64,000 nt of DNA from Stratiformator vulcanicus (GTDB lineage: Bacteria; Planctomycetota; Planctomycetia; Planctomycetales; Planctomycetaceae): assembly GCF_007744515.1 (NCBI RefSeq), contig NZ_CP036268.1, positions 1,188,529 to 1,252,528 on the forward strand, given 5' to 3'. The notes beneath the pieces are model-generated. The model made no database searches, had not been told where the DNA came from, and worked only from the letters and a program-made list of their open reading frames with translations. Both the position numbers and the translations under genes were made by a program. Of this stretch, positions 1-64,000 are shown one piece after another (the stretch's first letter is position 1; each line of letters starts with the position of its first letter).

Positions 1-179
1 GTCATGACCAAAATGACGTTCGGACGGGCCGCTTGCTCGGCCATAAGTGAATTCATGAAAGCGAGTTGCGATAGAGCGATCCCCGCCAACAAAAGAGCCT
101 GAGCAGCCATTTTGCGTTTCGACCTGCGATAGAGAGACCTGCCGCAACAGGCTCGCGTGCTGAGAAAGACTTCAAGCAT
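1..179 (-). CDS. Sulfatase, N-terminal fragment (runs off window)
   Basis: The minus strand encodes a hydrophobic signal-peptide core followed by ARPNVILVM, the start of the sulfatase N-terminal signature (usually RPNVILVMTDDQG). The gene leaves the window before the metal-binding Asp pair and the formylglycine Cys. Two in-frame ATGs are possible, at 179 and 110. The upstream one puts an RRSKRK stretch ahead of the hydrophobic core, so it is used here, but neither has a clear ribosome binding site. The gene follows the DUF1552 gene on the same strand by about 40 bases and is probably the last gene of that operon. By family it would hydrolyse sulfate esters in the periplasm; the substrate cannot be judged. 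Confidence 0.75.
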   Translation of the reverse strand, partial: MLEVFLSTRACCGRSLYRRSKRKMAAQALLLAGIALSQLAFMNSLMAEQAARPNVILVM

Positions 180-217
180 AATGGTGCCGTTTCTAAGTTC
201 TCTGCGATTGCGAACCG

Positions 218-1540
218 TTATGAATTCAGCAGTTCCGGTAGTGGTCCGGTGCTGTCGCCGAATTCGTCGAGTGGTACTCCCGCAAGCTGCGCCGTGGTGA
301 CGAACAGGTTTGCCATCGGCGTATTGGCGGCAAGTTGCACGTGCCGGCCACCTTGAATCGCACCGCGAGCGTGGCCGGCGATCACACACGGAATCCGGCC
401 GTGATCGTGCTTGCGGCCGTCGCCCATCCCGCTGCCGAGCGTCACCAGGCAGCTGTCGAGCAACGTGCCGTCCCCTTCAGGAATGTTTCCAAGTCGGGCA
501 ACGAAGCGGGCATACTCGGCGACGGTGAATTCGTCGATCTTTTGAATGTCCGCTTCCTGACCCGTGCTGTGGGTCAGTTGATGATGGCCCGATTTCACAC
601 CGAGGTTTTCGTAGGCGCGGTTCGTTTGCGAGTTCGCGAGCATGAATGTCATGACTCGCGTTGCGTCGGTTTGAAAGGCCAGCGCCAGTAGGTCGTACAT
701 CAGGCGAGTGTTCGTGACGAAGTCGGCCGATTCGCCGTCGGGCCGACTTTCTGGCGGGACATTAATCGGCGGCAGGCGAGACATCTGGCCGATCTGCCGC
801 TCCACCGCACGGACGCTTTCAAAGAACTCGTCGAGTTTGCGACGGTCGGTCGTTCCCACTCGGCGTTGCAGCCGCCGGGCATCTTCGGCAACGAAGTCCA
901 ATACGCTTTGTCGCGACGCCGCACGTTGACGGACGCGTTCCCCCTCTGCGCCCGACGCACCGAAGAGGCGATCAAAAGCCCGCCGCGGATTAATCTCAAC
1001 GCCGCTCGGCTGCGTGGGGCTGCGCCAGGAGATGTTCGACATGTAAATGCAGCTATAGCCCGAATCGCAACGGCCTCCTTTGCGGTTCGGCTCCGTGCCG
1101 AGTTCCACCGAGGGCAGCCGTGTGTGTCGACCGATCTGCCGCGCGAGGAGTTGGTCGATCGAGACGCCCAGATGAATGTCCTTACCACCGGTTTTCTTGG
1201 CCTGCACGGCGGTAAGAAACGTCGCGCCTTCCCGCGCGTGCTCTCCGGCACCATCCCCGTTGCCACGTGCTTTATCGTGCGCGAGATTCGAAATGAGCGT
1301 GACGTGTTCGCGGACGTCGGCCAGCGGGGCGTTGGTCTTATTGAACTGAAAGTCGCGTCCTTCGCCCTGTGGGGTCCAGAATTCGCGCACCATGCCGTTC
1401 GGAAAATAGACCCAAGCCAGGCGCAGCGGCGGTCGGACTGATTCGGCCGCGCGCCCTCTGGGCAGCATCGCGTCGAGGAACGGCAGACTCATCGCGGCAC
1501 CGAGACCGCGAAGCAGAGTTCGTCGGGGAATTGGTTTCAT
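218..1540 (-). CDS. DUF1552 family Tat-exported protein
   Basis: This 440-residue protein begins with a twin-arginine type leader (PRRTLLRGLGAAMSLPFLDAM). It carries the hallmarks of the planctomycete/verrucomicrobial DUF1552 family, including an LRLAWVYFPNG strand near residue 40 and the late His-rich motif SGHHQLTHS near residue 318, matching the family's HxxSHH-like signature. Length is typical. It lies 24 bases after the cytochrome-type DUF1592 gene on the same strand, the standard partner. The family has no proven reaction; its genes occur next to DUF1592/DUF1588 cytochromes, so the two products probably work together in the periplasm. Confidence 0.88.
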   Translation of the reverse strand: MKPIPRRTLLRGLGAAMSLPFLDAMLPRGRAAESVRPPLRLAWVYFPNGMVREFWTPQGEGRDFQFNKTNAPLADVREHVTLISNLAHDKARGNGDGAGEHAREGATFLTAVQAKKTGGKDIHLGVSIDQLLARQIGRHTRLPSVELGTEPNRKGGRCDSGYSCIYMSNISWRSPTQPSGVEINPRRAFDRLFGASGAEGERVRQRAASRQSVLDFVAEDARRLQRRVGTTDRRKLDEFFESVRAVERQIGQMSRLPPINVPPESRPDGESADFVTNTRLMYDLLALAFQTDATRVMTFMLANSQTNRAYENLGVKSGHHQLTHSTGQEADIQKIDEFTVAEYARFVARLGNIPEGDGTLLDSCLVTLGSGMGDGRKHDHGRIPCVIAGHARGAIQGGRHVQLAANTPMANLFVTTAQLAGVPLDEFGDSTGPLPELLNS

Positions 1541-1564
1541 GGTTGCTCCCTCCGGCAGTGGCCC

Positions 1565-3997
1565 TCAGCGGGCATGAGTCGTGCCCCTCATGCGGAATGG
1601 TCGGCTCAGGACGACCTCTCGGATGAGGTCTTGAAACCGGTGGCTGCGGGGCTTGGTCCGCTGCACGATCTCGTCGAGTGCGACTCGGTCATAATACTCG
1701 ACGCCGCGGCCGATTGCGAAAGTTAGTAATTTACCCGAGAGGTGCCGCACGAAGTCTTCCTCCCGCTTGGAAAGAATCGCGATCAATTCCCGCGATGATT
1801 GAAACGATTCACCGGAAGGCAGGTCGCCCGCCGAGTCAATCGGGCGGTCCTTGTCGTGATCTCGCCAGCGGCCGATGGCGTCGAAGTTCTCAAAGCCGAA
1901 GCCGATCGCATCCATCGTGCGATGACATGACACGCACGACGGGTTCACCCGGTGCTGTTCCAACTGTTCGCGAAGCGAAAGATCGGGCGCGGCGGCTTGC
2001 GTGCGTTCCAACTCGGGGACATTTGCCGGAGGCGGAGGCGGCTCTTCGCCCAGGATCGCTTCGAGAATCCAGTTCCCGCGTCGCGTGGGAGATGTTCGAT
2101 TCGGATACGAAGTGAGCATAAGCAGGCTGCCATGTGTGAGCACTCCCTGGCGCTGCGAACCCTTTAGCGACACACGCTGAAAATCAGATTTTCTACCAAT
2201 CCCGTCAATGCCGTAGAAGCGGGCCAGTCGCCCGTTGAGGAATGAGTAATCGGCGACGAGCAATTCCAGCGCGGGCCGGTTCTCGCGCACCAGCGATTCG
2301 ACAAAGAGCAGTGTTTCCTGACGCAGGTTGTCTTTTAACTCCGTGCTGTATTGCGGGAACAAATTCTGGTCGAACGAAGCACCCGACAGCTTTCGCAACT
2401 CGAGCCACTGACCGAAGAAGCCGTCGATCATCGCGTCGCTTCGTTTATCTCGCAGCAGACGATCGGCCTGCTGCGCGAGCACGTCCGGGCGGCTTAATTG
2501 TCCTGTCCTCGCCAGTTCAAACAGTTCTTCGTCCGGCATGCTGCTCCACAAGAAATAAGATAGCCGCGACGCGAGCGAAAACGCATCGATCGGCTCGGCC
2601 GCTTGACCTGGCTTAACCTCTGAAGAGTCGCCGCCCGCATTGAACGATGGCTCGTAGAGCATTAAGAAACGTGGTGAAATAAGAATGCTCTGCAGCGTGA
2701 GTTCGAGGGCGCGATCGAACGATTCACCGGCGCGAACCTGTTGCTCGAAAAAGCCAACGAGTTGATCCAGTTCCGCTTCGCTGAGTGGACGCCGCCACGC
2801 GCGATCGGCGATCTTGCGTAACACATTGCGGGCCGCTTCGCGGCCTGACATCGAGTCGCTCGACCCGGCTGTCACAAACGCTCGATGAGCCGGCGTCAGT
2901 TTCGCATCGCCGATTTGAATCGGGCCGCGGACCTGCACTTGTCGCAGTCCGAGTCGCGGAGCCAGCAGCGGCTTCTTTAGATGCGAGGCGACTTGCTCCT
3001 GGTTCATCTCTCGCGGGAACCGATGCCGAATACGGATGACGTGCTCGCCCGCCTGCGCCGTGAATCGCAGTGAATAGCTCTGCTTAAGCGATGTCGTGGC
3101 ATTGCCGGGCAGCACCGGCACATGACCAATGGCTCGGTCCTCGCACAGCAGCGTCGCCTCGACAACCGGCTTCGCGTCGGGGTCGATCCGAAACTTTGAC
3201 TCGGCCTCCAGCCAGCGCTCGTTCTGTTTACGGTCCTTTTCGATCGGATGCTCATCGCCCCAGGCGTTAATCGTCACCTCGTACTCTCCCGGCAAAGGGA
3301 GCTCGAACACCGAATACAGCTCCGTCCCCGGCACCAGTTCTCGACCGCGATCACTGCTGTTGCGCGGTCGAACGCCATTGAATCTTAAATGCCCGGCTTC
3401 GATGAACTCGTCATACACCGGTTGGTCCGAGTAGCCGCGAAGCATCGCCGTCAGTTTCTCGGCGGCATTGAGGTATTGCTCCATTCGCAACGGCGAGACG
3501 CTGAGCACGTCCCCGATATTGTCAAAGCCGTAGCCGACGTCATCTTCGGGAAACTCATCCGCCAGCGGCAGCGAGACGCCAAACAGATCGCGAATTGTAT
3601 TATTGTATTCGGTGCGATTCAGTCGCCGGACCGTCACTCTTCCCGGATCGGCCGGCTGCGTCGGGTCGACATACACGACCGCCAGATCGAGCCAGCGGAC
3701 GACGGCGTTGAGCTGCTCGGCTTCCGGTCGCGGCATTCCATCCGGGGGCATGGCCCCGGCCTTCAATTGGCCAAGGACGTTCTCCCAGACTTTTCGATTG
3801 TCGAGTAAATCATCCACTTTGGCGAACCGGGAAAGATTCAGTTCGCCCTCGGCTTCTTCGGCGTTGTGGCAATCTAAGCAGTGCCGCGATACGAACGGCA
3901 CGACCTGCTGTCGGAATCCCTCGGGATCGAACGGCTCTGCTCGAACGCAGTCAGGGATTAGCAGTATCACGATTACAATCGGAAGGACTGCTTTCAT
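1565..3997 (-). CDS. Planctomycete cytochrome c-like DUF1587/1595/1592/1588/1585 protein
   Basis: An 810-residue exported protein. A signal peptide (first ~20 residues) is followed by a cytochrome c-like domain with the heme motif CLDCH at residues 40-44 and a likely axial Met in GAMPPDG near residue 83. Next come the DUF1587-type segment (RRLNRTEYNNTIRDLFGV, ~124-141), a carbohydrate-binding-like insert, the DUF1595 and DUF1592 regions (ASRLSYFLWSSMPDEEL), DUF1588 (RRGNWILEAILGEEPPPPP) and a C-terminal DUF1585 region. A second CxxCH (CVSCH) sits before DAIGFGFENFDAIG. This full domain order is standard in Planctomycetes. It heads an operon with the DUF1552 and sulfatase genes. An extracytoplasmic redox role is inferred; the reaction is unknown. 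Confidence 0.9.
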   Translation of the reverse strand: MKAVLPIVIVILLIPDCVRAEPFDPEGFRQQVVPFVSRHCLDCHNAEEAEGELNLSRFAKVDDLLDNRKVWENVLGQLKAGAMPPDGMPRPEAEQLNAVVRWLDLAVVYVDPTQPADPGRVTVRRLNRTEYNNTIRDLFGVSLPLADEFPEDDVGYGFDNIGDVLSVSPLRMEQYLNAAEKLTAMLRGYSDQPVYDEFIEAGHLRFNGVRPRNSSDRGRELVPGTELYSVFELPLPGEYEVTINAWGDEHPIEKDRKQNERWLEAESKFRIDPDAKPVVEATLLCEDRAIGHVPVLPGNATTSLKQSYSLRFTAQAGEHVIRIRHRFPREMNQEQVASHLKKPLLAPRLGLRQVQVRGPIQIGDAKLTPAHRAFVTAGSSDSMSGREAARNVLRKIADRAWRRPLSEAELDQLVGFFEQQVRAGESFDRALELTLQSILISPRFLMLYEPSFNAGGDSSEVKPGQAAEPIDAFSLASRLSYFLWSSMPDEELFELARTGQLSRPDVLAQQADRLLRDKRSDAMIDGFFGQWLELRKLSGASFDQNLFPQYSTELKDNLRQETLLFVESLVRENRPALELLVADYSFLNGRLARFYGIDGIGRKSDFQRVSLKGSQRQGVLTHGSLLMLTSYPNRTSPTRRGNWILEAILGEEPPPPPANVPELERTQAAAPDLSLREQLEQHRVNPSCVSCHRTMDAIGFGFENFDAIGRWRDHDKDRPIDSAGDLPSGESFQSSRELIAILSKREEDFVRHLSGKLLTFAIGRGVEYYDRVALDEIVQRTKPRSHRFQDLIREVVLSRPFRMRGTTHAR

Positions 3998-4482
3998 GGT
4001 TGACCTGCCAGGTTCGAAGACTTCAGAGCTACAGGACGGGCCACTTTGAGGATGCGGCGCCTGTTTAGCACGGCAAGACTTCGGCGGGGATGGGTCTGAC
4101 TCGTACGAAACGGGGGCAGCCCGTTACCAATTTAACATGCCGCTCACACATGAAAAGGTCATGCTCAGCAGATACCGCCGAACACGGCCAATGACCATGC
4201 CCCACCAGTCCTTAGTCGGCTCGTCGAACATGGCGCTCGCCACCGGCAATCGCCGACGACTCATCAAGTATGGCAGCATTGGCTTCGCCAACCGGTTCAA
4301 AAGTGAGAAATCAAACGCTTTCCCGAAGTTGTGTTCGGGAGTTATCGACGGATATTCATTCGAGAAAGGTCAAGGGAAGAGCCGTTCCCTCAAAGGGCCC
4401 GAAGCACCAATACGGAGCTAACTAGCACGAAACTCGATGGTGTGTAAGGATTCAAATAGGTCTTTATTCCTCGCCGATACGC
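3998..4482. other. Intergenic region between divergent genes
   Basis: About 480 bases separate the divergently transcribed cytochrome gene and cardiolipin synthase gene. It must hold both promoters. No convincing coding sequence, repeat or hairpin was seen; short open frames here show no family features. Confidence 0.5.
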
Positions 4483-5961
4483 GTGATCGACCGTATGCCA
4501 ATCAGTGCTCTTGTCACCTTCCTCTGGACGGCGTTGCTTTTCCTTGTCCATCTTGCCGTGGTCGCGAGGGTGATTTTGCGTCCGCACCGAGAACCCGCAT
4601 CGAGGATGGCGTGGGCAGTGGTCATCCTGGTGATGCCGGTGCTGGGCATGATCGCGTACTTCTTGGTGGGAGAGACGAACATCGGACGCCGCAGGGTGGC
4701 ACGGATGCGAGAAGTCCTCGCCGGGATGCCCGCCCCGACGCCACTTGGTTCGGACGCCGAATGGCTTCGGCCCGTATTGTCCGAACCCGTTGGGTCCGAA
4801 GATCGCAACCACCTGTTTCGACTCGGACGAACCGTCAACGGATTCGACCCCGTCGGGGGAAACACGGGAAAGCTCTTGCCCGATTCGAATGCCACCATCG
4901 CGGCGATGACTGCTGATATCGATGCCGCGACGCGTCACGTTCACTTAATTTTCTACATCTGGCTAACCGATGAAAATGGCCTGGCGATGGTTCGAGCACT
5001 TCAGCGGGCTGCTGCCCGCGGTGTCACATGTCGGGTGATGGCAGACGGACTCGGGTCACGAAAAATGATTGCATCGACATACTGGGCCAAGATGCACCAG
5101 GCCGGTATCAAATTGGCCGTCGCGTTGCCCCTTTCGAACCCACTGCTAACTCCGGTGCGAGGACGAATCGACCTGCGGAATCACCGCAAGATCTTGGTCG
5201 TAGACAACCATATCACGTATTGCGGAAGCCAGAACTGTGCGGACCCGGAATTTCGAGTTAAGGCGAAGTTCGCGCCTTGGGTCGACACGATGATTCGTTT
5301 CGAGGGCCCGATCGCGAGGCAAAATCAACACGTCTTCGCCAGCGACTGGATGGCGCACGTTGACGAGAATCTCGATGAATTGCTCCGAGAGCCGCTGCAT
5401 GAGGGTGAGCCCGGTTTCGCGGCACAGGTGATCGCGACCGGCCCGACGGTTCGATTCTCAGCCATGCCGGAAATGTTTGAGACTCTGATGTACGCCGCCC
5501 GGAAAGAATTGTTTATTACGACTCCTTACTATGTGCCCGATGAATCCATGCAGGCCGCACTCTGTGCCGCAGGTCGCAGAGGCATAAAGACGACGATCAT
5601 TTTTCCGGCGAGAAATGACTCGTTCGTCGTCGGCGCTGCGAGCCGAAGTTACTACGCCGAATTACTGGCTGCGGGAGTCCGCATTTTCGAGTACGAGGCC
5701 GGCTTGCTGCATGCCAAAACGCTCACGCTGGATGGCAATTGGTCGCTTATCGGTTCCGCTAATTTGGATCGCCGCAGCTTCGAATTAAATTATGAAAATA
5801 ATATCTTGCTCAATGACCAGAACCTGACCTCCGATTTGCACTCGCGACAAGAGTCATTCCTCCGTCAGTCGCACGAGGTAACCGCTGAAATGGTCGCCAC
5901 GTGGTCGGTCCGCCGGCGTTTCTGGAACAATTCGATCGCAATGCTCGGCCCTGTATTGTAA
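4483..5961 (+). CDS. cls: Cardiolipin synthase
   Basis: A 492-residue membrane enzyme of the phospholipase D superfamily that joins two phosphatidylglycerol molecules into cardiolipin and glycerol. Two N-terminal transmembrane helices (roughly residues 8-30 and 43-63) match the PLDc_N domain. They are followed by two HKD motifs: NHRKILVVDN near residue 233 with the downstream GSQN, and LHAKTLTLDG near residue 409 with GSANLDRRS. Length is usual for bacterial Cls. The GTG at 4483 and the ATG at 4495 are both possible starts; the longer form is given. It stands alone between two minus-strand operons. Confidence 0.93.
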   Translation: MIDRMPISALVTFLWTALLFLVHLAVVARVILRPHREPASRMAWAVVILVMPVLGMIAYFLVGETNIGRRRVARMREVLAGMPAPTPLGSDAEWLRPVLSEPVGSEDRNHLFRLGRTVNGFDPVGGNTGKLLPDSNATIAAMTADIDAATRHVHLIFYIWLTDENGLAMVRALQRAAARGVTCRVMADGLGSRKMIASTYWAKMHQAGIKLAVALPLSNPLLTPVRGRIDLRNHRKILVVDNHITYCGSQNCADPEFRVKAKFAPWVDTMIRFEGPIARQNQHVFASDWMAHVDENLDELLREPLHEGEPGFAAQVIATGPTVRFSAMPEMFETLMYAARKELFITTPYYVPDESMQAALCAAGRRGIKTTIIFPARNDSFVVGAASRSYYAELLAAGVRIFEYEAGLLHAKTLTLDGNWSLIGSANLDRRSFELNYENNILLNDQNLTSDLHSRQESFLRQSHEVTAEMVATWSVRRRFWNNSIAMLGPVL

Positions 5962-6190
5962 GCAGCAATTAAGATGAATCGACGGAAACGTGACACCGAG
6001 ACGGCTTTCGCTTACATAACGATCAGGGTTGCTCTTGCGACTGTGGAGACCTGCGATCTTTGGCATATTGAGTCTGGGCAAGATGCGATCAACTGTCGCC
6101 TCATGCGAATTCGCAACGCGACAAAGGGCCCAAATAGCCTCCGCCAAGACGACGTCGCGGCTTCAGGCTCACTGCCCGTAGCCGATCGAG

Positions 6191-7552
6191 TCAAACCAAT
6201 TCTCTAATCACGCCGTCGGCTTCGCCGCCTTGGAAATCTTGTGGGATGGGCGCGCCCATGAAGCCGAACATTGTCTGCCAAAGATTGCCGAAATAGTCGT
6301 CTTCTTTAATTATGTGCCCCTGATGGCGGACGCCGAGTTTGTGCCCGCCGACGAGCATCGTCGGTAGCCAGGTTCGATTGTGGGCGTTTCTTGTGCCGCC
6401 ACTGCTGCCCCAAACCAGCATCGTGTGATCGAGTAGCGAGCCGCTTCCTTCGGGAACGCCCTTAAGTTTCTCAATGAAGTAAGCCCATTCTTCGCTGTAC
6501 CACGTATCGACCTTGGTGAGCCACCTGAGCTTGTCGGGGTCTTCGCCGTGATGCGTCATTTCATGGTATCCGTACGGGCAGCCCATCGTGCCGTAGGCGT
6601 AAGTTCCGTCACGGAGGTCTTTACGAGCCATATAGCTGATGACCCGTGTGCTGTCCGTTTGAAACGCGAGCGTGATGACGTCGTACATCAGGCGTTGATA
6701 GCGGCGATAGTCGAAGGTCGACTTCTTTTGGCGCTGCGGATCGAGTGCTTGCAAGTCTTCGCCGAAATCGACCGGTTCGACCTCGGGTTTCGGCCGGTCG
6801 AGCCACGCCAAGTCTTCGGCCATGGAGTGCTCAAGGTCACGGATCGATGTAAAATATTGATCCAGTTTTCGTTGATCAGCCTGCCCGAGGCGATTATTCA
6901 ATCGCGTCGCTTCGTCCCGCACCGCATCAAGGACACTGGCGGTGCGGGCGGAACCGGCTTTACGCGCGGCAATTTGCTCTGCGTTTTCGGACCGGAAGAG
7001 GCGATCAAAAATTACATCAGGGCGGTTCTCGGCGGGAATTGGAGTTCCGCTTCGCGTCCAAGAAAGCGTGTTGTCCTGCGGGTTGCCAAAGCTCGTTCCC
7101 CGATTAATTCCCAAAACAAGAGATCTAAATCGAGTGTCATTGCCGACGACCTCCGCGAGTTCCTGATCACAGGAAATACGCAGTTCGGAACCAGCATCGT
7201 GGGTCGATGTTCCCGTTAAGAACGTGCGGTCTCCACCGTGCCCCCCGGAGTGCGTCAGCTTCAGTCCGCTGACGATCGTAAAGTCGTCGCGCAGGTGAGA
7301 CAGCGGCTTGAGGATTGTCGTCTCTTCCCAGTTTTTTCCCGTTTGAGTCGGAGTGAAGTCTCGGCCGTTCAGGCCCAAACCCCACATCGAAAAAACTGAC
7401 CGGCGCGGCCGCTCGTGCTCGGCAATTTCGCCGGCGTTCACGACGGAGCGTGACATTGACGACATCGATTCGAGCCAAGGCAGCGCGACGGCGACTCCGG
7501 TTCCGCGAAGCATTGTACGACGGGAAAGCGAGTGGCGGTTCAGGGGAGGCAT
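6191..7552 (-). CDS. DUF1552 family Tat-exported protein (second copy)
   Basis: A 453-residue protein if started at the ATG at 7552, which places a twin-arginine leader (LSRRTMLRGTGVAVALPWL) at the N terminus; the open frame continues further upstream without signal features. DUF1552 features include a FSMWGLGLNG strand, DNTLSW, and the late His motif YGYHEMTHHGED, a good match to HxxSHH-like. It follows the second DUF1592 cytochrome gene (gap about 138 bases) on the same strand, repeating the arrangement seen at 218-3997. The two DUF1552 proteins are clearly diverged, so the pairs are old paralogues rather than a recent duplication. Confidence 0.88.
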   Translation of the reverse strand: MPPLNRHSLSRRTMLRGTGVAVALPWLESMSSMSRSVVNAGEIAEHERPRRSVFSMWGLGLNGRDFTPTQTGKNWEETTILKPLSHLRDDFTIVSGLKLTHSGGHGGDRTFLTGTSTHDAGSELRISCDQELAEVVGNDTRFRSLVLGINRGTSFGNPQDNTLSWTRSGTPIPAENRPDVIFDRLFRSENAEQIAARKAGSARTASVLDAVRDEATRLNNRLGQADQRKLDQYFTSIRDLEHSMAEDLAWLDRPKPEVEPVDFGEDLQALDPQRQKKSTFDYRRYQRLMYDVITLAFQTDSTRVISYMARKDLRDGTYAYGTMGCPYGYHEMTHHGEDPDKLRWLTKVDTWYSEEWAYFIEKLKGVPEGSGSLLDHTMLVWGSSGGTRNAHNRTWLPTMLVGGHKLGVRHQGHIIKEDDYFGNLWQTMFGFMGAPIPQDFQGGEADGVIRELV

Positions 7553-7690
7553 GTAATTGACCTTAATACTCTTAAAGCGATTGGCATGTTTAAACAAAGA
7601 AGTTTGCAGCGCAATCAAAAAGTTCTGGTTGAGAACAACATCACGCGGCACTAGCCGATTCGTGAAGGTGGCCTATCGATTTAATCACTT

Positions 7691-10321
7691 TCACTTCGTT
7701 TGAAACGGTTCGGATGCGATGATTGCTTGAATTACCGAATGAAGGCGGTAGTCGTTTAACTTCGTCTCTGAGACAATTTTGTTTACTGTTTTTTCGTCGG
7801 CAAAGCCGATCGGTCGGCATAGCGCATAGGTCAATAGTTTCTCGGCAAACGCGGTAGCGAACGTTTCACGTTCTGCCAGTAAGGCCGCTTTGTAGCCTTC
7901 CAAATCGCGGAACGAGCGCCCCGATTTCAAAGTGCCGCTGGGGTCAATGACGGGGGCGCGATTCTCACGAATTCCCTCTCCGTTTTGCTTCGTTCGCCAT
8001 GCCCCAATGGCGTCGTAATTCTCAAGGGCGAGGCCGTACGGATCAAGTTTAGCGTGACAACTCGCACAGGTTGGCTCGTTTCGGTGTTGGGCGAGGCGTT
8101 CGCGAACGGAGAGGTCATTGCCTTTGACATTGGGCTGAATCTCACCCGCGTTCGGCGGCGGTGGCGGCGGCGGATCATTAAAGAGGTTCTCCCGCACCCA
8201 AGCGGCGCGGCGGACCGGCAGGGTACGCGTACCGTCTGAAAGCAATGTGAGCAGCCCTGCCATACCTAATACACCGCCGCGATGATGGTCGGGGCGCAAC
8301 CGCACGGGACGGAACTCTTCACCAGTGACGCCCTCGATACCGTAATGCGTTGCGAGCCGTTCGTTAATGACGAGAAAATCAGAATTAAGAAAGTGAGTGA
8401 TTGGAAGGTCTTTGTTAAGGACGTGCTCGAAGAACGATAGCGGTTCCTCGATGCTCGCCGCCTCAAGTTCCGGATCGTAACTCTTGTACTCGTTTGCCGG
8501 CATGACGCTACCGAACTGGTCGACGCTCAGCCATTGGCCGGCGAAGCCGATCACGAACCGTCGGGCTTTCGGGTCGCCCAGCATGCGTTCGACTTGCCGG
8601 CGGAGAATGCGTGGCGAACTTAGCTCTTTTCGTTCCGCGAGGCGGAGCAACTCTTCGTCCGGCATCGAACTCCAAAGAAAATAGGACAATCGACTTGCCA
8701 ATTCAAAGTCGTCCAACGATCGCAAGCCGTTGGTGGCGGGGGGCAATTGAACCTCATGGAAATATGTAAATGCCGGCGACGCAAAGACTGCCGTTAGTCC
8801 CATCCGCAGGGCTTCAATAGTTGAGAGTCCATGGTCTTGGCGAGCCGACACAATTAACTGAACAATCCGGTCGACCTCGCCGCGCTCGACGGGCCGACGG
8901 TAGGCTACGGGGAGTAGCCGTGCGAACATTCGACGAATGTCCGGCTCTCGTTCAGGTAGCGATTGAGTAATCGCCAGTGCTTGATGACTAGCGGGCGGCC
9001 ATTGCTCGGCCACCGGGCCTTCGAATTCAATTCGGCTCAGAAATAGTCGCGGAACGGTGGCGAGATCGTACTGCTCGTTGTGGAGATAACTCGGTCCGGA
9101 GAACGTGTTCAACTTCTCCAAGACCTTGTCCAACTCTTTGCGGAGCCGTTCAGACGCGACCTTATCTTTGGCGAGTACCGCTTTCCGGCGGGCATTGAAT
9201 AGTTTTTTGCGGCTACGTTCCAGACCTGCTAACTCCGGATTGCGGATGCGAACATTTTGCAACCCGTTCCACTTCACGCTTACGGCGGTTTTCTGTCCCG
9301 GTTGGCCCGCTTTCAGGAACACGAGTTTCTCTGCGACCGCCGGTTCTCTTAAACTACCTTTAACATCAATGTAGTGAACCGATTGCAGAGGACTGTTGGC
9401 CGCATAGACCAGCATCAATTGAATCGGGTCGCCCCGCTCCCCCGCAAAACTTCCGCCGTGAACCCGAATACGATAGTAGCCGTCTTCGGTGACGATATTC
9501 GACAAATTTGGAGCTGGGCCCGGTGGGATATTTTTAAAGTCTCCGCCGCGCTTGCCGTAGGGGACGCCATTCCAAACTTCGAACCCACCGTCACGAACCT
9601 TGTAATAATCGGCTCCTAACGGAACCTTGTGCTTGGCTCCCTGATAAACCGCTTCTGTTGGCTTTGAGGGTCGTTTCTTGGCATTCCAGACAAGTTTCTG
9701 CGTCGCAGGTGGCTGACCTTGAATCGCCTTCTCGGCGATCATTTCGGCAACTCGCAGGTAGGAGTCGAGTTGGGTTTGGTCGTAGAACAGCGCGGAAGAC
9801 AGGCGATCGAAGCCTTCAGCTTTACCGTCTGCGGGAAGTTCTTCCTTAATTTTCGCCACGAAATTGGCATCCAGGCTCAACAGATCGCCGACCGTATTCG
9901 CATACTCTTCGCGGTTGAGCCGCCGCATTACGATCCGGCCCCCGGAACTTCGCGCTTCACGTTCCGCCTGCCGAAGACGATCACCGACCCACTCGACGAC
10001 GGCGAATGCTTCGGCCGGATCGGGGCGAGGATGATCCTCGGGTGGCATGTCGCCAATGTTGATGCGGTCGATAACTTCCCGCCACATTTCCGGGGCTTTG
10101 GCGACCGAGAAATCGGCTCCCAGGCTGTCGATTCTGAGGCCCGCTTGCGCTTCCCGAGCATCATGACACTGGTAGCAGTGCTGCTTCAGGAAAGGCACGA
10201 CTTCACCCTCGAATGTGGGCTCGGCGGCGTCGACAAATTCAGGAGTCGTCAGCCCTAAAATCAGGCACAGCAACAGGATCAGTGATGTTCGCATCGATTC
10301 TCGGAGCAGTTTGGCGAGCAT
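7691..10321 (-). CDS. Planctomycete cytochrome c-like DUF1592-type protein (second copy)
   Basis: An 876-residue exported protein with a signal peptide (SLILLLCLILGLTTP). The first heme motif is CYQCH at residues 49-53, with DMPPEDHP supplying a likely axial Met. RRLNREEYANTVGDLL marks the DUF1587-type segment, ASRLSYFLWSSMPDEEL the DUF1592 domain and RRAAWVRENLFNDPPPPPP the DUF1588 domain. A second CASCH precedes DPYGLALENYDAIGAW, then a C-terminal DUF1585 region. The start may also be the ATG at 10294. It is upstream of its DUF1552 partner. Compared with the copy at 1565-3997 it has a longer central insert, so it may recognise a different partner or substrate; this is inference. Confidence 0.9.
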   Translation of the reverse strand: MLAKLLRESMRTSLILLLCLILGLTTPEFVDAAEPTFEGEVVPFLKQHCYQCHDAREAQAGLRIDSLGADFSVAKAPEMWREVIDRINIGDMPPEDHPRPDPAEAFAVVEWVGDRLRQAEREARSSGGRIVMRRLNREEYANTVGDLLSLDANFVAKIKEELPADGKAEGFDRLSSALFYDQTQLDSYLRVAEMIAEKAIQGQPPATQKLVWNAKKRPSKPTEAVYQGAKHKVPLGADYYKVRDGGFEVWNGVPYGKRGGDFKNIPPGPAPNLSNIVTEDGYYRIRVHGGSFAGERGDPIQLMLVYAANSPLQSVHYIDVKGSLREPAVAEKLVFLKAGQPGQKTAVSVKWNGLQNVRIRNPELAGLERSRKKLFNARRKAVLAKDKVASERLRKELDKVLEKLNTFSGPSYLHNEQYDLATVPRLFLSRIEFEGPVAEQWPPASHQALAITQSLPEREPDIRRMFARLLPVAYRRPVERGEVDRIVQLIVSARQDHGLSTIEALRMGLTAVFASPAFTYFHEVQLPPATNGLRSLDDFELASRLSYFLWSSMPDEELLRLAERKELSSPRILRRQVERMLGDPKARRFVIGFAGQWLSVDQFGSVMPANEYKSYDPELEAASIEEPLSFFEHVLNKDLPITHFLNSDFLVINERLATHYGIEGVTGEEFRPVRLRPDHHRGGVLGMAGLLTLLSDGTRTLPVRRAAWVRENLFNDPPPPPPPNAGEIQPNVKGNDLSVRERLAQHRNEPTCASCHAKLDPYGLALENYDAIGAWRTKQNGEGIRENRAPVIDPSGTLKSGRSFRDLEGYKAALLAERETFATAFAEKLLTYALCRPIGFADEKTVNKIVSETKLNDYRLHSVIQAIIASEPFQTK

Positions 10322-11648
10322 TGAGTGAGTCCGGACTCCTGTTTGTTAGCGCAGGAGTCGTTCATGAATATGACGATCGAGCCACTCTGGATCATCCATG
10401 ATAGTTGCTGATCGCAGTATTTTACCGCGATTTCCGTCGCGATACTCTGGCACCTCTTGTCCGAGTTTCCATTAGCCAATCAGTTTTTTCGCGGAGCTGC
10501 GTACGTCTTGGCCTGAATACCGCGGCTATCGACGAATTCCCAAAGCAAGATGAGATCATGGCCGTTAGGCTCGCTGGCTTGAAGAACTCGCCCGAGCGAT
10601 GAGAGGCCAGAGCGATGGCCGTGCTTCGTGCGAGCAGCCGTTCGGCCCCACGTAGGTGGCTATTGATTTGCTCAGTCGCCAATCGTTTCCGCGGCATCGC
10701 ATGCCCCCTCTGTTTTGGATGCCAATCGCCGCGGAGCCTAATCCAGCATCTGGCGTCAAGTTGAAGGGGCAGGTCAGTGCTCCCACGTGCCGTGCACGCC
10801 TATCCGTCGACCGCGACGGTAATCGCGGTCTCCCCGCGATCGTTTACCTAGGTCACGCCCGACAGCCTCCCGAACCCAGCGGACCAATCCTGCCTCCAAG
10901 GCCTCTGATTCTAACACCACCATCAGTTCGCGACCCCCTTAAATTCTCAGCGGCTGACGGGTGAAACTGGGCACGCCCCAGCTTCCGGCGGCTAAGCAGG
11001 GATGCATTTTGCGATCGACCGAAATACCGCAGAGCGTCGCACAAACGTTCGCAGTCAGGATAGCCGCCAAAGGATGGCGCCGTCCGTGACGCCCGCGATG
11101 ACCGGGGGATTGCTGCAAAAATGGAAACTAAGTTCCGGCGGTTGTGGTCTACACGGGAGAAAAGCATCGAAATTCCGGGCCATTGTTGGTCCTTCGCCTC
11201 CCTCCAAGACTCTTCGTGCGCCTACACATCGCACGTCACAAACCCTGTCATAGGCGAATTCGTATAAGCGCTCCGATCGTAACGCATTTTTGAGCGAGTG
11301 ATAGCAAGTCGCGAGATCGGATTGGCTTGCAACAGCAATTGAATCTTTGTCGCCGCAGCAACTCTCTCTGCTGTCGCAAAACATCGAAACCAGCGTTGAC
11401 GGTACGGGTGAATTATGAACCACAACCACACGGGCGGCGTAGCGCCTGATGCCACGTTGAAAGCCGCCAGCCACACCGCGAACTCCCAATTCCACACGAG
11501 CCATGCTGTGCTGCCAGATGCGGGTCACCCAAACGGACCGCCGCATCAGTCGCAGACGGCCTCTGCTGCCGAGAAATCGCCTCGGTTGCAACGATTTAGT
11601 CATGCAATCCGAAGCCGCACAAAGAACCTGCTACGTCATCCCTAAAGA
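10322..11648. other. 1.3-kb stretch without a recognisable intact gene
   Basis: Several frames of 60-180 codons are open here on both strands, but none shows a recognisable family, signal peptide or membrane segment, and they overlap one another. Apart from a possible IS3 orfA scrap at 10620-10697, I see no structure. Given the broken genes that follow, this is most likely decayed DNA at the edge of the polysaccharide island. Confidence 0.5.
10620..10697 (-). pseudogene. Possible IS3-family orfA N-terminal remnant
   Basis: The minus strand from 10697 reads MPRKRLATEQINSHLRGAER followed by LLA, close to the usual opening of IS3-family OrfA proteins (MPRKR..TEQI...LREAEVLLA). After about 25 residues the resemblance stops and no OrfB is visible. 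The match is short, so this is tentative. It fits a region already containing IS5 debris. Confidence 0.35.
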
Positions 11649-12680
11649 GTGACGAAACGTCTGAGCCGACCTTTCGTTTTGCCGGTTCTCACTCGCCTCC
11701 GCTGGCAACTCTTCGGAGAATTGCGGGCCGAATTGCGACGCGAACATGCTGAGCTGATGGAGACAGTGCAGAATATCAGCGGAAGCATCCGCGGCATGAG
11801 TCACCGATTTGATCAAGTCGAAAATCGTCAGGAAATCAGTCTTCGGCACCTCAGTCAGGTTGAAGCGTACGCGCAAGCGACGGCGCAACGGTTCGTGATC
11901 AATTGCGGTGACGACGGCTTGCTCGTGCGGACCGCAGTCGGTTACTTGTTCTGTGACTCAAAAGATTCTCAATTAATAGCATGTCTTCTTGAGAATTGAG
12001 AACTTGAGTGTGGAACCCGTCGCGTCATCGAAAGGTATCTGCGTCCCACCGATACCTTCGTCGATGTTGGCGCGAATATTGGAATCCATACACTTGCCGC
12101 CGCTACGGTTTTGAGAACCGCCGGACGTATATTTTCGTTCGAACCATCTCCGCGGACTTTTTCGCTACTTGAAGCCACAGTTCAACTGAACAGAATTAAT
12201 CAAGCTGTTGAACTCTACGAGGCAGCAGCTTCGGACAGTGACGGAGAACGCACGCTTCACTTCGGCGACACATGTGGGCACGACTCGCTGTTCCCGGTTG
12301 AGGCTGCCTCAAACAAATCTATTAATGCCAAAACCTTAAAGCTAGATGATGTTCTCGGTAGTACTGACCGAGTGGACTTTATCAAGGTCGATGTCGGGGG
12401 GGCGGAACTGTCAACTTTGCGAGGAGCCTCAGGCGTCATCGCAAAGAATCGCGACGTGGCCATAATCGTCGAATACGGTCCCTCGCACCTGCGTCGTGCG
12501 GGTCAAGAGTCAACAGACTGGTTCGACGCCTTCGCGGAGGCAGGGCAGATCTATAAAGTAATTAACGAGCAGGACGGAAGTCTATTCGACGCCTCAATGA
12601 CAGACCTGGAATCGATAGACTCAGTCAATCTCTTCTTTGCTCGGCCGGAATCTTCGGCCTGGGAAAGAGTTGCGGCATGA
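11649..12680 (+). pseudogene. FkbM family methyltransferase interrupted by an in-frame TGA
   Basis: One reading frame from the GTG at 11649 to the stop at 12680 encodes an FkbM-type SAM-dependent methyltransferase, but it contains a TGA at 11997-11999. Before it lies a coiled N-terminal region (FGELRAELRREHAELMETV) and the lead-in VRTAVGYLFCDSKDSQLIAC. Directly after it, in the same frame, comes ELECGTRRVIERYLRPTDTF, then SAM motif I (VDVGANIGIHTL), FSFEPSPRTF and the later VDFIKVDVGGAEL. The stop falls within the conserved lead-in to motif I, where relatives have a sense codon. One substitution (for example GGA or TGG to TGA) explains it. No start codon between the stop and motif I would restore a SAM-binding protein. 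Confidence 0.85.
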
Positions 12681-13209
12681 ACGACGAGATGTAGTGGACG
12701 GCGCCGGGGGGCATGCCAAACTATGTTTTGAATTTTTTCGCAAAGAAGACTGCCAAAACGTTCGTCCTATCGGATCGAATTCGGTAAGGGTAAAGCTCGC
12801 CGCTCGAGCGCATGACGCTCGATACGAACTTGTAAACGCAATCAGTCCGGCCGCCCAAGTTTCGCCAAGTGCGATCATGGGCCTGGGAATTGCCGTAATG
12901 ACTGGTGCCGTCATCAATATCGCTCCCGAATTCGGGACTTTTCCAATCATAAACACCGGTGCGACAGTCGATCAGCCTGTCGAATCTCAAGCAGCGCTCA
13001 TGTTGCCCCGCCGTGCTGTCTAGCACGAAACTTCTGATCAACGCGAAAATATTTTTCGTGATAGGCTGCAGGGTCATACCCGAAAAACAATCGTCGAATC
13101 GAGTGTGTTCGGTGGGGGCCGTGTTGTTACCAAGGATCTTCCATCGCATATCACCTCTGTGAGTGTTTCGGCGAAGGTGATCCGGTCGCACAGTCAAGCA
13201 GCCGCCTAA
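12677..13209 (+). pseudogene. NeuD-like sugar O-acyltransferase, broken by several frameshifts
   Basis: The ATG at 12677 overlaps the FkbM stop as ATGA, indicating former translational coupling, but the frame closes after MNDEM. Shifting frame gives VVDGAGGHAKLCFEFF, the N-terminal nucleotide-like binding motif of NeuD/PglD acyltransferases. Further on comes a left-handed beta-helix hexapeptide region (ISPAAQVSPSAIMGLG, INTGATVD). The homology moves to two other frames (SACRISSSAHVAP, then VIGCRVIPEK) and ends with VVTKDLPSHITSV and SAKVIRSHSQAAA before TAA at 13209. At least four frame changes are needed, so the gene is dead. The family acetylates amino sugars or sialic/legionaminic acids, which fits the LegB-like gene downstream. 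Confidence 0.82.
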
Positions 13210-13271
13210 TACGCATCCCACTATAAACCTGCGTTCTTGATGTCGTTGACGGCGCAGACGGTTTTGACGAG

Positions 13272-13802
13272 GTGAGTCGCTCTTCATTCTGGACGCAGCG
13301 GAAGCCGGTCATTGGGTATTGGCGGACCGGGCAGGATCCCGCAGTGGTCTTCCGGTTACGCTGCTTGAAAGACGGTCGCGACTTCGCGTCTATGGGCGTC
13401 ATCAACGAACAGATGGAAGTTCGCGTCGTCTCCCGCTTCGTTGCGCTTCCCGACCGTGGTGCGTGGCATCCCTCGCTCGATCGACCCGAAGACGGGGCAT
13501 TCAGTCTCAACGACCTTCGCATCCGCTATGAACTGCGTGGCGAGGGTGTTTCGGGCCGGCGGCTCGAGGGCGATCGCTTCCTGTTGTCGGCCGGATCGCG
13601 GGCTGTCCTGATCGAGCCGCAACCCGGTTTGTTCGCGGGAGAGCCGATCCAGTTTGAACTCTTAGAACGACCGGGCTTCGTGGCGGTCGACTTGATTTGC
13701 TACCGGGGGACGGAGATGTCGGTCAGTTTTGACCCTCCCCCCGAAATCAACATCGAGTGTTCTGCAACACTTCGTGACTCAGCACCTGGCGCGGGCGGCT
13801 GA
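13272..13802 (+). CDS. Unrecognised protein, possibly the C-terminal remnant of a larger gene
   Basis: A 176-residue frame from the GTG at 13272; the frame is already open from 13227 (giving LDVVDGADGFDEV ahead of it), so the visible part may be a fragment of a longer ancestral gene. The sequence is beta-rich (FRLRCLKDGRDFASMGVI, RIRYELRGEGVSGRRL, FELLERPGFVAVDLICYRG), without signal peptide or membrane segment, and has no motif I can assign. Composition and codon use look like real coding sequence. It lies between a dead NeuD gene and the truncated glmS. Function unknown. Confidence 0.45.
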   Translation: MSRSSFWTQRKPVIGYWRTGQDPAVVFRLRCLKDGRDFASMGVINEQMEVRVVSRFVALPDRGAWHPSLDRPEDGAFSLNDLRIRYELRGEGVSGRRLEGDRFLLSAGSRAVLIEPQPGLFAGEPIQFELLERPGFVAVDLICYRGTEMSVSFDPPPEINIECSATLRDSAPGAGG

Positions 13803-13867
13803 GAGCCGCTGCTCGAGCATGTCGTGACGAGATCTGCCGTTCTGCTCGTGGTGACGCTAATTGGCAA

Positions 13868-14941
13868 TCACTCCACCGTGACGCTCTTCGCCAAATTCCG
13901 TGGGCGGTCGACGTCGCAGCCTCTTAAGACGGCGATGTGGTAGGCGAGCAGTTGCAGCGGGACCGAGGTGACGAGCGGTTGGAGGTACTCTTCGACGTCG
14001 GGCACGAAGATTACGTCATCGGCCAATTCGGCGATTTTGTCATCCCCTTCGCAGGCGATCGCGATGACCGGGCCGCCGCGGGCTTTGACTTCTTCAATAT
14101 TGCTGATGACCTTCGGATAAATGTGTCCCCGCGGCACAACGAACACGCTCGGGGTCTGTTCGTCGACCAGCGCGATCGGTCCGTGCTTCATCTCGGCGGC
14201 GGGGTAGCCCTCGGCATGGATGTAGCTGATCTCTTTGAGCTTCAAAGCGCCTTCAAGGGCGACGGGGAAGTTATAGAGCCGGCCGAGGTACAAGAAGTTG
14301 CGGCAGGTGAAGTACTTCTTGGCGACCTCTTCAACCGCGGCATTACAGGCCAGTGTCGCTTCAACCTTCTCAGGAATTGCCGCCAGTTGCCGCAGCAGGC
14401 GTTGGCCCGACGGGTAGGAGACGTGACGCATACGCCCGAGGTACAGGGCCAGCAGCGTCAGAACCGTGACCTGTGACGTAAAGGCCTTGGTGCTGGCGAC
14501 ACCGATCTCCGGTCCGGCATGCAGATAGATTCCGCCATCGGCTTCGCGGGCGATCGTGCTGCCGACAACGTTGCAGATTGAAAGCGACGGCAGACCTTTG
14601 CGACGGCATTCCCGCATCGCGGCGAGGGTGTCGGCGGTTTCGCCGCTCTGCGTGATCGAGAAGACCATCGTGTGGTCATTCAGCGGCGGGTTGCGGTAAC
14701 GCAGTTCGCTGGCGTATTCGACTTCGACCGGAATGCGGGCGAACTCTTCGATCAGGTACTCCCCGACGAGGCCGGCGTGCCAGCTCGTGCCGCAGGCGGT
14801 CAGGACGATCCGATCGACGCTTCGCAGTTGTTGCACTGAGAGATTAAGCCCGCCGAACTTCGCGGTCGCTTCATCCTGATCGATGCGGCCGCGCATGGCG
14901 TTCTCGATGGTCCGCGGCTGCTCGAAGATTTCTTTAAGCAT
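13868..14941 (-). CDS. glmS: GlmS isomerase half only: glutamine-fructose-6-phosphate aminotransferase lacking the glutaminase domain
   Basis: Full GlmS makes glucosamine-6-phosphate from fructose-6-phosphate and glutamine and has about 610 residues. Only the C-terminal ~357 are here: the HYMLKEIFEQP linker, both SIS sugar-isomerase domains (TACGTSWHAG, SITQSGETADT, GPEIGVASTKAFTSQ; then GRLYNFPVALEGALKLKEIS and HAEGYPAAEMKHGPIALV), and the canonical end RPRNLAKSVTVE. Upstream the homology continues only to about 15034, where the frame meets a stop and the sequence switches to a plus-strand glycosyltransferase. The class II amidotransferase domain with its N-terminal catalytic Cys is absent. 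The fragment could at best use free ammonia. A second complete glmS elsewhere, or an assembly join, must be considered. Confidence 0.85.
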   Translation of the reverse strand: MLKEIFEQPRTIENAMRGRIDQDEATAKFGGLNLSVQQLRSVDRIVLTACGTSWHAGLVGEYLIEEFARIPVEVEYASELRYRNPPLNDHTMVFSITQSGETADTLAAMRECRRKGLPSLSICNVVGSTIAREADGGIYLHAGPEIGVASTKAFTSQVTVLTLLALYLGRMRHVSYPSGQRLLRQLAAIPEKVEATLACNAAVEEVAKKYFTCRNFLYLGRLYNFPVALEGALKLKEISYIHAEGYPAAEMKHGPIALVDEQTPSVFVVPRGHIYPKVISNIEEVKARGGPVIAIACEGDDKIAELADDVIFVPDVEEYLQPLVTSVPLQLLAYHIAVLRGCDVDRPRNLAKSVTVE

Positions 14942-14970
14942 GTAGTGCGGAAACTCGCCGAGATCGGCCT

Positions 14971-15633
14971 GTGTTTCCGCTTTGTCGAGAATACGAATTT
15001 GAGGCTTGGCGGCGGCAGGAAGGACGTACTCGATTTAAGGAGGCACTTTCGTCCCTCTTTTACAGGGCAATCAATCGCATTTCGGAGGTATCGTTTGAAC
15101 CCGGAACGGCTGACTTCCGTCTGATGGATCGCGTCGCTGTTGATGCCCTGAATCGTTTCAGCGAGCGCTGGCTGTTCTATCGGGGGCTGGTCCACTGGGC
15201 CGGATTTCGAAAAGCGGCTGTGGATTACGACGCGCCGCCTCGCTTTGCGGGTTCGTCAAGCTATTCGCTAACGCGCATGTTCAACATGGGCCTCGATGCG
15301 GTCTTCTCTTTCTCGCTTCTGCCGTTACGGGTGAGTCATGTCTTCGGCGTCATCTGCATGTTTAGCTCGATGCTCTATGGGGTCTGGGCGGTTGCAAAAT
15401 GGATGGTCACGTCAACGCCGGTACCCGGATATACCTCGCTAGCCATTCTCGTGACCTTTATCGGAAGCCTCAATCTTCTCACTCTCGGAATCGTCAGTGA
15501 ATACGTTGGTAGAATCCATGAACAGGTGAAGGGGAGGCCGGTCTTCTTGATCAAGGAATCGATCGGGTTTGAAAAGAGGGCAGCATCCGACGCTAGCGAT
15601 ACGGCTCATCTCGAAACTTGCGATGCGGCCTGA
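14971..15633 (+). pseudogene. GT2 glycosyltransferase, C-terminal part only (GtrB/ArnC/DPM1-like)
   Basis: Homology to membrane GT2 polyprenyl-phosphate glycosyltransferases begins at about 15033 with RFKEALSSLFYRAINRISEV and runs through PGTADFRLMDRVAVDAL and FYRGLVHWAGFRKAAVDYD. Two transmembrane helices follow (VFGVICMFSSMLYGVWAV and LAILVTFIGSLNLLTLGIV), then the usual EYVGRIHEQVKGRP tail. The first ~130 residues, with the nucleotide-binding Rossmann-like part and DxD motif, are missing; the bases before 15033 belong to the opposite-strand glmS. The listed GTG start lies in that foreign sequence. The product cannot be an active transferase. It would have moved sugar to a lipid carrier for surface glycans. 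Confidence 0.8.
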
Positions 15634-15778
15634 CGGATATTTATCACGGTCCCAGTAGTTTGATTCTTAATCCGCCGGAATCGGCGGGCCACCATTAATA
15701 GTTCTCTCTTGACATAGGATCGCCGGCCTTACAGGCGGCAGCCGATCGTCATACTGAGGACGGGAATAGGAAGAGTCC

Positions 15779-16771
15779 ATGACGGATACGCTTGACGAGG
15801 GTGGGCAAGTTCTGGTTACCGGTGCCGGCGGGTTTATCGGGAGTCACCTTGTCGAGGCGCTACTCGATGCGGGGCACCGCGTGAAGGCGATGGTCCGCTA
15901 CAATTCGGGAGCCCGCAGTGGCTGGCTCGAAGAGATTCAAGCTCACGAGCGGCTCTCGATTGTTTATGGCGACATTACTGACAGCCGCATGGTCAGCAGT
16001 GCGGCCGAGGGCTGCGAGGTCATATACCATCTCGCTGCGCTGATCGGCATCCCTTACTCGTATGTGGCACCCGAGTCTTACGTCGCCGTCAACACGGTGG
16101 GGACGCTCAACTTTTTAGAAGCCGCGCGGACCCATGGCGTCGGCCGTGTGGTCATCACGTCGACAAGCGAGGTCTATGGAACGGCGCAATACACTCCCAT
16201 GGATGAGAGTCACCCGCTCCAGGCCCAGTCCCCGTACGCCGCTACCAAGATCGCCGCCGATCAGATCGCTCTGAGCTACTACCGCTCGTTCGGTATGCCC
16301 GTGACGGTCGTCCGGCCATTCAATACCTTCGGCCCACGTCAGAGTACACGTGCTGTGCTGCCAACAATCATCACTCAGGCTTTGGTCGCCGACAAGATTC
16401 GAATCGGGAGCACTACTCCGGTCCGAGACATGGTATTCGTTCGGGACACAGCGCGTGGATTCATCGCAGCCGCTTCTAGCGACGCCTGTATCGGGCAGGT
16501 CACCAACTTGGCCACGGGCGTGGGCGTCACGGTCGGCGAGATGATTGAACTGGTCCAGCGAATTGTCGGACGCGATCTTCCGGTCGAGGAGCAATCAGAT
16601 CGCAGGCGTCCAGAGCAGAGTGAGGTTTTCACTCTGCTCGGAAACGCCGAGGCCGCACAGTCGCGAGCCAACTGGTCCGCCGGCACCTCGCTCGACGAGG
16701 GGCTTCGCCAGACAATTGAATGGTTCAAATCAAACACGAATCCGCGTACCGCAGGAGCTTATACCGTATGA
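15779..16771 (+). CDS. NAD-dependent 4,6-dehydratase/epimerase, LegB-like
   Basis: A complete 330-residue extended SDR enzyme. The NAD-binding motif TGAGGFIGSHL is at residues 14-24, the catalytic Ser/Thr lies in TSTSEVYG (~127-134), and Tyr153/Lys157 in SPYAATKIAAD form the YxxxK pair. The phrasing VRYNSGARSGWLEE, HLAALIGIPYSYVAPESYV and RPFNTFGPRQSTRAVLPTII is typical of LegB-type UDP-GlcNAc 4,6-dehydratases, which begin legionaminic-acid and related nonulosonate or bacillosamine pathways. GDP-mannose or UDP-glucose epimerase activity is less likely but not excluded. Its TGA overlaps the next ATG, so the two were translationally coupled. It is one of the few intact genes of the island. Confidence 0.8.
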   Translation: MTDTLDEGGQVLVTGAGGFIGSHLVEALLDAGHRVKAMVRYNSGARSGWLEEIQAHERLSIVYGDITDSRMVSSAAEGCEVIYHLAALIGIPYSYVAPESYVAVNTVGTLNFLEAARTHGVGRVVITSTSEVYGTAQYTPMDESHPLQAQSPYAATKIAADQIALSYYRSFGMPVTVVRPFNTFGPRQSTRAVLPTIITQALVADKIRIGSTTPVRDMVFVRDTARGFIAAASSDACIGQVTNLATGVGVTVGEMIELVQRIVGRDLPVEEQSDRRRPEQSEVFTLLGNAEAAQSRANWSAGTSLDEGLRQTIEWFKSNTNPRTAGAYTV

Positions 16772-17079
16772 GGGCCATTATTCTCGCAGGTGGCAAGGGG
16801 ACTCGTCTTGCACCCTACACGACCGTTATTCCGAAGCCTCTGCTGCCCGTGGGCGACAAGCCCATTCTTGAAATTGTCTTTCGACAATTAATGGCGGCCG
16901 GGTTCGATCACATCACCCTATCGCTGGGATATATGAGTGATTATTTCCGGACCTTCTTGGCACAGCATGAATGGATTTCTCAGAATGTGCATCTGGATTT
17001 CGTCGAGGAGACCGATCCCACCGGGAGTGTCACGAATTCACTTCCATTGCCTTGGCGAGCCATTCCGTCAAACCTCTGA
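16768..17079 (+). pseudogene. Sugar nucleotidyltransferase, truncated after the N-terminal half
   Basis: The start ATG overlaps the stop of the dehydratase gene (ATGA). It opens with MRAIILAGGKGTRLAPYTTV and IPKPLLPVGDKPILE, the NTP-binding loop and sugar-nucleotide signature of RfbA/GlmU-like nucleotidyltransferases, and continues well to VEETDPTG near residue 88. Then the sequence becomes unrelated (SVTNSLPLPW) and stops at 103 residues; the family needs about 230-240, including the metal-binding Asp in the missing half. I could not find the rest in another frame before 17158, so a deletion is more likely than a simple frameshift. It would have activated a sugar phosphate with CTP, UTP, GTP or dTTP. 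Confidence 0.78.
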
Positions 17080-17157
17080 TCCTGGCTCCCTCTATTTCCG
17101 CATTGAAGGCTTCAGCCTGAAGTAAGAACTCTTACTGCCAGAAAAGGTAACTGATCA

Positions 17158-18048
17158 ATGACGACTGAACTTGAAGTGCGACCGGAAGAACAGCAATGGG
17201 TGGATCGTGGATGCGTCTGCTGCGGTCAGATCGACTGGCGAAAACGGTGGGAGGAATTCATCGTTTGCCAGCATTGTGGGGTCATGACCGTGCAGAAGTG
17301 CTACAGCCCTGAGGAACTAACCGCCTTCTATCAGGAAGAGTACTTTAACGGCGAAGAGTACATAGATTACGTCGCCGATAAACCAGCACAGCTAAAGACG
17401 CTACGCGATCACCTTAGCGTGATACAAAAGTATGTGCCGCCGGGCCGTTCGGTCCTTGAGGTGGGCTGCGCGTATAGATTCTTCCTCGAACTGCTTGCCG
17501 CCGATTACCCGCAATCAACGGGCATTGACGTGTCCGCCCCGGGAATTGAACACGCCGCACGACAGGGGCTTGACGCCCGACTCGGAGATTTGCTCACGAT
17601 GTCGTTCGACAAGGAATTCGATGCGGTCTGCATGTGGGACACGATTGAGCATTTGCCAAATCCAGGTGAGTACGTAAGTGCGTGCGCCCAGGCACTCGCC
17701 CCTGGGGGACACCTATTTCTCTCAACGGGGGATTTTAACGCGCTGCTGCCGCGTTTACAGGGACGCAAGTGGCGACAAATTCACCCTCTCACCCACCTGT
17801 ATTATTTCACACGCAAATCGCTTTCAGAGATTTGCCGCAGGAATGGGCTCGACGTCATCTCATTCGGCACCGTCCGCGTCCATCGCAAGCTCGGCTCCTC
17901 ACTCGAGGCCCTTCACCGGTTCCATGGCCAATCGTTGTCCGGCCGGGCGGCCAGCCTGTGCCGCAGCGTGATTCCGAATTTCGTCCAAAACTTCTCTTTT
18001 CCTCTCGATCTGCGTGACACGCTGTGGCTCGCTGCGCGGAAGCTGTGA
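17158..18048 (+). CDS. Class I SAM-dependent methyltransferase with N-terminal zinc ribbon
   Basis: A 296-residue protein. Two Cys pairs (CVCC at ~19-22 and CQHC at ~39-42) form the zinc-ribbon-like start seen in methyltransferases of O-antigen and sugar-modification clusters. A Methyltransf_23-like fold follows, with motif I SVLEVGCAYRFFLELL, the acidic STGIDVSAPGIEHA and the motif FDAVCMWDTIEHLPNPGEYV. In relatives motif I usually reads VGCAYG; here an Arg replaces the last Gly, which may weaken SAM binding. The C-terminal part (TRKSLSEICRRNGLDVISFG) is ordinary. Probably methylates a surface sugar. It is the last gene before the flippase-like gene, about 370 bases away. Confidence 0.8.
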   Translation: MTTELEVRPEEQQWVDRGCVCCGQIDWRKRWEEFIVCQHCGVMTVQKCYSPEELTAFYQEEYFNGEEYIDYVADKPAQLKTLRDHLSVIQKYVPPGRSVLEVGCAYRFFLELLAADYPQSTGIDVSAPGIEHAARQGLDARLGDLLTMSFDKEFDAVCMWDTIEHLPNPGEYVSACAQALAPGGHLFLSTGDFNALLPRLQGRKWRQIHPLTHLYYFTRKSLSEICRRNGLDVISFGTVRVHRKLGSSLEALHRFHGQSLSGRAASLCRSVIPNFVQNFSFPLDLRDTLWLAARKL

Positions 18049-18417
18049 GATACCTCATTGGGCATTTCTCGAGACTATCAAGTTAGCAGTGGTAGATGCA
18101 GGTGGGTGCATACTGGACAGCCCGTTGAAAAAGTGCCCAAAGGTTCTTGCGTTAGCTGTCGAGGGCGGAACGGTCGGGCGGCCGATTTGTTTTCGCAGTT
18201 GTTGGCAGATTACCAGCCTGACATTGCCCGATAGGGTTCAGTTCAATGTGGACTGTGACCTTGTCTTTTGCGTCGCTACGTTCTCGGTTCGAGGCCGGTC
18301 TGCCCGGAGGCCGGGTGTCCGTTGTGGTAAGTAGTCGTAAAGACGGTCCGCGCGACTTAACACCGAAGGACCGGTGATTCATTGCTGCGATTCGCCTTTT
18401 GGAATTGGTCGGGATTA
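18049..18417. other. Intergenic stretch with a possible IS-end-like scrap
   Basis: No coding sequence is recognisable. The bases GCCCGTTGAAAAAGTGCC at about 18121-18138 resemble ends of some transposons (cf. GGCTGTTGAAAAAGT), but no partner repeat was found. The rest shows no feature. Confidence 0.3.
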
Positions 18418-19593
18418 ATGCGCATTCTCAAAATCGGTGCTGGGGTCGGCCTAACAATTCTGTGTCTATGGCTCGCGTTTCGCGGGACAAGTCCAGCGAA
18501 CGTCGCAGCGAAATTGGCGGGCGCCGACTATCGGACCGTGCCGATCATGCTCGGCTTGCTAGCAGTTGTCTTCGCGATGAAGACCTACCGTTGGGCGCTG
18601 ATCCTGCGGCCGCTCGCCCGATTGAGCAGCCGGGAGGTTTTCCCCGCGCTGATCATCGGATTCATGGGCAACAACATTTATCCGCTGCGTCTCGGGGAAG
18701 GGATGCGGTGTTTAGTGCTAGCGAAACAGTATCCGGTTTCAGCCGTAGGGGTTCTCTCGACGCTCTTTTTAGAGCGAGTGCTCGATGTCACATCGGTCCT
18801 AATCCTGCTGCTTGTGTCGCTGACGGCGTTACCTGACCTGCAAGATGCTATCGGTGGGGCGGGGCTGTTGACGGCAGTCTGGACGGCAGCGATCGCCATC
18901 ACAATCGCCGTGGCATTTATGATCCTCTATGTTTTTCGGACCGACTACTTCATTCGCGCGGCCGAGAAAGTTATTGAGGTTCTGCCGTTCGTGCCCGAAT
19001 CATCGAAGGTGCGAGTGGAGGGGCTGCTTGAGGCGGGCTCGTTGGGAATGGGGACACTACGCGATCCTGTCCTGGCAACACAGATTGTTGCTCTGTCGCT
19101 CGGACAGTGGGTCGTTGTTTCCGCAACGGCGTACACGGCATTACGGGCGTTTGACATCGACGTTGGTGTGGCCGCGAGTCTGATGGTCAATAGTGTCACC
19201 GCTTTAGGAGTCGCAGCTCCGTCGGCACCGGGATTTTTTGGGATCGTCCAATATTGCTTCCGACTTTGTCTCACTCCGCTGGGGGTCTCGGCGGAGAACG
19301 CAGTAGCGGCTTCGTGGTATTATCATCTCTGCCATTACGTGCCGGTTACGGTGGTAGGATTGTTCTTCCTGCACCGTGTCGGAATGAGTCTTTCCCGGCT
19401 AAGTGAGGCCGTGGAGAAGGAGGGCGAAGAATTGAACTCCGAACTCGAGTCAATGCAAAAGACATCGGCCCACGGTGACATTCGTCGCGTTGACTATGCG
19501 GAAACGATCGCAAATTCTTCTGTCGCCATAAATTTTGAATCGCATATCAATATGGGCGAGCAACCTGCCCCGAAGAACGATATCAGCCTTTAG
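18418..19593 (+). CDS. Flippase-like integral membrane protein (LPG synthase TM / UPF0104 family)
   Basis: About 391 residues from the ATG at 18418 (a TTG at 18382 would add 12). Eight or so transmembrane helices are visible, beginning ILKIGAGVGLTILCLWLAF. The family signature is present as FMGNNIYPLRLGEGMRCLVL, followed by FLERVLDVTSVLILLLVSL and the late APSAPGFFGIVQYCF and YHLCHYVPVTVVGL. Members of PF03706 include the transmembrane half of lysyl-phosphatidylglycerol synthase and many proteins in glycan loci thought to move lipid-linked substrates. The catalytic synthase domain is absent. The C-terminal ~50 residues are hydrophilic. It appears intact and sits at the end of the polysaccharide island, just before an IS5 relic. 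Confidence 0.82.
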   Translation: MRILKIGAGVGLTILCLWLAFRGTSPANVAAKLAGADYRTVPIMLGLLAVVFAMKTYRWALILRPLARLSSREVFPALIIGFMGNNIYPLRLGEGMRCLVLAKQYPVSAVGVLSTLFLERVLDVTSVLILLLVSLTALPDLQDAIGGAGLLTAVWTAAIAITIAVAFMILYVFRTDYFIRAAEKVIEVLPFVPESSKVRVEGLLEAGSLGMGTLRDPVLATQIVALSLGQWVVVSATAYTALRAFDIDVGVAASLMVNSVTALGVAAPSAPGFFGIVQYCFRLCLTPLGVSAENAVAASWYYHLCHYVPVTVVGLFFLHRVGMSLSRLSEAVEKEGEELNSELESMQKTSAHGDIRRVDYAETIANSSVAINFESHINMGEQPAPKNDISL

Positions 19594-19622
19594 GTAGGCG
19601 CGTTTCGCTCCTAGAAGCAGTC

Positions 19623-20409
19623 TTAAAACCGTATTGATAAGGTGTACGCACAGGCGAGTTGGACGAAGCCGTAATAGAGGTGAGCGTGATATTCCCAGCG
19701 GGCGACGATGCGACGGAGGTTCTGCAGACACGCGAAGCTGCGTCCGACCGTCTAGCGTTTTTTATATCTTGCCAGCGTCCATTTTCTCTTGTAGCGGCGG
19801 CTTAATCCGGCCGCGATGATGCGGCGTAGTCAGGGCGATGCCTCGCGAGCGCAGGCGGAGTCTTAATGCGTCGCATCATCGCTGTCGTAGATCAGCCGTT
19901 CTGGTTTTTAATATGTAAGAACTGTCTTATCGAGCAGCGGTTCGATCAGTTTGACATCGTTTCGGCTGGCCGAATCTGTGTCGATCGCCAATGGCAGACC
20001 GCGACCGTCGAGCAAGGTCATGACCTTGGCACCTTTGCCTTGGCGGGTCGGACCGACCTTGAGACCCCACCGTTTTCAACGAAAACATGCTCAAGGCATT
20101 GCCGATGCAAAGGTCGCATCGGCAATGCACTCCCGTCAGATCACCGTCCGACGCCGGTCGGATTTTTCGAGCAGGCGGCGCCGGACTTCCTCGAAGACGC
20201 CGGCTTCGGTCCACTCTTTGTGGCGTCGCCAGCACGTCGCAGAACTGGGATATCGCGGTGGCCGACTTCTCGACAAACGGGCTTTCCATCGCGCGCCACT
20301 TTTTAAGACCCACAGGACGCCTTCAAGGCACGCCCGCGGATTGACTCTCGGGCGCCCCCCGAGTTCCGATGGCGGCGCGAGGGCGACGAAGACAGGGTGA
20401 TGTGCATAA
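19623..20409 (-). pseudogene. IS5-family transposase relic
   Basis: Read on the minus strand, fragments of an IS5-type transposase appear in order. At ~20400-20130 are LGGRPRVNPRACLEGVLWVL and ATCWRRHKEWTEAGVFEEV; around 20110 is IADATFASAM; then GLKVGPTRQGKGAKVMTLLD and AIDTDSASRNDVKLIEPLLD down to ~19920. The C-terminal signature is YKKR*TVGRSFACLQNLRRI followed by VARWEYHAHLYYGFVQLACA, ending in TAA at 19623. Stops and frame changes occur throughout, including a stop where KRW is expected before the conserved ERSF-like segment. The element is dead. Terminal inverted repeats and target duplications were not identified, so the outer limits are approximate. Confidence 0.82.
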
Positions 20410-20692
20410 GAGCCTCCTTTCGGAGGCCGAGGTATGCAACTTGCCCGCCAAGCCGTTCACTTTAATTCGAGTTTTGAAACTGGCTCTAGAAAAGACCGCA
20501 TCTGCGTGAGACGGTAGACTAGGTTACGCAGAGGCCACGACCAGGTGTCGCTTTTGATCAATGAGACACTGTTTTATAGGGCGACAGTCCGTGATGTGGT
20601 CCGGTTCGCGCGAATGGCGAGCGAAGCCGCATTGAGACACGGCCGGCGATGAAGTTCGACCAGCAAGTAACGCATTTGCTGGTGATTGTGAT
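20410..20692. other. Intergenic region with two small hairpins
   Basis: A short inverted repeat GCCTCCTTTCGGAGGC lies at about 20412-20427, next to the IS5 relic. A second, CCAGCAAGTAACGCATTTGCTGG, at 20660-20682 lies just beyond the stop of the phosphatidylserine decarboxylase gene and could act as its terminator, although no T-run follows it on the minus strand. Nothing else is recognisable. Confidence 0.4.
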
Positions 20693-21721
20693 TTAATCCA
20701 AGTCCACCCATCGGGCGATTAATGACTCGCCGGCTTTAAGCCGCATTCCTGCGGCGACATGCAGCTCCAACTCCGGCACGTCCGGGACGATGATCTCGCA
20801 TCGCGAGCCGAATTTGATCATGCCGATACGCTCGCCCGCTTCGAGCTCGTCGCCCGGTCTTAAGATGTTCACGACTTTGCTGGCAATCATTCCGGCAATC
20901 TGCCGCACTACGATCCTCCGGTGCGGGGCGGCATGCTCTTCAATGCGAGTTTCAATTGCTTCGTTTTCTCGCGCCGCCTCGGGGCGGAGTGCATTTAATT
21001 GTTTTCCGGGATGCCAGCTCACGCCGATGACCCGCCCATTCACAGGGAATCGCTGCAGATGCACGTCGAAGAGCGAAAGGAAGACGCCGACGCGAATTGC
21101 GGGCCCGCCGATGAAAGGGTGATGATCGAGGCGAGTCACTTCGACGACCTTACCATCGGCTGGGGCGAGGACGAGGTTATCTGCATTAACGATCTTACGA
21201 GGAGGATCTCTGAAAAACCGATGTACGGCCGCCACAATCAGTAATATTAAGACTCCATAGGGTGCAAAGAATAACAGCATCTGCCCTTCGGTGATCGCGT
21301 ATCCGAAGTCTTCAAGAACTCTTGCGATGAAATAGGCTGCAAAGAGTGAGCCAACAAAAAAAAGCACAGCGGGAAGCTGGATTAGAATCGCGATCTCGGC
21401 GGTGCCCCAAGGGGCTGATCGCTGATACCGCCGTACGCGGGCGATGTAGTCCACGAACCGAAACGTTTCAGTCTTATCAAATTGATTGACCGTGTACTTT
21501 AGATCGGACCAGAAGGCGAGTTCGGACGGCAGGTCGACAAATCTATGAAGCAACTCTCGCTGGCGATCTTCAACCATCGCGGGATCGACGACTCGTTCGT
21601 AGAGCGTTTCCCTGCGACGCCACCATCGTTCGATTCGCATCGCCCAACCGCCCGCCGGTTGAATACACCAAATTGACGGATCGGGCTGCTCGATCGGCAG
21701 GCGCTGGGGAGTTTCAGACAT
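20693..21721 (-). CDS. psd: Phosphatidylserine decarboxylase proenzyme (short, Psd-A type core)
   Basis: Converts phosphatidylserine to phosphatidylethanolamine in the membrane. A cytosolic N-terminal extension of about 110 residues precedes two hydrophobic helices (IAILIQLPAVLFFVGSLFAA and MLLFFAPYGVLILLIVAAV). The catalytic core follows: LVLAPADGKVVEV, RVGVFLSLFDVHLQRFPVNG, and near the C terminus IGMIKFGSRCEI, in which the FGS(R) serine is the self-cleavage and pyruvoyl site, as LGST is in the longer Psd enzymes. The frame is open to an ATG at 21820, only 32 bases from the divergent SDR start; the ATG at 21721 leaves room for promoters and is preferred, but this is uncertain. Confidence 0.88.
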   Translation of the reverse strand: MSETPQRLPIEQPDPSIWCIQPAGGWAMRIERWWRRRETLYERVVDPAMVEDRQRELLHRFVDLPSELAFWSDLKYTVNQFDKTETFRFVDYIARVRRYQRSAPWGTAEIAILIQLPAVLFFVGSLFAAYFIARVLEDFGYAITEGQMLLFFAPYGVLILLIVAAVHRFFRDPPRKIVNADNLVLAPADGKVVEVTRLDHHPFIGGPAIRVGVFLSLFDVHLQRFPVNGRVIGVSWHPGKQLNALRPEAARENEAIETRIEEHAAPHRRIVVRQIAGMIASKVVNILRPGDELEAGERIGMIKFGSRCEIIVPDVPELELHVAAGMRLKAGESLIARWVDLD

Positions 21722-21852
21722 CTCTTGATTGCTTGGTTCGGCCAATGTGGGAGCGTTGCCATGCTGCGACGACGATTCGCTTTGGCTTCCCGAGTTACCC
21801 GTGAATCGCGCATAGTACAAACGAGAATGTTCTTCGATTGATAGGGTATGAT

Positions 21853-22581
21853 ATGTCGTTGAAAGGAATGGCCGCCGTTATCACCGGGGGCGGGTCGGGA
21901 ATCGGAGCGGCGGTCGCCGTGACGCTCGCCGACGCCGGGGCGAATGTACTCATCGCGGGGCGGACGGAATCAAAATTAAAGGAGACCGCCTCTCGGGGTC
22001 CGTCCGGAAAGATCACGTCGTCCGTTTGCGATGTGGCGGACGCCGACGCCTGTGAGACATTGATCCAAGGCGCGGCGAAAGACTTCGGGCGACTCGACAT
22101 GCTGATCAACGCGGCCGGGATCAACATTCCGCACCGGCGGATTGAAGAGACGACGCCGGAAGAGTGGGATCGGCTGCTTAGAATCAATGCCTCGGGGGCG
22201 TTTTACTGCACCAAGGCGGCCCTGCCGATCATGCGGGCCCAACGGGGCGGGCTGATCGTCAACATCTGCTCGATCTCCGGGGTCCGCGCCGCGATGCTCG
22301 GCGGCGTCTCGTACAACGCATCGAAATTCGCGATGAACGCGTTAGGAGTCAGTGCTGCGCAGGAGGCGAAAGCGGACGGCGTTCGCGTGACGAACATCCA
22401 CCCGGGCGAGGTTGAAACACCGATTCTCTCGCAGCGGCCGGTCGCGCCATCTGAAGAACACCGCGCGACCATGTTGCAGCCCGAGGACGTTGCCGCGGCG
22501 GTGCTGATGATCGCGAACTTGCCCCCGCGAGCGAATGTGTTGGAGATGGTGATCAAACCTACGGTGCAGGATTTTGTGTAG
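21853..22581 (+). CDS. Short-chain dehydrogenase/reductase (FabG-like)
   Basis: A 242-residue classical SDR. The cofactor-binding TGGGSGIGAA is near residues 10-19, the NAAG motif near 85 (LINAAGINIPHRR), the active-site Ser lies in ICSISGVRAA, and the catalytic YNASK is near 157-161. HPGEVETPI follows the active site as in FabG and sugar/alcohol dehydrogenases. Arg38 in IAGRTESK suggests NADP(H) preference. Substrate cannot be told from sequence; 3-oxoacyl-ACP reductase activity is one possibility, a secondary alcohol or sugar dehydrogenase another. Divergent from psd. Confidence 0.88.
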   Translation: MSLKGMAAVITGGGSGIGAAVAVTLADAGANVLIAGRTESKLKETASRGPSGKITSSVCDVADADACETLIQGAAKDFGRLDMLINAAGINIPHRRIEETTPEEWDRLLRINASGAFYCTKAALPIMRAQRGGLIVNICSISGVRAAMLGGVSYNASKFAMNALGVSAAQEAKADGVRVTNIHPGEVETPILSQRPVAPSEEHRATMLQPEDVAAAVLMIANLPPRANVLEMVIKPTVQDFV

Positions 22582-22832
22582 GTTTTGCTCCGGGCGCTGA
22601 CGCTTCCGGCTCTCCCTGCCTGTTGTTCCTCGACACGTTGAAGTCTCTCTTTACGTGCCCGCGCAGATTCGCTACACCCCCGACGCTTCGCAGAACTGGG
22701 GCGGGGGTTCCGTCACAGTGGCCCGTCTGCGGAGCGTGGGACGCGGGTTTCATCCCCGGTGCCGGCGTCCCGATTGCGTTTGTTCGCCTTCATTCCGGGG
22801 GCCTCCTTCGTAGGGAAACACAGGAGAACATC

Positions 22833-24485
22833 GTGACCCGCACTTATCCGCAAGCTGCCAGCCGATGGCTCGCCATGCTTGCAACCGCGGCTGTTATCGC
22901 CGCCGTCGCCGGACAGGCCCTCGCTCAGGACCGTTACTCCGGAGACCGCTACGCCGACGATCGTTACCGATCGCCATCGCCGCAACCGACCGCGGGCTTC
23001 GCCCAAGTCGATGACAGGGCGATCATTCAGCAATACAATATGCAAGGCTTCGGTGACGGCTTCGAACGTCCCGACCCGTTCGCGCCGACGCTGTCGATTC
23101 AGCAAAACAATGTCGATGTGGCCCGCGTTCGTCGCGACATTGACACGTTCTCCCGTCTCTCGAATGAACTCTATACGGAACTCGACCGGATGCGGGATCG
23201 GCTGCCGGCGGTACGGAATCGCCTCGCGGACGTTCTGCGCTTGCGGGCCCGTTCGCGGCTGCTCGCCGATCGCGTGACGAACTACAGTCAACTGCAACAG
23301 TATCTGACCGACATTCAGGGCCTCGACCGTGATTGGCGGCAGATTTCGTACGATCTGCGGGCTGTGCGTGGGCTCGACCGCAACGCGATTCGATTGATCG
23401 ATGAATTGGATCGTGCCAATGCGGACATTTCGACCGCACTCAAAATTCAAAATCCGACGCTAGACTACCGCCAGCTCGTGCTCACCAGTGCGGAATTGCG
23501 AGCCGGCATGTCGACCCTGCGGGACGACATCGACATCGAACTCGGTCGCCTGACGAACGCCCGCAATCTGCTGCTCATCGCCAATCAAGCTCAGCAGCAG
23601 GCCGCCCACTTCGCCGGTCTGACGCTCGAGAAGGTCAGTCGGGACGAACTTGCCAACGAGTTCAAGCGCTTCGAACGAGTTTGGACCGAACTCGAAACGG
23701 GAGTGCGGGCCTACAACAACCGCTACGTTGAGCGAAGCGTTCGCCGGGTTCGCGATAGTGAATCGCGATTGCGCGAACTGCTGCTCATTCCGCAGGAGAT
23801 GGATACCGCCGACCTGATTTACACGACGCGGACCCTGGAGCGGGATGTCAACGACTTCTTCAACAAGGCTCCCTTGATGGTCCTGATGAGGCTGCCGGAA
23901 GCCTCGGTCGCGTTGCCCACCGCCGACCAGTTTTACGGCGTGCTGGAGAACTTCGTCGACAACGTTGAGCGGAATCAGACACCCGAAGACATCATCGACG
24001 CCTACGGCTACGTGGAAGATGCCTACCGCTCGTTTGAGCGGGTCTTCCGGCCGATCAATAGCGAAGACGCCCAAGTGGTGCTCAACGAAGTCGAAAAAAA
24101 TATGCGGTCACTTCAGTCAGCCATGCTGATTGAAGAACCGTTCGACCGTCGCGTCGCCGGGGAAATCGCCGCCGAACTTGAAAACCTGTCGATGCACCTC
24201 GATCAGGATGTCCGCCGCTGGCTCAGTCGCAGCCGTCCGCCGTATCGTGATCAAGCTCTGCGCGACGTGCAGAATTACGTCGCCAATGCTCGGGCATTGC
24301 ACGAGACCGTCGTCACCGGTGGGAACGTGCGAGATATCAAGCAGCGGGCCGACCAGATGTGGAACGACTGGATCCGCGTCTATCAGCACATCACAAAGTG
24401 CGACACGAGCGAGCGACCCTACCTCGCCCGTACTTCGAGCCGCACGACACCGAAGCTCGTTGAACTTCGGACTCTGCTGCAGTAA
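22833..24485 (+). CDS. Secreted, helical protein of unknown function
   Basis: A GTG at 22833 preceded by AGGAGA at good spacing is the likely start, giving 550 residues; the frame is open further upstream but without signal features. A signal peptide (WLAMLATAAVIAAVAGQALA) is followed by a short Asp/Arg/Tyr-rich repeat (DRYSGDRYADDRYRS). The remainder is almost wholly charged alpha-helix with heptad-like spacing (for example FSRLSNELYTELDRMRDRL, LRELLLIPQEMDTADLIYTT). No cysteine cluster or catalytic motif is visible. I do not recognise the family. It may be a periplasmic or cell-wall-associated structural protein. A strong hairpin terminator follows. Confidence 0.75.
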   Translation: MTRTYPQAASRWLAMLATAAVIAAVAGQALAQDRYSGDRYADDRYRSPSPQPTAGFAQVDDRAIIQQYNMQGFGDGFERPDPFAPTLSIQQNNVDVARVRRDIDTFSRLSNELYTELDRMRDRLPAVRNRLADVLRLRARSRLLADRVTNYSQLQQYLTDIQGLDRDWRQISYDLRAVRGLDRNAIRLIDELDRANADISTALKIQNPTLDYRQLVLTSAELRAGMSTLRDDIDIELGRLTNARNLLLIANQAQQQAAHFAGLTLEKVSRDELANEFKRFERVWTELETGVRAYNNRYVERSVRRVRDSESRLRELLLIPQEMDTADLIYTTRTLERDVNDFFNKAPLMVLMRLPEASVALPTADQFYGVLENFVDNVERNQTPEDIIDAYGYVEDAYRSFERVFRPINSEDAQVVLNEVEKNMRSLQSAMLIEEPFDRRVAGEIAAELENLSMHLDQDVRRWLSRSRPPYRDQALRDVQNYVANARALHETVVTGGNVRDIKQRADQMWNDWIRVYQHITKCDTSERPYLARTSSRTTPKLVELRTLLQ

Positions 24486-24511
24486 GCGATTTCTTTAACG
24501 ATGTTCAATGC

Positions 24512-24545
24512 AAAGGCCGGGCGGCAACACTGCCCGGCCTTATTC
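24512..24545 (+). terminator. Hairpin terminator after the secreted helical protein
   Basis: Perfect 10-bp stem AAGGCCGGGC / GCCCGGCCTT with a 9-base loop, 27 bases after the stop codon, followed by TATTCTAT. Typical rho-independent form though the T-run is weak. Confidence 0.8.
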
Positions 24546-24618
24546 TATGCGCATCACAAGCTGCGCATGAAATAAGCGGACGAAGCGTGGCTTTGCGATA
24601 GATCGATCCGTTTACTAC

Positions 24619-25004
24619 GTGCGCGGCTTGTCGGGCACACGACGAGCCGAGGCTCGAAAAAATCGCGGAACGAGTTCTCAGCATCATTCTTTAAACGTGT
24701 GCCGGGGGCGTGTCGCCCCCGCAGTGCAAACTCGGCCCGCTCCTTGCATCGCGTCCGTTTGATTGCTCAAAACCCTGTCGGGAAACGCGGCAGTGCAAGA
24801 AGCTCACGAACTCCCAGATGCGGGGGCGACACGCGCCCCGGCACCCCTCGCGACGAGCCGAGGTTCCTGAGAACCGCGGGATGAGTGCACGGTCGAATCC
24901 CGAATTCTTAATGTCGTATCTCACCGCGCTCGATCCGCACTTCACAGGAAGTGCGGCTTGTCGGCCATACAACAAGCCGAGGTTCCTGAGAACCGCGGAA
25001 CGAG
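24619..25004. repeat. Intergenic repeat family, three diverged copies
   Basis: Three copies of a GC-rich unit occur at 24619-24674, ~24846-24885 and 24951-25004. Two share the identical core GCCGAGGTTCCTGAGAACCG followed by CGG; the first has GCCGAGGCTCG then ATCGCGGAACGAG. Copies one and three also share GCGGCTTGTCGG just upstream. The core is itself partly palindromic (GGTTCCTGAGAACC). No protein is encoded. Probably a dispersed extragenic repeat of this genome. Confidence 0.6.
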
Positions 25005-25092
25005 CGCGCAATTAGAGCTCGATAAACCAAACCGGCTCGTCCCCTCGCTCGAGCAGGCCCACTCCGTCTCTTCCTCTTCCGCACTCACGCAA

Positions 25093-25122
25093 AAAGCTCA
25101 CGGAGAATTCTCCGTGAGCTTT
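25093..25122 (-). terminator. Palindromic terminator after the S41 protease gene
   Basis: A perfect palindrome with 15-base arms (AAAGCTCACGGAGAA and its complement) about 50 bases beyond the protease stop on the minus strand. The A/T ends allow it to work in both directions. Confidence 0.7.
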
Positions 25123-25172
25123 GTCGATTATCGTTGCAGGGGCTCTAAGAGGAGGCCTTGCGGAAATCGTGA

Positions 25173-26822
25173 TCAGCGTCGGGCGAAGGCTCCGCCGAGC
25201 AGTGCGTCGGTCGCAGCTTTCACATCGGGATGATCGGCCGGACGGGTTTTGAATCCGCGGTAAGCCACGTCGTAAGTTTCATCTTCTTCAACGGTAATGT
25301 CGGGCTTGAGGCCGATTTTGCCCAGCGTGTGCCCGTTGGGCGAGTAGAACTTCGCGGTCGTGATCCGCAGTCCGGTCCGGCCCCGCATCGGAAGAATGCT
25401 CTGCACTGACCACTTGCCGTAGGTCTTCCGGCCCACAATGACGCCCCGCCCGTAATCACGGACGGCCCCGGCGACGATTTCACTCGCCGACGCGCTATTC
25501 TCGTCAACGATCAGTGCGATCTCGAGATCGCGATGCGTTCCGGATCGATGGGCGGAGTGCTTCCAGTTCTGATCGAAACTGCGACCTTTGGTCGACACGA
25601 GCACGCCGTCGTCGATGAACCGGTCGAGCACATCGACGGCGGCCGTGAGCAGGCCACCGGGATTGCCCCGCAGGTCGAGAACCAGGCGTCTCATGCCCTG
25701 TGACTTCAGCTTCGCAAGAGCCGCATCGAGTTCCTGAGCGGTCGTCTTTTGAAAGCCGCTTAATTCGATATAGCCGATGCCGTTATCGGCATCAATCATC
25801 TCGGCGACCGGAATACTTTTGACCTGCACGGCCCGTCGCGAAAACGTACTGCGACGCACCCGTCCGAAGCGATCTTCCAAACCCAGTTCAACCTGGCTGC
25901 CAGACGGGCCGCGGAGTAAGCGTGCGGCTTCGTCGGTACTCATGTCGCGGCAGTCTGCGCCGTCGATTTCGACGATGTGCTCGCCTTCGAGCATCCCGCC
26001 GGCTTCAGCAGGGCTGCCGCCGATGACGTCGACCAGCAACATGCCTTCGCCGGCTTCGCCCTTCATTTCGATCCCGAGACCGACGAATTCGCCTTCGATA
26101 TTGCCATATAAATCGTCGAGACGATCGGGGGTCAGATAGTTGCTGTAATCGTCGAGGGCGTTGCAGCCGCCGAACACATATTCCATCACCACCGCGGTCT
26201 CGTCGAGATCGGCAATCTGCCGAGACAAGCGGCAGACTTCCACAACCAGCGCTCGCGATGCGCGGCCGTCTTTGACGGGACGATTCCAGTAGCGATCCCG
26301 CAGTGTCGTGCGGAGTGATCGCAATTGTTCGGTCTTTGTCGCGGGCAGGTGCCGGCTCAGAAATTTCTGATTCGCGAGGGCCAAGTACAGACTCTCGGTA
26401 CCATGCGCCACAAAGGAGGTATGGCTGATGTTGTCGACGTAATTCGATCGAATCTGAGAAAGCAAATCGTCGAACACGCCCAGCGCCTCCGAAGGCGATT
26501 TGCCGAGCAAATCCTGGTCGAAGCTTTCGTCGGCATAGCGGCGTTCGATTCCGAAGTGGATCTTCGACCGACGTAGTCCGTACTCGAGGCGAGTGTTCTC
26601 GGGGTATTCTTCGACGGCCTTGCCGTAGAAGTCGATCGCTTCTCCCCACTGCCGCCGGACCTCCAGTTCCAGACCGGCCTCAACGGCTGATCTCTCGCTA
26701 CGAAGCGCGACGTCATATTCGTCGGAGACTGAGGTTTCTGCGAAAGCGATGCCGTCCGTGCCTGCCCAACAGATCGCCATCCCGACGATCCACGCGTACC
26801 AGCCGTAACGGCCGCAAGCCAT
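25173..26822 (-). CDS. S41 family C-terminal processing peptidase with PDZ domain
   Basis: A 549-residue exported serine protease. The ATG at 26822 has GAGGGGAAC upstream and begins a signal peptide (YAWIVGMAICWAG). An N-terminal TPR-like helical region (EEYPENTRLEYGLRRSKIHF) precedes the PDZ domain (GLGIEMKGEAGEGMLLVDVI, with GSPAEAGGMLEGEHIVEID). The protease core follows: GYIELSGFQKTTAQELDAAL, LVLDLRGNPGGLL, the catalytic Ser in VDENSASASEIVAGAV, and the Lys in GRKTYGKWSVQ, forming the Ser/Lys dyad of Ctp/Prc proteases. It cleaves proteins near the C terminus in the periplasm. Single gene with hairpin terminators on both sides. Confidence 0.92.
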   Translation of the reverse strand: MACGRYGWYAWIVGMAICWAGTDGIAFAETSVSDEYDVALRSERSAVEAGLELEVRRQWGEAIDFYGKAVEEYPENTRLEYGLRRSKIHFGIERRYADESFDQDLLGKSPSEALGVFDDLLSQIRSNYVDNISHTSFVAHGTESLYLALANQKFLSRHLPATKTEQLRSLRTTLRDRYWNRPVKDGRASRALVVEVCRLSRQIADLDETAVVMEYVFGGCNALDDYSNYLTPDRLDDLYGNIEGEFVGLGIEMKGEAGEGMLLVDVIGGSPAEAGGMLEGEHIVEIDGADCRDMSTDEAARLLRGPSGSQVELGLEDRFGRVRRSTFSRRAVQVKSIPVAEMIDADNGIGYIELSGFQKTTAQELDAALAKLKSQGMRRLVLDLRGNPGGLLTAAVDVLDRFIDDGVLVSTKGRSFDQNWKHSAHRSGTHRDLEIALIVDENSASASEIVAGAVRDYGRGVIVGRKTYGKWSVQSILPMRGRTGLRITTAKFYSPNGHTLGKIGLKPDITVEEDETYDVAYRGFKTRPADHPDVKAATDALLGGAFARR

Positions 26823-27130
26823 GTTGTTCCCCTCATCCACACGCCGAATCCCGCAGGATTCGGCCGGTTCAATTCTTCGGACTACGCATGTTTCATTAAA
26901 GAATCGCAGCCGTCATTTGTTCGACTATAAGGTGCGCTCCGAGGGTGGTCAAATTTCTGCAACGTGTCGCGCGCGGAGTAATTAGCGCGACCGTTAAGGT
27001 TTCAAAACAGGGTTCCGATTACCCCGGTTGTGTGGCCCGATTGGCCCAATTCCGAAGCAACTCGATTGAAAAAATTTCAGAAAAATTGTCAGACCGACCA
27101 GTTGGCGAACGACTCCGCCGATGCGCAGCG

Positions 27131-27162
27131 AAAAGCCCACGGGCCTGAACCCGTGGGCTTTT
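27131..27162 (-). terminator. Hairpin terminator after the Gfo/Idh gene
   Basis: Perfect 12-bp stem AAAGCCCACGGG / CCCGTGGGCTTT with a six-base loop, located 54 bases past the stop of the minus-strand oxidoreductase gene; on that strand the hairpin ends in a short T-run. Confidence 0.8.
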
Positions 27163-27215
27163 ATCAATTATTGCGGCGATCTCGGTCGCGGCCGGATCGA
27201 AACGACGGCTCAGAA

Positions 27216-28583
27216 CTACAGCGTCCAGCCGTCGCGGTATTCGCGAGCAACCAGATCGTTCGCCGCGGACGAGTTAGTGCTGCGGAGGTTCTCCGAGTCC
27301 CATTCGACCGGTTCGCCGGCCCGCAGCGAAAGATTGCCGAGCAGGATCGTCTCGGTGAGTCGACCGCCGTAGGCAAAGTTCGACATCGCCAGGTCAGGCT
27401 TGCCTTCGCGAATCGCATTAGCGAGTTCGGTGAAGTGGCCCGGCGAGCGGGGCAGAGACTGTTCCGGCATTTTGTAGTCTTCAAACTTCGCCAGCGGAAG
27501 CAGTTCCCAGATCCCGCCGTAATCGTGCGGCGAGTAGAGTCGGCCTTCCGAACCGACCGTCAGCGAGCCGCTGTTGGAGACTTTCAGCGTCTTCTTCTTA
27601 CCTGCATCTTCGCCGAGGATCATGTCGGCATCGGGCTTGCGACCGCCGTCGTACCAGTAGAGCTTGCAGGCGGGCAGCGTGCTGCCGTCGACACCGGTTC
27701 GCTCCGGGAACTGGAACGTGATCTTGCAATCCTTCGGATAGCTTTCGCCTTCGACGAGTCCTTCGGACTCGGCCACGAATGAAATGGGGTCGAACAGGTT
27801 AAGAGCCATGACCGGCATGTTCGCGGTGTGACAGGCCATGTCGCCTAAGGCTCCGGTGCCGAAGTCGAGCCAGCCCCGCCACTTGAACGGGTGATACGCC
27901 GGGTGATAAGGACGCTCCGGTGCCGGACCGAGGAACAGATCCCAATCAAGGTACGGCGGCGTCGGCGGAGTTTCGGTCGGCCGGCCCTTTCCTTGGGGCC
28001 ATATCGGCCGGTTGGTCCACACATGCACTTCGGTCACATCACCGAGTGCACCGCTACGAATGACTTCGACGCCTTCCCGTAATCGCGTCACAGCCGTTCC
28101 CTGGTTACCCATCTGGGTACACAGGCCGGTTTCGGCGGCCAAATTCCGGAGGTGCCGTGCTTCGTGCACGCTCCATGTCAGCGGCTTCTGGCAGTAAACG
28201 TTCATGCCCTTCTTGAGCGCCATCGAGGCGGCCGGGGCGTGCGTGTGATCGGGCGTGCTGACGGTGACCCCGTCGACCTTGCCTTCCAGTTCGTCCAGCA
28301 TTTCGCGGAAATCGCTGTACGTCTTTGCCTCCGGGTAACGCAGCGACTTCTTTTTCAGCGAGCGCTTATCGACGTCGCACAGGGCGACCACCTGTCCGTG
28401 CCGACCCGCATCGTCGGTATCGCTTGAGCCCTTGCCAGCAACGCCGATGCACGCGAACTGCAGTTCTTCGTTCGCGCTGCGAGGTTGGGTATCGTCGGCC
28501 AATGCCGAGGCGCCGACCCACCAAGCCGACGAGACGGCCGCGGAGGTCTTCATGAAGTCGCGGCGAGATCGTGACGTTGCCAT
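27216..28583 (-). CDS. Tat-exported Gfo/Idh/MocA family oxidoreductase
   Basis: The ATG at 28583, with GAGGAGC upstream, begins a twin-arginine leader ([19 protein letters not shown]), giving 455 residues; the frame runs open another 150 codons upstream without features. The Rossmann NAD(P) motif reads [13 protein letters not shown], followed by [16 protein letters not shown] and the catalytic Lys in YCQKPLTW (EKP in classical members). [20 protein letters not shown] and [18 protein letters not shown] are typical of the secreted planctomycete group. Exported relatives are thought to act on sugars or glycosides with tightly bound cofactor; the substrate is unknown. Divergent from glnE. Confidence 0.92.
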
Positions 28584-28836
28584 CGTAGAGTGCTCCTCGA
28601 ATTGAAACTGACTTGAGTAAAGGACAACGGGCGATCCGGTGGACCGACCGAGAGTTTCCCAAATCAGTCTACGGGGACCAATCGGCGTATGGCAATGCAA
28701 TGATATGGGACGCGCAGTGATTCGGTCCCTACGAGCCGATGGACTTTTGCGGTAAGATAGGAAACGAGGCCGCGCGATTTCGCGCCGAATCTCAGCGCGT
28801 GCCCTCGCCACAAATCCCGCACATACTGACTGTTGG

Positions 28837-31800
28837 ATGTCCCAGCACGCGCCGTCGCGTTCCCGGCCGAGCTCCATTTTCGACGATCGATCCGCTCGCA
28901 TGTTTGCGACCGTGGGGTTCGCCGATCGGGAACGCGCTGCCCGGCGGCTCGAAGACCTGTGTGATGGCGATGAGGCGCGGGCCGAGCTGGCGCGCTGCCT
29001 GCCCGCGCTCTTAGTCGCGCTTTCCGAAGCGGCAACCCCCGACGGTTCCCTCGTCAATTTCGAACGTTACGTCCTTGCGGCGGTCGATCGCGCTGCGCTG
29101 TTTCGGTATCTGGCCGAGCATCCCAGAGCCGTCGAAATCCTCGTTCGGCTTTTCATCAACAGCCAGTTCCTCACGGAGATCCTGCTCCGCAATCCTAATT
29201 ACCTCGAACGGCTGACCAACCACAAACGCATCGCCGACGTCAAATCGCGAGAGGAGTTTTACGCCGAGGCTTACCTGTCTTCAAAAGCCCATCCGCCTGG
29301 TCGCGAACGGTTCGACGCCCTGCGGCGCTATCAACATTGGGAGTTGCTGCGCATCGGCGCTGGTGACTCGTTCGGCCTGCTCGACTTGAAGACGGTGACG
29401 GTGCAACTGTCCCTTTTGGCCGACAGCCTCGTGCGAGCCTGTCTGACCACACTCGCCGAGCAGGACGACATTTCGACCGACGGGTTCTGCATCGTCGCCT
29501 TCGGCAAGTTGGGTGGCGAGGAACTCAATTACAGTTCCGATATCGACCTCGTGTTCCTCGCCGATGGCGACGCGACCCGGTTTTGGAGCCTCGGCCAGAA
29601 GTTGATCAAAGCTCTCATGGAGGCGACCGGCGAGGGCTTTCTTTATCGCGTCGACATGCGACTGCGGCCTTGGGGACGCTCCGGAGCGCTCGTCAACACG
29701 GTCGAATCGCACCTGAACTATCTGCACAAACATGGGCAAGCCTGGGAAAAGCAGGCCATGCTCAAGGCCCGCGTGATCGCCGGCGACGAACCGGTTGGAC
29801 TGAAGTTTCTGTCCGGTGCCGAACCACTGATTTACAGACTCCAGCCGGACGAAATTCGCCTCTCGGTCCGCGAATCGAAAGAGAAGATCGAGGCGGAGTT
29901 GGAACGCAAAGGGCGACTGTGGGGTGAAGTCAAAAGTGGCGCCGGGTCGATCCGCGATATCGAATTCGTCGTGCAGTCGCTGCAACTGATCCACGGCCGC
30001 GACGTCCCGGGCGTCCGCAGCTTCAACACCGTTGATGCCCTGCGACGTCTGGCTGATTTCAGCCTGCTGCAAGCTGACGAATACCGCCAACTCGTCGGAG
30101 GCTACAACTTCTTGCGGACCGTGGAACACTCCATTCAACTCATGCACCACAAGCAGACGCACACGCTTCCGCAGGATCGGCGTGAACTGGCATACCTCGC
30201 CCGCCGGCTCGATTACCCCGATGCCGACAGCTTCCGAAACCACTACGAGAAACACGTCGAAACGATCCGCGCGATCTATCTCAGGTATGTCGGCGATGAA
30301 TCAACCGGCGAACCTTCCGATGAGGTCGAAGCAACGCCGGGACTCGCCGATCACCTGTGGCGGACGGAGGACTCATACCGCCAGGTCTTCAGCGATGACG
30401 ATCGCAAACTGCACGCCCGCATGATCCGCCGGCTCTCGACCGAAAACACCGTCGAAGTCGACGCGATTTTGCAGCCCGACGGCCGGTGGCGGGTGACGGT
30501 CGCCGGACTCAACAGCGTCGGCGACCTGTCGATGATCTGCGGACTACTGTTTGTCTACGGGTTTGACATCCTCAACGGGCATGTCTTCACCGATTCCCCC
30601 GTATCGGGCCGCCGCCCGGTTTCCGGCTTCAGCAAGGGCGAATTCGTCAACGTCTTTACGGTCACGCCGCCGCCCGAAGAAGTCACGCCGAACAAATGGA
30701 TTCAATTCGAACAAGACCTTGAATCCTTCGTCGGACTGGTCGTCGGAAACCACCGCGCCGAAGCGCAAGGGCGACTCGCCAAACGCGTGGCCGAAGTCCT
30801 CCGCGAAGTGCGTGAAGACGCAACCGAAGAGGCGCTGCTGCCGGTCGAAATTGATATCGACAACGATGCGTCTGAACTCTTCACCGTGCTGCACATTCAG
30901 GCCGAAGACACCATCGGGTTCCTCTATGAACTAACCAACGCCCTCGCGATGTCGGGCTATGACGTCGGCCGCGTCATCGTTTCGACGACCGGCAACCGGG
31001 TCTTCGACACCTTGTACGTCACCGATCCGAACGGCCGAAAGATCACCGCCGAAGACGACCTTCGCCGACTCCGCGCCGCCGTCGTGCTAATTAAGAATTT
31101 CACGCACCTTTTGCCAAGGTCGCCCAATCCGGAAGCAGCCCTCATTCACTTTCGCGAACTCGTCGAACAACTGTTTCGCCAAGAGAACTGGCTCGATGAC
31201 CTCGCCCGTTTAGAGCAGTCAAAAGTACTCGATGGTCTGGCCCGGCTACTGGGCATCAGCGATTTTTTATGGGAAGATTTTCTGCGGCTGCAATACGCCA
31301 CCCTTTTGCCGGTTGTGACCGATATCGAGGGTTTGGCAGAAACGAAAGATCGCAACCGACTCGGCCGCGAACTGGCGGAGGTTCTTGATGAACCACTCGT
31401 CGGCAAAGGCTCTGCGCACGAGACTCTTAAGCGTCGGCTTAACGACTTTAAAGATCGTGAGATGTTCCGTGTCGACATGCGGCACATCTTGGGAAACATC
31501 GAAGAGTTCGGGCAGTTTTCGGACGAATTAACAGCGATTGCCGAAACCGTCGTCGACGCCGCCTACCGACTTGCCTTAAACGATCTTCATAGTCGCTACG
31601 GCACGCCGTGCTTGGAATCGGGTGAGGACTGTCCCCTCACGATCGCCGCGCTCGGCAAATGCGGCGGACGCGAACTCGGCTTTGCCTCCGACATCGAATT
31701 AATGTTCCTCTACGGCGGCGGGGGCCGTACCGACGGAGACGAATCGATCCGCAACAGCGAGTTCTTCACTCGCCTGATCGAACTGTTTAACAGCACGATC

Positions 31801-32484
31801 GAATCGCGGCAGGAAGGCATTTTTCAAGTCGACCTCCGACTGCGGCCTTACGGCCGAGCAGGCAGCCCGGCCGTGCCAGTTGATGCCTTCGAAACCTACT
31901 TTTCGCCCACCGGGCCGGCATGGCCCTTCGAGCGTCAGGCTCTCGTGAAATTCCGGCCGATCGCCGGCGATGTCGACTTCGGCTACACGCTGCTCGGGAT
32001 TCGCGACCGGCTGATCTACACGGGCGAACCATTCGACGCCACCGCCATGCGGGCCATGCGCGAGAAGCAAGTCCGCCAACTCGTTCAAGCCGGAACCTTT
32101 AATGCAAAACTTAGCCCCGGCGGCTTAGTCGATACCGAATACCTCGTCCAAGGGCTGCAGATCACCCACGGCAGTTTCTTCCCGCCTGTTCGATCGACAA
32201 ACACGCTCGAAGCCCTCTCCGCCCTCAGCGACGCCGGCATCGTTCCCGCTGCGGTCTATGAACGCCTCGTCGACGCCTATATTTTTCAACGCCGATTAAT
32301 CGACGCCCTCCGCATGGTCCGGGGCAACGCCCGCGATTTAACGGTGCCGTCAGCGGCGGATGAAAAATTCGACTTCCTCGCCCGCCGCCTCGGCTACGGC
32401 AACTCCGTTACCGATCTCGCCAAAGACATCGAACGCCAAACCGCGGTGGTTCAAGAAATGGTCGGGCTGCTCGGGTTGCGTTGA
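28837..32484 (+). CDS. glnE: GlnE-type glutamine synthetase adenylyltransferase/deadenylase with internal ACT-like region
   Basis: A 1215-residue protein with two nucleotidyltransferase units. The first has [20 protein letters not shown] near residue 222 and [15 protein letters not shown]; the second has [20 protein letters not shown] near 938 and [16 protein letters not shown]. Each is followed by its helical domain ([10 protein letters not shown] in the second). This is the GlnE plan of adenylylating and de-adenylylating glutamine synthetase to tune nitrogen assimilation. E. coli GlnE has about 946 residues; the extra length is a ~230-residue segment (about 535-765) between the halves. Its second part, [20 protein letters not shown] then [16 protein letters not shown], looks like an ACT domain as found at the GlnD C terminus, and a weaker first repeat begins [19 protein letters not shown]. 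It may bind glutamine directly (inference). Start ATG 28837. Confidence 0.92.
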
Positions 32485-32533
32485 GATAGCGATGGCCGTT
32501 CGTCGACAATCGAAAGATCGCCTCAATTGCCGG

Positions 32534-32725
32534 TCAATCAGATAATTGCTGCTTCACCAACTCGACCCGCACACGGTTCGTACGGCTCCCGTCATTAAGT
32601 AAGAGCGACATTTCGCCACCGTCGTCCAGCCATTTGGTTGAAAGCGGTATCGATTGGAATTCTGATTTCGGCCCTCCGAACTTCTCCTTCCTTAGCGGCG
32701 GCTTTGCGAGCTCGACGGCAGCCAC
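32534..32725 (-). pseudogene. C-terminal remnant related to the neighbouring unknown secreted protein
   Basis: A 63-codon minus-strand frame whose last 33 residues (from KWLDDGGEMSLLLNDGSRTN) align without gaps to the last 33 of the 405-residue protein encoded just upstream at 32756-33973 (from GWLEDDIEIQLILIDDRRSN). About ten identities and many conservative pairs are shared, and both end at the same point. The rest of the protein is missing. It looks like what is left of an adjacent diverged paralogue. Confidence 0.5.
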
Positions 32726-32755
32726 GCCTTGGCAACAACAAGGCCATCCTGCGCC

Positions 32756-33973
32756 TTACTCTACTGCTCGCTCAGTAACATACTTTAGGGGGATTTTATT
32801 ACTTCGTCGATCATCGATCAGAATCAGTTGTATTTCAATGTCGTCTTCCAACCAACCCGCCGGCTGGGCAATATTTGCGGTTTCAAGAATATCAACCTCT
32901 CTATCACCAACCAGCACGAAATCGGAACGAACTCGCCAAGAAGAGTCGCTGATCGAGTCATCCGGAAGACTAACCTGCTCAATGACTTCTTGTGTTCCGG
33001 TACGCAGCGCGATCCCTTTGACCTGCTCAGGCAATCCGGCCCATAACAAGACGATGGCGGGGTCTAGCTGCGGATGTCTTTTCGTCGAAAGCGCTTCGTC
33101 CGCAAATCCAATCGCACCAATCAGTCTGACCTCTGCCAGTAGGGTTTCTGGATTATCTCGGAGCTCGGGAATCATCGTTTTAATTCGTTTCGCCATCTGC
33201 AAGTCAGCTTCTGATCTCTGCGTCGATCCTCTCTTGCGAAAAAGGTGAGCAGCGTTCTCTAGCGAACTGAGTCGACTCTCCAGACTCCGGCTCGCCATCT
33301 TTGTCATTACCTCCTTAATTCTCGAATCAATTTCGCGATACTGCGATAACAGCCCCTGTTCGTTGTCATCAACCAAATAAACAGTAGCTCGGCTATCGCT
33401 CCCCGCAAGACTTACTATTGAAAGGTCCGTCGTCCATTGTTCGGAAGCAGTAATTGTAGGGATTCTGGACAGCGTGTCGGGAAAGACTTGGTTCGTTCGA
33501 TCTTTCTCTTCAGAATTTTCGGCCCGCACCAATACTTTCAATAATCGGATGACTAATTGCGGTTCTTTCCTCCCGACATAGACCGTCCCGGCTGGAACCT
33601 TTTCACCGATTTTCGCTACGCTGACTACTTCTCCTCCGCCTTTCTTGCTGAAAAGCAATGCATGCTCTCTGGCGTCGCGCTCATGCATAGTCGTCAGAAT
33701 ATAGCCGCCGAAGGCCGACTTCCTTTCGTCCGAAATGGCAAATGCCAGGAAATCACCGGTCTGGATCCCGTTTTTCGCCCATTTTTCCAAGATTTTTGTT
33801 GCTTCTAAGTATTGATCCCGGCTTACGAAACTTTTTTCACTCAGACCTCCTTTCAATTTAGCGCAAAACTCTTTCACGCTTACGTCGGTTCGTAGCACCC
33901 CCTGCGGATCACCAGCCCCCGCTACGGAAAACGACACGGACAGGCAAATTGCAAGGCAAATAAGACTTTTCAT
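32756..33973 (-). CDS. Secreted protein of unknown function
   Basis: The ATG at 33973 begins a clear signal peptide (MKSLICLAICLSVSFSVAGAG), giving 405 residues; the frame extends upstream without features. The mature part mixes helical segments (VKEFCAKLKGGLSEKSF, SLESRLSSLENAAHLFRK) with beta-rich stretches near the end. No domain or catalytic motif is recognised. Base composition appears lower in GC than the genes on either side. It lies between glnE and a second copy of the glnE 3' end, so it may have arrived or been moved with that duplication. Confidence 0.65.
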   Translation of the reverse strand: MKSLICLAICLSVSFSVAGAGDPQGVLRTDVSVKEFCAKLKGGLSEKSFVSRDQYLEATKILEKWAKNGIQTGDFLAFAISDERKSAFGGYILTTMHERDAREHALLFSKKGGGEVVSVAKIGEKVPAGTVYVGRKEPQLVIRLLKVLVRAENSEEKDRTNQVFPDTLSRIPTITASEQWTTDLSIVSLAGSDSRATVYLVDDNEQGLLSQYREIDSRIKEVMTKMASRSLESRLSSLENAAHLFRKRGSTQRSEADLQMAKRIKTMIPELRDNPETLLAEVRLIGAIGFADEALSTKRHPQLDPAIVLLWAGLPEQVKGIALRTGTQEVIEQVSLPDDSISDSSWRVRSDFVLVGDREVDILETANIAQPAGWLEDDIEIQLILIDDRRSNKIPLKYVTERAVE

Positions 33974-34109
33974 AACGATCTCACGTATTTCGCGACAATG
34001 ATTATAGTACGGGCCGTCAATCCAGTGCATTTCTTGCAATGTACAAGTTACTGGCAACCGTCTTTAATTGCTCTTGCCTTGCACTTGGCCAAATCATTTT
34101 CGCTGGGAT

Positions 34110-34292
34110 GGCTCGCGCCTGGTGCGGGGCATCGTCCGCTATTTAAGGGTGCCGTCGACGGCGGATGAAAAATTCGAATTCCTCGCCCGCCGTCTCGGCT
34201 ACGGCAACTCCGTTACAGATCTCGCCGAAGAAATCGTACGCCAAACCGCCCTCGTCCAGGAAATGGTCAGGGCTCGAATTGCGTTGAGATAA
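34110..34292 (+). pseudogene. Duplicated 3' end of glnE
   Basis: The last ~55 codons repeat the end of gln[21 protein letters not shown] and SVTDLAEEIVRQTALVQEMV against [20 protein letters not shown] and [20 protein letters not shown]. The similarity is high at nucleotide level too and extends a few bases past both stop codons. Upstream, a weaker match to [10 protein letters not shown] is still visible from about 34110 and then stops. No other part of glnE is present. A short frame from 34068 could be translated but would be only this tail. Confidence 0.85.
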
Positions 34293-34354
34293 ACGACGGC
34301 AATAGAGGTCTCATCAAGACCGTACGCTTCTGGAGGAGCATGATTGATATGAGA

Positions 34355-36211
34355 CTACCTCCACGACAGCACTTTGAACACACCCTCGTGGTTTCGGGCG
34401 CGTTCGGTCACGCTAACGAGACGATCACGATAAATCGACATCACGACGGCGGCGGTGAAAAACGCACCTCCACCGATCATCAGGTAAACCGCCGTCGTTT
34501 GCAGTTGCTCGGGCAACTGAATGTGAAAAACCAGACTAAGCACATATGTCGCGAGGGCGACACCACCGGCCAATGTGGTGACCCGCACCCGCGTCATAAG
34601 ACCTGCGGCAAGCAATAGCAGTCCGAAGACAAGTGGCGCAATCTCATGAGCAACCCTCCATGCGGTACCGACTTCGTCCGGTCGAAGCCTTGCATGAATC
34701 ATTCCGATTAAGAGCGGCACGATGGTTAGCAATGATCCAACAGTGAACGCGTATGTCACTTTGACATCGCGCTCGTCCTCTCTTTCACGCGACCATCCGA
34801 CATGGCCGAACAAAAGGTGGCCGACACCGATCAAAATGCTCAATACCTCCAACCGTTGATAAAGATTTAGTTCGCTGAAATTGTGCAATATGATTAATGA
34901 AAGGCCCACCTGTGAGGCGGCGGCTGCGATCAATGATTGCCGCCAGGCGACGTTCGTCGGGCAAAGACATCCAAGGCCCAGCACTCCGGCCATTGGTAGC
35001 AAGAATTTCAGAGTTGCCAGCGAAGCCTCATCGCCGATGAGTTGATCGACCGTGAAGACGGCAGAGGCAATCCCGGTGACAAGCATCAGAATGTTTCCGG
35101 TCAACGAAACGTCGCCAAAAACTTTATTGGACGACAGACCCAGCCGGCCGGCGACGGCCAATGCCAATCCGATGAGGCTGCTGAGGATAATGAAGAATTC
35201 GGCCGAGGTCGGAACGGCGAACATGTCGGCAAGAATTGCGGTGGCCCACAGCACATTCGCTGAGACCAACAGGGGCGTAAAGCGGTCGCGGACGACGGCC
35301 GCGTTCCGGTAGACCAGGGCGTAAATGCCCGACACCGCAATCAGGAGCGCCGCCAAGTTTAAGCGAGGGGCGTGACCAAACGTCGGCCAGTCGAATGTTA
35401 TTAATCGCCCCGACTCCGCACTGTATGCCACATGTCCGATGTGGCAGGTCAGTAAGATCAGTTCGCCAAAGACAATCGCGATCAAGCCCGCGTTGGCGAA
35501 CGCTCGGCCGAATGTGTGTCCGTCAGCCGAGGGATCTTCACGTGGAAAGAATCGGCCGGCATGAAGCGAAATCAGGCCCACAACCGTCAACAACGCGGGA
35601 GGCGCGATCAGGTCATAGAATTTTCCAATGCGCGGGTCGGCGAGAACTAGCAAACCGGTCATCGCGATACCACCGACCATGGCGTACGCAAAGTTGGGGT
35701 CGCGTATTAATCGGGCAGTGACCGCGTAGATGAGACAGATAATCGTCGCCGGAATCCACAATTGACCGCCCGCTTCGATCGCGATCAGATTTTGAGAATC
35801 GTAGAACCAGAGATTTAAAGGCATCACGGCTGATGCCAGCAGGGCAAGACCTCGACCGGCGGTCTCATAACGAGTCTTTCTGACGAGTCCGATGCCGGCA
35901 ATAAGAACGACGAGATTGCCGAATCCGAGCGCGGTCGCAGCCACGGCGGGGTTGTCGAATATGCCAGAAGACCAAAGCCACAATACCAGCCCGAAAACGA
36001 GCAGCGATGCACCGACTCCCATGAGCCACTGGATGGTCCGGGGATCAAGAACGAAGTCGATAACTGTCCGTCGTTGGGGCGGCGAGACTTCTTCGGAGGA
36101 GTCTGACTCACCCGCATTGCGTCTCTGACGAGCGTGCTCCGCAAGAACGCGACTGGAATGTTCAGGCTGCTCGGTTTCCGGAGGTGAAGGTTGTTCTTCG
36201 GGACGGCTCAT
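34355..36211 (-). CDS. Polytopic membrane protein of unknown function
   Basis: The ATG at 36211, with GGAGAATC upstream, gives 618 residues. A hydrophilic acidic/proline-rich N terminus of about 55 residues precedes RRTVIDFVLDPRTIQWLMGV and some 15 or more transmembrane helices (for example ASLLVFGLVLWLWSSGIF, AALLIAVSGIYALVYR, IAPLVFGLLLLAAGLM). The layout resembles DUF2157/DUF2339-type multi-helix proteins; there is no transporter or enzyme motif I can name. It follows the 223-residue protein gene on the same strand with a 180-base gap. Confidence 0.8.
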   Translation of the reverse strand: MSRPEEQPSPPETEQPEHSSRVLAEHARQRRNAGESDSSEEVSPPQRRTVIDFVLDPRTIQWLMGVGASLLVFGLVLWLWSSGIFDNPAVAATALGFGNLVVLIAGIGLVRKTRYETAGRGLALLASAVMPLNLWFYDSQNLIAIEAGGQLWIPATIICLIYAVTARLIRDPNFAYAMVGGIAMTGLLVLADPRIGKFYDLIAPPALLTVVGLISLHAGRFFPREDPSADGHTFGRAFANAGLIAIVFGELILLTCHIGHVAYSAESGRLITFDWPTFGHAPRLNLAALLIAVSGIYALVYRNAAVVRDRFTPLLVSANVLWATAILADMFAVPTSAEFFIILSSLIGLALAVAGRLGLSSNKVFGDVSLTGNILMLVTGIASAVFTVDQLIGDEASLATLKFLLPMAGVLGLGCLCPTNVAWRQSLIAAAASQVGLSLIILHNFSELNLYQRLEVLSILIGVGHLLFGHVGWSREREDERDVKVTYAFTVGSLLTIVPLLIGMIHARLRPDEVGTAWRVAHEIAPLVFGLLLLAAGLMTRVRVTTLAGGVALATYVLSLVFHIQLPEQLQTTAVYLMIGGGAFFTAAVVMSIYRDRLVSVTERARNHEGVFKVLSWR

Positions 36212-36391
36212 TGTTGATTCTCCGCAAACTGGTGGCATGACCGACTTCGAGAAATTCGATGTGATTTCTCAGGCCCATCCAACGAGTAATCGCAATTGAT
36301 GGGCGGATGCGCCGCAGTTTACGGCCCCGGTCGATCACCGCGAAAAGAGCGGAAAGGTTTTTCAGGTCGAGCGCAGTGATAACCGGCGGGA

Positions 36392-37063
36392 TCAGCGGCC
36401 CGTTTCGTAAAACCTGATCAATTCGGGGCTTTCGTCGAAGGTAATCGTCATTTCGGTAATACGTTCGGCCGCATCGAGGCGGAAAGAACTTCGGCATGCG
36501 AACGACCGCGTTCGGCCCGACTGCCGATGCCGGAGCCAAGGACAGGTTCGCACGACCACGAAATCGTCCTCTCGCTGCAGCAATTGAAACTCGTCCGGCG
36601 ACGGGACATATTCGAAAAGCGAGAAGAACGTTTCGAAAAACCACTCCGGAGCACTTCGCCCGTCAACGGGCTCAAACTTCCGAAACAGAGGAAATTCTCC
36701 TTCCCCCACGCATTCCCAGATGGCATCAGGGCATTGCAGATGTTCGGCATCACGAATCGGCTCCAGCCCGCCCAGACGGGTCGCGACGATGAGCCTTTTA
36801 TAGACGCCGCCGGGGTCGGTCAGGCCGTCGATTAATTGCAGCGGAGTAATCGCTCGATCGCGGCCGTGCCAGGGGACGGTTTCGTTTAAGATATCGGCGA
36901 GCAACACGACCGTGTTCCACGACGCATAGTTTTTTCGCGACCGCAGATATCTTAAGTGCCTCGCGTCTTCAAAGCCGAGCCGTTTCGCGAGGTCTTTATA
37001 TTTAATTCCGGCGGCCTTGACGTAGTCGTCAACCACTTCGGAATTAAGGAATACATGATTCAT
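36392..37063 (-). CDS. Small regulator-like protein of unknown family
   Basis: The ATG at 37063 lies 10 bases after the stop of the STAS/TM gene, and the product is 223 residues. The first ~70 residues (DDYVKAAGIKYKDLAKRLGF, then EDARHLRYLRSRKNYASWNTV) look like a helix-turn-helix-type domain of the XRE kind, but the match is weak. The remainder is mixed alpha/beta with a conserved-looking FRKFEPVDGRSAPEWFFETF and ends ITFDESPELIRFYETGR. No membrane segment. Almost certainly co-transcribed with the STAS protein gene; a regulatory role is inference. Confidence 0.7.
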   Translation of the reverse strand: MNHVFLNSEVVDDYVKAAGIKYKDLAKRLGFEDARHLRYLRSRKNYASWNTVVLLADILNETVPWHGRDRAITPLQLIDGLTDPGGVYKRLIVATRLGGLEPIRDAEHLQCPDAIWECVGEGEFPLFRKFEPVDGRSAPEWFFETFFSLFEYVPSPDEFQLLQREDDFVVVRTCPWLRHRQSGRTRSFACRSSFRLDAAERITEMTITFDESPELIRFYETGR

Positions 37064-37073
37064 GACATCGGAA

Positions 37074-38000
37074 TTAAGCAGAAACCTCTGCCGATTCCGT
37101 GGCGGAGCCGGCTTCCGGTTCAGGCTCTGACTCTTCCTGAGAATCCGCCGGGGCATCGGTCGGCGTCGTCGATGGTTTAGCCGCATCCTCGGCCGGTGCG
37201 TTGCCGTCGAGCATTGCTTTCGCGGCTTCCAGCTCGTCCTGCACGCTGCGTTCAATCCCGGTATCGGTCGGCTGGTCGTATAGGAGCAGGCCGAGCATTC
37301 GACCGGCCGCCGACGACAGTTTGCGCTGGATCGGAGTCTTCGGCTCTTCTGCGTCAAGCTGCCGGCGGACCGATTTCGTGCGAGACGCCAGTGATTTCAT
37401 CGCCTCATCCTTAACGGTCCCCGCAGGCTGATTCTTGACGCGGCGGTACTCCCTGAGAATCGATCGCATTTCGGAGTGCAACGCCCGCTCGGGTCGCAGG
37501 TCGATCATCGAAGCGGCGGACCAACCGAGCCACGCGATCACAATGATAGCGGGTATGGCAATCGCAATTTTTGCGATTCGACCGAATGCGATGCGAGAAG
37601 TTCGCTGCCCCAAAGACTCGTTCACAAGTTCGGAAGCGGCCTGGGAGCGAGACGGGTAGATCGGCCAGTGCGAATCGAGATTCATGATTCGCAGGCCCTT
37701 CATCATGTCGGGCGAGATTTCACACACGCCGCCGCGGCCCCCGTTCCGCTGAGCCTGTTCGAGCAGACCGTTGATGACGCCGATCATCTCGGAGCCGAAA
37801 TAGTTCGACAGACTCAGGTCGACGATCACGTTCTTGTAGCGCCGCGACGCCAACAGTTGTTGAATCCGCTTCAACTCGACGGCGAAATCGACATTGCTGA
37901 AACCGGCCCGCTCACCTTTGGGGCTGATGACCAATGTGTCGCCTCGGGGCTCGACCATAAAGATCGAATGTGAGGCGGTCTCGTGCAGTGTGGCATCCAT
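37074..38000 (-). CDS. STAS domain protein with transmembrane helix
   Basis: A 308-residue protein. Residues ~10-120 form a STAS-like domain (VDFAVELKRIQQLLASRRYK then NVIVDLSLSNYFGSEMIGVI), with Ser at the position phosphorylated in anti-sigma antagonists (SEMIG). A single transmembrane helix follows (AIAIPAIIVIAWLGWSAAS), then a helical stretch (LHSEMRSILREYRRVKNQ) and a Pro/Glu/Ser-rich C-terminal tail. STAS domains bind partner kinases or anti-sigma factors; joining one to a membrane anchor suggests a stress- or envelope-linked switch. No kinase or phosphatase gene is adjacent. Heads the operon with the 223-residue protein. Confidence 0.78.
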   Translation of the reverse strand: MDATLHETASHSIFMVEPRGDTLVISPKGERAGFSNVDFAVELKRIQQLLASRRYKNVIVDLSLSNYFGSEMIGVINGLLEQAQRNGGRGGVCEISPDMMKGLRIMNLDSHWPIYPSRSQAASELVNESLGQRTSRIAFGRIAKIAIAIPAIIVIAWLGWSAASMIDLRPERALHSEMRSILREYRRVKNQPAGTVKDEAMKSLASRTKSVRRQLDAEEPKTPIQRKLSSAAGRMLGLLLYDQPTDTGIERSVQDELEAAKAMLDGNAPAEDAAKPSTTPTDAPADSQEESEPEPEAGSATESAEVSA

Positions 38001-38141
38001 AGCGCGTCACTCAAGTAACTCGGTCGTTCCGGCGCGATCCGCTGCCGCAAAAGTGAATTGTCTCGTCAAAAATTCCGCGAAGCAATCGCCGACGCCACGC
38101 GCGGCTCAAACTTCATCACAAGTTCATTCTTCGTCGCAATT

Positions 38142-38960
38142 TCAATTCGCGTGGTCTGGAACCGCGACCGACCGCTGACCCGGTGTGGTGAGAGCGACCA
38201 TGGTCTGATGCAGATGGCCGTTGCTCGCAAGCAGGCTCGTCTTCGCCAATGGTAGCGAATCGCCGGCGCAGTCGGTGACTTGGCCTCCCGCCTCTTCAAG
38301 TATTAAACGGGCGGCCGCAAAATCCCAAGGAGAAAGCTGGTACTCGAAGAATGCCCCGAACCGGCCCGCGGCGACGTGACAGATATCGAGGGCGGCGCTA
38401 CCGATGCGGCGAATCCCGTGAATATTTTGACCGAACAGCGATTCGACCGTCGCCAAGGTCGCTCGCATCATGTCGCCGCGGTCGTAGTAGAAGCCGCAGC
38501 CGATGAGGACCTGATCGAGCCGCGTCTGACGACCGCAGTGAATTATTTCGGCGTTGCGGCGGGCTCCGCCGTCGCGTTCGGCTTCGAAACGCTCGTTAAG
38601 CGCCGGAGCGTCGACGACACCACAGATCGGTTGTCCCTGCTCGTAATACGCAATTGAACTGGCGAAATTCGGGAGCGCGTGTGCGAAGTTGTTGGTGCCG
38701 TCGAGGGGGTCGATGATCCAAAGGTGCTCCGCATCGATCGACCCGGACTCCTCCTCCTCACCGAGAATCGTGTGATCGGGAAACGACTCGCGGATGACCG
38801 CCGCGATCGTACGTTCGGCTTCGAGGTCGGCATCGGAGACCAGATCGTACGGGACTTCGTCGCCGCGTTTGGCCCGCATGCTCGTGCCGGTCGTGAAGTA
38901 CTTCATCAGTACCTTCGCGGCGGCATTCGCGGCATTGTGAGCCGTGTCGATCGGACGCAT
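38142..38960 (-). CDS. Inositol monophosphatase family protein
   Basis: A 272-residue, Mg-dependent phosphatase. Motifs in order: ILGEEEESGS (metal-binding Glu near 70), WIIDPLDGTNNFAHALPNF (the WxxDPxDGTxN signature near 86-104), and SPWDFAAARLILEEAGGQVTD near 219. FKRIGSAALD-like spacing is seen as RRIGSAALDICHVAAGR. The family includes SuhB, HisN-type histidinol phosphatases and 3'-phosphoadenosine phosphatases; the sequence does not distinguish them, though inositol phosphate is the default. Stands alone between the STAS gene and the FecR gene. Confidence 0.9.
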   Translation of the reverse strand: MRPIDTAHNAANAAAKVLMKYFTTGTSMRAKRGDEVPYDLVSDADLEAERTIAAVIRESFPDHTILGEEEESGSIDAEHLWIIDPLDGTNNFAHALPNFASSIAYYEQGQPICGVVDAPALNERFEAERDGGARRNAEIIHCGRQTRLDQVLIGCGFYYDRGDMMRATLATVESLFGQNIHGIRRIGSAALDICHVAAGRFGAFFEYQLSPWDFAAARLILEEAGGQVTDCAGDSLPLAKTSLLASNGHLHQTMVALTTPGQRSVAVPDHAN

Positions 38961-39076
38961 CGGTGAGAACCTGCGGTGGGATTCGAAGGAGGAGTGCGCA
39001 GGCGCGCATCATGCCATCGCACCGGCAGCAACTCAACTCGATACCAAGCCGACCGCAATGCAGCCGCGGCGAGCGG

Positions 39077-40672
39077 TCAGCCGCCGGAATCGATCCGCAG
39101 CGACGGCGGCGCGATCGTCGGATGCCGATTCCCGGCAAAGCCGTGCACGATTGAACCGGGATCGTCGGCCGTCGCCAGTGTGTCACGCACAATAATCAGC
39201 GTGACCAATCCGTTCGTATCGGACTGCAAGAATTCCACCAGTTCGGGCGAACGCAGTTCTCGGACTCCGGCCGTTTCGTTGCTCGAAATCGTAAATTTTC
39301 CTACGGGCCGAACGAGTTTCGAATCGAGCGCGTTCCCCTCGGCGAGATTGGCCGGAGCATTTTGCCAGTCGACCGCATCGGCGTCCCAGTCGTCGCGGGT
39401 TTCATCAGTCAGCCCGTAAACGGTGAACTCGGCATTCGGACTCCGCGATGCGTAGCCGTAGCCAGTCGGAGCGAAGGAGAGGGTCAACGTCGCGGACGCG
39501 ATTTCGTCTCCGGATACGTCACCCAAATCAAATCTCACGTATGGCTTGCGGCGATAGGTCTTACCGGCGGCACTCTTGCTGAGCATCAGTGTTGAAGAGT
39601 GGTGATCGACGGTACCCGGCGAGAAGATATATTCGGTCGCGCCGAGGCCGCGCCCCGAAGAGATGGTCACTTCCGAAGACGGCAAAGCCGGGTCATCGGA
39701 TGCGGTTCCCGACTCACTTTCTGAGTCGAGCGGAAACGTCGCGACGGCACCGGCGCGGGCGAACCGTGCCCCGTTGCCCGCGGCGACGGCGGTTCGTGTA
39801 TTTTGCCGCGTTGATTCGACCTCGACGAGCCCGTCGAAAACCTGAACGTCGGCGGCGTCACCACGCACGCTCAGGCCGAACTGCGTTCCGTAATCGATCA
39901 CGCGGCCCGAGGCGGTCTCGACGACAAAGCCTTTGGCTGACTCGGGAACGGTGGCGACGAGCGCTCCCTCCTCCAGTCGACATTTCATCGGCGAGATCAA
40001 CTCGATCCGGGCCGGGCCTTCGAGATCGATCGTCGCCCCCGAACGAAATTGCAATCGCGCCACGCCATCGATCAATGCGAGCGAACCGGCGGGAAGATCG
40101 GCACCGGCGGCGGTCGGCAGCGAACTGCTGTTCCAGCGGCAGTTTTCAGATGACACGAGACGGGCGACCGGTTGCGGACTCGCTTGTTGGTTGGCAGTGC
40201 CGGCGAATAGTCCCGCGATCAAACCGACGGCGATCGATCCGATCGATGCGATCAAGACGGCCCCCGGCAAAGACATCGCCTTCCGGACCGCAGACACCTG
40301 GCGACGCCGAGAAACTTCCGTCGGCTGCTGTTCGACAACAGAAGCAGTTTCAACGCGCTGCCCGTAAAAGCCTGCGTCGTCGGCAGTCGACTCTTGGCTC
40401 TCGCCTATATCGAAATTGCCGTTGTCGACGGCAGACGAACTTTCATTCGAACTGGCAAACTCCGACTTGAGCGCACCGTGAACATGCAATCGCTCTGCGA
40501 ACAGGCGGCGGGCGGCCGCGTCGGTGTCGAGACGCTGCTCCAGCACGCCGGCTTCGGCTTCATGGAGCCCGCCGTCGAGGAGACGGTCGATCTGCTCGAT
40601 GAGCAAGGTATCGCCATCGGCTCCCTCGTCTGGCGGCGAAATGACTTTGTCTGACATATCGATCGACCTCAT
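39077..40672 (-). CDS. FecR-domain membrane protein with C-terminal DNRLRE domain
   Basis: A 531-residue protein whose ATG overlaps the sigma factor stop (ATGA), so it is coupled to it. Residues ~15-60 (LLDGGLHEAEAGVLEQRLDT, AARRLFAERLHVH) are the cytosolic anti-sigma-like segment. A transmembrane helix follows (GAVLIASIGSIAVGLIAGLF), then a periplasmic FecR domain (SLALIDGVARLQFRSGATID, LEEGALVATVPESAKGFVVE, YGTQFGLSVRGDAADVQVFD), and a DNRLRE-type beta domain (KPYVRFDLGDVSGDEIASAT, ending in FAGNRHPTIAPPSLRI). Planctomycete FecR proteins pair with ECF factors; the DNRLRE domain may bind carbohydrate or cell wall. Likely it holds or releases the sigma factor in response to an external ligand. 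Confidence 0.88.
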   Translation of the reverse strand: MRSIDMSDKVISPPDEGADGDTLLIEQIDRLLDGGLHEAEAGVLEQRLDTDAAARRLFAERLHVHGALKSEFASSNESSSAVDNGNFDIGESQESTADDAGFYGQRVETASVVEQQPTEVSRRRQVSAVRKAMSLPGAVLIASIGSIAVGLIAGLFAGTANQQASPQPVARLVSSENCRWNSSSLPTAAGADLPAGSLALIDGVARLQFRSGATIDLEGPARIELISPMKCRLEEGALVATVPESAKGFVVETASGRVIDYGTQFGLSVRGDAADVQVFDGLVEVESTRQNTRTAVAAGNGARFARAGAVATFPLDSESESGTASDDPALPSSEVTISSGRGLGATEYIFSPGTVDHHSSTLMLSKSAAGKTYRRKPYVRFDLGDVSGDEIASATLTLSFAPTGYGYASRSPNAEFTVYGLTDETRDDWDADAVDWQNAPANLAEGNALDSKLVRPVGKFTISSNETAGVRELRSPELVEFLQSDTNGLVTLIIVRDTLATADDPGSIVHGFAGNRHPTIAPPSLRIDSGG

Positions 40673-41253
40673 ATTTCCTTGGCGAGTGGATTGCGCCGCA
40701 CGATTCGCTCAACGCATCCGGCCAACTGCGATCGCAGTCGGCTCAGCAATTTGTATACGGCGGCCGGTGTGCGGCCGCTGATCTCCGAAATCTCTTCGAC
40801 CGATAGCCCGCGGCGATAACGCATCGCGATAATCTCCCGGCGATCGTCGGCCAGTTTGGCGAGGCATTCGGCAAGGGCGCCGGTGCGGTCTTCAAGACCG
40901 TCGGCGTTCTCCTCCCAAGCCCGCTCCGCCTGGGCGACCAGTTCATTCGACAACACAAGCGAGTCGCGCTTAGTCCGCTTGCGGTAAGCGAGAATCTGAT
41001 GAAAAAGCACCTTGCGGGCCCAAGCCTGAAAGTTCGTTCCCAATTCAAATTGGTCGAAGCTCCGCCACATCACCAATTTGCCCTGCTGCAGCACGTCTTC
41101 GGCATCGGCACTACAATTGATTAGCGCGTGAACGTACGCCCCCAGCGACCGCTCATGGCGGGCCAGTTCAGCGATAAACTGCTCGGCGTTCGGAGATGCT
41201 GCTCGACCATCACTCGACATCGCGGAATCGTCCTCCATTCGGCGACTACTCAC
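40669..41253 (-). CDS. ECF-family RNA polymerase sigma factor
   Basis: A 194-residue sigma-70 family factor. Region 2 is visible as ALINCSADAEDVLQQGKLVM and FQAWARKVLFHQILAYRKR, region 4 as LADDRREIIAMRYRRGLSVE followed by the helix-turn-helix EISEISGRTPAAVYKLLSRLR. The start could be 41253, 41238 or 41220. Its stop overlaps the start of the FecR/DNRLRE gene. Divergently placed is the DUF1549/DUF1553 cytochrome gene, a frequent neighbour of such sigma/FecR pairs in Planctomycetes, making that operon a candidate target. Confidence 0.92.
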   Translation of the reverse strand: MSSRRMEDDSAMSSDGRAASPNAEQFIAELARHERSLGAYVHALINCSADAEDVLQQGKLVMWRSFDQFELGTNFQAWARKVLFHQILAYRKRTKRDSLVLSNELVAQAERAWEENADGLEDRTGALAECLAKLADDRREIIAMRYRRGLSVEEISEISGRTPAAVYKLLSRLRSQLAGCVERIVRRNPLAKEI

Positions 41254-41435
41254 CCACTTCAGTGCGGAATCTGCTGAAATGGACGGTCGATCTCGTTGAT
41301 TTCAGGGATTCCCCCAAAATCGTTGTCCAAACGGGCTGTCAGAGAGACTCAGGTAGAAGACGCGTCAACTATTGTTGATTTGTTCGCGGTATTTTCCGAC
41401 CGTGAGAGCAAATAGGTCCCTCAGTGAGAGACGGA

Positions 41436-44318
<2,883 letters not shown>

Positions 44319-44344
44319 ACCAAAAACTTCGACCGAGTTCGACC

Positions 44345-45766
<1,422 letters not shown>

Positions 45767-45818
45767 ACTCCACTCGGACTTCCGACGAATGCCTTCGAAC
45801 TAGTCTCTTAATTTGAAT

Positions 45819-46310
45819 CGTGCCCCCCTCTCCTCTCGGGAGAGGGGCCGGGGGTGAGGGGTTACCGCGGCGGCGTCGTGAAATAGAGCCGCGATTGTGA
45901 TGCTCTTAATCATTCCTTAAATGCAGCGGGCAGTGCTGTTTTACCGTCGCCCCACCGTCCCCTCACCCGGCCTTCGGCCACCTTCTCCCGAGGGAGAAGG
46001 CCCGCGATTTGCTGCCGCAGGCACACAGGCACGAACGTGCCCCCCCTCTCCTCTCGGGAGAGGGGCCGGGGGTGAGGGGAACGCAGCGGCGTCGTGAAAT
46101 AGAGCCGCGATTGCGATGCTCTTAATCATTCCTTAAGGGCAGCGGGCAGTGCCGTTTTACCGTCGCCCCACCACCCCCTCATCCGGCCTATCGGCCACCT
46201 TCTCCCGAGGGAGAAGGCCCGCGATTTGCTGCCGCAGGCACAAAGGCACGGACGTGCCCCCTTCCGGCGTGCGGCTACCTTCTCCCGAGGGAGAAGGTCC
46301 GTGTATGAAA
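45819..46310. repeat. 217-bp tandem repeat (2.3 copies) built from palindromic extragenic elements
   Basis: Unit one spans 45819-46035 and unit two 46036-46252, each 217 bp and nearly identical. A partial third copy begins at 46253 and breaks off near 46310. Each unit starts CGTGCCCCC, carries CTCTCCTCTCGGGAGAGGGG followed by CCGGGGGTGAGGGG, then about 110 bp, then the opposite-orientation element CCTCACCCGGCC (or variant) followed by TTCTCCCGAGGGAGAAGG. The two palindromic elements face each other, as in REP/BIME-type arrays. No coding sequence is present between the DUF1501 and DUF4139 genes. Confidence 0.85.
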
Positions 46311-46390
46311 CGCGATCATTAAGTCAAGGTTCACATTAAGAATCGCAGTCGCTCGATGATCCGTTTACTTCGAGCGCGGCTTACCTATCG

Positions 46391-48544
46391 TTACTCAATG
46401 GTCAGCCCATTAAGATACTCGTTCAACTTCCGCTGCGCGGCGTTTTCTTGCTGCTGCAACTCTTCGATCTGGTTCTTAAGCGCATCAACCCGGTCTTCTT
46501 GCTCGCCGAGTTTCGTAATATAGCGAGTGTAAAGCTCGGTGTTGCGGTCGATCGCCTGCATATTTCGGCGAATACGTTCCTGTTCTTTCGAAATCGCGTT
46601 CAACTCCGCCACGGCTTGCTGGCGCTGCTTCGTAAATTCCGCGATCTTCGTTTTCTGCCGCACGACCTCCTCCAGCGCGGCTTTCACTTCGTCGCTGATG
46701 ACGTCCGACTTCATATAGGCAATCAGGGTGCGGTCGTTCGCTGATTTGTTACCCAGTGCCACCGTCGTGAGATTATTTTTGGAAAACCTCAATAGCAGCT
46801 CCTTCGTCTCGCGAGCGGGAACCTCGACGGCAAAGCGATAACGATCGCGGGTTTTCGCGGCGGGCTCTTCCGGTTCGACCAGTTTCCAGTCACCGTTCAG
46901 AGGGTACTCAATCAGTAAACTTTCCGCCTCGTCCCCGGAGTTTTTAATGGTGTATGTCCGCGTCAGTTCCTGTGACGAACGGGTATAGACGACGCCGCGT
47001 TTAATTGCGATGGAAACCATCCGCGTCGGTGACGACTTCGATTGCGCGGAGACCTCCGTGTTCAAGTCGACGGCATAGCTCAGCAGGCGATCGTTACCCG
47101 GCGAAATGTCGTCGAATTGCGAGTCTCCCGCATAGCCGCCGTCATCATAAATCGTCACCGGCCCTTGCATCAGGTGTAGATCGGTGTTGTTGATGAGCCG
47201 AATCGACCGCATCGGATGCTTGGCGAGTACGTTCTCGTTGTAAACCGAAACGCGCTCGGCTTCAACATCCTCACTAATGATCGGCAGCATCGCGGACTTC
47301 TGTCGTCCGAGCGTGACGGGCGCGGCAATTTGATATTGAAACAGCTCGCCCAACTCCTCCGCTTCCGCCATCGACCGACTTTGCGGTACGAAGAAATCGA
47401 CATTCCCGAAGTCTTGATTTGCATCGCGATCTTCATTGTCTTGAGGAGCGCCGCTTACGATTGCAGGGCTACCATAAGGCAGATGCGGTGGACCCTTCAG
47501 GCCCATCGGGCGTCCAGTCCCGGGCATTCCCCAAGGAACAGAGCCTCCACCGCCTCCAGCACCGAATGAAGGGGTGCCGCTCAACCGACTCTTCGACCGT
47601 TTGATTTCTTCTGGGTCAGATAAATGCGATTTACGTTCACTCATATTCTGATCATGCTTTGGCGGCACCAATGACGCATACAACTCAGGCACCACGAGGG
47701 GTCGCTGCACATAGAGCGGTTGATAAAGGTCCATGCGAAAGGAGACCGGCCGACCGGAGACGAGCGAGAGGTCGATCGCGTCCCAATCCGATTCGGTCGT
47801 GTTCTCGACGATCGCCCAACCTTGGAGATACGCTTTGTCCTCTTCATCCATCACGAGCCGGTAGCTCGTCTTCCAAATCGGCATCTCGCGAACGTACCCG
47901 AGGCCGACGTCGCGTTTGCCTTCACCTCGAAATTCAATCGAGACCGACTTCTTCTCATTGCCGCGGGCCGTGGCGAGCACGGCGAGGGCCTTGCTAAGTT
48001 CGCGATTTAGTGCCTTGTCGAGCAATTTAATTCGACCGACCTGATCAAGGCTCACACTGCGGAGGCCGTCGTCCGTGACCAAGGTGACGTATTTTATGTC
48101 GATCTTCGTTTCCCCATCGATCTTTGCTCGCGATTCAATGCTCAGAATCGTGCCAGTGATCGTTTCGCCGAGCGATTGAACTTCGATCTTCTCCCCGCGC
48201 ACCTGAGAGAGAAGATCGGACAGCGACGGCGCCTGTGTCAGGTCGATCGAAAACGTCTTGAGCGTCCGCGTAATAGGATCGCGGGAGCCGTAACTGACGA
48301 TCCCCGCGGAGCCGCCGCGATCGGAGACGACGAGGCTCTTGAGCAAATCGTTAATCTGCTCCGCACCGAATTCCAATTCGATATTCTCTGTCCCCTCAAC
48401 GGTCCCGGCGTGCTCAAAGAACCCCACACCGGAGGAAAACATCACGAGCCGCTTCAGCGGCACCGCTTCGTTTTCATCGGCAACGGCGATGCTGCACAGG
48501 CAAACACAAAGCGAAACGACGCAAGTAAACCGAAACCCGAGCAT
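46391..48544 (-). CDS. DUF4139 domain protein with C-terminal coiled coil
   Basis: A 717-residue exported protein with a signal peptide (RFTCVVSLCVCLCSIAVA). Its N-terminal beta region (LKRLVMFSSGVGFFEHAG, LLKSLVVSDRGGSAGIVS) and central region (YVREMPIWKTSYRLVMDEED, AIVENTTESDWDAIDLSLVS, GRPVSFRMDLYQPLY) are the DUF4139/mucoidy-inhibitor-like fold. A Gly/Pro-rich loop (FGAGGGGGSVPWGMPGTGRP) interrupts it. The last ~100 residues are a coiled coil (EFTKQRQQAVAELNAISKEQ through NQIEELQQQENAAQRKLNEY). Function of the family is not established; probably periplasmic or outer-surface. Confidence 0.85.
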   Translation of the reverse strand: MLGFRFTCVVSLCVCLCSIAVADENEAVPLKRLVMFSSGVGFFEHAGTVEGTENIELEFGAEQINDLLKSLVVSDRGGSAGIVSYGSRDPITRTLKTFSIDLTQAPSLSDLLSQVRGEKIEVQSLGETITGTILSIESRAKIDGETKIDIKYVTLVTDDGLRSVSLDQVGRIKLLDKALNRELSKALAVLATARGNEKKSVSIEFRGEGKRDVGLGYVREMPIWKTSYRLVMDEEDKAYLQGWAIVENTTESDWDAIDLSLVSGRPVSFRMDLYQPLYVQRPLVVPELYASLVPPKHDQNMSERKSHLSDPEEIKRSKSRLSGTPSFGAGGGGGSVPWGMPGTGRPMGLKGPPHLPYGSPAIVSGAPQDNEDRDANQDFGNVDFFVPQSRSMAEAEELGELFQYQIAAPVTLGRQKSAMLPIISEDVEAERVSVYNENVLAKHPMRSIRLINNTDLHLMQGPVTIYDDGGYAGDSQFDDISPGNDRLLSYAVDLNTEVSAQSKSSPTRMVSIAIKRGVVYTRSSQELTRTYTIKNSGDEAESLLIEYPLNGDWKLVEPEEPAAKTRDRYRFAVEVPARETKELLLRFSKNNLTTVALGNKSANDRTLIAYMKSDVISDEVKAALEEVVRQKTKIAEFTKQRQQAVAELNAISKEQERIRRNMQAIDRNTELYTRYITKLGEQEDRVDALKNQIEELQQQENAAQRKLNEYLNGLTIE

Positions 48545-48758
48545 TTTGCTTCTCCAAAGTTGAGCGCAGCGAACAATTAGGAGATCGGACGAGTTATCCG
48601 GTCGCTAAGTTCCATCAAGTTTGTCACCGAGCACGAAACAATGTGCTTCAACGACAGGATTACCGAAAACCAAACCCAAACTCACGTACTGCCAAACGGT
48701 TCTTGGTCAGTTCGAATCGCGGCTTTAGATTTTCCGGAGATATCAATTATCAGTCGAA

Positions 48759-49136
48759 TTACGCACAGCGCCGCAATGAATTCCAGGATAAAGTAACGGC
48801 TTCGGGGTCAGTCCGGGTCGGTCTCCGAAGCTGCTTCAAGACCGGCTCAAATTCGTCTGTCACAGCCGATAATGCCCAGACGGGCGCACCGCCGATTGAT
48901 TCGATGGCTGAAAAGACCAACGTCAAGGGGTTAGGGCCCTCAGTTCGCAATGCATCGAAGGCATCGTGAGACGGGCGTGATGTCGCAAAGCTCGCCGGAG
49001 CAATAAATGCGACCAGCAGCGAATAGAACCCCAAGGCGATGAGCCAACGCCTCGAAAGGAGACGGAGGCCCAAAAATCCTGTCGCCACCATGGCGGATAG
49101 GATCAGCCAATCAACGGCGGGCCAAATCGCTTCCAT
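48759..49136 (-). CDS. Small putative membrane protein
   Basis: A 125-residue frame with two hydrophobic helices at the N terminus (WLILSAMVATGFLGLRLLS and WLIALGFYSLLVAFIAPASF) and a soluble C-terminal part (PNPLTLVFSAIESIGGAPVW). It lies between the DUF1080 and DUF4139 genes on the same strand, 22 bases after the DUF1080-side boundary. The opposite strand is also open, but reads as low-complexity and without features. No family recognised; probably real because of its membrane-protein character. Confidence 0.5.
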   Translation of the reverse strand: MEAIWPAVDWLILSAMVATGFLGLRLLSRRWLIALGFYSLLVAFIAPASFATSRPSHDAFDALRTEGPNPLTLVFSAIESIGGAPVWALSAVTDEFEPVLKQLRRPTRTDPEAVTLSWNSLRRCA

Positions 49137-49158
49137 ACCCTCGGCTCACTAATGAAGA

Positions 49159-49782
49159 CTAATCCAACCGCTTCACCTCGATATCCTTAAAATAAGCCAC
49201 GCTCTTCGGGTCGTGGGCTTGAAAGGCGAAGGTGCCTTCGCTGAGGGCGCGCTCGAAGCGTTTGCCCGGCTTCGTCCCTTCCGGCTCGGTGTATTCGGTC
49301 ACCGCTTCGCCGTTGATGCTGATCGTAATGTCTCGGCCGTCGACCTTAATGTGATAGTCGAACCACTCATTGTCGTTCGCGGGAGCTTCCATGACGTTCT
49401 GGACGGCGTAGAGGCTGCCAGTTTTCTTGGGGTCGCTGCCGGTATTGTTGACCTGGGCCTCAAAGCCGCCCTTCGGCCAACCCGACTCCTGATAGTCGGT
49501 GTGGAAGTAGATGCCGGAGTTGCTGCCCTTGGTGGTTTTTGCCTTGCAGCGAAACTCGAAGTCATCCCACGGCTTCTCATCGCCCACATAAAACAGGTGG
49601 CTCCGCGGGCCGGAGCATTTGAAGGCCCCATCCTCGATCGTCCAGCTATCGGAATTCTCGCTGGCCTTCCAGCCGTCGAACGATTTACCGTCAAACAGCG
49701 AGGTCCACTCGCCCGCTGCCGCGAACGAACCGAATGACACAAGCGCGAGCAGAGTTGCCGCAATGGTGGAAATAGAGCGCAT
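49159..49782 (-). CDS. DUF1080 (3-keto-disaccharide hydrolase-like) secreted protein
   Basis: The ATG at 49782 begins a signal peptide (SISTIAATLLALVSFGSFAAA), giving 207 residues; the frame is open upstream without features. Family motifs are all present: WTSLFDGKSFDGWKASENSD, WTIEDGAFKCSGP, FEFRCKAKTTKGSNSGIYFH, GFEAQVNNTGSD, LYAVQNVMEAPANDNEWFDY and the end AYFKDIEVKRLD. The fold is a concanavalin-like beta sandwich. Some members hydrolyse 3-keto-glycosides in concert with secreted Gfo/Idh oxidoreductases, such as the ones in this window. Planctomycetes carry many copies, so the substrate is uncertain. Confidence 0.92.
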   Translation of the reverse strand: MRSISTIAATLLALVSFGSFAAAGEWTSLFDGKSFDGWKASENSDSWTIEDGAFKCSGPRSHLFYVGDEKPWDDFEFRCKAKTTKGSNSGIYFHTDYQESGWPKGGFEAQVNNTGSDPKKTGSLYAVQNVMEAPANDNEWFDYHIKVDGRDITISINGEAVTEYTEPEGTKPGKRFERALSEGTFAFQAHDPKSVAYFKDIEVKRLD

Positions 49783-49933
49783 CGATTGAGCCTTCTCAAG
49801 AAAATTCGTATTAGAGGATCGCAAACCCGGCAGATCGGGCCGCGCGATATGGTGCCACGGCCAGGCAGCCGCTGGCAAGTTGCGCCGGAATTCCCGTCGC
49901 AAACCGCTCCGTTTCTTCGTGGCGTAATCGTCT

Positions 49934-50311
49934 TTACTGATCCAACGCCGACGCAACAATCATGAACAGGATGCCCCCGCCATACGCCAAAAGCGAAAAC
50001 CCGCCGAGGACGAGCGCGACGATCGAATGCGTTTTTCCGTGGACCGAAGGGTCCTCCGAAAACTTTCGCAATCCCATCACGCCGAGCACGATCGCGGGGA
50101 TCGACAAAATGATCCCCACGCATGGGATCAGGGCCAGAATTCCGATGTAGTAACCGATCAACGCGGGAATGTTGTTCGACGGAATCATCCGTTCGATGCC
50201 GCCCGACGCGTTCTTTTTCTTACGGCCCGGCCCTCGCGATTGCTGTGGGCGTCGACGTCGCGGCGGTCGGCCGGAAGGTTGATCTTCTTCGACCGGTTCG
50301 AAATCGCTCAT
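49934..50311 (-). CDS. Small membrane protein, DUF4190-like
   Basis: Start ATG at 50311; 125 residues. An N-terminal basic, Pro/Arg/Gly-rich cytoplasmic tail (RPPRRRRPQQSRGPGRKKK) precedes two transmembrane helices separated by GLRKFSEDPSVHGKTHSIVA: IGILALIPCVGIILSIPAIV and LVLGGFSLLAYGGGILFMIV. The G-x-x-G-L-(K/R) loop between the helices is the DUF4190 pattern. Function unknown. The DUF1080 gene follows on the same strand about 150 bases downstream. Confidence 0.78.
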   Translation of the reverse strand: MSDFEPVEEDQPSGRPPRRRRPQQSRGPGRKKKNASGGIERMIPSNNIPALIGYYIGILALIPCVGIILSIPAIVLGVMGLRKFSEDPSVHGKTHSIVALVLGGFSLLAYGGGILFMIVASALDQ

Positions 50312-50510
50312 TGCCGATCCTTGATGCTGAAATACTGCTGCTGAAATACCGCTGTCACGCCAACGCTCGCCCCTGTCTCGCACACCAGCGCACAAGTGTC
50401 AAATCAGTGTGATCCCGAGATCGGTCGCCGATGCACGATTTACGGTCGCGATCTGCGACCTTGTCACCCCATAATCGTGCGATAACGGTTCCTACGGATG
50501 AGGCACGACG

Positions 50511-51371
50511 ATGCGTTGGCGAGGCAGAAGAGGCAGCAAGAATATCGAAGACCGGCGCGGTCGACGCGCTCCGATGGCAACCGCCGGGTTGGGCGGCGGG
50601 GGCTTGCTGATCATCGTGATCATCCTCTTCTTACTCGGAGTCGATCCCGGGCAGATCCTGCGGGTGGTGGCTAACAACGCCGGGCCACGGCCGCAGGTCA
50701 ACCAACCCGTCGGGAACGATAAAGTCAATGAGGAACGTGCCAAGTTCGTCTCCGTGGTTCTGGCCGATACCGAAGAAGTTTGGGCGGAGCAGTTCCAGCA
50801 GCTCGGTCGAAAGTATTCCGAGCCGGAACTCGTGCTCTTTAATGGCGCCGTGAAATCGGCCTGCGGATTAAATAGTTCAGCCGTCGGTCCCTTCTATTGT
50901 CCGGCCGATCATCACGTTTATATTGATCTGTCGTTCTACGATGACCTGAGCAAGAAGTTAGGCGCCCCCGGCGATTTCGCGCAGGCCTATGTCGTGGCTC
51001 ATGAGGTCGGCCACCATGTGCAGAATCTGTTGGGGCTTTCGGACCGCCTGAATCGCGCCCGCGGCCGTGTCTCTGAAGAAGAATTAAATGAACTGACCGT
51101 TCGTATGGAGCTTCAGGCCGACTTTCTTGCCGGCGTGTGGGCTCATCACGCCCAAAAGAACTGGGATATTTTAGAACCAGGCGATGTTCAGGAGGCCCTC
51201 AGGGCGGCCGCCGCAATTGGCGATGATCGTCTGCAAATGAAGTCACAAGGATACGTCGTGCCGGAGTCCTTCACGCATGGGACTTCGGAGCAACGCGTTC
51301 GCTGGTTCCGTCGCGGCTTTGAAACCGGCGACATCACACAAGGCGATACGTTTAATACCAACGACTTGTGA
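50511..51371 (+). CDS. Neutral zinc metallopeptidase, YpfJ family
   Basis: A 286-residue membrane-anchored protein. A basic N terminus (MRWRGRRGSKNIEDRRGRR) is followed by one transmembrane helix (GGGGLLIIVIILFLLGVDP), then the peptidase domain with YCPADHHVYIDLSFYDDL and the zinc-binding VVAHEVGHHVQNLLG, where HExxH supplies two ligands and the catalytic Glu. LQADFLAGVWAHHAQK later contributes a further acidic ligand. The C-terminal GTSEQRVRWFRRGFETGD is characteristic of PF04228. Proteolytic activity of the family is presumed. Single plus-strand gene, convergent with the sulfatase gene. Confidence 0.92.
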   Translation: MRWRGRRGSKNIEDRRGRRAPMATAGLGGGGLLIIVIILFLLGVDPGQILRVVANNAGPRPQVNQPVGNDKVNEERAKFVSVVLADTEEVWAEQFQQLGRKYSEPELVLFNGAVKSACGLNSSAVGPFYCPADHHVYIDLSFYDDLSKKLGAPGDFAQAYVVAHEVGHHVQNLLGLSDRLNRARGRVSEEELNELTVRMELQADFLAGVWAHHAQKNWDILEPGDVQEALRAAAAIGDDRLQMKSQGYVVPESFTHGTSEQRVRWFRRGFETGDITQGDTFNTNDL

Positions 51372-51386
51372 CCCGACAAATCAGGA

Positions 51387-52970
51387 TTATTTGACGGACC
51401 GTTCTTCGAGGTACCACCTCGGCATTTCCCGCGTTTCGGCAAACGCCTTGGCCGGATCGTAGTGCGGGTTTTGGACAGGAATCGGTGCGTCGATCTTATT
51501 CAACCATTCGGCGAGCGTCGCCTTTAATTTCTCGCCGGTTTCCGGCTCGGTCGCCATGAGGTTTTGCTGCTCGCCCGGATCGGTCACCAGGTGATAAAGT
51601 TCGTCGTGTTGGCCGATCCGGTAGCGGAGATCTGCGTCGAAACGATCGCCGAAGAAGTGGATCAGCTTATACGGCCCCTGCCGGACCACTGCGCATGGCG
51701 TCAATCCCCAACGGGCATCGTACAGCGGCAGGTGCCAGAACAGCGGGCGGTCAGAATTAAAGGAGCCCTCCCCTGTAATCAGCGGGAGCAGACTGTCGCC
51801 ATCAACGACATGACTGGCCGGCGTATCGGCACCGGCGGCCTCGAACAGCGTCGGCACAATGTCGACGACATGCACCGGGGTTTTGACGACCTCGCCGCTT
51901 AATCCGTAGTCCTGCCAATGGACGATCATCGGCACACGAATCCCGCCTTCGTACATCGAGCCCTTTCCCATACGAAGCGGCGCATTGTCGAATTCAGTTA
52001 GATTGAGTTCCAGTCGAGCAGGATTTTGCTCGTCCCCCGGCACTCCGACGACGTGAAACCGTTCATCAACGCCGCCGTTGTCGGAGAGAAAGATGATTAA
52101 GGTATTCTCGTCCTCTCCGAGTTCTCTTAATGCAGAGCGGATTCGACCGACAGACTGATCGATCGTTTCCAACCCGGCGAGATAGGTCGCGTTAAACATC
52201 CCTTCGGCGGGATATCCGCGATCAAGATATTTCTGAGTTAGGCGATTCGGCGCAACGACTTTCCCGTGGATCATGTGGTGCGAAAGATAGACGAACCATG
52301 GCTCGTCACGCTGGTCACCGATGAATTTGATTGCTTCATCCGTCAGCCACTCAACGCCGCGATCCCCACCGTCATTCCACACCCTCTGGGGCAACTTCTT
52401 GTTGACGTAATCGAATCCGAAGTGCTTCGCCGCATTCGGGTTCAACCTCTTATAATTTCCGTCGTCATTTGAATTCAGATGCCATTTCCCCAGGCACGCC
52501 GTGCGATAGCCGGCGGCCTTCAGTCCTTTCGCTAACGTCCAACTGTCACGAGGCAGGTCTTCGACGAACATCGGCTCGGTCATCCGTGCGTGAGGATACC
52601 CGTACCACGTCAAGACGTGCCACATGCCGTTCCGAGCGCTGTGCTGACCGGTGAGCAGGCTGGCGCGGGACGGAGTGCACTGAGGTTGCACGTACGCGTC
52701 CGTAAATTGAATCCCTTCGGCCGCGAGGCGGTCGAGGTGCGGGGTTGGCACATGCTCGTTCCCATAAGAACCGAGCGTCGGCCAACCTTGGTCATCCGTA
52801 AAGATCAATAAGATGTTCGGTCGCTCCGACCCCGTTGCTCGTCCGGTAATCGTCAAGCTAATTAAGACGGCCATCAATACGCACGGCAGTGCCGTTAATG
52901 TCGTTGACGCCGCACTGGAACAATGACCGAAGCAGCTGATGCCCCGACGGCTCGTCGTGCGGGCTTGCAT
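51387..52970 (-). CDS. Sulfatase (type I, formylglycine-dependent)
   Basis: An exported arylsulfatase-family enzyme of about 527 residues. The frame is open to an ATG at 53009, but the ATG at 52970 has GAGG upstream and still includes the hydrophobic signal region. Motifs: RPNILLIFTDDQGWPTLGSY with the metal-binding Asp pair, the formylglycine signature QCTPSRASLLTGQ (Cys to be oxidised), GKWHLNSND, SHHMIHGKV, and FLSDNGGV with further metal ligands. The C-terminal subdomain closes with HLVTDPGEQQNL. It would cleave sulfate esters from polysaccharides or glycans outside the cytoplasm and needs a formylglycine-generating enzyme encoded elsewhere. Confidence 0.93.
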   Translation of the reverse strand: MQARTTSRRGISCFGHCSSAASTTLTALPCVLMAVLISLTITGRATGSERPNILLIFTDDQGWPTLGSYGNEHVPTPHLDRLAAEGIQFTDAYVQPQCTPSRASLLTGQHSARNGMWHVLTWYGYPHARMTEPMFVEDLPRDSWTLAKGLKAAGYRTACLGKWHLNSNDDGNYKRLNPNAAKHFGFDYVNKKLPQRVWNDGGDRGVEWLTDEAIKFIGDQRDEPWFVYLSHHMIHGKVVAPNRLTQKYLDRGYPAEGMFNATYLAGLETIDQSVGRIRSALRELGEDENTLIIFLSDNGGVDERFHVVGVPGDEQNPARLELNLTEFDNAPLRMGKGSMYEGGIRVPMIVHWQDYGLSGEVVKTPVHVVDIVPTLFEAAGADTPASHVVDGDSLLPLITGEGSFNSDRPLFWHLPLYDARWGLTPCAVVRQGPYKLIHFFGDRFDADLRYRIGQHDELYHLVTDPGEQQNLMATEPETGEKLKATLAEWLNKIDAPIPVQNPHYDPAKAFAETREMPRWYLEERSVK

Positions 52971-53018
52971 CGCCGATACCTCAAGAAAACTACTGGAAAT
53001 CGAAGGCATTGAGAAAAC

Positions 53019-53933
53019 TCACATGGTGCTTAACGCGAGTGCCAGTGATCGCAGCCGCGTTTGGATTGAATCGGCCCGCGACATGAAGACCACCGGGGCA
53101 GCGGTGCCGCAAAGTACGCCGCCGAAGCGGCAATCGGCCGTGTACATGATCCCCTTGACCGTCAGGTTTGCGCTCGTCAAATCTGGAAAAACCATTGCAT
53201 CGGCACTGCCAGCCACGCGGCTTGTCAGGCGCTTTTTCGTTGCCGCACCGGCCGCGTAAGCCAAGTCAAAAGAGAGCGGACCTTCGACAATGGCCGGTTG
53301 CCACGATTGACTCGCCAGCTTTGCGGCATCGAGCGAATCGGGCAATGCTTCGGTTGCCTTCTCGGTCGCGGCCATGAGGGCGATCTTGGGCTCGCTGGCG
53401 CCCAACGCGGCCGCAGTCTCAATGGCGTGACCGATTAATTCCCCGCGCTGATCAGAAGTCGGTTCGGGTGTAATTCCGGTATCGGTCAGGAGAAAGACGC
53501 GATCATCGCGAACGATCTCCATCAGCACCATTTGGGCGACCACCCGACCTGTGCGCAGGCCGGCCTCTCGCGAGAAGACCGCCTTCATTAAATCGGGCGT
53601 GGCGACCTGGCCCTTCATTAATATTTGAGCCCGTCCTTCGCGGACTTCCGAGACCGCGGTAACAGCAGGATCATCGGTATCGAGAACTCTAAATCCGGCC
53701 AGGTCGATGCCGCAGCTCTCGGCGACGTCTTCAATCTGGCCTTTACCACCGGCGACGATTGGTCGAATCCATCCGCGAGTGCGAGCTTCCGCAAGCGCTT
53801 TAATCACCGTCTCATCCGCTCCGCCGACGGCGACAGCTGAGACCGGCTCCCTTAGCGCATCGGCCCGCCGGAATAATTCGTCGAACCCCGGAAGACCGGA
53901 CCCGGTTTCGCTCTCGTTCACGTTCCGGTCCAC
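53019..53933 (-). CDS. Phosphate acetyl/butyryltransferase family protein
   Basis: A 304-residue protein of the PTA_PTB fold. [20 protein letters not shown] starts the domain, followed by [60 protein letters not shown] and [19 protein letters not shown]. The form without an attached N-terminal domain and with MKG/DTGITP wording is closer to phosphotransbutyrylase than to Pta. It exchanges acyl-CoA and phosphate to give acyl phosphate. Its start overlaps the enoyl-CoA hydratase stop by 16 bases, so the two are coupled. In some bacteria the two activities are fused; here they are separate. No acyl kinase gene is adjacent. Confidence 0.88.
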
Positions 53934-54691
53934 TCCGGCTTACGTTTTTCCAGAAACGCCGTCATGCCTTCCTGTGCATCATCCTTAAGCGCATTTTGAA
54001 CCATAATGTCGGTCGCATCGCCGTAGGCTTCCGATTCGCTTAAGCAAAGCTGCTCATAAAACGCCTGCTTGCCGATGGCGAGCGTGAGGGGACTACTGGC
54101 GAGAATCGCCGTACAATACTCCGCGATGATGGCGTCCAGTTCCTCTGTGGGCGCGACGCGATTGACCAACCCGACTTCATAGGCCCGCCGCGCGGAGATC
54201 GGCACTCCGGTCAGCAGCATCTCCATGGCGACTTTCGGTCCGACGCTGCGAACCAACGGAACCATCGGCGTGGAGCAGAATAGCCCGATTTTGACTCCGG
54301 GAGTGGCGAACCAGGCTTCGTCGGCTGCGATGACCAAGTCACACGCCGCGGCCAATTGGCAACCGGCCGCCGTGGCCAGGGCATGAACCCGGCCGATCAC
54401 TGGCTGCGGCAGGGACCTTAATTTCTGCATCACCCGCGAGCAGGTGGAAAAGAGTTCGCGGTATTCTTCTTCGGGCCGACCGGTCATCTCTTTTAAATCG
54501 TGCCCGGCGCAGAACGCGGGGCCGTTCGCTGCCAGAACGACGACCCGCGATTCCTCGTCGCTCGCAATCCTGTCAAGCGCCTCATCGATCTCGACGAGAA
54601 GTGAATGCGATAACGCATTTCGCTTTTCAGGGCGATTGAGCGTCAACGTTGTGACGCCATGCTGCGAAGATACTAATAATTCATCCATCAA
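53918..54691 (-). CDS. Enoyl-CoA hydratase/isomerase family protein
   Basis: A 257-residue crotonase-fold enzyme. It begins with [20 protein letters not shown], has the oxyanion-hole segment [20 protein letters not shown] near residue 55-75, and the second loop [20 protein letters not shown] near 107-126. The first catalytic Glu of crotonase (in the GCELA-type stretch) is replaced by Gln in [10 protein letters not shown], while the later region [13 protein letters not shown] differs from true hydratases. It may therefore be an isomerase or another crotonase-family member rather than a beta-oxidation hydratase. Ends EWTGT, overlapping the phosphotransacylase gene. Confidence 0.88.
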
Positions 54692-54715
54692 TTTATTCTC
54701 ATCTTAAAAGGTGAG

Positions 54716-55621
54716 CTAAACCCGACAGACTTCGACCGCCTCGGCCAGGCTGGTGAGCGGGTCGCGCGTGGGCACAAATTCGTGAGCGAAATAGCCATCG
54801 AACCCCGTATCGGCGACCGCCTTGGCAATCGGCGTGTAATTTAATTCCTGTGAGTCGTCGAGCTCGTTCCGGCCGGGATTGCCGGCGGTGTGATAGTGAC
54901 CGAAATACTCATGATTGGCTCGGATCGTCCGGATCACGTCGCCCTCCATGATCTGCATGTGATAAATGTCATAAAGCAATTTGAAGTTATCGGACCCAAC
55001 TTGCTTGACCAGTTCGACGCCCCATTTCGAATTGTCACACATGTAGTCGGCGTGATCGACTTTGCTATTAAGCAGTTCCATGCAGAGTGTGACGTTCTTC
55101 TCTTCGGCGAGCGGCGTTACTTCTTTCAATGCACGCACGCAGTTCGCCATGCCGGTCTTAGGATCGATGCCGCGGGCATTTCCGGAGAAGCACGCCACAT
55201 TCTTAAACTGCTCCGCGGCGTTGGCTTCGATCGCGGCGGTGATCTTGGTGATGCAATCGTCGTGGAACTTCGGATCACACAATCCGTTGGCCAATCTGTG
55301 CGAGGTCGTCATCGTGCAGACCAAGCCGTGCTTCTTGAGCGTCGGAAAGCTTTCCGGCCCCAATAAATCGATCCCGACGAGGCCGAGACGATTCACCTCT
55401 TTGCAGAATCGGTCGAGCGGAATTCGTCCGAAGCACCAGCGGGATACCGATTGCTTTAATCGTCCCCCGGCAGCCGAAGACTTGGCCGGCGAAGCGTCGT
55501 CTGCCGTCGAAGCAGGCCGACCGGTCGCGAGAAACGCCGCCCCAGCCGCCGCTCCGGCGAGTAGTCTGCGACGCGAGACAGATCCGTCGTCGAATCCGCT
55601 TGCCTGTACGACATGATCCAT
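54716..55621 (-). CDS. Tat-exported TIM-barrel sugar isomerase-like protein (hydroxypyruvate isomerase-like)
   Basis: A 301-residue protein with a twin-arginine leader (SVSRRRLLAGAAAGAAFLAT). The mature part is a xylose-isomerase-like TIM barrel: LKQSVSRWCFGRIPLDRFCK, GLVGIDLLGPESFPTLKKHG, NVTLCMELLNSKVDHADYMC with a metal-binding Glu, KLLYDIYHMQIMEGDVIRTI with Asp and His, GHYHTAGNPGRNELDD, and FDGYFAHEFVPTRDP with the last Glu. These match Hyi/AP-endonuclease-family-2 enzymes. Export suggests it acts on a sugar acid or keto sugar outside the cytoplasm. It lies 24 bases upstream of the enoyl-CoA hydratase gene on the same strand. Confidence 0.88.
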   Translation of the reverse strand: MDHVVQASGFDDGSVSRRRLLAGAAAGAAFLATGRPASTADDASPAKSSAAGGRLKQSVSRWCFGRIPLDRFCKEVNRLGLVGIDLLGPESFPTLKKHGLVCTMTTSHRLANGLCDPKFHDDCITKITAAIEANAAEQFKNVACFSGNARGIDPKTGMANCVRALKEVTPLAEEKNVTLCMELLNSKVDHADYMCDNSKWGVELVKQVGSDNFKLLYDIYHMQIMEGDVIRTIRANHEYFGHYHTAGNPGRNELDDSQELNYTPIAKAVADTGFDGYFAHEFVPTRDPLTSLAEAVEVCRV

Positions 55622-55749
55622 GTTTTGGTCTCGTAAAGTTTTGGCTGGGCGAGAGTGGTCACGGCAGAGCCCCGCGCTGATCCGTTATGCTGACCGGGAA
55701 TGACGCCTGCTGTCCAGCGCACGCGAAGTGCATCCGACCGGGCGCAATG

Positions 55750-55777
55750 AAAAACCGCGGGGATTCCCGCGGTTTCT
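55750..55777 (-). terminator. Hairpin terminator after the small secreted TIGR03067-like gene
   Basis: Perfect 10-bp stem AAACCGCGGG / CCCGCGGTTT with a four-base loop, about 30 bases beyond the gene's stop on the minus strand, followed there by TTTTTCATT. A convincing rho-independent terminator. Confidence 0.85.
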
Positions 55778-55803
55778 CGCATTGAAGGCTGTCAGCTCGT
55801 GAA

Positions 55804-56256
55804 TTACTCGACAGAAACCGGCTCGGCGAGCGGCTTCAATTCGAACATCAGTTCGCCTTTACCTGGTTCGAAGTCGTCCGGTCGACCGGTTCCCGGAAGG
55901 GCATAGATCAACTTCGCGATCCCCGATTTCTGCTCGATCTCGATCAGTCCGCGGGCTTTCTGGCCCGGCTTGGGAATCGTACTGGTCATGTCGATCATCA
56001 ATGCCCCGGGAATCTTCGAGGAGGCGCCGACGATCCGATATTTCGCCGCGTAAAGTTTATTGTCATCTTTGACTGTAACGACTGTGTCTTTGGTAAAGAT
56101 GACGGTCAGGCCCTCCCATTCCGCCTTCGGTAAATCCTCGCCGTCGCGTTGGCCCCCGACCACGTCGAATGAGCCGACAACGGAGAAGGGTGAAGCTTGG
56201 GCCAGCGTCGTCAAAACCATCAGCAATACGACGACGGCGCCTGTTAAGAAACGCAT
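55804..56256 (-). CDS. Small secreted protein, TIGR03067-like
   Basis: 150 residues with a signal peptide (FLTGAVVVLLMVLTTLAQA). The mature protein is beta-rich: VVGGQRDGEDLPKAEWEGLT, VIFTKDTVVTVKDDNKLYAA and IEIEQKSGIAKLIYALPGTG, ending in LMFELKPLAEPVSVE. The G-x-R-D-G-x-x-L-P opening and the lipocalin-like strand pattern resemble the planctomycete TIGR03067 domain family, function unknown. Single gene with its own terminator. Confidence 0.75.
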   Translation of the reverse strand: MRFLTGAVVVLLMVLTTLAQASPFSVVGSFDVVGGQRDGEDLPKAEWEGLTVIFTKDTVVTVKDDNKLYAAKYRIVGASSKIPGALMIDMTSTIPKPGQKARGLIEIEQKSGIAKLIYALPGTGRPDDFEPGKGELMFELKPLAEPVSVE

Positions 56257-56423
56257 CTGAAGACCTTTGAAATAAAATCCGGTGGTTCGTCGCGAGACTT
56301 TCTCACGACATCACGACAATTCTGGGGCATGTCGAAGCGCCCGCCACCAGGGCAATCCCTTGGCTGTGCTCGGGCGAATGCTTGCCGGGCGATTCATTGA
56401 TCGCCGCACCGTTGTTCGGTCGG

Positions 56424-57038
56424 TCAGGAAGCGGCGACTTCCGAATCTCCGGCAGGCGCTGGTGTCATTTGACCGACGCTTATACTCAGAAAGATTAGAC
56501 TCATCCCGCTGAAGACGAGATCGATCCCGACGAACAGGCCGATCACCCAAACACCTGAAAACGGCCACTGCGCCGCAATGAGAACGCCGAGCAGCAACCC
56601 GACCGCTCCGTTGATCAGCACAAGGAGCCAGTGCGGCGGCCGCACAGCGAATGCGGCGGCGATTCGAAAGATGCCGCCTAAAATCAGCGAAATGGCGATC
56701 AGCAGCGTGATCGCCGCGGCCGCGGCGAAGGGGTGAATCAGGCAGAGCACTCCGATGGCCGCGTAGACCAAGCCCACGATTAGATCGAGGAAGAAGCCCT
56801 TCCATTTCTTCCGCATGAATGCGTGACCGGCCTGCAGCACTCCGGCCAGCAAAATCATCACTCCGACGGCAATGATCACGCCGCCCGTCACCAGAGCGGC
56901 CGCCCCGATCGCCAGCACGCCAAGGATCGCCAGCACGATGCCGATCATCAGATACCAGGTCGAATTTTCTCGAACCTCTTCAATTCCCACATCGGACATA
57001 GGGGACATCGGGGTCATGGACATTGTCGGTTGCTCCAC
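56424..57038 (-). CDS. HdeD/DUF308 family membrane protein
   Basis: 204 residues from the ATG at 57038 (57023 also possible). Six transmembrane helices in three hairpins: WYLMIGIVLAILGVLAIGAA, GGVIIAVGVMILLAGVLQAG, FLDLIVGLVYAAIGVLCLI, AAAITLLIAISLILGGIFRI, WLLVLINGAVGLLLGVLIAA and GVWVIGLFVGIDLVFSGMSL. The repeated G-x-x-x-G patterns and the RIAAAFAVRP loop are DUF308 features. E. coli HdeD is linked to acid resistance at high cell density; the role here is unknown. Divergent from the Uma2 gene. Confidence 0.9.
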   Translation of the reverse strand: MEQPTMSMTPMSPMSDVGIEEVRENSTWYLMIGIVLAILGVLAIGAAALVTGGVIIAVGVMILLAGVLQAGHAFMRKKWKGFFLDLIVGLVYAAIGVLCLIHPFAAAAAITLLIAISLILGGIFRIAAAFAVRPPHWLLVLINGAVGLLLGVLIAAQWPFSGVWVIGLFVGIDLVFSGMSLIFLSISVGQMTPAPAGDSEVAAS

Positions 57039-57241
57039 TCGGGCTTCGCGGCGGCTGGATGGTCAAGGTGAAGCATCAGCCTACTGTCGCCAAGGGCACC
57101 ACTGCCAGACTCGATCGGGAAAACGATGCGAATCAGGGAATCCCGCCTGTGAAGCGCCGATCAGATTCTCCCCTCCGGCCCATTCTCCGTTATGATGATT
57201 TGGTATGCAGAACAGCCGCGCAGCCGACTCAGAAGGGACCG

Positions 57242-57823
57242 ATGATTCTCGCCGACTCACCGACGCTCACCCGGTTGGAGCCCTCCCACAACGGGATGCT
57301 CATGACACCCGACGAGTTCGACGTCATCGACGACGCCGAGCGAGGCTACCGCTACGAACTGATCCACGGAGTGCTCGTCGTGTCACCACCTGCCGGCCCG
57401 TTCCATCGTCGAACCGGTGACAAACTCGGCTATCTACTTCGCAGCTACATGGAGGGGCATCCGCAAGGCGGGTGCATTGACGATACGCTGCCGGAGAACT
57501 CCGTGATCGTCGGGGAGGATCGCCGCGTGTGTGATCGGGCCATCTGGGTCGGACTCGGACGCGAGCCCGACGTCTTTCGAGACATCCCGACGATTGCGAT
57601 TGAAATCGTCTCTGAATCGGCTCGCGACCGTCGGCGAGATTACGTCGACAAGGCCCGCGAGTACCCGGCAGCCGGCGTCAAGGAGTACTGGATCATCGAT
57701 CGCTTTGCCCGGGAGCTGACCATTGTGCTGCAGGGCGGGACGACTCAAACACTTCCGGAGAGTCAGCCGTATCAATCACCGCTGCTTCCCGGTTTTGAGC
57801 TCGATCTGCGAGAACTGCTGTAG
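57242..57823 (+). CDS. Uma2 family endonuclease-like protein (DUF820)
   Basis: Start ATG at 57242, with AGAAGGGA upstream; 193 residues. The frame is open upstream but featureless. MTPDEFDVIDDAERGYRYEL and IHGVLVVSPPAGPFHRRTGD are the family opening. The PD-(D/E)xK-like core is at CDRAIWVGLGREPDVFRD and IPTIAIEIVSESARDRRRDY followed by VDKAREYPAAGVKEYWIID. Uma2 proteins are common in cyanobacteria and planctomycetes, often in many copies; nuclease activity is predicted but the biological role is unknown. The last 131 bases overlap the convergent gene at 57693-58214. Confidence 0.92.
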   Translation: MILADSPTLTRLEPSHNGMLMTPDEFDVIDDAERGYRYELIHGVLVVSPPAGPFHRRTGDKLGYLLRSYMEGHPQGGCIDDTLPENSVIVGEDRRVCDRAIWVGLGREPDVFRDIPTIAIEIVSESARDRRRDYVDKAREYPAAGVKEYWIIDRFARELTIVLQGGTTQTLPESQPYQSPLLPGFELDLRELL

Positions 57824-58214
57824 ACTGGGCCGGGTCCGCGCGGTTCGAGTCTTCCACACTGCGCGATCGAGATGCCCGCGGAGTCGGTCGAAACTCGTAC
57901 CCCGATACGCCGAATGTTCCGAACCCACGCGGGTTGTAGCGGTTGACGCCGAAGCCCGGTTGCATCCCCGGATTACGGTAGCCACGGCTGACAAAACCGT
58001 GCGTCTGGATTCCGCCGGCGACGAAGCCTCGGTTCACCAATCCGGTGCTCTGATAACCCCGCGCCACGAAGCCCCGATCGTAATTGCGATACGAGGGTAC
58101 GACCTGAGCAAGCCCCTTCACGGGTGCGAAGGCGACCAGAAGCGCCGTCGCCCCCAGCAACAAGGCCGGAAGGTCGTTGCGGCAAAGTGAGATCGGTGCG
58201 GACCGTATTTTCAT
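57693..58214 (-). CDS. Secreted protein with short Gly/Arg/Tyr repeats
   Basis: 173 residues; the ATG at 58214 follows a GAGAGAGAG stretch and starts a signal peptide (LPALLLGATALLVAFAPVKG). The mature N-terminal half is built of imperfect ~11-residue repeats: DRGFVARGYQS, TGLVNRGFVAG, GIQTHGFVSRG, and then YRNPGMQPGFGVNRYNPRG. The second half is low-complexity and charged. No known domain. Its last 43 codons are antisense to the end of the Uma2 gene. The signal peptide and repeats argue that it is real; the exact C terminus is the less certain part. Confidence 0.65.
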   Translation of the reverse strand: MKIRSAPISLCRNDLPALLLGATALLVAFAPVKGLAQVVPSYRNYDRGFVARGYQSTGLVNRGFVAGGIQTHGFVSRGYRNPGMQPGFGVNRYNPRGFGTFGVSGYEFRPTPRASRSRSVEDSNRADPAQSTAVLADRAQNREAAVIDTADSPEVFESSRPAAQWSAPGQSDR

Positions 58215-58466
58215 CGGACTCTCTCTCTCTCGTGTCAGCTCATCGTTTTCATCGTCACGATCGGCTGAATCGAACCAGCGCAGTCGCCTTGATCGTCCTA
58301 ATTCAACGAAGTCTTCCCAATCGTCGCCGTCCCCCTTGGCAAGCTGTAACGATCAAACCGGAATTGCGATCTTCGCCGACACTTGCGATGCGAAGCATCC
58401 TGTCGCATAACGATCGAGTGATTCGTCAATTTTCTGAGCCGGACTGAACCACCAAAGAGGTCCTTT

Positions 58467-59609
58467 ATGCCGTTTCGTGTCGCCGTTGTGGGAACCGGAT
58501 TCATCGGCCCTGTTCATGTTGAGGGGCTGCGCAGGGCCGGGCAAGAGGTTGTCGGTATTCTCGGCTCGTCCGCCGAAAAGTCGAAGCAGGCTGCCGACCG
58601 GCTGCGCATCCCGACGGCTTATGCCGACTTCGATGCGCTTCTCGCCGATGGCGACGTCGACTCGGTCCACATCACCTCGCCCAATCGCTACCACTTCGAC
58701 CAAGCCGCGGCGGCGCTGAAAGCCGGAAAGCACGTCATGTGCGAAAAGCCGCTGGCGATGACGTCGGAGGAATCGGGCAAGCTGGTCGAAATCGCGGCGG
58801 AGTCGGGAAAGGCAGCCGGGGTCAACTATAACATTCGCTACTACCCGATGTGCCTCGACGCGGCGGGACGCGTCGCCTCGGGCGAACTGGGCGGCGTCTT
58901 TCACGTCGCCGGCAGTTACGTGCAGGACTGGATGTTTCACCCGACCGACTTCAACTGGCGCGTGCTCGCCTCCGAGGGGGGCGAACTGCGAGCGGTGGCC
59001 GACATCGGCACCCACTGGCTCGACCTGATCTATTCGATCACTCGGCTGGACGTGGCTGCCGTCTGTGCCGACCTGCATACCGTCTACCCGACCCGGCAGC
59101 GGCCGACGGGCAACGTTGAGACATTCAGCAGCGGGGCCGGAGGTGACATCCCGACCGAACCGATCGCGATCGACACCGAAGACTACGGCTGCGTGATGCT
59201 CCGCTTCGCCAACGGAGCCCGCGGAGTGCTGTGGGTCTCACAGGTGACCGCGGGACGCAAAAACTGCCTCCGCTTCGAAATCGCCGGCGAAAAGGAGTCG
59301 CTCGCCTGGGTGAGCGAATCGCCCAACGACCTGTGGGTGGGCCACCGCGACAGGCCGAACGAAGCGGTCATCCGCGATCCCGGCTCACTCGCGGAATCGG
59401 CGCAAGGCTTCAGCGACTACCCCGCGGGGCACAACGAAGGCTTTCCCGACACGTTTAAGATGTGCTTCCGCGCGTTCTATAATTCGATCGAATCAGGCGG
59501 TCAACCGAACTACCCCACCTTCGCCGAAGGCCACCGAGAAATTGTCCTCTGCGAAGCAATCTTAGAAAGCCATCAAGAACAACGCTGGATCGAATTAAAT
59601 ACAAAATAA
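58467..59609 (+). CDS. Cytoplasmic Gfo/Idh/MocA family sugar dehydrogenase
   Basis: 380 residues without an export signal. The Rossmann motif [20 protein letters not shown] is at the N terminus, then [20 protein letters not shown], the EKP motif in [14 protein letters not shown] (Lys ~96), and the C-terminal barrel region [13 protein letters not shown] carrying the usual Asp/His. Length and motifs are standard for NAD(P)-dependent sugar or inositol dehydrogenases. An AAGAGGTCC sequence precedes the ATG. It begins a co-directional run with a sugar isomerase, a ROK kinase and DeoC, suggesting carbohydrate catabolism. Confidence 0.92.
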
Positions 59610-59717
59610 ATACAAGCCCGAGGCGCAAGCCGTCGGGAGATTCACTATCAAAGCGTCGGTCACTAATAAGCCGATAGCTGACAGCCAACAGCTGATAGCT
59701 TTTTCAGGAACAGAACC

Positions 59718-60644
59718 ATGCAACTCGGTTTCGTCAGTGCGATCCTCCCCGATCTCTCCTGTGAGGAAGTCCTCGACTTCGCGGCCGAAGAGCACTTCCG
59801 CTGTATCGAACTAATGTGCTGGCCGCCGGGTGGGGCGGAGCGGCGATACGCGGGCATCACGCACGTCGACGTGACGACGCTGACCGATGACGCCGCCGCC
59901 GAATTAAAACAGCAATTTGACTCCAAGGGAGTCGATATCAGCGGCCTCGGTTACTACCCGAATCCGCTTTCCGGCACAAAAGAAGAGTCCGATGTCGCGG
60001 TAGCCCATATTAAGAAGGTGATTGAAGCCGCGCCGCGATTGGGCATCGACCGCGTCAACACCTTCATCGGCCGCGAGCCGAGTCAGACACCCGATGAAAA
60101 CTGGGAACGCTTCTTCGCGATCTGGCCCGATATTATCAAGCACGCGGAAGGACAGGGCGTTTACGTCGGTATTGAAAACTGCCCGATGTACTTCACAAAG
60201 GATGAATGGCCCAGTGGCAAGAATCTCGCCAGTTCACCGGCTGCGTGGCGGCGAATGTTCGACCTCATTCCGAGCGATCACTTCGGCCTCAACTATGATC
60301 CCTCGCACCTTGTGTGGCAGATGATGGACCCGGTCGGCCCGATCAAAGAATTTGCCGATCGCATTTTTCATGTACACGCCAAAGACGTCGCGATCGATTA
60401 TGAAGCACTCAGCGAAGTCGGTGTCCTCGCCTACCCTCTGGAGTACCACCGGCCCAAACTCCCCGGACTCGGCGAAGTCCCTTGGGGCGAGTTCTTTAAC
60501 GTGCTCGGCGAGACCGGATATCGCGGCCCCGTTTGCATTGAGGTCGAGGACCGCGTTTATGAAGGTTCATTGGAGGGACGCAAAGAAGCCCTCCGCCAAA
60601 GCGCCCGCTTCCTCCACAACTACATGCCGGCGTCCGATATTTAG
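59718..60644 (+). CDS. Sugar phosphate isomerase/epimerase (TIM barrel)
   Basis: 308 residues. The xylose-isomerase-like barrel starts QLGFVSAILPDLSCEEVLDF and FRCIELMCWPPGGAERRYAG. Metal-binding residues are expected in GVYVGIENCPMYF (Glu), HFGLNYDPSHLVWQMMDP (Asp and His), RIFHVHAKDVAIDYEAL (His, Asp) and YRGPVCIEVEDRVYEG (Glu). No signal peptide, so it is cytoplasmic, unlike the exported barrel protein at 54716-55621. It lies 108 bases after the Gfo/Idh gene and probably acts in the same pathway, as in inositol-type or keto-sugar catabolism. Confidence 0.92.
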   Translation: MQLGFVSAILPDLSCEEVLDFAAEEHFRCIELMCWPPGGAERRYAGITHVDVTTLTDDAAAELKQQFDSKGVDISGLGYYPNPLSGTKEESDVAVAHIKKVIEAAPRLGIDRVNTFIGREPSQTPDENWERFFAIWPDIIKHAEGQGVYVGIENCPMYFTKDEWPSGKNLASSPAAWRRMFDLIPSDHFGLNYDPSHLVWQMMDPVGPIKEFADRIFHVHAKDVAIDYEALSEVGVLAYPLEYHRPKLPGLGEVPWGEFFNVLGETGYRGPVCIEVEDRVYEGSLEGRKEALRQSARFLHNYMPASDI

Positions 60645-60773
60645 GGGGATCGGGAGATGGGAATGAATCGTGGGAATTCAGAAGCCCGAAGAAGTTTGAA
60701 CGGTAGTCGTGAGTAATCATGTTCGACACACCAACGACCGCCCTGTAAGGGACCCCTCGCCCACCAGCTTGAT

Positions 60774-60808
60774 GTCCAACTTCCAACTTCCAACTTCCAA
60801 CTTCCAAA
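60774..60808. repeat. Short tandem repeat TTCCAAC
   Basis: About five consecutive copies of the 7-base unit TTCCAAC lie in the gap before the ROK kinase gene. Such heptamers change length by slippage; because the repeat sits some 45 bases upstream of the start, it could affect expression (inference). Confidence 0.8.
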
Positions 60809-60851
60809 ACCTCCTCCCACCTCCCTGGCGACCAACCCCTCTCCGACGACC

Positions 60852-61811
60852 ATGTCTGTTTACGCTGGAATCGATCTCGGCGGCACGACGATCACGGCGG
60901 CCCTCGGCCGGGCGGACGGCGAGATCGTCGCGCGGCAGCAGATTGACACAGATGGGCATCTTGGCCCGGATTCGGTCATCGAACGGATGGCGGAGTTAAT
61001 CGAACGGCTCGCCACTCAGGCGGGCGAGCGACCGGACGGGATCGGGATCGGGCTGCCGGGCCTCGTTGACGTTCACCGCGGCGTCACGAAGTTTCTGCCG
61101 AACCTTCCGACGCAGTGGCGCGAGATCGCACTCGCAACGCGGCTTAAGGAACGCTTCGAAGTGCCGGTCCGACTGCTAAACGATGCCCGCGCCGCCACTC
61201 TGGCCGAATTGGTTTTCGGCATCGGGCGAACCGTCGACACCTTCGCCTTCTTCACGCTCGGCACCGGAGTGGGAGGCGGAGTCGTCATTGACGGCAAGCT
61301 GCGGCTGGGACCGTTGGGGGCTGCGGGTGAACTCGGGCATCAGACGGTCCAGTTCGACGGTCCACGTTGCGGATGCGGCAACCGCGGCTGTCTTGAGACA
61401 GTTGCCAGCGGGTCGGCGATCATCGGCGAAGCCGTCCGGCTTCTCAAAACGGGATTCGCTCCCCGCCTGCATGACGCGATCGACGGCGACGCCGGACAGG
61501 TGACACCGAAACGCGTTGCTGAGGCGATCGCCGCCGGGGACGAGCAGCTGGCCGGAGCGATCGATCGGGTCGGTGGCTACCTCGGGATCGCTGCGGCCAA
61601 CATCGTCACCTCGCTGCATCCGCAGGCGATCGTGTACGGAGGAGGTGTCGCCGCCATGGGGGACCTATTATTCGAACCTGTTCGCCGTGAGATTCGCGAC
61701 CGCGTCGGCATGTTCCCGACCGGTGATATCCTCGTCGTACGCTCTGAACTCGAAGAAGACGCCGGGCTGCTCGGGGCCATCGCGCTCGCAGCCGGGCACG
61801 CGGTCGAGTAG
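60852..61811 (+). CDS. ROK family sugar kinase (glucokinase-like)
   Basis: 319 residues. The phosphate-binding motif VYAGIDLGGTTITAALGR is at the N terminus. GIGLPGLVDVHRGVTKFLPN and VRLLNDARAATLAELVFGIG follow, with the catalytic Asp in the LLNDARA stretch; TLGTGVGGGVVIDGKL is the ATP loop. The zinc-binding ROK signature is in GELGHQTVQFDGPRCGCGNR followed by GCLETVASG, with His and three Cys all present. It phosphorylates glucose or a related hexose with ATP. Probably part of the carbohydrate gene set with the preceding Gfo/Idh and isomerase genes. Confidence 0.92.
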   Translation: MSVYAGIDLGGTTITAALGRADGEIVARQQIDTDGHLGPDSVIERMAELIERLATQAGERPDGIGIGLPGLVDVHRGVTKFLPNLPTQWREIALATRLKERFEVPVRLLNDARAATLAELVFGIGRTVDTFAFFTLGTGVGGGVVIDGKLRLGPLGAAGELGHQTVQFDGPRCGCGNRGCLETVASGSAIIGEAVRLLKTGFAPRLHDAIDGDAGQVTPKRVAEAIAAGDEQLAGAIDRVGGYLGIAAANIVTSLHPQAIVYGGGVAAMGDLLFEPVRREIRDRVGMFPTGDILVVRSELEEDAGLLGAIALAAGHAVE

Positions 61812-61864
61812 CATGGCCCGCTCATTCGCAATCGACTTTCGCAATCCATTTTTGAGAACGACCC

Positions 61865-62593
61865 GTGGCTGATTTTACCTACTCCGACGTCGCCAAGATG
61901 ATCGACCATTCGCTGTTGAATCCGACGATGACGGTCCAGCAGCTCGAAGAGGGTTGCCGCCTCGCGGTCGCCTACGATGTCGCTAGCGTCTGCATTCTGC
62001 CTTACATGATGAAGCGATGTACCGAACTTCTCGCGGGCTCGAACGTCATGCCGAGCACCACGATCGGCTTTCCTCACGGCGGTCACACCACTGACATCAA
62101 ACGTGCCGAAGCCGAGCGGGCCGTTGAAGACGGCTGCCAGGAGCTCGACATGGTCGTCAACATCAGCCAGGTCCTCAGCGGGAAATGGGACTACGTTGAG
62201 CGGGACATCAAGGCGGTGATCGACATCGCTCACGCCGCCGAACGCAAGGTGAAGGTCATCTTCGAAAACTGCTATTTGAACGACGAGCAGAAGGTGAAGC
62301 TCTGCCAGATCTGCACCGGTCTCAATGCCGACTGGGTCAAGACCAGCACCGGCTACGGCACCGGCGGCGCTACGATGGAAGACCTCAAGCTGATGGTCGA
62401 AAACTCCGGCGATGGCGTGCAGGTCAAAGCCGCCGGCGGAGTCAGAGATATCGACAAGCTCCTCGAGGTCCGCGCACTCGGCGTCACCCGCTGCGGAGCG
62501 AGCCGAACTCAGAGCATGATGGACGACGCCCGCCAGCGCCTCGGGCTGGAGCCGATTCAATTCGACGCCGCACCGGCCGCGTCAGGATATTAA
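61865..62593 (+). CDS. deoC: Deoxyribose-phosphate aldolase
   Basis: 242 residues, GTG start at 61865, 53 bases after the kinase gene. DERA class I aldolase: KMIDHSLLNPTMTVQQLEEG at the N terminus (LIDHTxLKP in E. coli), TTIGFPHGGHTTDIKRAEAE, the Asp in GCQELDMVVNISQVLSGKWD, VKVIFENCYLNDEQKVKLCQ, and the Schiff-base Lys in ADWVKTSTGYGTGGAT. GVQVKAAGGVRDIDKLLEV supplies the second Lys. It splits 2-deoxyribose-5-phosphate into acetaldehyde and glyceraldehyde-3-phosphate, linking nucleoside or sugar breakdown to glycolysis. Confidence 0.93.
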   Translation: MADFTYSDVAKMIDHSLLNPTMTVQQLEEGCRLAVAYDVASVCILPYMMKRCTELLAGSNVMPSTTIGFPHGGHTTDIKRAEAERAVEDGCQELDMVVNISQVLSGKWDYVERDIKAVIDIAHAAERKVKVIFENCYLNDEQKVKLCQICTGLNADWVKTSTGYGTGGATMEDLKLMVENSGDGVQVKAAGGVRDIDKLLEVRALGVTRCGASRTQSMMDDARQRLGLEPIQFDAAPAASGY

Positions 62594-62729
62594 TGTGAGC
62601 GAGGTGCGAGACGCAGTCGCCTGAGCAGGCGGGCAGGTGATTGACGATCGAAACGCAAAACAGCCCGATGCTCAGTGAATGACAGACGCGAGCCTTAACA
62701 CCATGAACGGTGTCCCTATCTTAGAGTTT

Positions 62730-62814
<85 letters not shown>

Positions 62815-62888
62815 ATTTTACTCGCGCGTAAAATTGCACCTCGTCGCATCGCGTGTCTTTAAGTCGCGACGAGAAGCTCCTTGCGGCA

Positions 62889-63215
62889 TCAACGGCGACT
62901 GCGCACGATGATCAATCGCCATTCGGCATCGGGGCACTGATCCATCACCGCAGCGATCTCTTCGCGGGTGACAAACTGCTGCCTTGCCCGGTTGGGGCGC
63001 ACGCTCGACGGCAAGTCTTCGAACGGGTTCACTGCGACAAGTTTTTGCCGCAAAGCTGTGCGGAAGATTTGCTTCGCAATCTAGAGATGCTTGCGGATCG
63101 TGTTATTGGCCAGACCGCGTCCGGCGAGTTTTCTCAAAAGGCGTCGGCGTTACCGGGAGAGACATCGGTTAACAGCTTCAACGGGCCGAAGAATTCACCG
63201 AGTTCGCGTTGCGTT
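62889..63215 (-). pseudogene. Tyrosine recombinase/integrase remnant beside tRNA-Leu
   Basis: Minus-strand translation gives pieces of a phage-type integrase. ELGEFFGPLKLLTDVSPGNA at ~63200-63150 is the core-binding domain. After a frame change come RRLLRKLAGRGLANNTIRKH, L, stop, IAKQIFRTALRQKLVAVNPF, then EDLPSSVRPNRARQQFVTRE and EIAAVMDQCPDAEWRLIIV, which enters the catalytic domain. It ends at a TGA at 62889 before the catalytic Arg region; the His-x-x-Arg and Tyr parts are missing. A frameshift, an internal stop and a lost C-terminal half show it is dead. The position, 75 bases from the tRNA 3' end and pointing towards it, is classic for an integrated element. Confidence 0.85.
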
Positions 63216-63652
63216 GTCCGCAGCTAAGCGATCGTAGGCGGTTTCAGCGTTTTTTTGTCCCCGCATTTACTTCGCAATGAAGTCGACGACGCACGCAACG
63301 GATGCTTCATGGCGTTCGAGGCGGCCAACGCCAGCAAGCGTCTTCCCTCAATGCTGCTTTCTTCACCATGTTCGCCCCTATTACTTGCAAGCGCGCGCCT
63401 GCTCTTGCAACTACCGAGGGCACCGTCAATGACACTAACAACAGGTGGGTGATAACTGCGTTGCACTGCGGGCCGCTCTCACTGCGGGCTTGGCTGTCGC
63501 CTCGGTCCTGCGGACTGGTCTGACCCTCGCGGGATGAGACCACCGTCCGATTCACCTAACGCGAGAAGAATCTCTCGGAACCTCCGCTCAGGCTCGACAG
63601 GAGGGGCTACGGACTTAAGTCAGCAAATCCATTCGGCTGGTGCGTAGGCTTT
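63216..63652. other. Intergenic region without recognisable features
   Basis: Between the integrase remnant and the sigma factor gene, about 430 bases carry short open frames on both strands that resemble nothing known. It may be further debris of the integrated element. No repeat of the tRNA 3' end was found here. Confidence 0.4.
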
Positions 63653-64000
63653 TCAAACGTACTCACGAATTCGTTTCAGAATTCTCGCTTTCGTCAAGTA
63701 CACGACGTTTACGGACACACCTAAGTCTTCCGCAATGTGAGCCGCGCTTTGCTCCTCAGCCACGTAGCGAAACAGGATTGCCCAGTCGCGGTCCGTAAAC
63801 TCGGTTTTCACAATCTGCCGAAGCTGCTGAAAACGGGCCTCGGCGTCACTCGAATGCTGCGATTGAAGCGTTTCGTCATCCTTCAACTGGCGGTCCGCTT
63901 CGCCGATCGTTTTTGGGAAACTTGCCGTCTTTCTAAGAAAGTCAACGAGCCGCGATCGCGTCAGGAGACGAAGAAATCGCCGAAAGCTTCCCGGTCGTTG
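63653..64000 (-). CDS. ECF-type sigma factor, C-terminal part (runs off window)
   Basis: The minus-strand frame is open from the window edge to TGA at 63653. The part seen starts SFRRFLRLLTRSRLVDFLRK, matching the end of sigma region 2 (FRxWLxTVTRNxxxDFLR in planctomycete ECF factors), followed by a charged linker and region 4: FTDRDWAILFRYVAEEQSAA with HIAEDLGVSVNVVYLTKARI as the helix-turn-helix. It ends ILKRIREYV. The N-terminal region 2 core lies outside the window. No anti-sigma gene is visible downstream on this strand. Confidence 0.82.
   Translation of the reverse strand, partial: QRPGSFRRFLRLLTRSRLVDFLRKTASFPKTIGEADRQLKDDETLQSQHSSDAEARFQQLRQIVKTEFTDRDWAILFRYVAEEQSAAHIAEDLGVSVNVVYLTKARILKRIREYV

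What the first reader, a model, noticed from the sequence alone, without database searches (positions are those of the whole stretch)
30430..31130. GlnE with a built-in ACT-like sensor between its two catalytic halves
Seen: a ~230-residue insert at residues 535-765 with a clear ACT-like repeat ([20 protein letters not shown]) and a weaker one before it. Known: in enterobacteria GlnE is controlled by PII, and glutamine is sensed by the ACT pair of GlnD. Inference: here the sensing domain is fused into GlnE itself, possibly letting glutamine or another amino acid directly switch adenylylation and deadenylylation. If the genome lacks a separate GlnD, this would be a compact alternative nitrogen-control circuit.
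Basis: partly seen in the sequence, partly recalled or inferred. Interest (0 to 1): 0.6.

Follow-up and report, generated by a model that had tools for sequence, protein, structure and literature searches.

The report
GlnE with built-in GlnD-type ACT sensor
The enzyme that switches glutamine synthetase on and off carries, between its two catalytic halves, a pair of amino-acid-sensing domains of the kind normally found in a separate nitrogen sensor; this version occurs in a family of Planctomycetes and in many Chloroflexota, where it may replace the usual multi-protein cascade.

Summary
GlnE (28837-32484, +) carries two ACT domains (residues ~551-636 and ~683-761) between its catalytic halves, homologous to the C-terminal ACT pair of GlnD (E 5.5e-14 to 1.6e-16) and modelled at pLDDT 91. 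The halves stand 469-482 residues apart in 12 family members, 274-335 in 31 other Planctomycetota.

ACT-GlnE was found in 32 of 33 genomes of the window's family and in the 80 relatives kept of 242 found elsewhere, 44 of them named Chloroflexota.

The 'no GlnD' idea fails for this genome: it has GlnD with its own ACT pair, two PII genes upstream, and a glutamine synthetase with the adenylylation tyrosine. It holds in relatives: 44 of 44 Chloroflexota genomes with ACT-GlnE show no GlnD, 38 of 44 no canonical PII; the other six PII lack the uridylylated tyrosine. In 26 of 44, glnA lies within 8 kb.

Best reading: an old fusion letting GlnE sense an amino acid, probably glutamine, directly; one more input here, perhaps the main sensor in Anaerolineae. 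Ligand and effect are untested. Caveats: 44 of 99 Planctomycetota with ordinary GlnE also lack GlnD; most genomes are MAGs.

The parts
28837..32484 (+). glnE, 1215 aa, bifunctional glutamine synthetase adenylyltransferase/adenylyl-removing enzyme
   Evidence: PF03710 two stretches, PF08335 two stretches, NCBIfam PRK11072 507.2 bits over its cut-off of 487
29137..29811 (+). N-terminal catalytic (by homology, deadenylylation) nucleotidyltransferase domain, residues 101-325, motif [16 protein letters not shown]
   Evidence: PF03710 E 1.3e-54; motif read; role of the half in E. coli from PMC12409994 passages
30424..31146 (+). insert, residues about 530-770, absent from ordinary GlnE
   Evidence: inter-domain distance 469-482 aa against 274-335 aa; 24 of 24 ordinary planctomycete GlnE in the alignment have only 41-63 residues in the 201 ACT positions
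30487..30744 (+). ACT domain 1, residues 551-636
   Evidence: model ma3a7731c04f3; loop D and G found in at least 90% of 81 sequences, but the window's own protein has N in place of the D
30754..30819 (+). linker helix between the two ACT units, residues 640-661
   Evidence: model
30883..31119 (+). ACT domain 2, residues 683-761, contains [20 protein letters not shown]
   Evidence: Pfam ACT E 8.8e-5, GlnD models E down to 1.6e-16; model; loop D invariant and G at least 90% in 81 sequences
31237..31992 (+). C-terminal catalytic (by homology, adenylylation) nucleotidyltransferase domain, residues about 801-1052, motif [16 protein letters not shown]
   Evidence: PF03710 E 1.1e-46; D and E of SDIEL invariant in 74 sequences; ACT+C-half model matches E. 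coli GlnE C-terminal domain 3k7d E 5.0e-19

Best explanation
The insert is a GlnD-type tandem ACT regulatory module, probably fused once, early in the history of this GlnE lineage, directly in front of the C-terminal (adenylylating) half. It most likely binds a free amino acid, glutamine being the first candidate, and shifts the enzyme towards adenylylation (inactivation) of glutamine synthetase when that amino acid is plentiful. In the window's organism it adds a direct metabolite input to a complete GlnD-PII cascade; in Anaerolineae, where the same GlnE occurs without GlnD and mostly without canonical PII, it would be the main nitrogen sensor of the enzyme. Shown: architecture, homology to GlnD ACT pairs, fold model, conservation, distribution, presence or absence of GlnD/PII/GS genes in the genomes searched. 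Inferred: ligand binding, ligand identity, direction of the switch.
For: GlnD-specific models match the insert and hhalign links it to this genome's own GlnD tail. Confident two-ACT model; the best second-look structural matches are aspartate kinase 3l76 Z 10.8 over 152 residues, threonine deaminase 8y1j Z 9.6 and 9d2r (isoleucine-bound) Z 9.0, all known for regulatory ACT regions (recalled), and lower down CASTOR1-arginine Z 7.0. Loop D and G conserved in both repeats in at least 90% of 81 sequences. Present in 32 of 33 family genomes; 77 of the 80 relatives kept show N-half, ACT pair, C-half in that order; 3 begin at the ACT pair, 2 of them cut by a contig end. In the 8 uncut examples from other planctomycete families the ACT pair directly precedes the C-half, also where the N-half is missing (G071, G348, G102, G034) or placed after it (G251). 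In the 44 Chloroflexota genomes and one unnamed (L241) PF03710 finds no further GlnE apart from a fragment in G421; glnA lies within 8 kb in 26 of the 44; the aligned adenylylation tyrosine is present in 30 of 30 GS read (29 Chloroflexota, 1 unnamed), so the substrate is very probably GS. No GlnD in 44 of 44, no canonical PII in 38 of 44; the 6 canonical PII lack the tyrosine that GlnD modifies.
Against: No ligand or activity data. The window's own genome has GlnD, PII and GS, so no 'compact circuit' there. The window's own ACT1 has N where the family has the loop D. GlnD absence is not special to ACT-GlnE: 44 of 99 Planctomycetota genomes with ordinary GlnE lack it, whereas 35 of 41 with ACT-GlnE have it (for the genomes outside the family; for the 32 of the family). 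PII-like proteins (21.6-33.3 bits) occur in 14 of the 44 Chloroflexota and could stand in for PII. Pfam ACT hits are below Pfam's cut-off and Foldseek gives no match below E 0.001 with the insert model. Most of these relatives are MAGs by title, and completeness is not given.
Confidence: 0.68

Rival explanations
1. The ACT pair senses an amino acid other than glutamine, or a GS feedback product, and so reports a different aspect of nitrogen status.
For: Structural neighbours were solved with isoleucine (9d2r) and arginine (5gs9) bound. The ACT2 loop differs from that of this genome's GlnD: D-T[11 protein letters not shown] consensus in GlnE, N-R-R-G-L-L-Y-T-I-A-T-A-L in the GlnD.
Against: The closest relatives by sequence are the ACT pairs of GlnD, considered the glutamine sensors of GlnD (PMC3173338 passages).
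Confidence: 0.25
2. The ACT pair no longer binds a ligand: it serves dimerisation, spacing of the two catalytic halves, or docking of PII or GS.
For: Present where PII and GlnD are complete, so a new sensor is not needed; the window's own ACT1 has lost the usual loop D; ACT folds often act in oligomerisation (general knowledge, not tested).
Against: Loop D and G conserved in both repeats in at least 90% of 81 sequences; kept in Chloroflexota genomes in which neither GlnD nor canonical PII was found.
Confidence: 0.18
3. The insert is an ordinary helical linker of GlnE misread as ACT.
For: E. coli GlnE has a central regulatory domain between its halves (PMC12409994 passages); Pfam ACT score is below cut-off.
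Against: Two beta-alpha-beta-beta-alpha units at pLDDT 91, GlnD-model matches, about 190 extra residues.
Confidence: 0.01

Closest known systems
E. coli GlnE (GS adenylyltransferase/adenylyl-removing enzyme; PDB 1v4a N-terminal, 3k7d C-terminal)
   Same: Two homologous catalytic halves; sequence and fold matches.
   Different: E. coli GlnE has a central regulatory domain between its halves (passages) and is allosterically regulated by GlnB/GlnK, their uridylylated forms and glutamine (passages). That it has no ACT pair is recalled; I made no alignment with the full E. coli sequence. The comparison made here is with ordinary planctomycete GlnE.
GlnD (PII uridylyltransferase) C-terminal ACT pair
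   Same: Closest sequence relatives of the insert; tandem ACT pair of a nucleotidyltransferase of nitrogen control.
   Different: In GlnD it lies at the C-terminus and the enzyme acts on PII; here it lies in the middle, and the Pfam and NCBIfam scans show no HD domain. GlnE and GlnD pairs fall on two sides of one branch (44 against 31 rows, SH-aLRT 100), so a recent copy from the organism's own GlnD is not supported.
Plant ACR11/ACR12 (stand-alone ACT pairs)
   Same: GlnD-like ACT pairs; ACR11 is coexpressed with a glutamine synthetase gene (PMC3173338 passages). A Pfam model of the related ACR9 (ACT_ACR9_3rd) hits the insert below cut-off.
   Different: Separate chloroplast proteins composed of ACT domains only.

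Membership tests
GlnE (GS adenylyltransferase) | Two PF03710 nucleotidyltransferase halves, with GlnD_UR_UTase (PF08335) domains | tested here: met
   PF03710 186.5 and 160.4 bits; PF08335 two stretches; PRK11072 507.2 bits, cut-off 487
GlnE (GS adenylyltransferase) | Catalytic G-G...D-h-[DE] motif in both halves | tested here: met
   SDIDL (N-half) and SDIEL (C-half); D and E invariant in 74 C-halves. The motif rule itself is recalled
GlnE (GS adenylyltransferase) | Substrate GS with the adenylylation tyrosine in the genome | tested here: met
   GS in L043 has DIYDLGPDE; aligned tyrosine in 30 of 30 GS of relatives (29 Chloroflexota, 1 unnamed). That this is the adenylylation site is recalled
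GlnE (GS adenylyltransferase) | Measured AT and AR activity, regulation by PII | not testable with these tools
   needs enzyme assays
GlnD-type ACT pair | Tandem ACT fold | tested here: met
   model pLDDT 91.1 with two ACT-like units; VIA-align Z 10.8, 9.6 and 9.0 with 3l76, 8y1j, 9d2r; Foldseek alone no match below E 0.001
GlnD-type ACT pair | Sequence homology to GlnD C-terminus | tested here: met
   E 1.6e-16 to 5.5e-14 with three GlnD models, hhalign E 1.7e-8
GlnD-type ACT pair | Glutamine binding | not testable with these tools
   only loop conservation seen; the window's ACT1 has N for the usual D
GlnD (whole protein) | Single nucleotidyltransferase + HD domain + C-terminal ACT pair | tested here: not met
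   no HD domain in Pfam/NCBIfam scans; GlnD models far below their cut-offs
GlnD-free nitrogen circuit | No GlnD in the window's genome | tested here: not met
   GlnD at C1:4526329-4528830, 540.9 bits, over cut-off
GlnD-free nitrogen circuit | No GlnD in Chloroflexota relatives with ACT-GlnE | tested here: met
   44 of 44 genomes: best hits of the GlnD model are the GlnE itself or short pieces of other frames; genomes mostly MAGs of unstated completeness

The most novel reading that the evidence does not exclude
In Anaerolineae and kin, one protein replaces the two-cycle GlnD-PII-GlnE cascade: ACT-GlnE reads glutamine itself and adenylylates or deadenylylates GS without GlnD and, in most, without PII; in some other Planctomycetota it is reduced further to an ACT pair plus a single adenylyltransferase half.
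Probability: 0.5. Interest if true: 0.75.

Novelty: new variant of a known kind. Interest (0 to 1): 0.6.

Why it matters
GS adenylylation in E. coli is the textbook bicyclic cascade. A GlnE with a GlnD-type sensor pair built in, kept in Chloroflexota in which no GlnD and mostly no PII is found, would show how the cascade can be collapsed into one protein, and gives a compact system in which sensor, writer and eraser can be studied together. It also gives a concrete, testable function to a domain that family annotation passes over.

Tried and rejected
Ordinary helical linker: rejected. Recent copying of the ACT pair from the organism's own GlnD: not supported, GlnE and GlnD pairs separate as two sides of one branch (quick tree, unrooted, short domain, long branches flagged by the program; 31 of 34 GlnD loci entered, 3 dropped because my script picked a wrong frame or found no ACT hit; 31 of the 80 relatives were picked; the cut L250 was left out by a score limit). 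GlnD-less window genome: rejected. 'ACT replaces GlnD' as a rule in Planctomycetota: rejected, 35 of 41 ACT-GlnE genomes keep GlnD and 44 of 99 ordinary-GlnE genomes lack it (GlnD counted as present at E 1e-50 or better).

PDB sequence search with the insert alone found nothing meaningful (best E 0.044, a biofilm-related protein). Foldseek with the insert model gave no match below E 0.001. A paper that I wanted on GlnD domain mutants (PMC2876476) is not held.

Literature: none of the titles listed is about a GlnE with an ACT domain. One search (adenylyltransferase, ACT domain, glutamine synthetase, GlnE together) found 0 papers. Lists were cut (25 of 30; 20 of 30; 20 of 41; 15 of 132). The library holds open-licence papers only. 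I saw passages of three papers and only the listing of the rest.

Full report
What is there. The gene at 28837-32484 (+) encodes a 1215-residue GlnE: two PF03710 halves, two GlnD_UR_UTase stretches and an over-cut-off match to the GlnE equivalog PRK11072. Between the halves lies an insert (residues ~530-770) which NCBIfam GlnD models match over the GlnD C-terminal region: E 1.6e-16 (PRK05092), 1.7e-14 (PRK03381), 5.5e-14 (TIGR01693), and two weaker (about 1e-5). The Pfam ACT matches are weaker (E 5.1e-5 and 8.8e-5) and below Pfam's cut-off. A profile of 81 inserts matches this genome's own GlnD tail with E 1.7e-8.

Fold. An AlphaFold2 model of residues 541-775 from 81 sequences has pLDDT 91.1 and two beta-alpha-beta-beta-alpha units. 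Foldseek alone gives no match below E 0.001, but among its candidates VIA-align ranks first aspartate kinase 3l76 (Z 10.8), threonine deaminase 8y1j (Z 9.6) and the E. coli threonine dehydratase regulatory domain 9d2r (Z 9.0; two more entries of that enzyme 8.6 and 8.1), then a ciliary microtubule entry (Z 7.5) and CASTOR1 with arginine (Z 7.0); Z below 8 can be background according to the tool. That the first ones align through their ACT regions is recalled from their known folds and fits the aligned ranges. A model of residues 505-1215 (74 sequences, pLDDT 90.7, pTM 0.88) matches the E. coli GlnE C-terminal (3k7d, E 5.0e-19) and N-terminal (1v4a, E 5.7e-19) domains.

Conservation. In 81 sequences the ACT2 loop D is invariant and its G at least 90% conserved; the ACT1 loop D and G are at least 90% conserved, but the window's own ACT1 has N for D.

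Insertion, not a linker. Where both PF03710 domains are listed (capped list; for the window) the distance between them is 469-482 residues in 12 of 12 members of the window's family and 274-335 in 31 of 31 others. In a joint alignment 24 of 24 ordinary planctomycete GlnE have only 41-63 residues in the 201 ACT positions.

Distribution. In 392 Planctomycetota genomes, 140 have a PF03710 match. The insert profile finds ACT-GlnE in 32 of 33 genomes of the window's family (the exception, G369, has no PF03710 match) and in 9 genomes of other families; its weaker matches are GlnD ACT regions. A scan of genome contigs (84,980 species) confirmed 242 encoded relatives; the best 80 were kept. Of these 80, 77 show N-half, ACT pair, C-half in that order, some cut by contig ends; three start at the ACT pair (L207 and L229 cut by the contig end; L228 not cut). 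By record title 44 of the 80 are Chloroflexota, 30 Planctomycetota, 1 each Nitrospinota, Spirochaetales, Thermoanaerobaculia, Abditibacteriales, and 2 without a phylum name (L199, L241). The titles were not checked by a genome tree.

Variants. In the 8 uncut cases outside the window's family the ACT pair directly precedes the C-half: ACT plus C-half alone in G071 (802-aa frame), G348 (804), G102 (1091, with an unassigned C-terminal stretch) and G034 (1150), each with a single PF03710 match in the genome (99, 97, 98 and 95% complete; G034 8% contaminated); ACT, C-half, N-half in G251 (one contig of a MAG-like assembly of 410 contigs); N-half, ACT, C-half in G004, G172 and G238. G372 is cut. This points to a functional link of the ACT pair with the C-half, which in E. 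coli adenylylates (PMC12409994 passages).

Origin. On a tree of 75 ACT regions, 44 GlnE and 31 GlnD fall on two sides of one branch (SH-aLRT 100; quick tree, nine long end branches flagged). On a tree of the catalytic halves without the ACT columns, 37 ACT-GlnE and 24 ordinary planctomycete GlnE also fall on two sides of one branch (SH-aLRT 100). One fusion is the simplest reading; the Chloroflexota and Planctomycetota copies would then share an origin by descent or transfer.

The window's circuit. The genome has GlnD (540.9 bits, over cut-off; frame of 899 aa, HD motif and ACT pair read by eye), two PII genes directly upstream of glnD on the same strand, both with the T-loop tyrosine (QYRGAEY, HYRGTDY), and a GS with DIYDLGPDE. 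The premise of a missing GlnD is refuted here. Of 14 further family genomes searched for PII, 14 have it.

The relatives' circuit. I searched GlnD in the 49 genomes of the loci not titled Planctomycetota, L199 left aside: real GlnD in three (Nitrospinota, Thermoanaerobaculia, Spirochaetales titles) and a partial one in the Abditibacteriales; in the 44 Chloroflexota and the unnamed L241 the hits are the GlnE itself or short pieces of other frames. PII: 6 of 44 Chloroflexota have a strong match (85.6-100.3 bits), 14 only weak ones (21.6-33.3 bits), 24 none; L241's genome has PII. Five of the weak ones could be read and lack the PII T-loop motif; for four others the script printed other frames. 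The six strong PII have no tyrosine at the aligned T-loop position. GS is found in 43 of the 45 genomes (44 Chloroflexota and L241); in 26 of the 44 it lies on the same contig within 8 kb of the ACT-GlnE; 30 of 30 main GS read (29 Chloroflexota, 1 from L241's genome) have the tyrosine (two divergent second GS were set aside). PF03710 finds no GlnE besides the ACT-GlnE in these 45 genomes, apart from one fragment in G421, whose GlnE contig is cut. Completeness is not given for these genomes, most of which are MAGs by title; G433 is Anaerolinea thermolimosa strain IMO-1, not titled MAG, with no GlnD and only weak PII hits (30.3 and 26 bits).

Against a simple story. In Planctomycetota 35 of 41 ACT-GlnE genomes keep GlnD, and 44 of 99 ordinary-GlnE genomes lack it, so ACT-GlnE and GlnD loss are not coupled there. 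PII was found in 4 of the 6 GlnD-less ACT-GlnE planctomycetes (G071, G102, G348, G372; none in G034 and G251).

Mechanism. ACT pairs of GlnD are considered its glutamine sensors (PMC3173338 passages), and E. coli GlnE is also regulated allosterically by glutamine (PMC5448240 passages). The most likely mechanism is amino-acid, probably glutamine, binding at the ACT pair that activates the adjacent adenylylating half and/or restrains the other. Ligand and sign are inference. Eight literature searches (four of the lists cut) in an open-access library listed no title on such a GlnE.

Noticed in passing
L247, L248, L249, L251 (G071, G348, G102, G034): GlnE reduced to ACT pair plus C-terminal half, with no second PF03710 match anywhere in the genome: a possible adenylylation-only enzyme.
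   Followed up: partly
L256:4293-8135 (-), G251: GlnE with halves in swapped order: ACT pair, C-half, N-half in one 1281-aa frame of one contig.
   Followed up: partly
L046:1292-3001 (-), own genome C1 about 3419800: SulP-type transporter ORF with a C-terminal PII-like domain (42.6 bits), next to two beta-carbonic-anhydrase-like ORFs; PII hits in 664-700 aa frames also in G022, G142, G258, G270, G385. Transporter and anhydrase names from reading the sequence, not from a scan.
   Followed up: no
L270, L271, L273, L274, L275, L276: The canonical PII of six GlnD-less Chloroflexota lack the T-loop tyrosine that GlnD uridylylates.
   Followed up: partly
Planctomycetota, 44 of 99 genomes with ordinary GlnE: Ordinary GlnE without GlnD is common in this phylum; how it is regulated is unclear.
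   Followed up: no
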